DNA of 43,011 nt from a virus. Below the pieces are notes generated by a model. That model was not told the origin of the DNA and made no database searches. It worked only from the letters and a program-made list of their open reading frames with translations. Position numbers and translations under genes: made by a program. The stretch spans positions 1 to 43,011 of IMG/VR virus record IMGVR_UViG_3300011126_000139; one strand, 5' to 3'. Below, piece after piece: positions 1 through 43,011 of this stretch. How positions within the stretch are numbered: the first letter of the stretch is position 1; the number at the start of each line of letters is the position of its first letter.

Positions 1-81
1 CATAGGCGGTTGACCTTGCATCGGTGGCTGACCCTGCATCGGTGGCTGACCCTGCATCGGTGGCTGACCCTGCATCGGTGC
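1..81. repeat. 18-bp tandem repeat at the contig junction
   Basis: The + strand unit CATCGGTGGCTGACCCTG recurs at 19..36, 37..54 and 55..72, with a partial copy to 81 and a diverged copy at 1..18. Another copy sits at the other window edge (about 42991..43011). On the minus strand it codes for MQGQPP, so copy-number changes keep the frame. The repeat explains why an assembler would end the contig here. Confidence 0.9.
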
Positions 82-723
82 TTGTGCGGGGACATTGGCA
101 AACATGGCGTCAGCATCAGATGCAGAAGCACCTGCACCGGTACTGATAGCACCACCGGCTTCATGGAACCGAATCATGCCGGGGTTGACATAGATACCGG
201 CTTGAGTTCCACCCGCACCATTCGGTTCAAGTTTGATGGTGGCGTCAACGTAATCACCTGTCTTGATCATAGACGGATCAACCATGTCCTGATGCGGTTG
301 ACCCGGTGCGGGTTGATAGAAAACATTGGGAACCCAACCATATGATTTGACGTTGATCAACCATTGACCAATGCAATAATCAGGGCGTTGTACCCACTGA
401 CCATTTTTGTCTTGTTTGTAGCTATCACCATCGGTGACTTTCCATTTGAAACCGGTGGGGTCATTCACAGGGGTTCGCAATCCGGTCATTGGATCAACAG
501 GCATCGCACGACCTGCAGACTGTTCCATCTGTGCAAAAACGTTTTGGGATTGCGGGTCGGTTTTAGCAACAGCAAGTTGAATAAAACATTCCATTTGCGG
601 CTGACCCGTTTTGACACTGATTTTGACCTGCTGTGTAAACGGGTCTTTGCTTTCTCGCATTTTCATCGGGTGCCCGGATACGATACGGGCGCGATTTAAT
701 TGAACTTCGATTTGTTGGCTCAT
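1..723 (-). CDS. DUF2815-like ssDNA-binding protein, N-terminal part
   Basis: Starts at ATG 723 (MSQQIEVQLNRARIVSG) in an ATGA overlap with the stop of the DUF2800 gene upstream, and stays open for 241 codons to the window edge. The early part and the DUF2800-DUF2815 gene order match the phage DUF2815 family, thought to act as ssDNA-binding replication proteins (family knowledge; name inferred from order and composition). The last roughly 28 residues are a low-complexity tail of repeated MQGQPP units. The gene has no stop here. The stop lies at the opposite edge of the window, where the same repeat continues, so this is an assembly split and not a truncated gene. It belongs to the leftward replication operon. 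Confidence 0.7.
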   Translation of the reverse strand, partial: MSQQIEVQLNRARIVSGHPMKMRESKDPFTQQVKISVKTGQPQMECFIQLAVAKTDPQSQNVFAQMEQSAGRAMPVDPMTGLRTPVNDPTGFKWKVTDGDSYKQDKNGQWVQRPDYCIGQWLINVKSYGWVPNVFYQPAPGQPHQDMVDPSMIKTGDYVDATIKLEPNGAGGTQAGIYVNPGMIRFHEAGGAISTGAGASASDADAMFANVPAQAPMQGQPPMQGQPPMQGQPPMQGQPPM

Positions 724-1826
724 GTTCCAAATACCTTATCAGCTTGAGTTGATGCATCACGCTTTACAAGACGTGGTGCGGTTGATGGGATTGTTGTCAG
801 AGATTTGTAAACGGCATCAGGCAATTTACGTCGTTTTGCTTCAGCCGGTGTGACGGTCTTCACTTCGGTGATGTCAACACCAAAACATGCAGCAGTAGCA
901 ATTGCCTGTTCTTCATTAATGAACTTGGTTTTACCCTTTCCCGGTTCGTAACTATAGCCGGGGATCGGATGACCGTCCAAGATCATTGCTTCACCGCGTG
1001 CAGTGATAGCATCATGAATATGCTTCACCGTATCAGATGCGCGTTTCAACGTATCCAACAACACAGCGATTTGGTCAGGTGTGGTGGTGTGTGGTATTTC
1101 AGACATGATCACATCGATTGCATTCATCGATGCCGCTTTTGCAGCAGCACAATCGACCATGTGTTTGCAGTCACGGCAATGACCACCCGTCACACATTGA
1201 CGGTTTGGATCATGTACAGCTTTCATGCGTTCGATCAGGTGGTTCGTGTACCCAATCAATTGATCTTCGGTGATTGTCCATGAACGAATAGGACCGTCAT
1301 GATGATACCCACGGGGTTGAATGATGGTAAATTTCACACCACGAATAGGACGGTCGATTTTCTGACGAATTCCAATAGCGTAAACAATCCCTGACCACCA
1401 TTCAAAAACTTCAACAGGTCTGAAACCATATTTGAAATCTTTGACACCAAGCATCCCCGTTGCGTCATCATAGTTGAATGTTGCGCCATCACATCGACCC
1501 GGAACACGCCCCGGCATGGAAGGGCTTTCGATCAAGATCGATTCTTCGATCCAATAAGGGACGCCTTCCGATTGGATATGATCGACATACATTTGAACAG
1601 CGGGAACCATTTCATCAACCATCATGACACCATTCGATGCCTGACGATCAATGATTTCTTCGATGGTGTGTTTGCCTGTCAAAACAAGTTCAGCCATTTC
1701 ATGTGCGGCTGTGCCTTCACGGGCTGCTTCACCATCTTCGTTGGGGTATTGCGGTTCAAGCCACGGGGCTACAGGACAGTTTATCCATCTTGCAGCCCCA
1801 CTTGCCCGCGTGATCGGGTCGGTCAT
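720..1826 (-). CDS. DUF2800 family RecB/Cas4-like nuclease
   Basis: 368 aa from ATG 1826 (MTDPITRASGAARWINCP), placed just after the TAA of the upstream gene (TAATATG). The family (DUF2800) is a phage PD-(D/E)XK, RecB/Cas4-like group. Visible hallmarks are an N-terminal Ser/Ala-rich Trp-Cys-Pro segment, an EGTAAHEMAE motif (the typical GTxxH-E of RecB-like nucleases), a central GRCDGATFN and GVKDFKYG pair (the D...D-x-K core), and a Cys cluster (CVTGGHCRDCKHMVDC) that could bind an Fe-S cluster as in Cas4/AddB-like enzymes. It probably works with the DUF2815 protein encoded directly downstream in ATGA overlap, in recombination or DNA end processing. Family assignment is firm; the iron-sulfur cluster is inference. 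Confidence 0.88.
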   Translation of the reverse strand: MTDPITRASGAARWINCPVAPWLEPQYPNEDGEAAREGTAAHEMAELVLTGKHTIEEIIDRQASNGVMMVDEMVPAVQMYVDHIQSEGVPYWIEESILIESPSMPGRVPGRCDGATFNYDDATGMLGVKDFKYGFRPVEVFEWWSGIVYAIGIRQKIDRPIRGVKFTIIQPRGYHHDGPIRSWTITEDQLIGYTNHLIERMKAVHDPNRQCVTGGHCRDCKHMVDCAAAKAASMNAIDVIMSEIPHTTTPDQIAVLLDTLKRASDTVKHIHDAITARGEAMILDGHPIPGYSYEPGKGKTKFINEEQAIATAACFGVDITEVKTVTPAEAKRRKLPDAVYKSLTTIPSTAPRLVKRDASTQADKVFGT

Positions 1827-1827
1827 A

Positions 1828-2475
1828 TTATTGACCGCCAAGAATGTAATAAATTTTACCGATCAGTTCAGGGTTGTTGATGCAATCAGGCAATGACTGA
1901 ATACCGAAAGCACCGCAAATCGCCGGGATGTCAGTTGCCGTCACGATGTTGTTCGGGTCTTGAAGTGCCGTCATCGATTGGGTCATCATCGCTTCATGTG
2001 GGATGTCCGTCCGACATTGGTACTGCTGTGCAGTGACGATCAATGAATTGACATTAGGACCGTCAGTCGGTGCGGTCTGCTGAACAGGCTGCTGAACGGG
2101 TGGCGTTGCATCAGCGGTACGAATAAGGTTCGGCGGGATCGTTGTGCGAAGTTCTTGCATAACGGATTCATACAGTTCGTCACTGATGTTTTTCTTACGC
2201 TTCCATTCACCGTTGTCTTTCGGTTTGCTTGTTGCAGCATTTTTACCGGAATGAATTCGTGCATCCCAAGGCATCCCTGCAGAATCATGTACAGCGGTTT
2301 CAGCAACGGGTGTCTGTACAGCGGTTTCAGCAACGGGTGTCTGTACAGCGGTTTCAGCAACAGGTGCTGAAGGCACAAACGCAGCACCTTGACCACCCAA
2401 GTCATTGATTGCAGCATTTGCTGCTTGATGTTCTTCGTAAGTGAGGTTCATTAAAGCGTGAATTCTATGTGACAT
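1828..2475 (-). CDS. Conserved phage protein of unknown function, first gene of the replication operon
   Basis: 215 aa, ATG at 2475 with a good AAGGGA ribosome site 10 bases upstream. The N-terminus contains three copies of a 9-residue VAETAVQTP-type repeat. A central MPWDARIHSGKNAATSK followed by a basic GEWKRKK segment resembles a motif I associate with phage replication-region proteins; its function is not known to me. A Pro/Gln-rich linker precedes a C-terminal helical part that mentions no recognisable catalytic motif. It is the promoter-proximal gene of the leftward operon and is followed almost without a gap by the DUF2800 gene, so a role in replication or recombination is inferred from position only. 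Confidence 0.75.
   Translation of the reverse strand: MSHRIHALMNLTYEEHQAANAAINDLGGQGAAFVPSAPVAETAVQTPVAETAVQTPVAETAVHDSAGMPWDARIHSGKNAATSKPKDNGEWKRKKNISDELYESVMQELRTTIPPNLIRTADATPPVQQPVQQTAPTDGPNVNSLIVTAQQYQCRTDIPHEAMMTQSMTALQDPNNIVTATDIPAICGAFGIQSLPDCINNPELIGKIYYILGGQ
2289..2369. repeat. 27-bp tandem repeat (about three copies) inside a CDS
   Basis: Units begin at 2289, 2316 and 2343, each starting GTACAGCGGTTTCAGCAAC; the first two are identical and the third diverges at its end. It encodes the VAETAVQTP repeats of the 215-aa protein on the minus strand. The length is a multiple of three, so expansion would stay in frame. Confidence 0.85.
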
Positions 2476-2500
2476 GGTGTTTAATTCCCTTGTGAATTTG

Positions 2501-2547
2501 TTATTGACGAACTCACTATTAAACCCTATTGTCCGTCAAGTCAATAA
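2501..2547. promoter_or_regulatory. Divergent promoter pair with -35 boxes in an inverted repeat
   Basis: Rightward: TTGACG 2504..2509, 17-bp spacer, TATTGT 2527..2532. Leftward (read on the minus strand): TTGACT 2544..2539, 17-bp spacer, TAATAG 2521..2516. The outer arms TTATTGAC (2501..2508) and GTCAATAA (2540..2547) form a perfect 8-bp inverted repeat carrying both -35 elements. The two promoters therefore overlap face to face and would drive the methyltransferase-helicase-primase operon and the DUF2800/2815/polymerase operon. The symmetry suggests a shared operator or mutual exclusion of polymerase binding (inference). Confidence 0.65.
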
Positions 2548-2574
2548 GCATATTTCAAACACAGGGTGTTGTTC

Positions 2575-3153
2575 GTGATCAAAAAATTAGCACAAGATTT
2601 AGAAGGGTATGAAACCGAACAATGGCCTATCGAAGCTATTCTTGATGTCGAATTGATGACGCGGAAAGTCCTTGATCCATGTCTTGGTTTTGGGGTGCTT
2701 GCTGCTGAAGCAATGAAGCGCGGTCATGATGTGAACACGATTGATATTCATGCATGGAATGATAATTTTCCACCGCATCACCTTCTAGATTTTCTGACAT
2801 ATTTCGAAGACCTGTCTGACACAACGGTGTTCATGAACCCGCCTTTTTCGAAAGCATGTGAATTCGTTGATCATGCACGGATGATGGGTGCCCGTAAAAT
2901 CATATGCTTTCAACGTCAAGCTTGGCGTGAAGGTTCATTAGAAGGTGGAAAAAAACGGGGTGCTTGGTGGGAAGCAAATCCACCTGCCCGAACTTGGCTG
3001 TGTGGTGATCGTGCACAATGTTTGCGTTTTGATTTACGTGGTCAAAACATCGCCAAACCACCAACGGCACATTCATGGTTTGTTTGGGAACGCGGTCACA
3101 AGGGTGCAGAAATCACACGGGGTTTGTACAAGGGTCATCGTTATCATGTATGA
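2575..3153 (+). CDS. DNA adenine methyltransferase-like protein
   Basis: 192 aa if translated from GTG 2575, which has AGGG about 9 bases upstream; GTG 2566 in the same frame is an alternative. An AdoMet-binding motif I-like DPCLGFG lies at residues 34-40, and the catalytic NPPF (motif IV of N6-adenine methyltransferases) at 88-91, giving the gamma-type motif order. No separate target-recognition domain is evident and no restriction endonuclease is next to it, so it is an orphan phage methyltransferase, probably protecting phage DNA against host restriction or modifying replication timing (inference). Target sequence is not predictable. First gene of the rightward operon; its end overlaps the helicase start by 8 bases. 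Confidence 0.8.
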   Translation: MIKKLAQDLEGYETEQWPIEAILDVELMTRKVLDPCLGFGVLAAEAMKRGHDVNTIDIHAWNDNFPPHHLLDFLTYFEDLSDTTVFMNPPFSKACEFVDHARMMGARKIICFQRQAWREGSLEGGKKRGAWWEANPPARTWLCGDRAQCLRFDLRGQNIAKPPTAHSWFVWERGHKGAEITRGLYKGHRYHV

Positions 3154-4777
3154 ACTTCGTCCTTATCAGACCCAAGCCAAACATGAAGTGTATGATGCTT
3201 GGAACAATGGTGTTTCAAACAATCTTGTGGTCATGCCGACAGGTGCAGGAAAAACTATATTCGTTTCTGAAATTTTTCACGAACATAAAGGTGCTGCAGT
3301 TGCAATTGCACATCGGCAAGAATTGGTTGGTCAACTGTCATTGGCACTTGCTCATCAAGGCGTTTATCACAACATCATCGCATCGCGATCTACAGTCAAA
3401 TTTATATCAAGCCATCACACGCATGAAATCGGTCAGTCGTTTTTTCACCCTCAAGCACCGATCACTGTTGCCGGTGTCGATACTCTTTTAAAACGTGACC
3501 TTGGTTCATGGGCACATCAGGTTACGATGTGGATGCAGGATGAAGCGCATCATGTCCTTCAAGAAAACAAGTGGGGCAAAGCTGCTGCAATGTTCCCCAA
3601 TGCCCGTGGTCTTGGTGTAACGGCAACACCGATCAGGGCAGACGGCAAAGGTCTTGGTCGTCACGCACACGGGTTGTTCGATCACATGATTGAAGGTCCG
3701 ACGATGCGTGAACTGATTGGAATGGGCAACCTGACTGATTACCGTGTGTTTGCACCACCATCTGACCTTGATCTTTCACAGGTGGCTATTTCATCAGCGA
3801 CAGGTGATTACAACGCGACACAGTTGCGCAAGGCTGCACACAAATCACACATCGTCGGTGATGTTGTCGATCAGTATTGCCGAATTGCTGCCGGTCGTCT
3901 TGGTATCACATTTGCTGTTGATGTCGAAACGGCAACAGGCATCGCTGATAAATATCGGCAGATGGGCATACCTGCTGAAGTGGTCAGTGCAAAAACACCC
4001 AATCATTTACGTGTCGAATTAATCAACCGTTTTCGTCGTCGTGAATTGCTTCAGTTGGTCAACGTTGATTTGTTTGGTGAAGGCTTCGATCTTCCCGCAA
4101 TTGAAGTTGTCAGCATGGCACGTCCAACCCAATCATATGCATTGTTTGCACAGCAATTTGGTCGTGCACTTCGTCCGATGGAAGGCAAAGGTGACGCACT
4201 GATTATTGATCATGTCGGGAACATCATTCGGCATGGCTTACCAGACGCACCGCGCACATGGTCACTTGATGCCCGTGAAAAAGGTATTCGTGGCAAGAAA
4301 GATGACACCATAACACCTGTGACGGCATGTGAAAAATGCATGTCGGTTTATGAACGGGTATTAGTTGCTTGCCCGTTCTGCGAACACCGTCCCGAACCGA
4401 AAGGTCGTGCACGTCCCGAACAGGTTGACGGTAACTTATTTGAATTAACACCTGAAGCCCTTGCACAATTGCGGGGTGAAATAGCAGTTGCACAGGAAGC
4501 ACCGGAAGCCATGAAGACCCGTCTGACTGCCGGTGGTCTTGCCCCCGTGGTTGTCAACAGTCAGGTCAAGCTGAAACGTGAACAGCATGAAGCGTTGTCG
4601 GCACTGACCGAACAAATCAATTGGTGGGGTGCACATCGTAAAGCTGAAGGTGTTTCCGAAGAAGAATCATACAAACGTTTTTATCATCGCTTCGGTGTTG
4701 ATACGTTGACCGCACAAACATTGACCCGCAAAGATGCAGATGAATTAGCAGCTAAAATAAAGGATGATATGTCATGA
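3146..4777 (+). CDS. DEAH-box superfamily 2 helicase with zinc-finger-like insert
   Basis: 543 aa from ATG 3146 (MYELRPYQTQAKHEVYDAW); this start is chosen because upstream codons in the same frame lie inside the methyltransferase gene and lack helicase character. Motif Q-like RPYQ at 5-8, Walker A PTGAGKT at 31-37, DEAH at 132-135, TATP (motif III) at 159-162, and QQFGRALRP (motif VI with arginine finger) in the second RecA domain. This is the RadD/XPB-like architecture used to unwind or remodel replication forks. Past motif VI a CEKC ... CPFC four-cysteine pair probably binds zinc. The C-terminus is helical and unknown. It overlaps the next gene by ATGA. Confidence 0.92.
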   Translation: MYELRPYQTQAKHEVYDAWNNGVSNNLVVMPTGAGKTIFVSEIFHEHKGAAVAIAHRQELVGQLSLALAHQGVYHNIIASRSTVKFISSHHTHEIGQSFFHPQAPITVAGVDTLLKRDLGSWAHQVTMWMQDEAHHVLQENKWGKAAAMFPNARGLGVTATPIRADGKGLGRHAHGLFDHMIEGPTMRELIGMGNLTDYRVFAPPSDLDLSQVAISSATGDYNATQLRKAAHKSHIVGDVVDQYCRIAAGRLGITFAVDVETATGIADKYRQMGIPAEVVSAKTPNHLRVELINRFRRRELLQLVNVDLFGEGFDLPAIEVVSMARPTQSYALFAQQFGRALRPMEGKGDALIIDHVGNIIRHGLPDAPRTWSLDAREKGIRGKKDDTITPVTACEKCMSVYERVLVACPFCEHRPEPKGRARPEQVDGNLFELTPEALAQLRGEIAVAQEAPEAMKTRLTAGGLAPVVVNSQVKLKREQHEALSALTEQINWWGAHRKAEGVSEEESYKRFYHRFGVDTLTAQTLTRKDADELAAKIKDDMS

Positions 4778-5259
4778 ACATTCATGATTGGGCAATGCGT
4801 TGGGGGATACCTGCACAAGCGATATCGGAACTGTGGACGATGCCGCTTCCCGGTTCGGCACCGACGCAACAGACTGAAGGTGCAGTTCAGGCAAACTTGC
4901 GTTTAGAAGCTTCACGCATTGGTGCTGATCTTTGGCGCAACAACAATGGTGCAGGTAAATCTGAAGACGGTCGTTTTTTGCGGTGGGGTCTTGGCAATGA
5001 TAGTAAAAAAATCAATGACGAATTCAAATCGTCTGACCTGATCGGGATCACCCCTGTGACAGTCACATCGCAACATGTGGGGCGCATCTTCGGTGTGTTC
5101 ACAGCGATTGAAGTCAAACGCGGTGGTTGGTCATGGTCAGGTAACGAACGCGAACAAGCACAGTGGAAATATTTACAATTGGTGAACAGTAAAGGCGGTT
5201 TCGCCACGTTCGCAAGATCGATAGAGGATTATAAGTCATGTCTAAACGTACACGGTTGA
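4774..5259 (+). CDS. VRR-NUC domain nuclease
   Basis: 161 aa, ATG in an ATGA overlap with the helicase stop. The sequence shows the VRR-NUC (PD-(D/E)XK) signature: an N-terminal acidic E (TEGAVQ), WRNNNGAG, RWGLGNDS, a catalytic-type SSDLIGI followed by AIEVKRGGW (the D...E-V-K core), and REQAQWKYLQLV then FARSIED. Stand-alone VRR-NUC proteins of phages are structure-selective nucleases related to Holliday junction resolvases. With the adjacent helicase it would resolve branched replication intermediates before packaging (inference). Confidence 0.88.
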   Translation: MNIHDWAMRWGIPAQAISELWTMPLPGSAPTQQTEGAVQANLRLEASRIGADLWRNNNGAGKSEDGRFLRWGLGNDSKKINDEFKSSDLIGITPVTVTSQHVGRIFGVFTAIEVKRGGWSWSGNEREQAQWKYLQLVNSKGGFATFARSIEDYKSCLNVHG

Positions 5260-5546
5260 AACCGGAAGACCGAAAACGGTTGATTATAAATGCTGCAATT
5301 GATGTCGCCAAAGAAATTGGTGTGTTCAAGTTCAGCATCACCAATGTTTCACGGCATCTGACCGGCACATCGAAGGCAACCATCAAACACTATTTCACGA
5401 TGGAAGAACTACGCACTGCAGTTATCAATGAGGCTATCGAACGCACCGATTGTTTGTTGATCGTCGCACAAGCCGTCGCAATGCGTCACCTAGCTGTTTC
5501 GCATTTTGATGAAAATATCAGGACGGAATATTTGAAGCATGTTTAA
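5238..5546 (+). CDS. TetR-like helix-turn-helix protein without ligand domain
   Basis: 102 aa, ATG 5238 inside the end of the nuclease gene. Residues about 12-65 read like the TetR N-terminal domain: a helix with LIINAAIDVAKEIG, then FSITNVSRHLTGTSKATIKH as helix-turn-helix and a YFTMEELRTAV helix. TetR proteins are normally about 200 aa with a ligand/dimer domain; here only about 40 residues follow, so it is a minimal DNA-binding version. It could be the regulator of one of the palindromes in this genome (2501..2547 or 13351..13360); this is inference. Its end overlaps the primase-helicase start by 8 bases. Confidence 0.65.
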   Translation: MSKRTRLKPEDRKRLIINAAIDVAKEIGVFKFSITNVSRHLTGTSKATIKHYFTMEELRTAVINEAIERTDCLLIVAQAVAMRHLAVSHFDENIRTEYLKHV

Positions 5547-7851
5547 TTTACATCAGTGGATCACATGGCAACCGGTGCAGTTCGAAGGCGAACCGAAACC
5601 ACGTAAGATACCATGCGGGGGCAACGATGCACACAATCCCGTAAATTGGATGCCGCTTGAAGCTGCACAAGCCATCAGCACGACCATTGGTTTTGTGCTG
5701 ACTGAAGCCGATCCATATTTTTGTATCGACATCGATCATGCACGTTCTGCTGACCCCAACAATCCTGAACAGTGGGGACCGTGGTCACAGCTTGCAACAT
5801 CGGTGTGTGCACTATTTCCCGGTGCGTATATCGAAGTCAGTTATACCGGTGACGGGCTTCATATTTTTGCACAGGGCGTCAAGCCTGAAGGCTTCAAGAC
5901 AAAAAATTCACCACTTGGTTTAGAAGTTTATGACAACAAACGCTTCATTGCAGTGACCCGTGCCGGTTCATCAGGCACGCCTGACATCAACCATCAATTT
6001 GCACTAACAGCATTCGTCACCGCTTATATGGAACAGTCCATTCAAGCGAACCCTGTCAATTGGACCAATGGACCCCGTGCAGATTGGAACGGTCCAATCG
6101 ATGACGATGAATTGATTGCAAAGTTCTTGGCAATGCGTCCCACGGCTGATCAGTTATGGAACGGCAAAGCAACATTAAAAGACCTTTGGGAATGTAACGT
6201 TGCAGCACTGAACGTCTCATATGATGACGGCAACGGTAGCTATGATGATTCACAAGCAGATTTAGCACTTGCTTCACATCTTGCATTTTGGACCGGCTGT
6301 GATTGTGCGCGTATTGAACGTCTGATGTGGCGTTCAGGTTTGGTGCGTCCGAAATGGACTGAACATCGGTCTTATCTAAGTGAACGGACCATCGCCAAGG
6401 CTGCTGGTTCATGTCAGAACGTCTACAGTGACCCTAAAGCACAACAGACCCATGTGATGGAACCGATGCCGCCACAGGGGCAGGGACAAGGGCAACAGCA
6501 GACGTTCGAAGCTGCACCGGGACAAATCAGGCAGGGACTGCAATACCTGACACCTGATGCACAGTTCGACCACTTCAAAGGCTGTGTCTATATCATCAAA
6601 ACACATACGATCTTGCGCCCCAATGGAACACAGGTTTCACCCGAACAATTCAAGGTCATCTATGGTGGCTATGATTTTGCAATGGATACCGAAAACCACA
6701 AATCAACAAAATGTGCTTGGGAAGCTTTCAGCAAATCCCGTGCCGTGAAATTTCCGATTGTTGAAAGTATTTTATTCCGTCCCGAACTTGAACCCGGTGT
6801 GATCATCGAACATGAAGGTATGCCGTGCGTGAATTCATATCACCCCGTACCCATTCGCAGAATTGAAGGCGACATCACCCCGTTTATGGATTTGCTGTAT
6901 AAGCTTTTCCCCGATGACCGTGACCGTTCCATTATCCTTGCTTATATGGCTGCATGTGTTCAGCACATCGGTACAAAATTTCAATGGTCACCGTTGGTTC
7001 AGGGCGTTGAGGGCAACGGTAAATCATTCTTGATGGAAGCTATCATTCAAAGTGTTGGATCACGTCTGTCACATTCGGTGAACCCGAAAGATGTCGGCAA
7101 CGTTTTCAACGCATGGATCGAAGGCAAAGTTTTTGTCGGCATCGAAGAAGTTCATGTCAGTGACAAACGTGACTTGATTGATGCGCTGAAGATTTTGATC
7201 ACCAATCGCAGGGTCGAAATCCAAGCCAAAGGCGGCAATCAATACATGGGTGATAACTGTGCAAATTTCTTTATGAATACCAATTATCAAGACGCCATCA
7301 AGAAAACCAAAAACGACCGTCGTTATGCACCGTTCTTCACACCGCAACAGACGTATGATGACATTCTTCGTTGCGGTATGGGTGGTGATTATTTCCCAAC
7401 GCTCTATGCATGGGCACGGGCTGACGGTTATGCGATCATCGCAAATTATCTGAACACCTATCAGATACCCGATGAACTGAACCCGGCAACGAAACTGCAC
7501 CGCGCACCGGAAACTTCATCAACTGTGAACGCGATTCAAGCCTCACAGGGTCCGGTTGAACAGGAAATCGAAAACGCCATTGAAGAAGGGCTTCAGGGTT
7601 TCCGTGGTGGTTGGGTATCATCGATCAAATTGAACGAACTGTTGCAGCAGACAGGCAAGGCTAGAATGATACCGCGCAACCGTCGTACTGACATGATGGA
7701 AACAATGGGGTACACCAACACCGGGCGTTCATCGATGCAAATCATACAAGAAAAAGGGCGTCCGATGCTTTATGTAAAACAAGGGACACCCACCATCACA
7801 GGGGACTTGGCTTTTGACTACATGAATGCACAGGGTTACATGATACCCTAG
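5539..7851 (+). CDS. Primase-helicase (prim-pol-like N-terminus, DUF5906-type SF3 helicase C-terminus)
   Basis: 770 aa, ATG 5539. The N-terminal domain carries the prim-pol-like signature DIDHA (Asp64 and Asp66) and SYTGDGLHIF, the h-x-H strand of the archaeo-eukaryotic primase fold. The C-terminal part has Walker A GVEGNGKS at 489-496, a Walker B-like VFVGIEEVH, and a sensor-type asparagine in FFMNTNY, as in DUF5906/P4-type superfamily 3 helicases. A Gln-rich linker (QGQGQGQQQ) joins the two. It would synthesise primers and unwind DNA for the family B polymerase encoded on the other strand. It ends by sharing a CTAG with the opposing gene. Confidence 0.88.
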   Translation: MFNLHQWITWQPVQFEGEPKPRKIPCGGNDAHNPVNWMPLEAAQAISTTIGFVLTEADPYFCIDIDHARSADPNNPEQWGPWSQLATSVCALFPGAYIEVSYTGDGLHIFAQGVKPEGFKTKNSPLGLEVYDNKRFIAVTRAGSSGTPDINHQFALTAFVTAYMEQSIQANPVNWTNGPRADWNGPIDDDELIAKFLAMRPTADQLWNGKATLKDLWECNVAALNVSYDDGNGSYDDSQADLALASHLAFWTGCDCARIERLMWRSGLVRPKWTEHRSYLSERTIAKAAGSCQNVYSDPKAQQTHVMEPMPPQGQGQGQQQTFEAAPGQIRQGLQYLTPDAQFDHFKGCVYIIKTHTILRPNGTQVSPEQFKVIYGGYDFAMDTENHKSTKCAWEAFSKSRAVKFPIVESILFRPELEPGVIIEHEGMPCVNSYHPVPIRRIEGDITPFMDLLYKLFPDDRDRSIILAYMAACVQHIGTKFQWSPLVQGVEGNGKSFLMEAIIQSVGSRLSHSVNPKDVGNVFNAWIEGKVFVGIEEVHVSDKRDLIDALKILITNRRVEIQAKGGNQYMGDNCANFFMNTNYQDAIKKTKNDRRYAPFFTPQQTYDDILRCGMGGDYFPTLYAWARADGYAIIANYLNTYQIPDELNPATKLHRAPETSSTVNAIQASQGPVEQEIENAIEEGLQGFRGGWVSSIKLNELLQQTGKARMIPRNRRTDMMETMGYTNTGRSSMQIIQEKGRPMLYVKQGTPTITGDLAFDYMNAQGYMIP

Positions 7852-8063
7852 TCGATCAGACCCCAATCCCTAGCAGTTTCTGTGGGCAACCAACCTTCAA
7901 TGAAACGGTCTGATGTGATTTCAACACCTGTGTATGGGTGATGCCAAGATGTTGCACCCCTTGGACGTTTGGCAGAAGCCTTGTGTGATCCATGAACATC
8001 ACGATATAGGATGATCACGGTCTTGTTGTTGGGTGCGGTGTCTAACGGGTTCCAAGTGGTCAT
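7848..8063 (-). CDS. Small DUF551-like protein, last gene of the leftward cluster
   Basis: 71 aa from ATG 8063 (MTTWNPLDTAPNNKTVIILY). The opening W-x-P-x-D-TAP-x-x-x-x-VIILY is the recurrent start of DUF551/DUF551-like phage proteins; function unknown. ATG overlaps the stop of the upstream 55-aa gene (TCATGA). Its stop TAG shares the palindrome CTAG with the stop of the converging primase-helicase gene. Confidence 0.75.
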   Translation of the reverse strand: MTTWNPLDTAPNNKTVIILYRDVHGSHKASAKRPRGATSWHHPYTGVEITSDRFIEGWLPTETARDWGLID

Positions 8064-8227
8064 GACCAAAACCTTTCAATAGCCATGCCAGCACCACCGC
8101 AAAAGGCTGATACACACCACCACACGGTGTTTTGTGTAATTCGCTTCAGCCGTTCGGTGCGAAGTTTACGAACAGCACTATCTAAAATGCGTTCATCAAC
8201 AAACGTGATTTCGGTTTTATCGGTCAT
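8060..8227 (-). CDS. Small hypothetical protein (55 aa), possibly membrane-associated
   Basis: ATG 8227 in an ATGA overlap with the upstream gene, stop in a TCATGA overlap with the next. The N-terminal half is charged (MTDKTEITFVDERILDSAVR). The C-terminal half has a short hydrophobic stretch WWCVSAFCGGAGMAI, too short and weak to call a transmembrane helix with confidence. Supported by its perfect fit into the overlapping chain of genes. Function unknown. Confidence 0.6.
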   Translation of the reverse strand: MTDKTEITFVDERILDSAVRKLRTERLKRITQNTVWWCVSAFCGGAGMAIERFWS

Positions 8228-8394
8228 CGTGCAAACCCTTTCAATGTGTCCCTGATGCCTCTTGTTTCACCGATCATACGTGACGCTTCAGCAGCAATTG
8301 AACAATCAATCGGACGGGTGTAATGATCAAGCAACGCCATATTGAAACCGATCATGACAACGATCACACCTAAATAATAAACGTCACGGGGCAT
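8224..8394 (-). CDS. Small membrane protein (56 aa)
   Basis: ATG 8394 overlaps the TAA of the upstream gene (TAATG); the stop overlaps the next start (ATGA). Residues 5-24 (VYYLGVIVVMIGFNMALL) form a convincing single transmembrane helix; the remainder is polar with a helical RMIGETRGIRDTLKGFAR end. Probably an inner-membrane protein with a short cytoplasmic tail; role unknown. The next gene also has a hydrophobic stretch, so the two may act together (inference). Confidence 0.65.
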   Translation of the reverse strand: MPRDVYYLGVIVVMIGFNMALLDHYTRPIDCSIAAEASRMIGETRGIRDTLKGFAR

Positions 8395-8630
8395 TATTTA
8401 GGTTTCCTTACACGTCTGCTGAATGTGTCGTCTTCGTCATCGTGGCAACCCGCATGACAACGAATTGATTCCTTCATCCAAGGTTTCCAAAATTTGTTTT
8501 GTTGATTGGCAAAGGCGTATGCTTGACTGTCACCTTCACCGGCGATAACCGTCCAAGGGTCACCGGGTTCAACACGAACACAAACTGACCCGTCAGCTTG
8601 TTCACTGTACTGATGATATTTTTTAGACAT
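8394..8630 (-). CDS. Hypothetical protein (78 aa)
   Basis: ATG 8630 overlaps the stop of the upstream gene (TGATG). Sequence MSKKYHQYSEQADGSVCVRV then a DPWTVIAGEGDSQAYA segment, a Cys/His pair CHAGCHDDEDD and a basic end RRVRKPK. I do not recognise a family. Position in the overlapping cluster supports it as real. Confidence 0.6.
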   Translation of the reverse strand: MSKKYHQYSEQADGSVCVRVEPGDPWTVIAGEGDSQAYAFANQQNKFWKPWMKESIRCHAGCHDDEDDTFSRRVRKPK

Positions 8631-8947
8631 CACACTTCACCTTTCACATATGCCCCACGACCGATGCGCTTCAGCATCCCGGCTTGATACATGCCATTGA
8701 TGACGAAGCGGCTGTAACTTAGGCTGATGGGGCTTAAACCGTACACTGCGTTATGGGCGTCCATGATTTCACGGGCGTTCATCGGATTGTCAGTCATCAA
8801 AGATACGATGCGCGATTCAATGCTTTGGGCATCTTGCATGTTTGACATCCGTTTGAATGCAAGATCGATGATTGCATGAAGACGTTGTTCGGGATTGTCA
8901 CCAAGCAATTTGGTTTCTTTTGGTGTTAGGGTGCGTTCGAATTTCAT
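8630..8947 (-). CDS. Winged-helix-like small protein (105 aa)
   Basis: Starts at ATG 8947 in an ATGA overlap. The sequence has an N-terminal helical part, then NPMNAREIMDAHNAVYG and SRFVINGMYQAGMLKRIGRG, which reads like a recognition-helix/wing arrangement (dissociation of two helices followed by a beta wing with GRGAYV). Probably a DNA-binding winged-helix protein. This rests on pattern only; the function is unknown. Confidence 0.6.
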   Translation of the reverse strand: MKFERTLTPKETKLLGDNPEQRLHAIIDLAFKRMSNMQDAQSIESRIVSLMTDNPMNAREIMDAHNAVYGLSPISLSYSRFVINGMYQAGMLKRIGRGAYVKGEV

Positions 8948-9381
8948 TTTATTTGTTCCCAATTATGATATTTTGTCCACGAACTGCAACCATCACACTT
9001 GCCGTCCTTATCAGTTGATTGAATGGCACATGATGAGCAATCGCGTTCGGTCATAGCATCGTCAATAATAGATCGGTTTGCTTCATAAATGGCGTTGGTT
9101 GCTGCACCGGATGGGCGCAATTCCCAAAGCGTTTTGATCAAGTCGCGTTGACGATTGATTTCGCTTTCATAAAGTGCGCCTTTGCCTTTTGTATAAAAGC
9201 GAATTTCTTGATCAAATCGCGCACGTAAATCATCTAACTGACCTTGCACTTCACGGATGATCTTACCGCGATGTTCAAAGTCACGATGCAAGATCGCGTT
9301 TTCATGCTGAAGGCGTGTGATATTATCATCACGACACGTGCAACCGTCACAAGGCGGTGTTTCCTGTTTCATCTTTCCCAT
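8944..9381 (-). CDS. Coiled-coil protein with cysteine clusters (145 aa)
   Basis: Start ATG 9381 (MGKMKQETPPCDGCTCRDDN) has GGAGT nine bases upstream and overlaps the upstream stop. An N-terminal CDGC-C cluster is followed by a long charged coiled-coil-like region (about residues 20-75, rich in L, E, R and Q) and a C-terminal four-cysteine set DCSSC ... KCDGC that could bind zinc. Function unknown; the layout resembles small phage scaffold or adaptor proteins (inference). Confidence 0.6.
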   Translation of the reverse strand: MGKMKQETPPCDGCTCRDDNITRLQHENAILHRDFEHRGKIIREVQGQLDDLRARFDQEIRFYTKGKGALYESEINRQRDLIKTLWELRPSGAATNAIYEANRSIIDDAMTERDCSSCAIQSTDKDGKCDGCSSWTKYHNWEQIK

Positions 9382-9737
9382 CAGACACACTCCGGTGCAT
9401 CGTCGTCGTCATGGGCGCATCTGAAACCACAATCAGAACAAAACACTTCATCGCCTTGCCGTACAGCGTGTGGGTGGGTGCAAGGTTCGTCAATACCGCC
9501 CCCACCATCGATGCCAGCACCCACAGCGAGTGCTAGGGGTGGAAACCAGTTGTCAGCCTTGCCCTGTGTCTGTGTTGCGGCAACACCATTCGTCGGCACA
9601 TCAGCAACGCGCCAAACGACACTGCACGACAGGCATAGGTGCGACTTATGGGGTGGGTTGGTCCAACCCGTTTCAGGATCAGGTTCATCGATGTGTTGGT
9701 CACCACAACGCGGGCAGTGCATTACCATGTCAGTCAT
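9381..9737 (-). CDS. Zinc-ribbon protein (118 aa)
   Basis: ATG 9737 in ATGA overlap. It opens with HCPRCGDQHIDEPDPETGW and continues NPPHKSHLCLSCSVVWRV, i.e. CxxC ... CxxC of a zinc ribbon with the characteristic CPxCGxxHxDE start often seen in small phage proteins. A Gly-rich linker leads to a second set HPHAVRQGDEVFCSDCGFRC. Two metal sites are likely. Role unknown; such proteins often bind nucleic acid or host proteins (family knowledge, not specific). Confidence 0.72.
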   Translation of the reverse strand: MTDMVMHCPRCGDQHIDEPDPETGWTNPPHKSHLCLSCSVVWRVADVPTNGVAATQTQGKADNWFPPLALAVGAGIDGGGGIDEPCTHPHAVRQGDEVFCSDCGFRCAHDDDDAPECV

Positions 9738-9979
9738 GACTTCAGTTCCTTTGCCTTGTTGATGACAACCATCATGTCATCGAACTGTTTTTCCCAATTC
9801 TTTAGTGCACCGGCAAGACCTGCATTCATGACCTTGACCGAAAGTTTTTCAAGCAACACTAACATTTCAGATTGGGCTTCGATGATCAGTGCTTTGCGAT
9901 GACAGACACGGGGTCTGACAACACACGTCACCGTGCCTGTAAGATCAGCGCGGCATTGCAAGCAGGGATCATGATCCAT
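9734..9979 (-). CDS. Hypothetical protein with CxxC and helical C-terminus (81 aa)
   Basis: ATG 9979 (MDHDPCLQCRADLTGTVTC), ten bases inside the end of the upstream gene. A CxxC at residues 6-9 is followed by a further Cys pair, and the rest is strongly helical (LIIEAQSEMLVLLEKLSVKV, then KNWEKQFDDMMVVINKAK). No recognised family. Confidence 0.55.
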   Translation of the reverse strand: MDHDPCLQCRADLTGTVTCVVRPRVCHRKALIIEAQSEMLVLLEKLSVKVMNAGLAGALKNWEKQFDDMMVVINKAKELKS

Positions 9980-10361
9980 CGACTTCAAGTCCCTTCATCA
10001 GGTTCATTGCTTCGGTGCGGATATTTCCACATTCAAAGACGCCTTCAGTTGCAGCGATGAACGCATTCAACAAATTGCGCATGTGTGGTGATGCAGCAAG
10101 AACGGGTGCATGTTTGTCAGCATCGGGTTTGATGAAAAATTCATCTTCCGACATAGCTACACGGTCATGAATTCGATGATAAAGATCACACACCGTGGTG
10201 CCGTTTTCATCTTCGATCCAAATGATTTCAACATCATCCTTTGTCTTAGCTTTTACGACTGTAAACTTCGTCATCGGTTTATTCCTTTTGTCACGGATTG
10301 CTTTACCTGATTCACGGATGCGCTGACCAAACGTAACAGCATTGTTAATTGCCTTATTCAT
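9969..10361 (-). CDS. Hypothetical protein (130 aa), alternative internal start
   Basis: ATG 10361 overlaps the upstream stop as TGATG. About 29 codons later an ATG (MTKFTVVKAKTKDDVEIIWI) carries a better ribosome site (AAAGGAA), so the mature product may be about 101 aa with the first segment a leader. The C-terminal PHMRNLLNAFIAATEGVFEC is helical. No family recognised. Confidence 0.55.
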   Translation of the reverse strand: MNKAINNAVTFGQRIRESGKAIRDKRNKPMTKFTVVKAKTKDDVEIIWIEDENGTTVCDLYHRIHDRVAMSEDEFFIKPDADKHAPVLAASPHMRNLLNAFIAATEGVFECGNIRTEAMNLMKGLEVDGS

Positions 10362-10711
10362 CAGTCAGTACCCCACTGTTTCAAGACCGCTGAAGCTAAG
10401 TCTTTCTGTTGATCGGTGGCAGTGGGATCATTCTTCCATAACCCGGCCTGAACAATCCATTCGGCAACGACTTCAGGATTGATGTCGTCACGATGTGCGA
10501 GTTTGAACGGTTTTTTGAACGGGATGATATTAGACATTTCGATTTCCCTTTTCATCAGTGTGAAGACCATGCTGTTTTTGACATCGATGCAAACAGCTTC
10601 CCACCCTTCCTGACCGTATTCATTCAGACCACCATCAAACCTTAGTTTTGAATCGTCACCCTTGAACGCTTCATTACCAGACACAACGATTGTGTATTCC
10701 CAACGGGTCAT
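10361..10711 (-). CDS. DUF4177-like small protein with C-terminal extension (116 aa)
   Basis: ATG 10711 in ATGA overlap (MTRWEYTIVVSGNEAF). Residues 1-55 resemble DUF4177: WEY start, LNEYGQEGWEAVCIDV, and a strand ending FTLMKR. A second part starts at an internal methionine (MSNIIPFKKPFKLAHRDD) and looks like a separate short domain, so this is a fusion or a nested gene. Function unknown. Confidence 0.6.
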   Translation of the reverse strand: MTRWEYTIVVSGNEAFKGDDSKLRFDGGLNEYGQEGWEAVCIDVKNSMVFTLMKREIEMSNIIPFKKPFKLAHRDDINPEVVAEWIVQAGLWKNDPTATDQQKDLASAVLKQWGTD

Positions 10712-10980
10712 AACCAATCACCGTCTGCATCATCATCAGACAACGCCCATAGTTCGACATCGTACTTGTCACAGAACTGTTTGATGACCGCATTGATTTG
10801 ATCAACGGTGCCGCGCATGGCAAAATAGGCGCGTTGACCCTTTGTATTTTCAACAAGGTTCAGTGGAATTTGATCTGACCTAATGATACTGATCATGTCA
10901 CGTTTGTCAGATTCACGCGCCACCACGGCAAGCGTTCGGTTGAAGACAATATAGTTTTTCAGGGTGTTACTCATGATCAT
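10708..10980 (-). CDS. Hypothetical protein (90 aa)
   Basis: ATG 10980 or 10974 (MIMSNTLKNYIVFNRTLAVV), overlapping the upstream stop. Predicted alpha/beta character, with a strand-like N-terminus, GQRAYFAMRGTVDQINAVIK and a very acidic end SDDDADGD. No family recognised. It overlaps the next gene by ATGA. Confidence 0.55.
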   Translation of the reverse strand: MIMSNTLKNYIVFNRTLAVVARESDKRDMISIIRSDQIPLNLVENTKGQRAYFAMRGTVDQINAVIKQFCDKYDVELWALSDDDADGDWL

Positions 10981-11381
10981 AATTCCTTTGGTGTGTTAAG
11001 TTCTTCAAGGGCTTCGGTCACCATCAACAGCGTTGCGGGGGTGATCGCACATCGTGGGAAACCCTTTCCGTCAGGAAACGAATCGCGTTTGACGGCTTGC
11101 AGTGCCTGTATCAGGGCTGGTATGGGCGACTGTGTGATGCAGCGACCATCAGTCGTGATGCGGTGGTTGATATCAGCACAGGCAGCATTCCAACCCTTGC
11201 CGTGATCGGTTGCCTGTTTGCAGGTGCCACGGTTCAAGAAAACGGCTGTTGATATATCGGCACATCGCTGACGTTCGTCGGCTTTGGTGTTGTTGACCAA
11301 ATCAGTCAAGATGGCAACGGACCAACTAAGATCGTCACTGTCTTTGACGCGCTTTGCACACTGTTCAATATAATCGGTCAT
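10977..11381 (-). CDS. Hypothetical protein (134 aa)
   Basis: ATG 11381 in TCATGA overlap with the small gene upstream. Mostly helical; contains DERQRCADISTAVFLN and later SFPDGKGFPRCAITPATLLM with scattered cysteines. I do not recognise a family. Confidence 0.55.
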   Translation of the reverse strand: MTDYIEQCAKRVKDSDDLSWSVAILTDLVNNTKADERQRCADISTAVFLNRGTCKQATDHGKGWNAACADINHRITTDGRCITQSPIPALIQALQAVKRDSFPDGKGFPRCAITPATLLMVTEALEELNTPKEL

Positions 11382-11542
11382 GACATATATTTCCGCATAC
11401 CAGCGTTTGCCGTTGTTCCGTTTTTAAGGACACAATCAACTTCAGGATATTCATCCTGTTCGTCTTCCCAATCGCGTCTAAATGCGGTGGTGTCATCTAT
11501 GAACACCATTATATCTTCATCATGTTTCAGATCATCAGTCAT
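11378..11542 (-). CDS. Small acidic hypothetical protein (54 aa)
   Basis: ATG 11542 (MTDDLKHDEDIMVFIDDTTA) in ATGA overlap, stop in TCATGA overlap with the next gene. Very acidic (many D and E, for example WEDEQDEYPE). Small acidic phage proteins sometimes mimic DNA or bind host proteins; nothing in the sequence proves that here. Supported by exact fit in the overlapping gene chain. Confidence 0.58.
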   Translation of the reverse strand: MTDDLKHDEDIMVFIDDTTAFRRDWEDEQDEYPEVDCVLKNGTTANAGMRKYMS

Positions 11543-11811
11543 TTCAAAAATTCCCTGATCACTGCACGCCCAAAATCACGGGCTGCAAAGTTTAAACGCA
11601 GACTTGCCCAACGAACACTGCGATGCCACATCTGATAAACAGCATATTCAGACAACTGATGTACATCCCTATACCAACCTTCCCGCTTTTCTTCACGACG
11701 GATGAAGCGGGCTAGACGACGATCATCGGGGGTCAATTTAGGGCGACGGATACGACCAAACGATTGACGCCTAGCGGCAGGACTGTCGGTGATTTTTATA
11801 TTATCGGTCAT
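11539..11811 (-). CDS. Basic hypothetical protein (90 aa)
   Basis: ATG 11811 (MTDNIKITDSPAARRQSFGR) in ATGA overlap; an upstream ATG (11823) lies within the end of the preceding gene. Rich in Arg (RIRRPKLTPDDRRLARFIRR), so probably nucleic-acid binding (inference). No family recognised. Confidence 0.55.
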   Translation of the reverse strand: MTDNIKITDSPAARRQSFGRIRRPKLTPDDRRLARFIRREEKREGWYRDVHQLSEYAVYQMWHRSVRWASLRLNFAARDFGRAVIREFLK

Positions 11812-12347
11812 TTGTTGCACCATAAGATATGGGTGACATGGGACGGCAACGGCAGTTCACGTTGTGATGGATAGACACGGATGCGACTACCATCTGATGA
11901 TTTTGCAAACTTGCCACGGCACACGGCTTCACCATAACCATCATCATCAGTGATCGCAGTGCATTCAGCATTTTCATTGAATTCAGCAAGGGTCATTAAG
12001 TCGCCTTCACTACCTTCGATGATGTTGTCAGACTTGCCTTCAGCTTTTTCGATGGCATCATCGCGCATGAACAGGAACACCTGCAAATCACCATCACTGC
12101 TTTCCATGCAAAGTTTCTGATACTTCAAAGCAGCAAGCAGTTCATCATGACAATTCCAAGTGTGGACGATGCGGGCTGCGTTGGCTTCATTTTCCCCCGC
12201 ACCACCATCGACAATTGTGTTGTTGGAATAACCACCGGTGCTGCAAATAGAACGCCCGTCTTCATTTTCCACTGAACAGGGGTGTGCTGTTCCACGTATT
12301 GATGATGCTGTCTGTAGCTTCCCCGGTGTGTGTTTAGTGTTGGTCAT
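11808..12347 (-). CDS. Conserved phage protein of unknown function (179 aa)
   Basis: ATG 12347, two bases after the upstream stop. The start (TNTKHTPGKLQTASSIRG) and the stretch ENEANAARIVHTWNCHDELLAALK match a common small phage protein type with a TPG-x-(W/L) opening and an NAxRIVxxxNxHDxLxxAL helix. These are widespread, of unknown function. A C-terminal cysteine/aspartate-rich part follows. Confidence 0.65.
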   Translation of the reverse strand: MTNTKHTPGKLQTASSIRGTAHPCSVENEDGRSICSTGGYSNNTIVDGGAGENEANAARIVHTWNCHDELLAALKYQKLCMESSDGDLQVFLFMRDDAIEKAEGKSDNIIEGSEGDLMTLAEFNENAECTAITDDDGYGEAVCRGKFAKSSDGSRIRVYPSQRELPLPSHVTHILWCNK

Positions 12348-12349
12348 GA

Positions 12350-13069
12350 TTATTCACCCCTTGCTTTTTTGATAACGGCACGGGCGTTGTCGTGCGCGAT
12401 TTTAATCACGTTGTGTGTGTCCAAGTGAAGCATGTTTTCAAGTCTGTCAGCGGCACCTTCCAACGCTTCAAGCAAATCTTCAGCGTTGTCTTTGATCAGA
12501 TCGATGCGTTTGCCTTCAGCGATTTCAGCAGCAAGTGCGTCGTCTGCTGCTAGGTCAGCAGTCTTGCGATCTGCAATGTCATCATCATTGGGGATCAGTT
12601 CAAGCCAACGACGAACGGTGACAGTCATTTCAGATTGACCACTCACTTCAGCAATGACATGACGGTGATGCCCGGTGCCTTGAATACAGACGGTTTCACC
12701 CGACACATCGCGAAGCGTGTATTCGCGTCCATAAGACGGTGTGAAGGTGGCAACATGGACACCGTCAACGAAAACCTTTTGTGAATAACGGGTGTGCATA
12801 GTGTGCATGTCACCGCGTTTGATTTTGATGTTTGCGGTCATGGCGGCATCACTGATGACCTTGGTTGAACCGATCTTGACGGCACTTTCAACGGTCTTGG
12901 CTTGCCCGATGCGATAGCCTTCAGCATCTAGGGCGTGCCAGTAGTCACCATAATTGTTGCCTTCAGTGCGGGCGATGGTGATCGCTGCATGTGTGTCGAT
13001 TGACGATGCACGCTTGCCGTTGTGATCGAAATACCGGCGTTCAACAATGTTGCCTGTGAAGTTCATCAT
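12350..13069 (-). CDS. Hypothetical protein with C-terminal helical domain (239 aa)
   Basis: ATG 13069 (MMNFTGNIVERRYFDHNGKR), seven bases after the upstream stop. The N-terminal two thirds are beta-rich, with repeated short segments such as QKVFVDGVHVATFTPSYGRE. The last 80 residues are helical and acidic (ADDALAAEIAEGKRIDLIKD, then DLLEALEGAADRLENML). No family recognised; second gene of the leftward cluster. Confidence 0.6.
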   Translation of the reverse strand: MMNFTGNIVERRYFDHNGKRASSIDTHAAITIARTEGNNYGDYWHALDAEGYRIGQAKTVESAVKIGSTKVISDAAMTANIKIKRGDMHTMHTRYSQKVFVDGVHVATFTPSYGREYTLRDVSGETVCIQGTGHHRHVIAEVSGQSEMTVTVRRWLELIPNDDDIADRKTADLAADDALAAEIAEGKRIDLIKDNAEDLLEALEGAADRLENMLHLDTHNVIKIAHDNARAVIKKARGE

Positions 13070-13076
13070 GGGTCAT

Positions 13077-13313
13077 TTATCCTTTGGTGTTGGCTTTGAC
13101 GATTGCGACGACTTCAGCCCATTTGCGCTGACCGGGTACATATTTAATTTCAAGGTCAGGATATGCAATGAACGCTTTTTCAAGTGAACCATACTTTTCA
13201 ACCAAAGCTTCAACCATTGAAGGTGCATCTTCGGTGCCGATAGCGGCGTAATACGTTTCAAAAACCTGATATTCAAAAGCGTCTTCATTGATCGTCATGG
13301 TCATCGTCATCAT
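13077..13313 (-). CDS. Hypothetical protein, first gene of the leftward cluster (78 aa)
   Basis: Several in-frame ATGs occur in a row (13313, 13310, 13304, 13298) after an AGGG; ATG 13304 has the best spacing and 13313 is the longest. The conserved-looking part is FEYQVFETYYAAIGTEDAPS, then MVEALVEKYGSLEKAFIAYP. No family recognised. It lies directly downstream of the leftward promoter at 13339..13367. Confidence 0.6.
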   Translation of the reverse strand: MMTMTMTINEDAFEYQVFETYYAAIGTEDAPSMVEALVEKYGSLEKAFIAYPDLEIKYVPGQRKWAEVVAIVKANTKG

Positions 13314-13338
13314 CCCTGTTCGTTGTTTCGATATAACC

Positions 13339-13367
13339 AACTTACAGAACGACCTAGGTCATGTCAA
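13339..13367 (-). promoter_or_regulatory. Leftward promoter for the small-gene cluster
   Basis: On the minus strand: consensus -35 TTGACA (13367..13362), 17-bp spacer, -10 TAAGTT (13344..13339). The spacer holds a perfect palindrome GACCTAGGTC (13351..13360), an obvious operator position. It reads straight into the gene at 13313. Confidence 0.6.
13351..13360. promoter_or_regulatory. Palindromic operator candidate GACCTAGGTC
   Basis: A perfect 10-bp palindrome lies between the -35 and -10 of the leftward promoter. A repressor bound there would block polymerase. The TetR-like protein encoded at 5238..5546 is a candidate ligand (inference). Confidence 0.5.
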
Positions 13368-13396
13368 CATATTATTTAAATTAATTATGGTGGTGG

Positions 13397-13655
13397 GGTC
13401 GCGTCATGTCGTGTCATTGGTGGCGTCATTGATAAGTGGTTGATTGTGTTGAATAAAACTTTGTATATATAATTCGATGACTTGATGACGCGACAAACCC
13501 GGTTGTCTCTATATAACACCTATAATATATTATATATTGTTTGTTATTATTATTTATATTTTAAAAAGTAAAGTCATCAAGTCATAATCACCATAAAATA
13601 TTGAAATCGTTGAACAAATTGATGACCTAACCCCATGACTTGGGATGACGCGACC
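13397..13655. repeat. AT-rich region with inverted and direct GTCATC/GATGAC elements; candidate origin
   Basis: GGTCGCGTCAT at 13397..13407 is the inverse of ATGACGCGACC at 13645..13655. ATGACTTGATGAC at 13477..13489 is the perfect inverse of GTCATCAAGTCAT at 13573..13585. ATGACTTG plus GATGACGCGAC recurs at 13477..13494 and 13635..13654. A nearly pure A/T stretch of about 60 bases lies in between (about 13510..13570). Such iteron-like, symmetric repeats around an AT-rich core are typical of replication origins or multi-operator control regions; which of these it is cannot be decided here. This gene-free stretch (about 13314..13760) otherwise holds the two promoters listed separately. Confidence 0.55.
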
Positions 13656-13702
13656 CTCTTAAAACCAGCTAAGTCATTGAAACTATGATGTCATCGGTCG
13701 AT

Positions 13703-13731
13703 TTGACATGCTCAATATATAAATATACAAT
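13703..13731 (+). promoter_or_regulatory. Rightward sigma70-type promoter upstream of the late operon
   Basis: TTGACA at 13703..13708, exact 17-bp spacer, TACAAT at 13726..13731. It is the best -35/-10 pair I found. It leads into the 30-aa membrane peptide at 13767 and then the terminase genes. Confidence 0.65.
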
Positions 13732-13766
13732 TCAATCATCGAAACTGTGGATATAGGGGAATGATT

Positions 13767-13859
13767 ATGGCTGATGGAATTATCTTGCTCACTCAAATAT
13801 CGGTCGTTGGGTTGGTGTTCATTCTGACGTGCTGGTTGGTTGAAGAACGCAAGCATTGA
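13767..13859 (+). CDS. Small single-span membrane peptide (30 aa)
   Basis: MADGIILLTQISVVGLVFIL then TCWLVEERKH. ATG 13767 has AGGGG about seven bases upstream; ATG 13761 is an in-frame alternative. Residues about 5-24 are a clear transmembrane helix with a charged cytoplasmic-type end. It lies just downstream of the rightward promoter, ahead of the terminase genes. Function unknown; a holin-like or membrane-modulating role is only a guess. Confidence 0.55.
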   Translation: MADGIILLTQISVVGLVFILTCWLVEERKH

Positions 13860-13923
13860 CCTGTGATAGTCATAGCGATTATATTTATGGTGCTGATGGT
13901 TGATGACCCGCACCCCTCCCTGT

Positions 13924-13977
13924 TCAAACCCTTGTGTGTGCGATTGTTGATCATCAGCACTTAACATAAGGGTTTGA
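13924..13977 (+). promoter_or_regulatory. Inverted repeat masking the terminase small-subunit ribosome site
   Basis: TCAAACCCTT (13924..13933) and AAGGGTTTGA (13968..13977) are perfect 10-bp complements separated by 34 bases. The right arm contains the AAGGG ribosome site for ATG 13979. As RNA the arms would pair and hide the ribosome site. This could be a translational control of packaging (inference). Confidence 0.5.
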
Positions 13978-13978
13978 T

Positions 13979-14425
13979 ATGACTGACAAAAAACCAGTAG
14001 GTGCACCAACCAAGTTTGATGAACGCTTCATCGAACAGGCGCGAATCATTGGCGCGAACTTGGGTTCAACGAACGTTCAACTTGCTGCGATCTTCGGTGT
14101 TTCGGAATCAACGCTGTACGAATGGTGCGCTATTTATCCCAAATTATCGGAGGCCATAAAAGAAGGACGTGATCATTTCGACACCCACCGCGTTCAATCA
14201 GCGTTGCGTGATCGTGCAGTTGGTTACAGTCATGAAGACGTTCATATCAGCAACTTCAAGGGCGACATCACGTTGACGCCAATCACCAAGCATTACCCAC
14301 CTGATGCGACATCAGCTATTTTTTGGTTGAAGAACCGTGATCCGAAACGATGGAAAGACAAACAGGAAGTCGAACACAGCGGTCACATCGGGATCAACAT
14401 CGGTGAAGATGAGGCTGAACTATGA
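13979..14425 (+). CDS. terS: Terminase small subunit
   Basis: 148 aa, ATG 13979 with AAGGG ten bases upstream. Begins MTDKKPVGAPTKFDERF, with the GAPTK opening common to this family, followed by a helix-turn-helix-like ATLAAIFGVSE type segment (LAAIFGVSESTLYEWCAIYP) used to bind the packaging site. The rest contains SALRDRAVGYSHED and FWLKNRDPKRWKDK, the latter typical of TerS proteins that recruit the large subunit. The gene precedes TerL with one small gene between, in ATGA overlaps. Confidence 0.88.
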   Translation: MTDKKPVGAPTKFDERFIEQARIIGANLGSTNVQLAAIFGVSESTLYEWCAIYPKLSEAIKEGRDHFDTHRVQSALRDRAVGYSHEDVHISNFKGDITLTPITKHYPPDATSAIFWLKNRDPKRWKDKQEVEHSGHIGINIGEDEAEL

Positions 14426-14628
14426 GGGTGAAAAGTGCAGCGATCGCCATTGATGATTATAAGCTTCAGACTTTTGAAGATGCCTTGAAGCGTGCAACGT
14501 TTAGTTGGGAACGTTGCAAGGGATTAACCAGCGGCACTGTCATTCTTAAAGTCGAATATAGCGACGTGGATTTTGACAAATTGCAGAAGGTCATTGCAGC
14601 CGCTAATGAAGTTGCAGTTGCGTCATGA
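14422..14628 (+). CDS. Small hypothetical protein between terminase genes (68 aa)
   Basis: ATG 14422 in ATGA overlap with terS and stop in ATGA overlap with terL. MRVKSAAIAIDDYKLQTFED, then a VILKVEYSDVDFDKLQ segment; predicted alpha/beta. No family recognised. The overlaps suggest coordinated expression with the terminase. Confidence 0.6.
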   Translation: MRVKSAAIAIDDYKLQTFEDALKRATFSWERCKGLTSGTVILKVEYSDVDFDKLQKVIAAANEVAVAS

Positions 14629-15914
14629 ACGCCTTCAGCCGCACCGACAAGCAGCGTGAAGCAACTGCCATCCTTGCCGGTTCAGAAGAAGCTGGTTTGT
14701 TCGGTGGGTCACGGTCAGGCAAAACCTTCATCATCATCAGATCAATTATCATTCGTGCCTGTAAGACCAAATCACGGCACCTGATCGCACGTCTGCATTT
14801 CAACCACGTCAAAACGTCAATCTGGTATGACACCCTGCCCAAGGTTCTTGAAACTTGCTTTCCTGATTTGAAAGTTGAAATGAACAAGTCTGATTGGTTC
14901 ATTAAGTTTCCCAACGGTTCTGAAATTTGGCTTGGTGGTGTTGACGACAAAGAACGTGTTGAAAAAATCCTTGGTACTGAATTTTCAACCATCTACATCA
15001 ATGAAACATCGCAGGTCAGTTATGATGCGGTGACGATGCTGCAGACCCGGCTTGCTGAAAACAGCGGTCTTGAATTGCGCATGTGGTACGACTTCAACCC
15101 ACCTTCAAAAAAGCATTGGACCTATCTTTATTTTGTCTTGGGCATCAGTCCTGAAGACCTGAAGCCGTTAGCCGAAAAAATCCCTTACCTGATCATGAAC
15201 CCCGGTGACAACCTTCAGAACCTGCCACCGTCATATTTGAAACGTCTTGCACGGTTGCCCAAGCGTCAACGTGACCGGTTCCTTGATGGCAAGTTCACGC
15301 TTGATACCGAAGGCGCGTTATGGACGTATGATCAAATCATCGATGCCCGTGCCCGTGACATCGCCATCGTTAACCGAACCGTGGTTGCAGTCGATCCTGC
15401 TGTGACGAACAACCCCGATAGCGATGAATGCGGGATCATCGTCGCATCAAGTGAAAACAAAGCGATGGAAGATGTGGACGGTGAATTAGTCGATGCGTTT
15501 CGTATTGATGCTGACTACAGCGGCAAGTTCAGTACACAGACATGGGCATTGCGTGCCATCAACGCCTATAATCATCACGATGCCGACGCCATTGTTGCTG
15601 AAGTCAATCAGGGTGGTGATTTGGTTGAAGATGTTTTAAGGTTGAATGGTTTTAAAGGGCGGGTTATCAAGATACACGCCAAAAAGGGCAAAGCATTAAG
15701 GGCTGAACCGATTGTTGCGCTATATGAACAAGATCGTGTTGCCCATGCCGATGACCTTGACGACCTTGAAAGTGAAATGATGGAGTGGGTGCCAATGAAC
15801 ACCAAAGATTCACCAAACAGAATTGATGCAGCGGTATATGCCATCGCTGAACTTGCCGGTGAAGGTGATAACCTTGGTGACCTGCTTGAAATGGCAATTG
15901 GGAGTATGCGCTAA
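14625..15914 (+). CDS. terL: Terminase large subunit (ATPase-nuclease)
   Basis: 429 aa. Walker A GGSRSGKT at residues 27-34 and a Walker B-like TIYINE at 122-127. The N-terminal ATPase drives DNA into the prohead; the C-terminal RNase H-like nuclease cuts DNA, with AVDPAV at about 252 as its first acidic strand and RIDAAVYAIAE as the distal Asp region. Length and order are normal for a terminase. It follows terS and is translationally coupled to the portal gene (TAATG). Confidence 0.95.
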   Translation: MNAFSRTDKQREATAILAGSEEAGLFGGSRSGKTFIIIRSIIIRACKTKSRHLIARLHFNHVKTSIWYDTLPKVLETCFPDLKVEMNKSDWFIKFPNGSEIWLGGVDDKERVEKILGTEFSTIYINETSQVSYDAVTMLQTRLAENSGLELRMWYDFNPPSKKHWTYLYFVLGISPEDLKPLAEKIPYLIMNPGDNLQNLPPSYLKRLARLPKRQRDRFLDGKFTLDTEGALWTYDQIIDARARDIAIVNRTVVAVDPAVTNNPDSDECGIIVASSENKAMEDVDGELVDAFRIDADYSGKFSTQTWALRAINAYNHHDADAIVAEVNQGGDLVEDVLRLNGFKGRVIKIHAKKGKALRAEPIVALYEQDRVAHADDLDDLESEMMEWVPMNTKDSPNRIDAAVYAIAELAGEGDNLGDLLEMAIGSMR

Positions 15915-17320
15915 TGCCTTGGCCTTGGAACCGTAAACCAGCCGAACCTGAAATCAACGTCACCATCAAACAAGAGGTCATGAACGCACTTCAGCACATG
16001 ACGCTTGAAGGTAACGCGATCAGTGACGAAGGAATTCGTCAACGCATGGGGCAAGTCATTTCGGGTGGCTATGACTATGCCGACACCATGCACAATATCT
16101 ATCTTGATTACGGCTATCCTTCATCGCTGACCTTTATTAATTTTTGGAACATGTATCGTCGTTTTGGCATCGCCCGGAACGTTGTCGAACTTCCTGTTGA
16201 TACGGGTTGGATGACCACACCTGAAATTGAAGGTTCAGAAAAGTTCAACAAAGAAGTCGAATTGTTGATCAAGCAAGTCAAACTGTGGGATCGGTTACGG
16301 GCGTTGGACACACGTCAGCGCGTCGGTCGTTATGCTGGTATGTTCATGCGTGTTCGGGATGGTAAGAAGCCCAACGAACCACTTGACGGTGGTGTTAACG
16401 GTATCGGGTCCATCATCGCTATGATGCCTATTTACGAAAATCAATTGAAGGTCAGTACCACCGAAAATGACCCGATGTCCGATAACTACGGTCAACCGAC
16501 GATGTACGAGTTTCAAAGCAGTGCGACAGGCAACCGCAACGAACAAGCTTCCACATCTTTTGCTATTCATCCTTCACGCATCGTCATCGCTGCTGAAGGT
16601 GCTGACAACGGTGGTATCTATGGCATTCCAAGTCTTGAAGCCTCTTACAACTCATTGATGGATTTGCGCAAGATCATCGGTGCAGGTGGTGAAGGGTTTT
16701 ATCGTAACGCTGCACAGAACCTTATCCACGAACTTCAGGACGGTGCGAGTGCTAAAAACAATGAAGCGATCCTTGCAAAGTTCAATGAAGCATCTGATGA
16801 CTTCATGCAGAACAGAATGCGTCGGAACATGTGGACACCGGGCATGAAGACAAAGGTTCTTGAATCGAACCTTGCCAATCCGAAAGACCCGTTCGCATGT
16901 GCACTGAATGACGTTGCTGCAGCGTCTAAAATCCCGGCAACGATCTTGATCGGTCAACAGACCGGGCGTCTTGCATCATCTGAAGATTCCCGTCACTTCC
17001 TATCAGGTATCAACAGCCGTCGTGAAAACTTCATGACCGAAATGATCCGTGATGTCATCGATTGGTGCATTCTGAACAAGGTATTGCCTTCATCCGAATA
17101 TGAGGTTGAATGGGATGACCTGCTTGAACTTGGTGTGTCCGAACGTTTGGGTAACTCCAAGCTGATGAGTGAAATCAACGAACGCGAATTCAAATCAGGC
17201 AATGACACACCCTTCAGTTCGGAAGAAATTCGTGACCAAGCTGGTTTTGAACCTGAAGACATGGAAGAACCTGAAGGTGAACCGGAAGGTGATGAAGATG
17301 ACCCTGAACCGGTCGAATAA
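15914..17320 (+). CDS. Portal protein (DUF1073 family)
   Basis: 468 aa, ATG 15914 in TAATG overlap with terL. Recognisable DUF1073 features: NFWNMYRRFGIARNVVELP, the GRYAGMFMRVRDG block, FAIHPSRIVIAAEG, and PATILIGQQTGRLASSEDSR near the C-terminus. The portal forms the dodecameric DNA channel at one head vertex. A strongly acidic tail (EPEGEPEGDEDDPEPVE) follows. Its end overlaps the next gene by 23 bases. Confidence 0.92.
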   Translation: MPWPWNRKPAEPEINVTIKQEVMNALQHMTLEGNAISDEGIRQRMGQVISGGYDYADTMHNIYLDYGYPSSLTFINFWNMYRRFGIARNVVELPVDTGWMTTPEIEGSEKFNKEVELLIKQVKLWDRLRALDTRQRVGRYAGMFMRVRDGKKPNEPLDGGVNGIGSIIAMMPIYENQLKVSTTENDPMSDNYGQPTMYEFQSSATGNRNEQASTSFAIHPSRIVIAAEGADNGGIYGIPSLEASYNSLMDLRKIIGAGGEGFYRNAAQNLIHELQDGASAKNNEAILAKFNEASDDFMQNRMRRNMWTPGMKTKVLESNLANPKDPFACALNDVAAASKIPATILIGQQTGRLASSEDSRHFLSGINSRRENFMTEMIRDVIDWCILNKVLPSSEYEVEWDDLLELGVSERLGNSKLMSEINEREFKSGNDTPFSSEEIRDQAGFEPEDMEEPEGEPEGDEDDPEPVE

Positions 17321-18245
17321 ACGTCGGGGTGATCCAACCGGACAGGCTTCCCGACGACGGAAGGCAACACGGGCACTTGATGCGCGTCTTCGCATGTCTG
17401 AAGGTGCAATCAAGGTCTTGGTTCGTGGTCTGTCTGCAACACGACGTACAGTCACACCGTTAACCAATCAGGTTACAGTCGTTTATGATTATCAAATCAC
17501 ACCGGCTGAACTGTCGATGCTTGAAGCCCAAATCAGAACGATCATAAACACACAGCTTGAAACCGAAGGTCAATCACCACCCCCTGATTGGTTTTGGTTC
17601 AAACAAATCGAACCGCCATATCGTCAAGGCACGATGGAAGAAGTCAATCGCATCAATCAACTGATTGCCGCTGCCATCATTGCCGGTCAAATCAAAGACC
17701 CATTCATTCAGCAGGTGCCAATTGAACAGGTGCTTCAGTCCCGCGAATATAGCGAAACCATTCGTCGCCTGACCGTGACCAATTACGGAACGATCAAATC
17801 ATTATCGGAACGCACGTCATCCCAAGTCATTCAGCAAATCAATAGCGGCATCAGTGCGGGGAATTCACCGGCTGACATTGCAAAGGCTGTGTCAGAACGG
17901 TTTGATGTGTCACAGTCGAACGCGAAACGTATTGCTGATACCGAAATCAATCGTGCATACAACGATGCAAAACTTGACGCAGGTCGATTGATCGAAAAAC
18001 GGACGGGTCAACGAACGGGTGTCCTTCATATTTCGGCATTGCTTCCAACAACCCGTGATGACCATGCTGACCGTCACGGAAAGTCGTACACCACTGAAGA
18101 TCAGTTCAAATGGTGGGAAACCGGGGCTAACCGTATCAACTGCAAATGTTCGACTTCAACGGTCTTGATTGATGGCAAAGGTGATGTCATAGAGACTGAA
18201 GATCAGGAAACGTTGCGTGCTGAACGCGAATTCTTTGAACGATAA
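17298..18245 (+). CDS. Mu F-like minor head protein
   Basis: 315 aa from ATG 17298 (MTLNRSNKRRGDPTGQASRR), which has GGAAGG eight bases upstream; it overlaps the portal end. The Mu F / SPP1 gp7-like domain is shown by DVSQSNAKRIADTEINRAYN and by the hallmark DDHADRHGKSYTTEDQF, followed by ANRINCKCS. These proteins sit inside the head near the portal and may assist DNA ejection. The very basic N-terminus contrasts with the acidic portal tail. Confidence 0.88.
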   Translation: MTLNRSNKRRGDPTGQASRRRKATRALDARLRMSEGAIKVLVRGLSATRRTVTPLTNQVTVVYDYQITPAELSMLEAQIRTIINTQLETEGQSPPPDWFWFKQIEPPYRQGTMEEVNRINQLIAAAIIAGQIKDPFIQQVPIEQVLQSREYSETIRRLTVTNYGTIKSLSERTSSQVIQQINSGISAGNSPADIAKAVSERFDVSQSNAKRIADTEINRAYNDAKLDAGRLIEKRTGQRTGVLHISALLPTTRDDHADRHGKSYTTEDQFKWWETGANRINCKCSTSTVLIDGKGDVIETEDQETLRAEREFFER

Positions 18246-18284
18246 GCAAGATATTGATTGATTTCTTGATTAATTAACAAGATA

Positions 18285-18313
18285 TTGGTTAATCTAACAA
18301 AGCATGTTATAAA
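18285..18313 (+). promoter_or_regulatory. Candidate promoter upstream of the capsid genes
   Basis: TTGGTT (18285..18290), exact 17-bp spacer, TATAAA (18308..18313). The same TTGGTTAAT with a 17-bp spaced -10 recurs at 25146. Two CAAGATATTG direct repeats (18247..18256, 18278..18287) lie just upstream, in an 80-bp AT-rich gap. The predicted start site is close to the start codon, so it is only a candidate. Confidence 0.35.
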
Positions 18314-18326
18314 TCGGGGCATGATT

Positions 18327-19706
18327 ATGAAAAGAAAATTCTTACGTTGCACATCATTGGTTAACCCAAGTGCGGTGACACGTAAAACAATCGATGGTGT
18401 TGAACACATCATTGTTTCATCGTTCACGTTGCCTGAAAACGTCGTCATGAACGGCATCATGTACCCGGCTGCTGAAATCGATGCATCCTTTGAAGGGCTG
18501 AACCGCACACTTGCCCCTGTCGAACACCCTGTGAATGCCAACGGTCAATTTGTTTCTGCAAACGACCCTGAAGCCATTCACAACTTTCATGCCGGTGCAT
18601 TCAATGACAATGCAATCAAAGTCGGTAACAGGGTCAAGGTCGATAAGGTCATCAATGTTCAGGAAGCTTTAAGGACCGAACGCGGTCGTCGTCTGCTTGA
18701 TCGTATCGATGAAGTTGAAAATTCTGCGAACCCCCGGCCTATCCATACATCGACCGGCATCTTTCTTGAAGTTGAAGAATTGTCAAAAGCAAAAACCAAC
18801 GAAGCCGGTGACGAATTCACCATGATCGCACGCAACATGGTCTTTGATCATGACGCGATCTTGTTGGATAGCGTCGGTGCTGCACAGCCTTCACAGGGTG
18901 TTGGTATGGCGGTGAACAATGCCGGTGAAAAGATCGACACCTTGACGGTCAATCTTGACGCCAAAGATAGCCGTGTGAACCAACAGGGGCTTTCACACAC
19001 AAACTTAATCGAACAGCTTCAGACCGAAGTTCAAGGTGTGATCACCGTTGAATGGATGTATATCGCTGACGTGTTCGATGACGTATTCATCATTGATACC
19101 GACAAGGGATATTTCGAAGTATTCTATCGGGTCGATGATGATCGTGCCCGTGTAATCGGGATGCCGATCCGTGTTGAACGGGTCGTTTCGTATGAACCAA
19201 AGACCAACAACGAAAAGGTAAACGCTATGAAAACGAAAATCATTGCAGCCTTGAACGCGGTCGGCATCGATACCGAAGGTATGGATGAAGATGCGTTGCT
19301 TGCTGCGTACAACAAACTGATGACCCCTGAACAACCCGATGCTGATGCTATTGCAGCAAATGCTGAAGCTGCTGCCAAGGCTGAAGCTGCTGCCAAGGCT
19401 GCAATCGCTGACGGTGGTGAAGTTGTTGCGAATGCTGTTGCCGCTGCATTGAAGCCATTGCAAGAAGAAGTTGCCGGTTTGAAAACACAGCTTTCTGCCA
19501 ATGCCGATGCTGACAAAGCTGCATCGATCAAGGTCATCGTGGCATCTTCGAAATACCCTGACTTGGGTGAAGAAGACTTGAACGCCCTGTCTTTTGACAA
19601 GCTTCAAAGCATGGCTGCAAATTGTGGTGCCGGTTATGGCATTCCGCTGAACACCAACGCTGATGCAGACGGTAAGAACACCGCCCCTGCTGACATGCCT
19701 GAATAA
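18327..19706 (+). CDS. DUF2213 prohead protease/scaffold protein
   Basis: 459 aa from ATG 18327 with GGGG upstream; ATG 18321 is an alternative. Residues about 1-280 match DUF2213: VNPSAVTRKTIDGVEHIIVS, APVEHPVNANGQFVS, and NPRPIHTSTGIFLEVEE. The C-terminal part is an Ala/Glu-rich scaffold-type coil (NAEAAAKAEAAAKAAIADGG) with PLQEEVAGLKTQLSANADAD. The protein would mature the head and shape it, then be removed. An internal start at 19227 could produce the scaffold alone (separate entry). Confidence 0.9.
   Translation: MKRKFLRCTSLVNPSAVTRKTIDGVEHIIVSSFTLPENVVMNGIMYPAAEIDASFEGLNRTLAPVEHPVNANGQFVSANDPEAIHNFHAGAFNDNAIKVGNRVKVDKVINVQEALRTERGRRLLDRIDEVENSANPRPIHTSTGIFLEVEELSKAKTNEAGDEFTMIARNMVFDHDAILLDSVGAAQPSQGVGMAVNNAGEKIDTLTVNLDAKDSRVNQQGLSHTNLIEQLQTEVQGVITVEWMYIADVFDDVFIIDTDKGYFEVFYRVDDDRARVIGMPIRVERVVSYEPKTNNEKVNAMKTKIIAALNAVGIDTEGMDEDALLAAYNKLMTPEQPDADAIAANAEAAAKAEAAAKAAIADGGEVVANAVAAALKPLQEEVAGLKTQLSANADADKAASIKVIVASSKYPDLGEEDLNALSFDKLQSMAANCGAGYGIPLNTNADADGKNTAPADMPE
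19227..19706 (+). CDS. Internal in-frame scaffold protein (candidate)
   Basis: ATG 19227 is in frame with the protease gene and preceded by AAAGG eight bases upstream; it would give a 159-aa protein (MKTKIIAALNAVGIDTEGMD) containing exactly the scaffold-type coil. The arrangement is the known one of lambda C/Nu3 and Mu I/Z, where the scaffold is made from the 3' end of the protease gene. Expression is inferred. Confidence 0.5.
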   Translation: MKTKIIAALNAVGIDTEGMDEDALLAAYNKLMTPEQPDADAIAANAEAAAKAEAAAKAAIADGGEVVANAVAAALKPLQEEVAGLKTQLSANADADKAASIKVIVASSKYPDLGEEDLNALSFDKLQSMAANCGAGYGIPLNTNADADGKNTAPADMPE

Positions 19707-19717
19707 GGAACTGAACG

Positions 19718-20185
19718 ATGAGTGTATTAGGAAAACGCACGATTTATGTCGGTCCTGCCGATGGTGCAAACCACAAGCCGTTGAACGTTGAAGGCGTGGC
19801 TGTTGATGCAATGCTGCCGGGTACGATCCTGAAGCAGACTGCAGCAGGTCTTGCCACTAGCGATATTGCTGCAACCGTTTTCAGTGAACAACTGATGATC
19901 GCTGACAAGGATCAGCAGCGCACCAAAAGCGTTGATGATGCTTGGGTGATCAATGAAAACATGGTCGGTATGCTGCCGCGTTCGGGCGAACTGTTCAACG
20001 CCTTGGTCGTGACCGGTCAGGTCATTGCTGCACGGGGCACCCCGCTTGCACGTAATGGTGCTGGTTTGCTGAAGATCGCTGTGACCCCCGCCGTTGTCGG
20101 TGCAACTTCTGAACAAGTCGTTGCCTATGCCGATGAAATCATCACCACTGCTGCCACGACGCTTGTTCGTGTGCGTATCGCGTAA
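19718..20185 (+). CDS. Probable head decoration/stabilisation protein
   Basis: 155 aa, ATG 19718 with AAGGAAC upstream, between scaffold and major capsid. It has a GPADGANHKPLNVEGVAV opening and a beta-rich MLPGTILKQTAAGLATSDIA segment with alternating small residues, like the capsid decoration/structural cement family that follows DUF2213 in many phages. The trimeric decoration role is inferred from position and composition. Confidence 0.65.
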   Translation: MSVLGKRTIYVGPADGANHKPLNVEGVAVDAMLPGTILKQTAAGLATSDIAATVFSEQLMIADKDQQRTKSVDDAWVINENMVGMLPRSGELFNALVVTGQVIAARGTPLARNGAGLLKIAVTPAVVGATSEQVVAYADEIITTAATTLVRVRIA

Positions 20186-20200
20186 GGAAGGAACTGAACA

Positions 20201-21268
20201 ATGCTATTTCAACAGTCTCTAATCGGCAACAGCCGTGCGGGTCGTTCGCAGTGGGATGAAGTGCGTGCTGCACGTGAAGCATTCACCGCGAACGAAAACC
20301 ATCTGATTGCCATCCAACGCGGTGCCGGTTTGGTTGCCAACGAAGGCCTCATTCCGCAAGACGTTTATCAGGAATTCGATAACGTCACCGTTGAACGTTT
20401 CCGTTCTGATGATGGCGATGCATACTTGAACGATCTGCTGCCGCTTTCACGCTCTGTGAACATCGGCAAGTTGGTTCACAAGTTCCGTCGTGCATCCGAT
20501 GCCGGTCAAACACAGACTTCGATGACCGGTCAGATTGGCGTCAAAATGGATCAGGTTGAATTCAATTATGACGGAACCATCATTCCCGTTCATGATACAG
20601 GGTTCTACCGCAATTGGCGCGAATGGAACGCAGGTCAGTCTGAAGGCTTTGATGCCTTGATTGACGATCAACGTGAATCAGTTGGTGCGTTGCGTCGTCG
20701 TTTGGCTGACAATTTCCTTGACGGTCATCTTGACGCTGATGGAAACTTCATCGTGGTCGATGGTATTGATTGGCAGGGTATGCGTAACGACAGTCGCGTT
20801 GCACAGGTCAACCTTGGTGTTGCCGGTATCAACTTTGACTTCACCGATTCCACCAAGACGTTTCTTGAAATTGAAGCTGCCTTCAAGCAGGTTCGTAACG
20901 TTCTGTGGATCAACAACAACTGCGAAAAAGACGCGACGTACTATATCAGTCGTGAAATCGCTTCCAACTTCGAACGTTACAGTTCTGAATTTGCCAGCAG
21001 CGACAACAAAATCTTGCAGCGTTTGTCAAGCCTTCAGGGTGTCAAGGAAATCAAAGCATCGTCCAAACTTTCGGGCAATGAATTCATGGCCTTCCCGCTT
21101 GATGGTGAATCTGTTCGTCCGATTGTCGGGATGGGTTTGAACACTGTTGCCATGCCGCGCCCTGTGTACAATTCGAATTACGACTTCGTTGTTTGGGGTG
21201 CTGTTGGTTTCTCTGTTCGCACCGATTACACAAGTCAGAAATGTGCACTGTTTGCACAAGTGCTGTAA
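20201..21268 (+). CDS. Major capsid protein
   Basis: 355 aa, ATG 20201 with GGAAGGAA upstream. Position after scaffold and decoration, length, and an HK97-like feel (N-terminal arm RSQWDEVRAAREAFTANENH, DVYQEFDNVTVERFRSDDGD, then a SYTSQKCALFAQVL-like final strand) identify the capsid. It resembles the DUF6260-type capsids seen with DUF2213 proteases. No cleavage site can be fixed by eye. Confidence 0.88.
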   Translation: MLFQQSLIGNSRAGRSQWDEVRAAREAFTANENHLIAIQRGAGLVANEGLIPQDVYQEFDNVTVERFRSDDGDAYLNDLLPLSRSVNIGKLVHKFRRASDAGQTQTSMTGQIGVKMDQVEFNYDGTIIPVHDTGFYRNWREWNAGQSEGFDALIDDQRESVGALRRRLADNFLDGHLDADGNFIVVDGIDWQGMRNDSRVAQVNLGVAGINFDFTDSTKTFLEIEAAFKQVRNVLWINNNCEKDATYYISREIASNFERYSSEFASSDNKILQRLSSLQGVKEIKASSKLSGNEFMAFPLDGESVRPIVGMGLNTVAMPRPVYNSNYDFVVWGAVGFSVRTDYTSQKCALFAQVL

Positions 21269-21281
21269 GGGGTGAATGACA

Positions 21282-21683
21282 ATGACTGATAAAAAAGCAA
21301 CCCATGTCGTCGTCAAGTCCGGTCTTTATTACACCCCGTCTGAAGGTGAAATGAAGGTCGGCACTCAAATGGTTTTGAGTGACGAACAGGCTGAAAAGCT
21401 TGTCAAACGCGGCTTCATCAAAAGCACGAAAGAAGCTGTGATTGTCGATGCTTCTGATGCTGATACCAAGGCTGCTGAAGCAAAGGCGGCTAAGGAAGCC
21501 AAGGCTGCTGAAGCAAAGGCGGCTAAGGAAGCCAAGGCTGCTGAAGCAAAGGCGGCTAAGGAAGCCAAGGCTGCTGAAGCAAAGGCGGCTAAGGAAGCCA
21601 AGGCTGCTGAAGCAAAGGCGGCTAAGGAAGCCAAGGCTGCTGCGAAAGCAGGACCGCCACCGCCTCAAAATCAGGTCAAATAA
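21282..21683 (+). CDS. Ala/Lys/Glu-repeat protein after the capsid (133 aa)
   Basis: ATG 21282 (MTDKKATHVVVKSGLYYTPS) has AAGGGGTG about eight bases upstream; ATG 21276 is an alternative. The first 60 residues look like a small folded domain with GEMKVGTQMVLSDEQAEKLV. Five exact 11-residue KAAEAKAAKEA repeats form a long single alpha helix. A Pro-rich end (AGPPPPQNQ) follows. The repeats suggest a rod-like spacer, maybe a head fibre or a linker (inference). Confidence 0.65.
   Translation: MTDKKATHVVVKSGLYYTPSEGEMKVGTQMVLSDEQAEKLVKRGFIKSTKEAVIVDASDADTKAAEAKAAKEAKAAEAKAAKEAKAAEAKAAKEAKAAEAKAAKEAKAAEAKAAKEAKAAAKAGPPPPQNQVK
21468..21632. repeat. Five perfect 33-bp tandem repeats
   Basis: Units start at 21468, 21501, 21534, 21567 and 21600 and are identical at the nucleotide level. 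Each encodes KAAEAKAAKEA in the 133-aa protein. Perfect identity means recent expansion and makes copy number prone to change. Confidence 0.95.
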
Positions 21684-21693
21684 GACTAATGGA

Positions 21694-21721
21694 TTGAGGG
21701 GGTCGAACGTGACCCCCTCAA
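21694..21721 (+). terminator. Strong GC-rich hairpin, possible terminator or processing site
   Basis: TTGAGGGGGTC (21694..21704) and GACCCCCTCAA (21711..21721) form a perfect 11-bp stem with a 6-base loop. It sits between the capsid-associated repeat gene and the fibre-like gene. No U-tract follows, so it is not a textbook Rho-independent terminator; it may be a partial terminator or RNA stabiliser. Confidence 0.5.
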
Positions 21722-21740
21722 ATTCCAAAAGGTTCATCAG

Positions 21741-22850
21741 ATGGCTGACAATATTTCAAATGTTGAAATTCCCCAAAACACTTGGGTCGATTTATATGCT
21801 GCCACAGGTATTGCTGTAGGCAGTCAAATCGTTGTTGAAAATATCGGCAACAACGATGTTTACCTTGCTGTTTTAGCAACACAACCTGCCAACGATCATG
21901 CAGCGTATAACGTCGTTAAACGACCTCCTAGCCCGAACACCATGCAGAACAGTGAAGGTGACCCCGGTGCTTGGGCTTATTGCCCCAACAGTGGTGGCAA
22001 GCTTGCTGTTTCAGCACAGGTGAAAAATGGATTTTTACCGGTTACCGAAGCGCGTTTGACAGACGGTTTCGGCAACCCGTTAAGTTCTTATTTTCAACAA
22101 GAAACCGGTAGTCATGTACTGAGTATTCACGATGCGGATGTTCATACTCAAATCATCAATAGATTAATACACCAACATACGACAGTCATTACGACATTGA
22201 CAGTAGCTACGTCTGGTGACGGAACTGAAAACCAAATCACAGTTGCAAGTGTTGTTGGGTTTGCTATTGGTGATCATATCCACGTCAACACGACATCAAT
22301 CGAAACAACGCACCCTGTGATTCTGGCAATCAATGGAAACGTATTTCAGTTAGATCGTTATTTAGATCGTGCACATGCCATCGGTGACGAAGTTATCAAG
22401 GTGTTCGTCAACATGTCACCACAGATCGGGACGTTGGCGGCACCGCGAGAATATTGGACGGGACCACCGCCCGGTGAAGTGTGGCACATAACCCGTTTGC
22501 TGTTTGAAATGACCCACGGTTTAGCGGGTGATCTTGGTAAATTCGGTGGAATCGATGCGTTAATAAATGGTGTTTTGCTGCGTGCCCGAAACAATGGTCA
22601 ATATGGGACGTTTACCAATTGGAAAACCAACGGTAATATCAAAACAGATATGTTTGATGTCGTTTTTGATGCACGATCAGGTGGGCAAGGTTCGTTCGGC
22701 ACAAGTGGACGCGGTACATTCACGAACACAGGTGCTATCGTGCGTCTTGATGGCGACACAAATGATCGAATCGAACTGTATGTTCAGGACGATCTTCAGT
22801 TATTGGATTCATTCACGATGAAAATTCAAGGTCACTTGGAAGTGGGATAA
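21741..22850 (+). CDS. Virion structural protein, fibre/decoration-like (369 aa)
   Basis: ATG 21741 (MADNISNVEIPQNTWVDLYA). The start and the TGIAVGSQIVVENIGNNDVY segment match a phage protein type found near head genes; later come EYWTGPPPGEVWHITRLLFE and a beta-rich C-terminus (FDARSGGQGSFGTSGRGTFT). A central part (NQITVASVVGFAIGDHIHVN) looks like a small beta module. Likely a particle surface protein; its precise location is unknown. Confidence 0.65.
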   Translation: MADNISNVEIPQNTWVDLYAATGIAVGSQIVVENIGNNDVYLAVLATQPANDHAAYNVVKRPPSPNTMQNSEGDPGAWAYCPNSGGKLAVSAQVKNGFLPVTEARLTDGFGNPLSSYFQQETGSHVLSIHDADVHTQIINRLIHQHTTVITTLTVATSGDGTENQITVASVVGFAIGDHIHVNTTSIETTHPVILAINGNVFQLDRYLDRAHAIGDEVIKVFVNMSPQIGTLAAPREYWTGPPPGEVWHITRLLFEMTHGLAGDLGKFGGIDALINGVLLRARNNGQYGTFTNWKTNGNIKTDMFDVVFDARSGGQGSFGTSGRGTFTNTGAIVRLDGDTNDRIELYVQDDLQLLDSFTMKIQGHLEVG

Positions 22851-22851
22851 C

Positions 22852-23238
22852 ATGGCACAACGTACAACACTTGAAAAAGTTAAGGCAATCTTACCCACCG
22901 GAACGACCTTGACCGATCCACAAATTCAAGCAGCCATCGATGCTGCAACCTGTATGGTTGATCAGATCGCTGTAGGGTGTGCGTCTGACTTGACCGATGC
23001 ATGTTTGACACAGGTTGAAACATATCTGTCAGCGCACTTTGCCGCTGTGACCGACAATACGTTGACGTTGAAATCAGAAAAAGACCCGTGTTGCGGTGGA
23101 AGTGCCACATACGGTTTTCAGTTCGGTGAAGGTGTCAAGGGCACGCCATTTGGTCAGATGGCAAATACTTTGTCGGGTGGTTGCTTGGCTGAATATGACA
23201 AACAACCTGTTGGCATGTTTTCGATTGGATCACAATGA
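22852..23238 (+). CDS. Head-tail connector/adaptor protein (128 aa)
   Basis: ATG 22852, one base after the upstream stop. LTDPQIQAAIDAATCMVDQI and LTQVETYLSAHFAAVTDNT are the helices of gp6/gp15-type adaptors, followed by a C-terminal GEGVKGTPFGQMANTL tail. Its place between head and neck genes fits an adaptor binding the portal. Confidence 0.72.
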   Translation: MAQRTTLEKVKAILPTGTTLTDPQIQAAIDAATCMVDQIAVGCASDLTDACLTQVETYLSAHFAAVTDNTLTLKSEKDPCCGGSATYGFQFGEGVKGTPFGQMANTLSGGCLAEYDKQPVGMFSIGSQ

Positions 23239-23597
23239 TGGGACTGTTCGAACGTAATTTGAATAAGTGCGGTCAGTCTATCGCTATTCAGACGCGCACC
23301 AATCAGGGTGCGACGTTCGGCAATGCGAACCCTGAACAAGACTTTGTGACCAAACACACAGTGTTAGCTATCGTTCAGACACCAAAAGGTAAGGCGACAT
23401 TCGATGATGTTGGTCTTGATGAAACCATCACCCATATTTTTTGTATTGCTTGGCTTGATGGGATCACATCTGAAGATTGGATTTTGTTCAACGGCAAATA
23501 TTATGACATCCTGAATGATGTTAACTGCTGTGAAAAAAATGCACGAATGCAAATGTTTTGCCGTGTTCGTGGCACAGGTGGGGCTGCAGAAGGATGA
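23235..23597 (+). CDS. Head closure-like protein (120 aa)
   Basis: ATG 23235 overlapping the previous stop (ATGA). Beta-rich sequence (SIAIQTRTNQGATFGNANPE, HTVLAIVQTPKGKATFDD, EDWILFNGKYYDILNDVN), in the position of head-tail joining or stopper proteins. No sequence motif is decisive. Confidence 0.6.
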   Translation: MMGLFERNLNKCGQSIAIQTRTNQGATFGNANPEQDFVTKHTVLAIVQTPKGKATFDDVGLDETITHIFCIAWLDGITSEDWILFNGKYYDILNDVNCCEKNARMQMFCRVRGTGGAAEG

Positions 23598-24034
23598 GCA
23601 ACATTCGCATAAAACCTATTAAGTCAACCAAGCGCGTCATCGTCGGTATGACACGTGAATTGCATAGTCATCAGCAGGGTATTGAAAACGGGTTACATGT
23701 CATCGGTGATATCGTTGTACGACGTGTTAAACAGTTGATCGAAGAAGGTCCGAAGACGGGTCGTGTCTATCGCTTCCGTGGTCGTGATCATCAGGCATCG
23801 GCACCCGGTGAAGCACCTGCAAACAGAACCGGCAGGTTAGCGAAATCAGGCAACTATAATGTGCATGGTCCGTTCAGTATGGAAGTTGGCGAATCAGCGC
23901 CCTATGCTAATTTTCTTGAAGACGGCACCGGCAAGATGAAACCACGACCACACATGATACGTGCCATCACTGAAACACAAGGCGATGCCGTTCGTGTTCT
24001 GTATGATGAAGTTGCAAAGGTCCGTGACAAATGA
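23594..24034 (+). CDS. HK97 gp10-like tail completion protein
   Basis: 146 aa from ATG 23594 (MSNIRIKPIKSTKRVIVGMT) in ATGA overlap. The gp10 signature is clear: a SAPGEAPANRTGRLAKS loop, then YANFLEDGTGKMKPRPHM and a final helix. These proteins cap the neck or tail tube. Confidence 0.8.
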   Translation: MSNIRIKPIKSTKRVIVGMTRELHSHQQGIENGLHVIGDIVVRRVKQLIEEGPKTGRVYRFRGRDHQASAPGEAPANRTGRLAKSGNYNVHGPFSMEVGESAPYANFLEDGTGKMKPRPHMIRAITETQGDAVRVLYDEVAKVRDK

Positions 24035-25134
24035 GTTTGACCCCGAATGATGTCGTCTTCCACCTGCAGCGTTTCATGCCATCTATAAGCACGCGCTTCA
24101 GTACGCAAATCACAGGCACCGCAACTGCATTGGGAACAACCGTCACCGTGACGGCAATCGGTCATGGGTTGATTGTCGGTTCGAAGATTGTCGTGTCAGG
24201 TGGTGCGTTTTCAAACACGCTTGTCAGTGTCGTTGATAACCTTGATGGAACCGTTCGATTTGAGACAGACCAAGAGCATGATTTGACCGAACCCAAACAG
24301 TATGCTGATCCAACCCAATTGACGCTTTCCGGTTTCGGGAATGTTTGGGACGGTGCACATGATATCGTTGCTATTCCAAATCGTAAGTTTTTTGAAATCG
24401 CGTTTCCTGTTGGTGAAACAGTTCTTCCTGTTCTTGGCACAGGCTTGTTGATTGAACCAAGGTCAGCCGGGATTTTGGGTGAACAGACGATTGCCACGGT
24501 GCCCGGTGTAGATACGTTTACGTTTGATGTCACAGGTGTTCCGTCGTTACCGACAGGTGTCATCCAAGGGTTCGGTGCGGTCAAGTCATTTCGTATTTTT
24601 GCTGCTGCTGATTTCGAACGTGCAACGGACCTGTACAACAAGCAAGCTAAAGACGAATATGCACTGTTCGTCATCATGGGTGATGTCACGGTTTCGAAAG
24701 ATCGGCATACCAGCAATGACGCCATCGGTGCATTTGCTTCACAGAACTTTCTGAAGCAAACCAATCTGAATAACTTTTCAACCGCTGTGTTCATTCCGAC
24801 AAAAAAAGACATTGCAGGTAACGATGCCCAACAAGTTGCATATGGTGAAATGTATAAGGCGCTGCTAAGGGCGCTGTATGGGTTTCAGTTCGAAGACCCT
24901 GATACCGCGCTGACTTACGTCACCGTGTCTGCAGGGCATGGTGCGGGTCTGTACAACAGCGCATATTATGTTCATGTCTATGATTGGCAACGTCCTGATG
25001 TAATAAGTGCTGATCAAGGGTTTAATCTTGAACCTGAAGTCGCGTTTAGAAATATCAACGGGATACTGACTAACTTCGGTGATCCTGAAGCGCCTTTGTC
25101 GCTTGGTGTGAACCTTGATGACGAACCTTTATAA
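24031..25134 (+). CDS. Mu gp37-like tail terminator protein with inserted beta domain
   Basis: 367 aa, ATG 24031 in ATGA overlap. The order (after gp10-like, before the small DUF2635-like gene and the sheath) is that of Mu gp37. Residues about 28-88 (ATALGTTVTVTAIGHGLIVG ... NLDGTVRFET) are an inserted beta module of the type duplicated in the baseplate J protein. C-terminal part has FEDPDTALTYVTVSAGHGAG. It is longer than the usual 150-200 aa because of the insert. Function by synteny. Confidence 0.65.
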   Translation: MSLTPNDVVFHLQRFMPSISTRFSTQITGTATALGTTVTVTAIGHGLIVGSKIVVSGGAFSNTLVSVVDNLDGTVRFETDQEHDLTEPKQYADPTQLTLSGFGNVWDGAHDIVAIPNRKFFEIAFPVGETVLPVLGTGLLIEPRSAGILGEQTIATVPGVDTFTFDVTGVPSLPTGVIQGFGAVKSFRIFAAADFERATDLYNKQAKDEYALFVIMGDVTVSKDRHTSNDAIGAFASQNFLKQTNLNNFSTAVFIPTKKDIAGNDAQQVAYGEMYKALLRALYGFQFEDPDTALTYVTVSAGHGAGLYNSAYYVHVYDWQRPDVISADQGFNLEPEVAFRNINGILTNFGDPEAPLSLGVNLDDEPL

Positions 25135-25145
25135 TTAACCTATGT

Positions 25146-25174
25146 TTGGTTAATGTTTTTTGCTAAGTTAATAG
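25146..25174 (+). promoter_or_regulatory. Candidate promoter upstream of the sheath operon
   Basis: TTGGTT (25146..25151), 17-bp spacer, TAATAG (25169..25174) in the AT-rich gap 25135..25193. It shares TTGGTTAAT and spacing with 18285..18313. It would raise sheath and tube production. Confidence 0.4.
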
Positions 25175-25193
25175 AAATCGAAAGGCGAACAAG

Positions 25194-25394
25194 ATGTTGA
25201 AGAAAATCGAATATACCGTCAACACTGACATGCACGGCATGAAAGCGGGTCAAACGATCATGCTTGAAGTCGATAAAAACGGCACCCCGTTAAGCCGGTT
25301 GTGGCGTCGTCGGTTCAATGACGCAAAAATTGACGGCTGTATCACGAAAACGGAACAGCCAAAACCCAAACCTTCTGATGTGAAAAAAGGATAA
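25194..25394 (+). CDS. DUF2635-like small protein preceding the sheath (66 aa)
   Basis: ATG 25194 with AAAGG upstream. GTPLSRLWRRRFNDAKIDGC resembles the DUF2635 signature (Y/L-WRRR-x-x-D-G). In Mu a protein of this type precedes the sheath. Function unknown. Confidence 0.6.
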   Translation: MLKKIEYTVNTDMHGMKAGQTIMLEVDKNGTPLSRLWRRRFNDAKIDGCITKTEQPKPKPSDVKKG

Positions 25395-25401
25395 GTAAGT
25401 C

Positions 25402-26994
25402 ATGGCTGGTTCACCCACTTCAAACCCGCGTGTCAACATTCAGTTGTTACCTGCTGCACTTGTTGACGCTTTCGAAGATCGTCGTTGCATCATCTTTGGT
25501 CAAACCGGCCCCGGTGGTGCAGCCGTCAGTGAAGCACTTAACATCAATCTTCACACGGCAACCGATGCTGAAATTCAAGCATTGTTTGGTACGTCTGATC
25601 TGTACTGGAAAATTCTTGCATGGCGTAACGGTGCACAGGTTTCTGATGGCGGCATCGTTCCGACGTTGGATGTCATTTCTGTTGCCCCTGCCGGTGGTGC
25701 AGTCGCTGCAGCATCAACGATTACATTTGCAGGTGCGGCAACTGCTGCCGGTTCTTACACGGTATCGATTGTTGACGAAAAAGAATTCACTGTCATCGTA
25801 CCTGTCGCCAATGGCGATGCAGATACCGTTGTTGCCGCTGCTGTTAATGCTGCAATCAATCTGCTGACCGATGCACCGTTTTCGTCAAGTGTTTTGCTTG
25901 GTGTGGTCACCATCACGGCTGATGATGTCGGCACGCTTGGCAATGATTACGGTGTGCGTGTTACCGGTGTTGTCACCAATCAGACTGCTGTACTGACCGC
26001 CTTCACAGGGGGCGTGACTGACCCCGTATTGACTTCCGTCTTGGATGCGATTGATGGTCGTCGTTATACCGGTGCACAGTGGCCTGAATCATGGGTCGTC
26101 ACCACCATCGCTGATGAATTTGCTGCACGCTTCAACGTCGCAAACGATATCCTTGACGGTGTGGTGTTCCAAGGTAGCACCGACACCTTTGCAAACAACA
26201 CAGCTTTGGTTGCACCTTTGAACAATCAAGCATTGGTCATCATGGGCAACAACATCAGTGCAACCGCACTTGATAAAGGTCCATCGATTTTGCAGCCCGC
26301 TGATTGGGTGGCATCGTTCTTCATGGCAGTTCGTGACAAACGTCTGTCTACAGGTGCATTGATCGCTGACTTGATCGTTGCACAGAACGCACCACAAGAC
26401 GCGCTTGGTGGTCCTGCCTTGGCATCCCTGCCATACTTCAACACACCGCTGACCGACACCCCTGTGACGGGTTCTGTTAACCTGTACAATTCGACCGAAC
26501 AGATTGAACTTGAAAATGACGGGTTCACAAGCTTCGGTGTGAACACTGTCGGCAACGCAATGTTGATGGGTCCGGTTGTCACGACTTGGACCACTGATGC
26601 AGCGGGCAATGCTAACGCTTCGTTTCATTACCTGAACTATGTTGACACCGGTTCTGTTTGTCGTGAAATCTTCTTCCGTACCCTGAAGGCTGTTTTCTCA
26701 CAACACCGCTTGACCGAAGGGAACATTGTGGAAGGTCGTGCGATGACCAATGAACTTGGTATCAAAGGTGAACTTCTGAACATCTATCGTGTGCTTGCAA
26801 ACAACGCACTTACACAGGCGGGTTCGGATGCTGAAGCGTTCTTCAACACCAACACAACCGTGGTGGTCAGCCTTGCAGATCGCACTGTGACGATCAACGG
26901 ACCTTTGCCGATTGTTACCCAATTGGGCACGATCAATTATAACCTGTCTTTGGCGTTTACGGTTGGTCAGACCGGCACGCAAATCACTCTGTAA
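25402..26994 (+). CDS. Tail sheath protein
   Basis: 530 aa, ATG 25402 (MAGSPTSNPRVNIQLLPAAL). Features of Mu gpL sheaths: an N-terminal GQTGPGGAAVSEALN region, the beta-barrel insert DVISVAPAGGAVAAASTITF with TADDVGTLGNDYGVRV, and the conserved C-terminus GNIVEGRAMTNELGIKGELL ... NYNLSLAFTVGQTG. It forms the contractile outer tail cylinder around the tube. Confidence 0.93.
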   Translation: MAGSPTSNPRVNIQLLPAALVDAFEDRRCIIFGQTGPGGAAVSEALNINLHTATDAEIQALFGTSDLYWKILAWRNGAQVSDGGIVPTLDVISVAPAGGAVAAASTITFAGAATAAGSYTVSIVDEKEFTVIVPVANGDADTVVAAAVNAAINLLTDAPFSSSVLLGVVTITADDVGTLGNDYGVRVTGVVTNQTAVLTAFTGGVTDPVLTSVLDAIDGRRYTGAQWPESWVVTTIADEFAARFNVANDILDGVVFQGSTDTFANNTALVAPLNNQALVIMGNNISATALDKGPSILQPADWVASFFMAVRDKRLSTGALIADLIVAQNAPQDALGGPALASLPYFNTPLTDTPVTGSVNLYNSTEQIELENDGFTSFGVNTVGNAMLMGPVVTTWTTDAAGNANASFHYLNYVDTGSVCREIFFRTLKAVFSQHRLTEGNIVEGRAMTNELGIKGELLNIYRVLANNALTQAGSDAEAFFNTNTTVVVSLADRTVTINGPLPIVTQLGTINYNLSLAFTVGQTGTQITL

Positions 26995-27008
26995 AAGGAA
27001 TATGACTC

Positions 27009-27407
27009 ATGGCGCGTGTAGCACTGTCCGTCCCTGAAATTCTCGTCAACGATGAGAAAATTTCAATCGTCCCGAACTCATTCACATATGACAAGGGTGA
27101 ACCTGAAATCACTGTTCGTGCAGCAAGTGCGGGTAATGGTGGTTCTGAATCCGTTCATACTGTCAATGCCGAAAGTGCATTTTCTGAACCGTCGTTTTCT
27201 GTCCATGTGACGAACGAAAATGACGCCCGTATCCGTCAGTGGAAAGACAATATTGGTGCAAATGTCATCAAAGCCGTTCAGCGTGTGCCGGGTGGTAACG
27301 ACATTGTTTTGACTTTCCCCGGTCAATCGCTTACCAATAAGCCTAGCCGTGAAGCTGCTGCCGATGGCGTGACTTCACTTGAATTTAAGGGTGATCAGGG
27401 GATTTAA
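27009..27407 (+). CDS. Tail tube protein
   Basis: 132 aa, ATG 27009 with AAAAGGAA upstream, directly after the sheath. Beta-rich: VNDEKISIVPNSFTYDKGEP and FSVHVTNENDARIRQWKDNI. This is the position and size of the Mu gpM tube. Hexameric rings stack to form the DNA channel. Confidence 0.85.
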   Translation: MARVALSVPEILVNDEKISIVPNSFTYDKGEPEITVRAASAGNGGSESVHTVNAESAFSEPSFSVHVTNENDARIRQWKDNIGANVIKAVQRVPGGNDIVLTFPGQSLTNKPSREAAADGVTSLEFKGDQGI

Positions 27408-27408
27408 A

Positions 27409-27966
27409 ATGCTTGCCGATGGAACGTTTGATTTCGAATTGCGCAAGTCAATTGAGGTTGCAGGGTGTAATGGCCCTGCAGCCACTTTGACTTTTCACGA
27501 ATGCGGTGAAGGTTACGATAGCTATTATATGAAGCTGCGTAAGTTTGTTCTTTCAGCAATGCTGAAGGCACCTGAACTGATGGAAAAATTAGGAAAGTTC
27601 GTCACCAAAGACGATGAACTTCCTGCAGGTGACGAAGTGAAACCATTGCATCAAATTGATGAGAAAGATCATCTTTCTGATTCCAAAGGTTTTGCTGAAG
27701 TTCTGAAAATCACGTTGGGCACTTCTGACGATCTTGAAGAATTGATCACTGTCTTCGGACACATGGTGTCGAACAGTGGCGGCAATGCCATCTGCACAAT
27801 CGATGGCGTGCGTATTAAAGAAGGTGCATGGAAACGGCTTCATCCTGAAGACAAGATTGATGCAGCGGTGCAATACTGCTCTTTTTTCGGCATAGGGTTG
27901 GACCAAGTATCGAACAGCGCATCAGAAGCTGCGTCCGAATCGCCTACGGAAGTGAAAGTTCTTTAA
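27409..27966 (+). CDS. Tail assembly chaperone, 0-frame product (185 aa)
   Basis: ATG 27409 (MLADGTFDFELRKSIEVAGC), one base after the tube gene stop. It occupies the place of the lambda G / Mu gp41 chaperone between tube and tape measure. A SFF codon run at 158-160 overlaps a T TTT TTC slippery site at 27882..27888. The 0 frame ends at 27966 (SESPTEVKVL). Ribosomes shifting -1 make a 215-aa version (see the extension). Confidence 0.82.
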   Translation: MLADGTFDFELRKSIEVAGCNGPAATLTFHECGEGYDSYYMKLRKFVLSAMLKAPELMEKLGKFVTKDDELPAGDEVKPLHQIDEKDHLSDSKGFAEVLKITLGTSDDLEELITVFGHMVSNSGGNAICTIDGVRIKEGAWKRLHPEDKIDAAVQYCSFFGIGLDQVSNSASEAASESPTEVKVL

Positions 27967-28055
27967 CCGTAAGCGAATGTCTTGGAATGACCACATATCA
28001 ACTTTCAGTTATTGATGATGAGTTGAACAACATCAGACGAAGATCAAAGGGTTGA
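27888..28055 (+). CDS. Frameshift extension of the tail assembly chaperone (-1 frame)
   Basis: Read in the -1 frame after T TTT TTC this gives RHRVGPSIEQRIRSCVRIAY ... SLTVSECLGMTTYQLSVIDD ... and stops at TGA 28053..28055, adjacent to the tape-measure ATG 28056. The -1 frame is open only from 27861, so the shift must lie in 27861..27966. It fills the 89 bases left empty otherwise. The fused product is 215 aa. Known role of such extensions: they bind the tape measure, while the short form coats it. Confidence 0.72.
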   Translation, partial: RHRVGPSIEQRIRSCVRIAYGSESSLTVSECLGMTTYQLSVIDDELNNIRRRSKG

Positions 28056-29867
28056 ATGATGGTTAACACAGTTTCATATCTCTATGAGATTTTAGATCGT
28101 TATTCAGCACCTTTGCGTAAGATCACACGCGATACCCAAAAGTTTGCCCGCACCACCGTCAAAGCACAAGGCGGTGTTGCGGGTATGTCTATGCGCATGG
28201 ACAAGTTCGCTAGGAAGGCCCAAAACTTACAGGGTGCACTTGGTGCATTGGGGTTGGGTGCCGCACTTGTGTCCACTGTGAAAGTATCATCTGACATGGA
28301 AGATGCCATGCAGGATATCGGACGTGTGACCGATGTCAGTGCTGATGGATTGATGCGTTTCGAAACCACCCTTGAAAATATGTCTGAAGCCCTTGGTAAG
28401 TCAAAAGAAGGCTTGGCTAAGATGGCGTTCGAAGGCGGCAAGCTTGGTATCCCGATCAATATGATGGAAGAATTCTTGATGATGACATCAAGGACTGCCA
28501 TCGCGTTTGATATGGTCGATGAAGAAGCGGGTCGTTCCATTGGTTCAATTCAGGCCAAGATGGGCTTGATGGGCAAGGATGCCGAAAAACTTCTAGATTC
28601 CATGAACTATCTTGCCGACACCACAAGTGCGAACGGTGAACGGATGATCGAAATCACCGAACGTCTTTCAGGTACGTTTAAGATTTTGGAATTGCCGCCA
28701 TCTGTAGCTGCTGCGTTCGCTGGTTTTGCTGATCAGATCGAAGTCACACCACAGCTTGCCGCGTCCGGTATGAACATGATGATCAGGCAGATGCGCAAGA
28801 TGCCCGGTATGACAACAAAGATGATGGCTGATCCCATTGGTGTTGTTAACGACCAACTTCAGAAGCTGGCAAAGATGGGACCGGAAGTCCGTACACGATA
28901 TATGATGAAAGTGTTCGGTCCTGAAGCAGCCAAGTTCGTTGAAAAAGCTGTTGGTAATATCAAACTGTACGGTAAGACCGTTGAAAATGCGATGTCGGCT
29001 AAAGCTGCCGGTTCCATGCAGCGCGAACTTGAAAATCAAATGAGGCGTTCAAGCAAGACCTTTCAGAAATTCAGTGAAACATGGAAGAACACCGTTGACG
29101 CAATCGGTGATGCAATCAAGCCGTTGGCGACGTTGTTCGCTAAAATCGGCACTGTGTTCGCTGATGTCATCGGTACGTTGGTTAAAGGTTCACCAATGCT
29201 CATACGACTTGTGGCAATCATCGCAGGTGCCGTCGTCGTGTTCACAGGGTTGTCACTGGTTGCAGGGATGCTTGCTGCTGCCCTTGCCCCCGTCTTGGCG
29301 ACGATAGCAGCCATTTCAGCCCCTGTGTGGGCAGTGATCGCCGCTGTGACTGCTGCTGTTCTTCTGTTCGCTGAATGGGAATCGTCGGGACACCCTATCA
29401 TTAGGATGTTTGGTGATATGTTCGGTGATATCGGTGCTATTTTAAAACCCATTGGTGAACTGTTAGGGCTTGTTGAAGAAGGTTCTGACGGCTTCAGTAT
29501 GTGGGGTGTTGCAATTGAAAAGTTGGGCTATGCGATCATGGTCGTTTTGACCCCTTTGAAAATGTTCTTGGTGGGTTTGAAAGGTATCGTTGAAGCCGGT
29601 GCTGCTATGGCATCAGGTGATTTTAGTGGTGCATTAGACAGGTTGAAGTCAACAGGGTCTGATGTCATGGGTGCTGGCATGGAAGGAATTCAAGCAGCCG
29701 GTGCAACGCTTGGTATTGAAAGTTCAAAAGCAGCCCTTCAGAACAAACAAGGTGCACAAGGCGTTGCCGTTAGCGGTGGTATCTCTGTGACTGCCACAAG
29801 TGGTGCTAAGGTCAACAGTTCTGCAATCCAACTTAACGGTGGTGCCAACCTAGCAGGTGCAATGTAA
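28056..29867 (+). CDS. Tail tape measure protein (TP901-like)
   Basis: 603 aa, ATG 28056 (or 28059). The N-terminal TP901 core is evident in MEDAMQDIGRVTDVSADGLM and KMGLMGKDAEKLLDSMNYLA. Hydrophobic helices follow at the middle (LVAIIAGAVVVFTGLSLVAG, LAAALAPVLATIAAISAPVW). It spans the tail lumen and sets tail length; at 1.5 angstrom per residue the tail would be about 90 nm (estimate). Confidence 0.92.
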   Translation: MMVNTVSYLYEILDRYSAPLRKITRDTQKFARTTVKAQGGVAGMSMRMDKFARKAQNLQGALGALGLGAALVSTVKVSSDMEDAMQDIGRVTDVSADGLMRFETTLENMSEALGKSKEGLAKMAFEGGKLGIPINMMEEFLMMTSRTAIAFDMVDEEAGRSIGSIQAKMGLMGKDAEKLLDSMNYLADTTSANGERMIEITERLSGTFKILELPPSVAAAFAGFADQIEVTPQLAASGMNMMIRQMRKMPGMTTKMMADPIGVVNDQLQKLAKMGPEVRTRYMMKVFGPEAAKFVEKAVGNIKLYGKTVENAMSAKAAGSMQRELENQMRRSSKTFQKFSETWKNTVDAIGDAIKPLATLFAKIGTVFADVIGTLVKGSPMLIRLVAIIAGAVVVFTGLSLVAGMLAAALAPVLATIAAISAPVWAVIAAVTAAVLLFAEWESSGHPIIRMFGDMFGDIGAILKPIGELLGLVEEGSDGFSMWGVAIEKLGYAIMVVLTPLKMFLVGLKGIVEAGAAMASGDFSGALDRLKSTGSDVMGAGMEGIQAAGATLGIESSKAALQNKQGAQGVAVSGGISVTATSGAKVNSSAIQLNGGANLAGAM

Positions 29868-31195
29868 TGGCTGATAATAGAACATCACAGCTTTTGGCTG
29901 CATCCTTCAAAGGTGTTTCGTTTTCGGTGCGATCAGAAACAGCTTCTGAATTGGGTCGAAAATTGGTGCTGCACGATTACGTGAATTCAAGTGAACGGTT
30001 CGTTGAAGACCAAGGTCAAATACCACCCAAGTTCTCTATTCGGGCGTTTGTTCATGGTGCTGATTTCATAGCCCGTGCAGCGCGTCTTGAACAAGCCCTT
30101 AATGAAGGCGGTGCCGGTCAGCTTTCGATGCCTGTGTTCGGTGTTGTAAAAGCGTATGCAGGTGCTTATTCAAAAGACGCAAGTCAACAAAGCGTCGGTG
30201 AAATCAGCTACACAATTCCGTTCGTTACAGGGCGTCCTGCACCGGGTCCGTCTGTATCGCGTGTGGGCATCGAAGATGTGTATCAAGCCGGTGATCAGGC
30301 TAGGAAAGCGATTGAAGACACGTTTGCTGTTCTTTATCCACCGCCTGAAAATTCTGCAAATTCTGTTGCATCAATCGGTGACCTGAACAACATCGTTGAT
30401 AACGTCCGTGACACAATCAAAACCATTCTTCCTGTTGAAGATTTGGTACAGGTCTTTAGAACAGTTGACACCATCAGATTGAACGCGGCAAAGCTTGTCC
30501 GTGATCCCGCATCCTTGGCACCGACACTGCTTGCAGGTATCCCCGGTGCACCGGGATTGTGGCAATCAATCAGCTTAGGGTTAAGTGAAGTTCAAGCACT
30601 TGGTGCCGGTGTTGAACAGCTTGCGTTATTGAGCAACCTAGGTGGTGGGTTGTCACTATCGATCAATGATGTCAACCGTGCAACGTCTGTCGATCCTAAT
30701 TCGTCACAAATCCCCCTGTGGCCTTCAACCACAAAGGAAAGAATTGATCGCAACACGGCACGCCAAACAATTGCACAGGGCAACCGTATTGCTTCGATGG
30801 TTGGTCTATACGAAGTCGCTGCTGCACGATCATATAAAACTGATGATGAAATTGTTGCTGTTCGAAATCTGATCGAAGGATTGCATGAACGCATCATGCG
30901 AACTGAAACGGTTGACTATGCATTGATCCAATCAAACCCAACGGTAAGATCATCGATTGAAGATGTCCGTCTTGCTGCATTGAATGTCATGGGTCAGAAA
31001 GAACAGGAAACGTTTGAAATCATCACGGATAACACAGGGGCACCGACATCAGCCCTTGTACGTTCATATGCACTTTATGCCGAACAATTCATCAACCCTG
31101 ATCAGCTTGCCGCACGTGCTGTTGATATCGCAAATCTAAATACATCACAGTCATCTGCCGGGTTGGTTGACGACTTCAAGATTTTTCAGGTGTAG
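29867..31195 (+). CDS. DNA circularisation protein (Mu gp43-like, DNA_circ_N)
   Basis: 442 aa, ATG 29867 in TAATG overlap. N-terminal DNA_circ_N block: LLAASFKGVSFSVRSETASE, LHDYVNSSERFVEDQGQIPP, and GEISYTIPFVTG. Such proteins follow the tape measure and belong to the baseplate hub/tail tip; the name is historical. The rest is helical. Confidence 0.88.
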   Translation: MADNRTSQLLAASFKGVSFSVRSETASELGRKLVLHDYVNSSERFVEDQGQIPPKFSIRAFVHGADFIARAARLEQALNEGGAGQLSMPVFGVVKAYAGAYSKDASQQSVGEISYTIPFVTGRPAPGPSVSRVGIEDVYQAGDQARKAIEDTFAVLYPPPENSANSVASIGDLNNIVDNVRDTIKTILPVEDLVQVFRTVDTIRLNAAKLVRDPASLAPTLLAGIPGAPGLWQSISLGLSEVQALGAGVEQLALLSNLGGGLSLSINDVNRATSVDPNSSQIPLWPSTTKERIDRNTARQTIAQGNRIASMVGLYEVAAARSYKTDDEIVAVRNLIEGLHERIMRTETVDYALIQSNPTVRSSIEDVRLAALNVMGQKEQETFEIITDNTGAPTSALVRSYALYAEQFINPDQLAARAVDIANLNTSQSSAGLVDDFKIFQV

Positions 31196-31198
31196 TCG

Positions 31199-32332
31199 AT
31201 GGCGGGTTTTGAAATTTCAGTCAACGGCAAGATTTTTAGCAATTGGACAACAGCCCGGTTGACAAGAACCATCGATGAAAATGCGGGGAAGTTTCAGTTT
31301 TCATCAAGCAATGTCATTCCCGCTAACTATCCTGTTCGTGCCGGTGATGCCGTGCAAATTCTCATCAATGGTGAACCAAAGCTGACAGGGTTCTGTGATG
31401 CACTTGAATCATCCGTTGAAGAAGGCGTTGACACCATCACAGTGATGGGGCGCGACAACACCTGTGACTTGATCGATTCAAGTATGCCTGACGCTGTGAA
31501 GTCGATTAACGGACCATTGCAGTTAGTGGACCTGATTGAAAAAGTGATCGAAGCCTTGGGTGCAAATATTGGGGCGCGTGATTTTTCAGGGGGTATCAAA
31601 GAATTTAGTGAAAATGAATTCTTCGGTGCTGATGCTGGTAAAAACTGCATGGAATTTCTGACTGACTTTGCCCGCAAACGTCAGGTTTATTTAATCCCTA
31701 GCGGTGATGGTCTGTTAGTGGTCTTCCGTCCCGCTGAAACAATTCAACCCGGCATCATCATGAACCGTCGTGACGATACTGAAAACAATGTCATATCGTC
31801 ATCGGTTCGATTGGATCATTCACAACGGTTCGGTAAATACTCATCACGGTCACAGGATAATTTCGGTGCTGATTCTGATGCTGATTATGAATTTGGTGTT
31901 GATCGCAAAGGTGAAACCGTTGACAGTCAGATTAGGTCAAGTCGTTTCCTTGAAATTCAGCCTGAAGAAAACATGGATGACACCGAAACTAAAGATCGTG
32001 CTGTTGAAGAATCAAACATCCGTCGTGCCCGGTCAACGGCTTACACCGCTGTGATTGCGGGTGTCGAACGCGCCCCCGGTGTGTTGTGGGACTTCGGTCA
32101 ACTGACCAAGGTCAACGACGATTTTTCAGGCATGACAGGGGTGTTCCTGACGCGATCAGTTGACTATTCTGTTGATCGAAATTCAGGCACAAGAACGACC
32201 ATCGTGCTTGCACCGCCTGAAGCATACAATGTCAGACCATCGACCCAAGGGGATGCACGACGCGCCAAACAGGGTGATGCACTGCAAACCCAAACACCAC
32301 CTAATGTATCGTTAAGAGGGTCCGTCTTATGA
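31199..32332 (+). CDS. Baseplate hub protein (Mu gp44 / late control D-like)
   Basis: 377 aa, ATG 31199 (MAGFEISVNGKIFSNWTTAR). Opening and VRAGDAVQILINGEPKLTGF, TITVMGRDNTCDLIDSS, and NCMEFLTDFARKRQVYLIPS match gp44/gpD hub proteins. It forms the trimeric hub that holds the spike. A Gln/Thr-rich C-terminus follows. Confidence 0.9.
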   Translation: MAGFEISVNGKIFSNWTTARLTRTIDENAGKFQFSSSNVIPANYPVRAGDAVQILINGEPKLTGFCDALESSVEEGVDTITVMGRDNTCDLIDSSMPDAVKSINGPLQLVDLIEKVIEALGANIGARDFSGGIKEFSENEFFGADAGKNCMEFLTDFARKRQVYLIPSGDGLLVVFRPAETIQPGIIMNRRDDTENNVISSSVRLDHSQRFGKYSSRSQDNFGADSDADYEFGVDRKGETVDSQIRSSRFLEIQPEENMDDTETKDRAVEESNIRRARSTAYTAVIAGVERAPGVLWDFGQLTKVNDDFSGMTGVFLTRSVDYSVDRNSGTRTTIVLAPPEAYNVRPSTQGDARRAKQGDALQTQTPPNVSLRGSVL

Positions 32333-32880
32333 TGAACTTGGTGCAAAAAATAAAAGCAATATTCAAGATCGCACGGCTTGTGTCGGTCAATGATTCGGGC
32401 AATCTCCAACAAGGCGTTTTCACGTACATGGGGTCTGATCCCAAAGGTCAGGTGTTCGTTCCTTATGGTGTTTTGATGAACCCACCTGTCGGCAGTCAGA
32501 TGGCGGTGTTTTCGCAGAACGGAAATGAAAGCAATGCAATTGGATTTGCATCCGATCCCAAGAACAGAACACTGAAGAACCTTGAACCCGGTGAATATGG
32601 TATTGCGAATTATGTGACAGGTTCGTTCATTATTTGTCGTGCCAATGGTGATATTGAAATTTCAAGTGAAGCCGATGTCACCATTTCGAAAGCTGTGAAT
32701 GTTACTGTCACGGCATCAGGGGCTGCTACAATTACCGTGCCAACAATTACAATCACAGGGGACGTGACAATTAACGGTAATTTGGTTAATAATGGTATTC
32801 AGTTCGATACGCATATTCACAGTCAAGGTAACGATGGCAACGGTGACAGTGAAGTTGACACAGGTGGACCGCACGCATGA
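32329..32880 (+). CDS. Baseplate central spike (Mu gp45-like)
   Basis: 183 aa, ATGA overlap. OB-fold N-terminus then a beta-helical C-terminal region with TISKAVNVTVTASGAATITV repeats. The end has DTHIHSQ (His162, His164), the HxH metal-binding tip found in P2 gpV and Mu gp45 that binds iron and pierces the outer membrane. Confidence 0.92.
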   Translation: MMNLVQKIKAIFKIARLVSVNDSGNLQQGVFTYMGSDPKGQVFVPYGVLMNPPVGSQMAVFSQNGNESNAIGFASDPKNRTLKNLEPGEYGIANYVTGSFIICRANGDIEISSEADVTISKAVNVTVTASGAATITVPTITITGDVTINGNLVNNGIQFDTHIHSQGNDGNGDSEVDTGGPHA

Positions 32881-33326
32881 GTCAAGATGTAAGATTAGTT
32901 AGAAAAGCTGACGGTTTATTTGATCTTCAGGTGTCGAACAACGTCCTTGAAACTGTGACCGGTTTTGAAACGGCAATCATCGTTTCGTTGTTGACAGATG
33001 CCCGTGCACCTTCATCGACAGTTCAAACACCGTCGCGTCGTCGTGGGTGGGTGGGCAATGTGTTGAATGCTGCGTCAGGTCGTCAGCTAGGTTCCCGCCT
33101 GTGGCTGTACGCGCAAGCACGGCTGACTGATGCGGTCTTGAATGATCTTGCAGTTGCTGCACAAGAATCCTTGAATTGGATGATCGAAGACGGTATTGCT
33201 AAATCAGTTGCTGCCACGGTATTGAAGAATGGTCTGCGTAGCGTTACAGTGAACATCGTAATCACGACAGTTGAAGGCAAAGAAGAACGTTACGCTGTCT
33301 TATGGAGGCAAACCGGTGGCATTTGA
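32877..33326 (+). CDS. Baseplate protein (Mu gp46-like)
   Basis: 149 aa, ATGA overlap. GP46 family: VRLVRKADGLFDLQVS opening, SLLTDARAPSSTV, RRRGWVGNVLNAASGRQLGS, and the final GKEERYAVLWRQ strand. It is the wedge component related to gp25. Confidence 0.9.
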   Translation: MSQDVRLVRKADGLFDLQVSNNVLETVTGFETAIIVSLLTDARAPSSTVQTPSRRRGWVGNVLNAASGRQLGSRLWLYAQARLTDAVLNDLAVAAQESLNWMIEDGIAKSVAATVLKNGLRSVTVNIVITTVEGKEERYAVLWRQTGGI

Positions 33327-34914
33327 TTTAATTGCATTCGAAGAATTTGTTGCACAAGCCAACGCTGAAGTAAGGCGCGTCAATCCTGATATTGACCCCA
33401 CAGTTTTTGGTTCGTTCACTGTTCCCTATAATACATCAGCCGCTGCACTTGCGTATTCGGTTCAACAGACCGTGGTTGATTTAAGCGTGCAGTTATTCCC
33501 GCAAACCGCTGAAGGCGAATTGCTTGAACGGTGGGCAGGTTACGAAGGACTTGAACGACTACCTGCAGCAAGTGCAACCGGTTTGATATCGATTGAAGGC
33601 GTTGCAGGAACGACGATCAACGCACTGACGATCTTCAAAGGTTCCAATGGTCTTGATTATGAATCACAGGCTGTGTCAACCGTTGTGGACGTATCACAGG
33701 CGGTTCAGACGATTGAACGATCAGGGTCAACTGTCACCGTTACGATGGCTGATGATCATCAGCTTGCAAGTGGTATCGAAGTGATCGTTGCCGGTGCCGT
33801 CCAAGTTGACTACAACGGCACGTTCACGATCACAGTGACTGCCCGTAATAAATTCACGTACACGATTGCAACGTCACCTGTCACACCGGCAACAGGTGTG
33901 ATCAGCTATTCAGGAACGTTTGCCAGTATCGAATTAAAAGCGATTGACACCGGTCAGCAAACAAACACTTCAAGCGGTTCGGTGTTCACACCAACCCCTG
34001 CTATCGTCAATCTTGACCCGACAGGGTTTGCACAGTTTGACGGGATGTCGGGCGGTGCTGAAGTCGAAACTGATGATGCGTTGCGCGTGCGTGTGATCTT
34101 GTCACGTTCACTTATTGAAGGTGTATTTACACCTGATCAAGTCAAGCTTGCCGCGTTGGGTGTTTCAGGAAATACCCGTGTGTTTGTAATCCGTCCGTCA
34201 CTGTCGGTTAGTCAAACAGGTGCGGCTGTTTTACAATCGGTATCAACCGTCACACGGGTGTCAACAACAGCCACCGTGACGACCACCGTTGATCACTCAA
34301 TTGGGAACGGTCAGCTTGTCACTATGCAGGGTGCCGCTGAAGTTGAATATAACGGGACGTTTCAGGTGATCGTGACCGGTTCGAATACATTCACCTATGA
34401 AGTCACGGGTGTACCTACAACCCCGGCAACGGGCACGATTGAAGCCCTGTATTGCAAATTCAGTGCACCCGTTGCCGGGGTTGTACCTGCACCGGGTCAG
34501 GTGGCTGTTTATGTCTTGCGCGATAACGATGCGAACATTATCCCGACACAAACGGTGTTGGACACCACCAAGGCTGCAATCATTGCAGATGGTGCGTTAC
34601 CTGCACATTCAGCAGAAACTGATGTTTTTGTGCTTGGTCCTGAAACAGTCGAAACTGCTTTTGATTTTCTATCGGTTACCCCTGACACGCCAACGATGCG
34701 AAGTGCTGTTGAACTTCAGCTTCAAGCGTTCTTTGAAGACACCGTTGATTTTGAACAGACCGTCACCGAAGCGGCATATTTGGGTGCGATCCAAAACACC
34801 CAAGATTTGCAGACCGGCGATGTGTTGCGGTCGTTTTCGTTGACCGCCCCTGTGGGTGACATCGTTGTTGCAGGTGGTCAGATTGCCACGTTAGGTGCGG
34901 TGACATTCCCATGA
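33316..34914 (+). CDS. Baseplate J-like protein with two inserted beta repeats (Mu gp47-like)
   Basis: 532 aa from GTG 33316 (MAFDLIAFEEFVAQANAEVR), with GGAGG ten bases upstream. Baseplate_J family features: VRRVNPDIDPTVFGSFTVPY, ELLERWAGYEGLERLP, and DDALRVRVILSRSLIEGVFT. It is about 170 aa longer than usual gp47 proteins because of two homologous modules (DNA about 33709..33915 and 34240..34450) ending FTYTIATSPVTPATG and FTYEVTGVPTTPATG. Each carries YNGTF. These modules may decorate the baseplate or touch the host. Confidence 0.88.
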   Translation: MAFDLIAFEEFVAQANAEVRRVNPDIDPTVFGSFTVPYNTSAAALAYSVQQTVVDLSVQLFPQTAEGELLERWAGYEGLERLPAASATGLISIEGVAGTTINALTIFKGSNGLDYESQAVSTVVDVSQAVQTIERSGSTVTVTMADDHQLASGIEVIVAGAVQVDYNGTFTITVTARNKFTYTIATSPVTPATGVISYSGTFASIELKAIDTGQQTNTSSGSVFTPTPAIVNLDPTGFAQFDGMSGGAEVETDDALRVRVILSRSLIEGVFTPDQVKLAALGVSGNTRVFVIRPSLSVSQTGAAVLQSVSTVTRVSTTATVTTTVDHSIGNGQLVTMQGAAEVEYNGTFQVIVTGSNTFTYEVTGVPTTPATGTIEALYCKFSAPVAGVVPAPGQVAVYVLRDNDANIIPTQTVLDTTKAAIIADGALPAHSAETDVFVLGPETVETAFDFLSVTPDTPTMRSAVELQLQAFFEDTVDFEQTVTEAAYLGAIQNTQDLQTGDVLRSFSLTAPVGDIVVAGGQIATLGAVTFP

Positions 34915-35537
34915 TAGTAACAGCAGCCAAATTTGCACAGCCTGACATTGACGGTACTGTTGTTCAGCTTGCTGATCACATGCCATCAGGTGCCGCATGG
35001 GCTGCGAAGTTGGTTGAAGATTCGACCCTGCATTCACAGATGCACGGGACCGCTAAACCGTTCAACATGGCACAGGGTCGAATTGAAGATTTAACACGCG
35101 AATTTGACATCAACCAAACTGTGGAATTAATCACTGATTGGGAAACAAGCGTCGGGTTGCCTGATGTTTGTCTTGGTCCCGTATCAGGTATTGACGACCG
35201 TCGTGCGTTAGTTGTCGAACGTTTGAGCAAGACACCTGTCACAACACTTGCCCAACAACAGGCTTTTATTGACCGGTTGTTCCCCGGTTTGGGTGTTACA
35301 TTAATTCCGGGTGCAGAATTTTTCAGTTTCGAATATACTTTAGAAATGTTTTTTCTTGGTGATGTCGATGAACGGTTTATAATCGTTGCGTTAATACCAC
35401 CACAAGAGCCGTTCTTTGAATTCGATTTTGAATTTGATTTCACGGGTGGGGTAGGTCAGCCCGAATTACAATGTGTGTTGGATAGGATCAGCCCCGCCAA
35501 TGTCCTGCCAATAATTCTTGAAGGTGTGTTGTCATGA
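34911..35537 (+). CDS. DUF2313 tail protein (Mu gp48-like)
   Basis: 208 aa, ATGA overlap. DUF2313 signature: DHMPSGAAWAAKLVEDSTLH, ELITDWETSVGLPDVCLG, and DDRRALVVERLSKTPV. It completes the baseplate and attaches fibres. Confidence 0.88.
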   Translation: MIVTAAKFAQPDIDGTVVQLADHMPSGAAWAAKLVEDSTLHSQMHGTAKPFNMAQGRIEDLTREFDINQTVELITDWETSVGLPDVCLGPVSGIDDRRALVVERLSKTPVTTLAQQQAFIDRLFPGLGVTLIPGAEFFSFEYTLEMFFLGDVDERFIIVALIPPQEPFFEFDFEFDFTGGVGQPELQCVLDRISPANVLPIILEGVLS

Positions 35538-36424
35538 GAGATTTTCAAACCAAATCCAATGTAGGTGCGTTGCCTGATTCAAATTCTGCAACCAAATACG
35601 GTGGTGCAGAAGCAACAGCTTTGCGCACCGAAGCGAAAAACGCAGTCAGCCGTGCAGGTCTGTCGCTGTCACCACAAGATGGCACCGGTGATGACACCAC
35701 ACAACTTGCACAAGCGCAATTCATCAATGGTGTGGCTGCATCAACGTTTCAAGCAGGGGGTGTTGCTGACGCCATTACGTTGACCCCTGTGACAGGCACG
35801 ACAGGGTTGTTGCTACCCCCTGATTACACCACACTTGATGGTATGCAAGGTAGCTTCTTTGCTGCATTCACCAACACAGGGGCGACGACAGTTTCAATTG
35901 GTCAAACAGCAATTACTCAGTTTGGTGTTAAAAAGATTCTTGATGAAGCCGGTGCTGATTTAGTGGGTGGTGAAATTATCGCAGGGGCGCGTGTTGATTT
36001 TATTTATGATGCCGCTGCTGATGGTGGGTCAGGTGCTGCTGTTCTCAGACAAGTATCGGCAGGAACGTCCCCTGTATTTACGGAAAGTTTCACAAGTGCC
36101 GAACAAACCATCACCCCTGCCGGGTTATTGACCATCCCACACGGCTTGTCAGCTACTCCGGTGCTGTTCTCAGTGAACTTGGTTTGCAAAGTGGCCGAAT
36201 ATGGGTACGCTATCAATGATGAATTGATATGGCCTTTTGGTACAGGTGACACAAATAGTCCTACATCTACCCTCGGTGTGGCTATCGTCCCTGATGGTAC
36301 GAATTTGAACATCAGATACGCTGATAATTTTGGACTTGTTTTTAGTGCGTTCAACCATACGACAGGTGCATATGTGTCACTAACATCCGCGAATTGGACA
36401 ACAGTTGTGAGGGCTTGGGTATGA
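35534..36424 (+). CDS. Tail fibre protein
   Basis: 296 aa, ATGA overlap. Modest N-terminal helical part, then beta-rich middle with SFFAAFTNTGATTVSIGQTA. The C-terminal domain PAGLLTIPHGLSATPVLFSV ... VSLTSANWTTVVRAWV resembles tail fibre tip domains. It likely binds the host receptor; it is shorter than many fibres. Confidence 0.8.
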   Translation: MRDFQTKSNVGALPDSNSATKYGGAEATALRTEAKNAVSRAGLSLSPQDGTGDDTTQLAQAQFINGVAASTFQAGGVADAITLTPVTGTTGLLLPPDYTTLDGMQGSFFAAFTNTGATTVSIGQTAITQFGVKKILDEAGADLVGGEIIAGARVDFIYDAAADGGSGAAVLRQVSAGTSPVFTESFTSAEQTITPAGLLTIPHGLSATPVLFSVNLVCKVAEYGYAINDELIWPFGTGDTNSPTSTLGVAIVPDGTNLNIRYADNFGLVFSAFNHTTGAYVSLTSANWTTVVRAWV

Positions 36425-37047
36425 GCACGAAATATTATGTTGACGACCAAGGTGCCTATCTTGGTGGTTATGGTGACGTAATCGTCGATGATGAAGTGCA
36501 GCCTAATCCTGCATTGCCACAGGGGGCGATTGAGGTCCCTTCCCCGCCCGATCATGCTCTTGATGTTTGGGATGGTGCCGCGTTTGTACCCGATGCAACA
36601 GTGCTGATCAATCGTCACTTGGCTGCTATCCAATCAGAACTTGATGCAAAACTGAAGACGGGCATCCTGTGGGCATTCAACCTTGGTGAAACACCACATC
36701 CGATTTCATTAAGCCCGTCAATGCGTGAAACGCTTTCGACATTTAAGCAGTTGCTTGATGCGGGTGAAGTCAATCCCCACGGTGGCTATGTGTGGTCGAA
36801 TGGTACTGAACTTCGTAAGCCTGACCTTGGTGATTTGTCAGATTTGGCGATCAACGAAATCTGCTTGTTTGCCGGTCAATGGGCGTTGAAGATCGCACGT
36901 GTCGCTATTACTGAAAAACAATTGTGCGCTGTGATGACCGTTGCTGAACTTCAGGCATACGACGCAACGTTAATTGATTGGACTGTCACTTGGGACATTG
37001 TTGTTCATCCTGATTGGACTGACAATCTTGTTCTGAAAAACCCATAG
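36421..37047 (+). CDS. Tail fibre-associated protein (DUF4376-like)
   Basis: 208 aa from ATG 36421 (MSTKYYVDDQGAYLGGYGDV), ATGA overlap with the fibre gene; earlier in-frame starts lie in that gene. The short beta N-terminus and the helical LINRHLAAIQSELDAKLKTG segment resemble DUF4376-type fibre chaperones or fibre proteins. By position it assists fibre assembly. Confidence 0.6.
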   Translation: MSTKYYVDDQGAYLGGYGDVIVDDEVQPNPALPQGAIEVPSPPDHALDVWDGAAFVPDATVLINRHLAAIQSELDAKLKTGILWAFNLGETPHPISLSPSMRETLSTFKQLLDAGEVNPHGGYVWSNGTELRKPDLGDLSDLAINEICLFAGQWALKIARVAITEKQLCAVMTVAELQAYDATLIDWTVTWDIVVHPDWTDNLVLKNP

Positions 37048-37054
37048 GTGACAC

Positions 37055-37180
37055 ATGGCTAAGAAACCAGCACAACCTGTTCAATCGACCACGGTCAAGA
37101 CGAATGCCGCTGTGATCAACGGACCACGTAAGGGGAAACCGGACGGTGGCAGACCCCCGCAAAAACCACGTCGTATTTAA
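37055..37180 (+). CDS. Small basic protein (41 aa)
   Basis: MAKKPAQPVQSTTVKTNAAV then INGPRKGKPDGGRPPQKPRR. ATG 37055, stop TAA 37178. Its 3' end overlaps the start of the next gene by 35 bases. Very Pro/Lys/Arg-rich and probably disordered. It has no close SD (GTGACAC upstream), so confidence is moderate. Confidence 0.5.
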   Translation: MAKKPAQPVQSTTVKTNAAVINGPRKGKPDGGRPPQKPRRI

Positions 37181-37835
37181 ATGGGTCTTGGCGATCATCG
37201 CATTGACGATATTTCAGCTTATGCTGTTTGTTGTCGATAGCGATGACACCTATTGGGACTTGAACGATACATCGACTGATTTCCTTGAACTCGCGTTTGC
37301 AATCGCGCTGTTTACATCGATTTCTTATACCGCGATTCGACTGAAGATGTTCACAGCGTGTTTGGTTTTATGGCAGTTATACTGCGCTGTATCGCAGGTC
37401 ATCACTGATTATGTTCAAGCCCCTGTCGATGATATGTTAGGTGGTATCTTCACCGCTGTGTTTGTCATCGTCGTATTCTTGGCACGGTTCTTGTTCGCAT
37501 GGTCCCCTGATAAAACAGAAACTGACATCGGTTGCTTCTATGAAGTGATCGGAAAACCAACAAACTTGTCACAGCTTGCTGTTGCGATGTACAGCGGTCG
37601 TGGTGGGGCGTTCGGTATCACCGATGGTGTTCACCTATGGCATTATTCAAAACCACACAACAACATGGTCTGCGAAAAGTTGGGTTTCAGGTACACCAAA
37701 GGTCGAATGATTAAAAAGATTTGCATTACGTCAAAAGAAAAATATACTGAACTTGATTTAATGATTGGACAGAGATTCACGCTTATGCATAATTGTCTTC
37801 AACTTCATGCGCTATCGGGTAGGTGGAAACCATGA
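37146..37835 (+). CDS. Membrane protein with C-terminal papain-like candidate domain (229 aa)
   Basis: GTG 37146 (MADPRKNHVVFKWVLAIIAL) with AAGGGG upstream. About three transmembrane helices lie at residues 12-30, 46-85 and 95-117. The cytoplasmic C-terminal half has GVHLWHYSK and MIGQRFTLMHNCLQLH: a His then an NC, as in circularly permuted papain-like (NlpC/P60-related) folds. It precedes the endolysin, so a lysis role (holin or wall amidase) is possible. The fold call is inference. Confidence 0.55.
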   Translation: MADPRKNHVVFKWVLAIIALTIFQLMLFVVDSDDTYWDLNDTSTDFLELAFAIALFTSISYTAIRLKMFTACLVLWQLYCAVSQVITDYVQAPVDDMLGGIFTAVFVIVVFLARFLFAWSPDKTETDIGCFYEVIGKPTNLSQLAVAMYSGRGGAFGITDGVHLWHYSKPHNNMVCEKLGFRYTKGRMIKKICITSKEKYTELDLMIGQRFTLMHNCLQLHALSGRWKP

Positions 37836-38236
37836 CCGGTGAACATGCACAAGAGATAGGGCAGTTACAAGCCAAAGCTGAAAATGCTTCAACGTCAATA
37901 ACACAGCTTTTTGATTCGAATGAAAAACGAAAAGCTGAAATCAATGAATTTAGAATTGAATTGAATTCCATTCAGCATACTGTTGAAGAAACAAATCAAA
38001 CAGCCAACAGGGTTGCTGAAGCAATGGAAAAACTGACAAAATCAATTGATGACATGAAAGAATCTGTTGATCACATCGACAACCGTGTGACCATGCTTGA
38101 AGGTGAACGGTTCGACATTGTAAAAGTGTTGCGGTGGTTTGGCACAACCCGTGGCCTGATCCTTATAATTATCATGATCGGTGTATTGAATCCGGCATCA
38201 CAAGAATTTTTAATAAAGCTGGTTAATTCCATATAG
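37832..38236 (+). CDS. Coiled-coil protein with C-terminal membrane anchor (134 aa)
   Basis: ATG 37832 (MTGEHAQEIGQLQAKAENAS), ATGA overlap with AGGTGG upstream. Residues 1-90 form a coiled coil (ELNSIQHTVEETNQTANRV, MEKLTKSIDDMKESVDHIDN). A C-terminal transmembrane stretch reads LILIIIMIGVL. This is the XhlA-like shape. It may be part of the lysis cassette. Confidence 0.65.
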   Translation: MTGEHAQEIGQLQAKAENASTSITQLFDSNEKRKAEINEFRIELNSIQHTVEETNQTANRVAEAMEKLTKSIDDMKESVDHIDNRVTMLEGERFDIVKVLRWFGTTRGLILIIIMIGVLNPASQEFLIKLVNSI

Positions 38237-38246
38237 GAACGCACTG

Positions 38247-38693
38247 ATGAAATCCCGTGGTGAACGCAACAACAATCCCGGCAACATCGACTTCAATCAA
38301 CGTGCATTTGACCGTGACCCTTGGGTTGGTGAAATTGGTTTAGAAAACCGTTTACCGGCACGCTTCACGACGTTCGACACGCCCGAACATGGCATCAGGG
38401 CACTGTGTAAGCTGTTGCTGACCTATCACCACAGGCGCAAGGCTGCTGATGGCAGTGCGATCGATACGGTGCAGGAAGTCATTGATCGTTGGGCACCACC
38501 CTGTGAAAACGATACCGATGCTTATGCAAACCATGTCCGTGAATTGTTAGATGTAAAAACGGGTCAGGAAATTGATGTCGATGATCCTGCAACGCTGATC
38601 TTGCTTGCTGAAAGTATCATTCATCATGAAAACGGGGTTCAACCATATCCCCGTGACGTAATTGAAACAGGTGTGAGGATGGCTTTACTATGA
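38247..38693 (+). CDS. Endolysin (RGxRNNNPGNI-type, P5-like lysozyme family)
   Basis: 148 aa, ATG 38247 with AGGA upstream. Opening RGERNNNPGNIDFN, then RFTTFDTPEHGIRALCKLLL and TVQEVIDRWAPPCENDTDAY are signatures of the phage lytic transglycosylase/lysozyme-like 'structural protein P5' group. No signal peptide, so it needs a holin. Glu6 could be catalytic. The gene overlaps the lipoprotein gene by ATGA. Confidence 0.82.
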   Translation: MKSRGERNNNPGNIDFNQRAFDRDPWVGEIGLENRLPARFTTFDTPEHGIRALCKLLLTYHHRRKAADGSAIDTVQEVIDRWAPPCENDTDAYANHVRELLDVKTGQEIDVDDPATLILLAESIIHHENGVQPYPRDVIETGVRMALL

Positions 38694-39097
38694 AAAAGAT
38701 TTTATTGATTGCAGCAGCGGTTGCTTTGCTTGGTGCATGTTCGACAGGTCAGGTTGCCAACAGCAAGTTTGCGTGTGGTGGTACATCGCATCTGACGGCT
38801 GAATTTGCTGCTGCCACTGTTGAAGGTGGTCAGCCACAACTGACAAGCGTCAATGTCTGCACCGGCACGAACGGCAGTGACCGCAAATTTGAATATGTGA
38901 TTTCCGATCCAAGCGGTCATGAAGTTAAACGTATCAGTTATGGTTCGACATCGACCGAAGCGACATCTGCCTTGATGGTCGTCGGTGAAGTCCTGAAGGC
39001 GACATCAAGCAATGATGCAGCGGTTGCCAGTGCCGCTATCAAGGCGTTGCCTGAAGTGCTGAACGCCTTCGTTCGGTTGTCGTCACCGTTACCATAA
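38690..39097 (+). CDS. Lipoprotein (135 aa), lysis-associated
   Basis: ATG 38690 (MKKILLIAAAVALLGACSTG): signal peptide with lipobox LGAC, cleavage before Cys17. The rest is a small beta-rich domain. Following the endolysin, it might be an outer-membrane spanin component or an immunity lipoprotein; it is longer than typical o-spanins. Confidence 0.7.
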   Translation: MKKILLIAAAVALLGACSTGQVANSKFACGGTSHLTAEFAAATVEGGQPQLTSVNVCTGTNGSDRKFEYVISDPSGHEVKRISYGSTSTEATSALMVVGEVLKATSSNDAAVASAAIKALPEVLNAFVRLSSPLP

Positions 39098-39110
39098 GGG
39101 GACATGTATC

Positions 39111-39518
39111 ATGAAGAAAATAATATATCGTGCGGGCTATAAATATCAGCTTATGAAAACCGGTACAATTCGAACTGATGCCTATCCGTCACAGGCGATT
39201 CAGACCCCGTTCATCGATCTTGATTCAGATGGAACATTGACCATCAAAGTTGGTTATGCTTGGGACGGTCCAAGCGGTCCAACTGTTGATACTAAGAATT
39301 TCATGCGCGGTTCTTTGGTGCATGACGCGCTGTATCAGTTGATGCGTGAAGGTCATCTTAACGAAAATATTCATCGTCCTGTTGCTGACAAGCTGCTTCG
39401 CAAACTGTGTCGTGAAGACGGCATGACCGCTGTTCGTGCATGGTGGGTCTATCAAGCCGTGAAGAACTTCGGTAAATCATCGGCAACGGTGGTACGTGAA
39501 GCGATCACCGCACCTTAG
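39111..39518 (+). CDS. DUF1353 protein, end of the late operon
   Basis: 135 aa, ATG 39111 with AAGGGGA upstream. The DUF1353 signature YAWDGPSGPTVDTKNFMRGS and LVHDALYQLMREG is complete. Common next to phage lysis genes; function unknown. Its end converges on, and overlaps by 14 bases, the minus-strand gene. Confidence 0.85.
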   Translation: MKKIIYRAGYKYQLMKTGTIRTDAYPSQAIQTPFIDLDSDGTLTIKVGYAWDGPSGPTVDTKNFMRGSLVHDALYQLMREGHLNENIHRPVADKLLRKLCREDGMTAVRAWWVYQAVKNFGKSSATVVREAITAP

Positions 39519-39714
39519 TTGTGGCAAGCTTGAACAGGTTGACCTTGGTCGTTCCGGTGGGCAACCGACGTTTCGATTCAATCGCCTGATCAAGCAAATC
39601 TGATGCAAATTGGATGGCTTGATCAGGCGATATTTTTTTCATGTGGAACTGACCATCGATCATGACACAACATTCAACGACGCCTTGACCGGGGCGGGTA
39701 TAAAACAACTTCAC
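39505..39714 (-). CDS. Hypothetical protein (69 aa), last gene of the replication operon
   Basis: GTG 39714 (MKLFYTRPGQGVVECCVMID), two bases after the nuclease stop. PDQAIQFASDLLDQAIESKR helix in the C-terminal half. No family recognised. Confidence 0.5.
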   Translation of the reverse strand: MKLFYTRPGQGVVECCVMIDGQFHMKKISPDQAIQFASDLLDQAIESKRRLPTGTTKVNLFKLATTKVR

Positions 39715-39716
39715 GG

Positions 39717-40136
39717 TCAGTCACACCATCCCGAACGCTTGCCGCCATCATAGGGACGGGCAAGACCTTTGCTTATGAGAACACCGGCAATGTCCACACC
39801 GTTCACTGTGACGTGCGCAAGGACGCGCCCTGCCCATTTGCCGTACCTGATATTGGTTAATTTGACATCGCCCTTCAACAGTTCTTCAAGGGCTGCTTTG
39901 GCTTCAAGTGCAAGGGCTTTTTCATATTCACATTTGCCGCGTTTTTCGGGGGTGTCGATACCGTCAATTCGTATCGGTGTGGATACCGTTTGACCAAGCC
40001 AAATGCGAACATGGGCACGGAAGGTGTCGCCATCATAGACGCTGTACGGTGTTGCTTCGTATGGTCCCGGCATGGTTTCAGCAGCTTGTACGGGAATGCT
40101 GATGATGAGTATGATTGCAGTGATGATGTGTTTCAC
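39717..40136 (-). CDS. Exported staphylococcal-nuclease-like thermonuclease
   Basis: 139 aa, ATG 40136 in ATGA overlap. Signal peptide MKHIITAIILIISIPVQAAE. Nuclease motifs: Asp35/Asp37/Thr38 (DGDT), RIDGIDTPE with Arg56 and Glu64, and Arg104 in WAGRVL; these correspond to catalytic Arg35, Glu43, Arg87 of the staphylococcal enzyme. It would cut DNA in the periplasm, perhaps against superinfecting DNA or for nucleotide recycling (inference). Confidence 0.88.
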   Translation of the reverse strand: MKHIITAIILIISIPVQAAETMPGPYEATPYSVYDGDTFRAHVRIWLGQTVSTPIRIDGIDTPEKRGKCEYEKALALEAKAALEELLKGDVKLTNIRYGKWAGRVLAHVTVNGVDIAGVLISKGLARPYDGGKRSGWCD

Positions 40137-40501
40137 GATGGTTCACCGTGACTGCGAATCGTTTCTTTCAATTCGTCAACATATCCTTGAACAGCTTGCA
40201 AAATGTCGATTTCTTCATTGCGCCATTTAATAGCAAATTCGTTTTTGTGTCCTGCACCGTCAATAATGCAATGGAATACGTCAAAGAAATCTTGCTTGTG
40301 TTTGTTTGAAACTTCTAATTCATTGGTCAGTGTTTCACCAATTTTATCAACAACCATTTTACAACGTCGCTGCTGTGTTTCTGTAAGGCGGTCCCAAAAA
40401 TCCATAGAACCACCTTGTTGACGTGAATATTCAGCACCCCACATAATCATTGCAACACGGGCTTCAGGTGTTGGGTTTAAATTTCGTCTTTGATCTACCA
40501 T
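40133..40501 (-). CDS. Hypothetical helical protein (122 aa)
   Basis: ATG 40501 (MVDQRRNLNPTPEARVAMIM), three bases after the polymerase stop. Helical, with WDRLTETQQRRCKMVVDKIG and FDVFHCIIDGAGHKNEFAIK. No family recognised. It lies between polymerase and nuclease. Confidence 0.55.
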   Translation of the reverse strand: MVDQRRNLNPTPEARVAMIMWGAEYSRQQGGSMDFWDRLTETQQRRCKMVVDKIGETLTNELEVSNKHKQDFFDVFHCIIDGAGHKNEFAIKWRNEEIDILQAVQGYVDELKETIRSHGEPS

Positions 40502-40504
40502 CGT

Positions 40505-42547
40505 CTATACCTTTCTTATCGAATCCACAAGTTTATGTGCTTCAGAAATATAATAATCATGATTGATGTTTGACCCGTTAACGTACCTGATATCATTGCA
40601 CGGTTCGACTTTCCAACCAACCACTTCACCCATGCGACGGGTCACATATCTGCCTTGGTTCTTTTGATGAATATCAGGGGACCAAGCGTCACCGTTCGCT
40701 TGATGCCATGCAAAATACTGTGCATCGCTGACACCTTTTCCTTTCTTCAACCAACCCACGGTGTGCGGCTTAGTCGGTGGCGATATCTTGAACAACGAAC
40801 CGCCCCTGTGTGAAACATAATATCGTGTCACCCGCTGCTGTGTGTGTTCAACACCGTTGTCATCGACCAAGACCAATTGCGATGAACGCGGTGTTTTGGT
40901 ACGACACATGAAGTCCATGATGTCACGGTCAGGTGATCGAATGAATTCTTCGATGCTGACGCCATGCACAAGGGCTGCTTCAGCGGCTTTGGGCACGACC
41001 AAGGCTGACATGTTCTGATGCCATCCCAAGGGGGCGCGATCTTGCGGCTGCTTGCTTTCATAAGCACCTTTGGTCTTGGTCTTTCCGTCTTCATAAACAC
41101 CGATGTAGTTATTGACATCACGGATATACATCGCTTGATAATTGACATCTTCAAGTTCAAGACCTGTGATTGTTTCCCAATGACGTGCACAGATATCAAC
41201 GGCACTAACAGCGCCACGGGGGACTTTCACAGTCAGACCATCGGTGTTGATTTGGATCAATGACAAGCCGGGAATATCAAGCAACGATTCAGCCAACATG
41301 CAAAGCAGAAGCTGACCGTTCATCGTGATCGCCATCGTATATTTAGGATCGAAGAACGGTGAATAAGGATTGTTCGAATCACCGTAAACACCGTTCAAGG
41401 CAAGCTTCAACATTCCGTTTTCAACTGTCTTCTTCGCATAGGTCTTGCGCTGTTCATAAACATCTTTGTAAATGGTGCAGAACGTTTCACCCAAGTGTTC
41501 GGGGAACAGACGATTTACAATAGCGATGTTGGGATAATATGACGCAACGTCAAGATCGATGATTGCATAATCATCATCGGCAACCACAGCGGCACCCGTT
41601 AACGATCCATGAATTCCACCCGTACCGAAATCATATTTGAAACCATTGACGACACAGTGAACACCTTTGAAAACGCCCTTGGTGTTGACGCCTTTGGTGT
41701 CGGTGTCTTTCAAATCCTTTGATGTCAGCGTCTGCGTCTTCATCCATTCAAGGATACGATTGAATTCGTAATTTCTGAACTGCACATATGGAAAAATCAC
41801 ATCAGCAAGCGGCACGCCATTTGCGCGGCTGGTTTGACGCGGTTGACGCTTGTTGTTTTGATCATAATAAAAGCACGTACCCGGCGCGTTCTCATCAAGA
41901 CGCATGATGAAATAATCTTTGCCGATTTTGGTGTCGTTGTGGTTGGTGAAGTCCTTGCCGTATTTCGCTGATAACTGATCACGGAAATCGATCATCGGCT
42001 TGGTGTGGTGGAAGAACTTCACGGTTTCATCGACATCGTGCATGTTGTAGTGACCAAGCACGGGCATTTCATCAACAGTCAATATATGACCCGGTTCAAA
42101 TGGAAGGTCACTGACGTTTATTGAACGCATGTTGAATTCAAGAACCTTCAACGATGTTGATTTCGCTACATTATCAAAATGATGAATTTTAAAAAGATCG
42201 ATTTGCCTGATCCACGGTTTCCAAATGACATGACCGAAGCGATCATTCGAAGCAAATATTGATTGATTTTTTTCATAGATATAAGCGTTTAGTGCTTGGG
42301 CATTTAGGTTTGACCAAGCCGGTGCACACTGTATCATGTGATGGATCATCGGATAATCGTAATGAAGATTATTGAAGCCCACCATCGATGCACTTGAACC
42401 ACCCAAGGCATGAAGGAAAGTCATCAGCCCGTGAAAGTCGTTGCGACGTTCCGAAACTTCATAATACCAACGATCATCATTTTCAACATGCTTAGATGAA
42501 AAAGTGAAAATGTTGGGATAACATTCGATGTCGTAACCATAATTCAC
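40505..42547 (-). CDS. Family B DNA polymerase
   Basis: 680 aa from GTG 42547 (MNYGYDIECYPNIFTFSS) with AAGGA nine bases upstream. Exonuclease: DIE at 6-8, the Asn-x-x-His-x-Asp region to Asp64, and YNMHD (167-171). Polymerase: motif A DLDVASYYPN at 331-340, motif B KLALNGVYGD at 381-390, motif C NTDG with Asp436. In motif C the first Asp of DTD is Asn434, but the catalytic second Asp is kept. It also has GTGGIHG (309-314). It replicates the phage genome with proofreading. Confidence 0.93.
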   Translation of the reverse strand: MNYGYDIECYPNIFTFSSKHVENDDRWYYEVSERRNDFHGLMTFLHALGGSSASMVGFNNLHYDYPMIHHMIQCAPAWSNLNAQALNAYIYEKNQSIFASNDRFGHVIWKPWIRQIDLFKIHHFDNVAKSTSLKVLEFNMRSINVSDLPFEPGHILTVDEMPVLGHYNMHDVDETVKFFHHTKPMIDFRDQLSAKYGKDFTNHNDTKIGKDYFIMRLDENAPGTCFYYDQNNKRQPRQTSRANGVPLADVIFPYVQFRNYEFNRILEWMKTQTLTSKDLKDTDTKGVNTKGVFKGVHCVVNGFKYDFGTGGIHGSLTGAAVVADDDYAIIDLDVASYYPNIAIVNRLFPEHLGETFCTIYKDVYEQRKTYAKKTVENGMLKLALNGVYGDSNNPYSPFFDPKYTMAITMNGQLLLCMLAESLLDIPGLSLIQINTDGLTVKVPRGAVSAVDICARHWETITGLELEDVNYQAMYIRDVNNYIGVYEDGKTKTKGAYESKQPQDRAPLGWHQNMSALVVPKAAEAALVHGVSIEEFIRSPDRDIMDFMCRTKTPRSSQLVLVDDNGVEHTQQRVTRYYVSHRGGSLFKISPPTKPHTVGWLKKGKGVSDAQYFAWHQANGDAWSPDIHQKNQGRYVTRRMGEVVGWKVEPCNDIRYVNGSNINHDYYISEAHKLVDSIRKV

Positions 42548-42570
42548 GGGCTGATGTCCTTGGTCAAGCG

Positions 42571-42822
42571 TTATTCGCCGGGTATCGGTGCTTCTTCACC
42601 GAAGCCGGGACTTTTGGAGTTATCCAAAACAACGGCTTTTTTGTTGGTGAATTCAACCCGCTGTTCGTCAACCCAAGATGAACGATTTACTTCACCGCCC
42701 TTCTTTGTTTTTGGTGTCAAAAGAACTTGGTTACACCCGGTGATGTATTCTGCATATGCAGTGATCACACCTTTGAACCCGGTGATTGTGTCTGTACCTG
42801 TTTTACCCATATTTTCGTACAT
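42571..42822 (-). CDS. Small conserved phage protein (83 aa)
   Basis: ATG 42822 (MYENMGKTGTDTITGFKGVI) with AGAGGA about ten bases upstream; an earlier in-frame ATG lies in the hairpin region. The pattern DTITGFKGVITAYAEYITGC then QVLLTPKTKKGGEV occurs in small phage proteins of unknown function. It is just upstream of the polymerase. Confidence 0.65.
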   Translation of the reverse strand: MYENMGKTGTDTITGFKGVITAYAEYITGCNQVLLTPKTKKGGEVNRSSWVDEQRVEFTNKKAVVLDNSKSPGFGEEAPIPGE

Positions 42823-42841
42823 AGTTTTAATTTTCCTCTGT

Positions 42842-42873
42842 TGACCGGTACACCTGCTGAAATGCACCGGTCA
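42842..42873. terminator. Hairpin between the DUF2815 gene and the 83-aa gene
   Basis: TGACCGGTACA (42842..42852) and TGCACCGGTCA (42863..42873) form an 11-bp stem with a 10-base loop and one imperfect pair (G-U when read leftward). On the plus strand it is followed by TTTTC, but the genes here are on the minus strand, where no U-tract follows. It may attenuate transcription of the polymerase part of the operon. Confidence 0.45.
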
Positions 42874-42923
42874 TTTTCAATACGGAATGCAGTCCTGCAA
42901 TTCCTGACTAAAGTTGCAGACAG

Positions 42924-43011
42924 TTACCCGGCACCATTCGCATTGGGACCGGCTGCGTAGTTTGGGTCATAGTTGGCTGCCGGTGTTTGCGGCTGACCCT
43001 GCATCGGTGGC
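42924..43011 (-). CDS. DUF2815-like protein, C-terminal part (same gene as 1..723)
   Basis: Read leftward from the right edge this encodes PPMQGQPQTPAANYDPNYAA, then GPNANGAG and a TAA stop at 42924..42926. The PPMQGQP unit is the one that ends the fragment at 1..723, so both pieces belong to one gene crossing the contig junction. Joining base 1 directly to base 43011 would shift the frame by one. A small number of bases (8 plus a multiple of 18 would fit a perfect repeat) has probably been lost in the collapsed repeat. The Pro/Gln/Asn/Tyr-rich tail is typical of flexible protein-interaction tails of ssDNA-binding proteins (inference). Confidence 0.7.
   Translation of the reverse strand, partial: PPMQGQPQTPAANYDPNYAAGPNANGAG

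Follow-up and report, generated by a model that had tools for sequence, protein, structure and literature searches.

The tail assembly chaperone gene of the virus studied here very probably (at about 95%) uses a programmed -1 ribosomal frameshift of the type known from lambda G/GT and from P2 E/E+E'. A one-letter step back at a slippery site, leading to a longer form of the tail chaperone, is familiar in most long-tailed phages. The DNA analysed, hereafter the window, is the whole 43,011-nt stretch of IMG/VR record IMGVR_UViG_3300011126_000139 (positions 1 to 43,011), and its tail genes include the following features:

25402..26994, plus strand: tail sheath (Mu gpL position; phrog_165 tail sheath)
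27009..27407, plus strand: probable tail tube protein (Mu gpM position), assigned by position only, after the sheath gene and before the chaperone gene; its L006 counterpart is 87% identical
27409..27966, plus strand: tail assembly chaperone, 0-frame product of 185 aa with a probable lambda gpG-like role, lying between tube and tape, with homologous ORFs at the same place in six relatives
27882..27888, plus strand: slippery heptamer T TTT TTC, putative -1 shift site, the sole in-register heptamer, kept in six relatives
27888..28055, plus strand: -1 frame extension of 55 codons plus TGA, putative lambda T-like domain (open frame, purifying selection, profile match to SfV-type -1 domains)
28056..29867, plus strand: tape measure protein of 603 aa (phrog_28, E 2.8e-46; PhageMin_Tail, PF10145)
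29867..31195, plus strand: DNA circularisation/baseplate protein (Mu gpN position; PF07157, E 1.1e-17)
31199..32332, plus strand: baseplate hub (Mu gpP), 26.6% identical to Mu P, with 94% of the query aligned

The order sheath-tube-chaperone-tape-circularisation-hub is that of Mu genes 39 to 44. Searches of Pfam and PHROG with the tube gene (27009..27407) gave no family match. The tape protein may start at the second ATG (28059), with which the tape start of L006 lines up, instead of the ATG at 28056. Elsewhere, the window encodes an NrS-1-type primase/polymerase domain (5539-7851), a Phage_portal_3 portal (15914-17320) and a DUF6260 virion protein (20201-21268). A transposable Mu phage has other head and replication genes, and the Mu-like tail block is therefore joined to a different head/replication module; outside the tail, in the genes tested (primase, portal, DUF6260 protein), the phage is not Mu-like. 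A 680-aa ORF at the right end (40505-42547, minus strand) has no Pfam match at E 0.001, and an Rfam search of the window gave no match.

The gene occupies the place of known -1 tail-chaperone frameshifts (lambda G/GT, P2 E/E+E'), between the tape gene and a tube gene itself assigned by position, and carries both a slippery heptamer and a -1 frame that stays open beyond the 0-frame stop and closes near the tape start. The initial annotation had read these features from the letters of the window, and its coordinates hold. Indeed, the 0-frame ORF runs from ATG 27409 to the TAA ending at 27966 (185 aa), and the -1 frame stays open between 27861 and 28055, i.e. over 64 codons closed by TGA 28053..28055. 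Of this -1 frame, 106 nt lie within the chaperone ORF, and the rest fills the 89 nt that separate the ORF from the tape ATG at 28056. The heptamer T TTT TTC (27882..27888) lies in register, and no other X-XXY-YYZ motif occurs anywhere in the ORF. A Mu-type -2 frameshift would involve a GGGGGC site and a -2 frame that remains open almost as far as the tape gene, a pattern that the window does not fit: its -2/+1 frame is not open, overlapping the ORF by only 11 nt and stopping 41 nt before the tape start.

Scans with the sheath and tape proteins yielded six informative relatives (L006 to L011), which together with the window form four sequence groups (window/L006, L007/L008, L009/L010 and L011); a near-identical contig (L005) adds nothing and L013 repeats L011. 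The chaperones of these relatives are 26-68% identical to that of the window. In all six, an in-register heptamer aligns with that of the window and the -1 frame is kept, so that the comparison with related phages proposed at the outset came out in favour of the frameshift. The heptamer is T TTT TTC in the window, L009 and L010, T TTT TTT in L006, L007 and L008, and A AAT TTT in L011, where the FF of the 0 frame becomes NF (Asn replacing the first Phe); the L011 site thus differs in sequence, yet still obeys the slippery rule. In every relative, the -1 extension runs 89-110 nt beyond the 0-frame stop, and it reaches the tape start in all but L009, in which a gene is inserted between the two. 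This gene (L009, 7711-8310, minus strand), antisense to its neighbours, encodes a recombination endonuclease VII (PF02945, E 2.5e-22); extension and tape gene abut in L010, the sister of L009.

Codon substitutions indicate that the -1 frame is translated. In three pairs, compared over short stretches (25-36 codons) that make single values rough, although the direction is identical in all three, the pN/pS of the 0 frame rises from 0.32, 0.20 and 0.13 before the heptamer to 0.59, 1.26 and 1.03 after it, and its pS falls from 0.60-0.70 to 0.08-0.29. For the -1 frame, pN/pS is 0.52, 0.27 and 0.22 within the overlap, then 0.33, 0.37 and 0.15 past the 0-frame stop. Such a pattern is expected if the overlap is read in both frames and the sequence beyond it in the -1 frame alone, and it amounts to protein-level selection on the extension.

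These data also bear on the idea that no frameshift takes place at all, the -1 ORF being a small gene of its own for which ribosomes reinitiate close to the 0-frame stop or past it. The window does possess a -1 frame ATG at 27987, 21 nt past the 0-frame stop, which such a gene could use. However, no -1 start codon position is common to all groups: L006 has no -1 start before GTG 3993, three codons ahead of its stop, and L009 none before GTG 7643, so that neither offers one before the last third of the extension. Furthermore, purifying selection on the -1 frame is already seen in the overlap, before any such start is reached, and the heptamer is kept at one position in seven sequences out of seven. 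A separate gene is thus very unlikely.

Equally improbable is slippage in transcription, by RNA polymerase on the T run rather than by the ribosome. A run of six T, or seven in three relatives, could in principle yield transcripts in mixed frames, but runs of this length are known to be short for such a process, and in L011 the site A AAT TTT, with a longest run of four, follows the ribosomal heptamer rule.

Chance, the weakest alternative, was evaluated by resampling at random the synonymous codons of the window's chaperone (20,000 draws): a heptamer at the same codon appears in 13% of the resamplings and a -1 frame open to the 0-frame stop in 8%, so that neither feature alone is rare in one genome and the window by itself is only moderately improbable, not decisive, but the recurrence of the same features in four sequence groups, with a -1 protein under selection, already refutes coincidence, whose probability is negligible. 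It is conservation in relatives, rather than a single genome, that settles the reality of the frameshift, as far as sequence comparison can speak for it.

Under the programmed -1 frameshift, most ribosomes would read the 0 frame to the TAA ending at 27966 and produce the 185-aa chaperone. In a minority of cases, the tRNA-Phe on TTT (P site) and TTC (A site) would move back by one base at 27882..27888 and re-pair with TTT TTT. Reading would then proceed from CGG 27888 to TGA 28053..28055, giving a 215-aa chaperone in which a C-terminal domain of about 55 residues replaces the 25-residue tail of the 0-frame product; its predicted junction sequence is ...QYCSFFRHRVGP... We infer the ribosomal nature of the slippage, the rate at which it occurs and the roles of the two products, these roles by analogy with lambda (PMC5009743). 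As for lambda gpG/gpGT, the part present in both products would cover the tape measure protein, and tail tube subunits would be brought in by the extension; the tube would then assemble around the tape, and tail length would be set in this way.

The initial annotation had added a possible stem downstream of the heptamer (GGAC 27900..27903 with GTCC 27933..27936, CAGC 27915..27918 with GCTG 27928..27931). Its letters are correctly placed, but the fold has a z of only -0.21 versus shuffles, and neither its bases nor its pairs are kept in L006, the 68%-identical relative. Across the window and the six relatives, five of the seven downstream regions have z values within +/-0.6 or positive; better-than-shuffle folds are found in L007 (-2.29) and L009 (-1.80) only, and their sisters do not share them. 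As no excess stability is shared across the seven sequences, we do not propose any stimulatory structure.

The 0-frame chaperone matches no chaperone family of Pfam or PHROG. The Phage_TAC_7 model (PF10109; P2 E, Mu 41, SfV), which matches 8 of 9 comparison chaperones, matches none of the seven chaperones of the window and its relatives at E 1. A weak similarity to Phage_TAC_7 members was found over 33 columns by the slip site (hhalign P 0.0014, score 26.4 versus 21.5 for the best shuffle). Compared with the PDB, the fold predicted for the chaperone, with a mean pLDDT of 71.3, has no convincing match. It resembles one unnamed viral model, A0A516MIJ9 (E 4.4e-11, TM 0.71, 23% identity), and its confidence drops below 50 from residue 165 on, just after the slip site. 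Scans of bacterial genomes with the chaperone found nothing, nor did a scan with the sheath alignment or tblastn of chaperone, sheath and tube against phage records. As neither a family nor a solved structure is matched, the chaperone is identified by its place and size, by the gene order and by the extension. The extension profile of the window's group matches the -1 extensions of nine phages, including SfV, AH07 and ST64B (hhalign P 3.4e-6, score 30.8); the score is 27.7 when the FF columns are removed, and the best of 150 column-shuffled controls reaches 13.7. With the -2 extensions of Mu and of the Vibrio, Shewanella and Alteromonadaceae phages, the same profile has no detectable relation.

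Tailed phages use -1, -2 or +1 shifts in their tail chaperones, Mu being a -2 case (PMC5009743; PMC2628397). It had been suggested that a -1 shift would be remarkable for a tail block of the Mu type. This part of the initial reading is not borne out. Among 14 phages with Mu-like tail genes, which are not a random sample since they were gathered through their matches to one of three proteins of the window (hub, circularisation, tape), with KS10 added from the literature, nine have a -1 heptamer and a -1 extension, and such a shift is therefore common in Mu-like tail blocks. The heptamer is T TTT TTC, identical to that of the window, in SfV and AH07, T TTT TTG in PY223, YPCBV-1 and PG1, T TTT TTT in RR1-A, phiAP1 and ST64B, and G GGT TTT in phiKM1. 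Four of the 14 (Mu, Vibrio 1.028.O, Shewanella MuM16-2 and Alteromonadaceae B23) carry the -2 site CGGGGGCGA; in KS10, the open frame is +1/-2. The literature agrees: in Mu-like Pseudomonas phages with tails unlike Mu's, T TTT TTC has been reported and the -2 shift of Mu called an exception (PMC4378225). The paper on Burkholderia phage KS10 reports no frameshift at the tail chaperone. In this phage (L032, 2871-3107), the final 185 nt of gp39 are open in the +1/-2 frame, which closes at the start of the tape gene, and the product of this frame matches the profile of the -1 extensions (hhalign P 9.1e-5, with a score of 25.1 versus 14.8 for the best shuffle); no slip site was identified in this chaperone gene.

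The closest parallels are SfV and the Pantoea phage AH07, which have contractile Mu-like tails and share with the window the order sheath-tube-chaperone-tape-N-P, the T TTT TTC site, a -1 frame ending at the tape start and, by profile, related extension domains. However, their 0-frame chaperone has 89 aa and belongs to Phage_TAC_7, whereas that of the window has 185 aa and no Pfam match. P2, which also has a contractile tail, uses a six-T run as the -1 site of its gene E (E/E+E'), as annotated in its record, but this site is T TTT TTG and the 0-frame protein has no detected sequence similarity to the window's. The P2 site has been described as T6G; T-run slip sites occur in P2-like phages, with T7C in some prophages (PMC3931495). 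Lambda G/GT differs by its G GGA AAG site, its longer T domain and its non-contractile tail. Mu gp41 and its Vibrio, Shewanella and Alteromonadaceae relatives occupy the same place in the same tail gene order but differ from the window in their -2 site, their open -2 frame and their extension. For the Pseudomonas aeruginosa Mu-like phage PaMx73, T TTT TTC and a -1 shift are reported among the tail assembly genes, but its tail is non-contractile and differs from Mu's (PMC4378225).

Globally, what stands of the initial annotation is the programmed -1 frameshift itself, for which the comparative evidence is strong, and not the stem or the notability of the shift. The window and its relatives have a real, conserved -1 frameshift of a well-known kind, which, by these comparisons, is no oddity for this tail type. 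The chaperone pair would work like the lambda and P2 pairs, its 0-frame protein being at best a candidate member of Phage_TAC_7. More tentatively, and with somewhat less than even odds, a chaperone family absent from Pfam and PHROGs may have been joined by frameshifting to an extension related to the SfV type, Mu-type tail blocks having switched slip direction between -1 and -2 while keeping the arrangement. The extended chaperone can be annotated in uncultured phages in which chaperone and extension match no family library, and the impression that Mu-like tails use -2 is corrected, -1 shifts at T-rich heptamers being the commoner in the sample compared.
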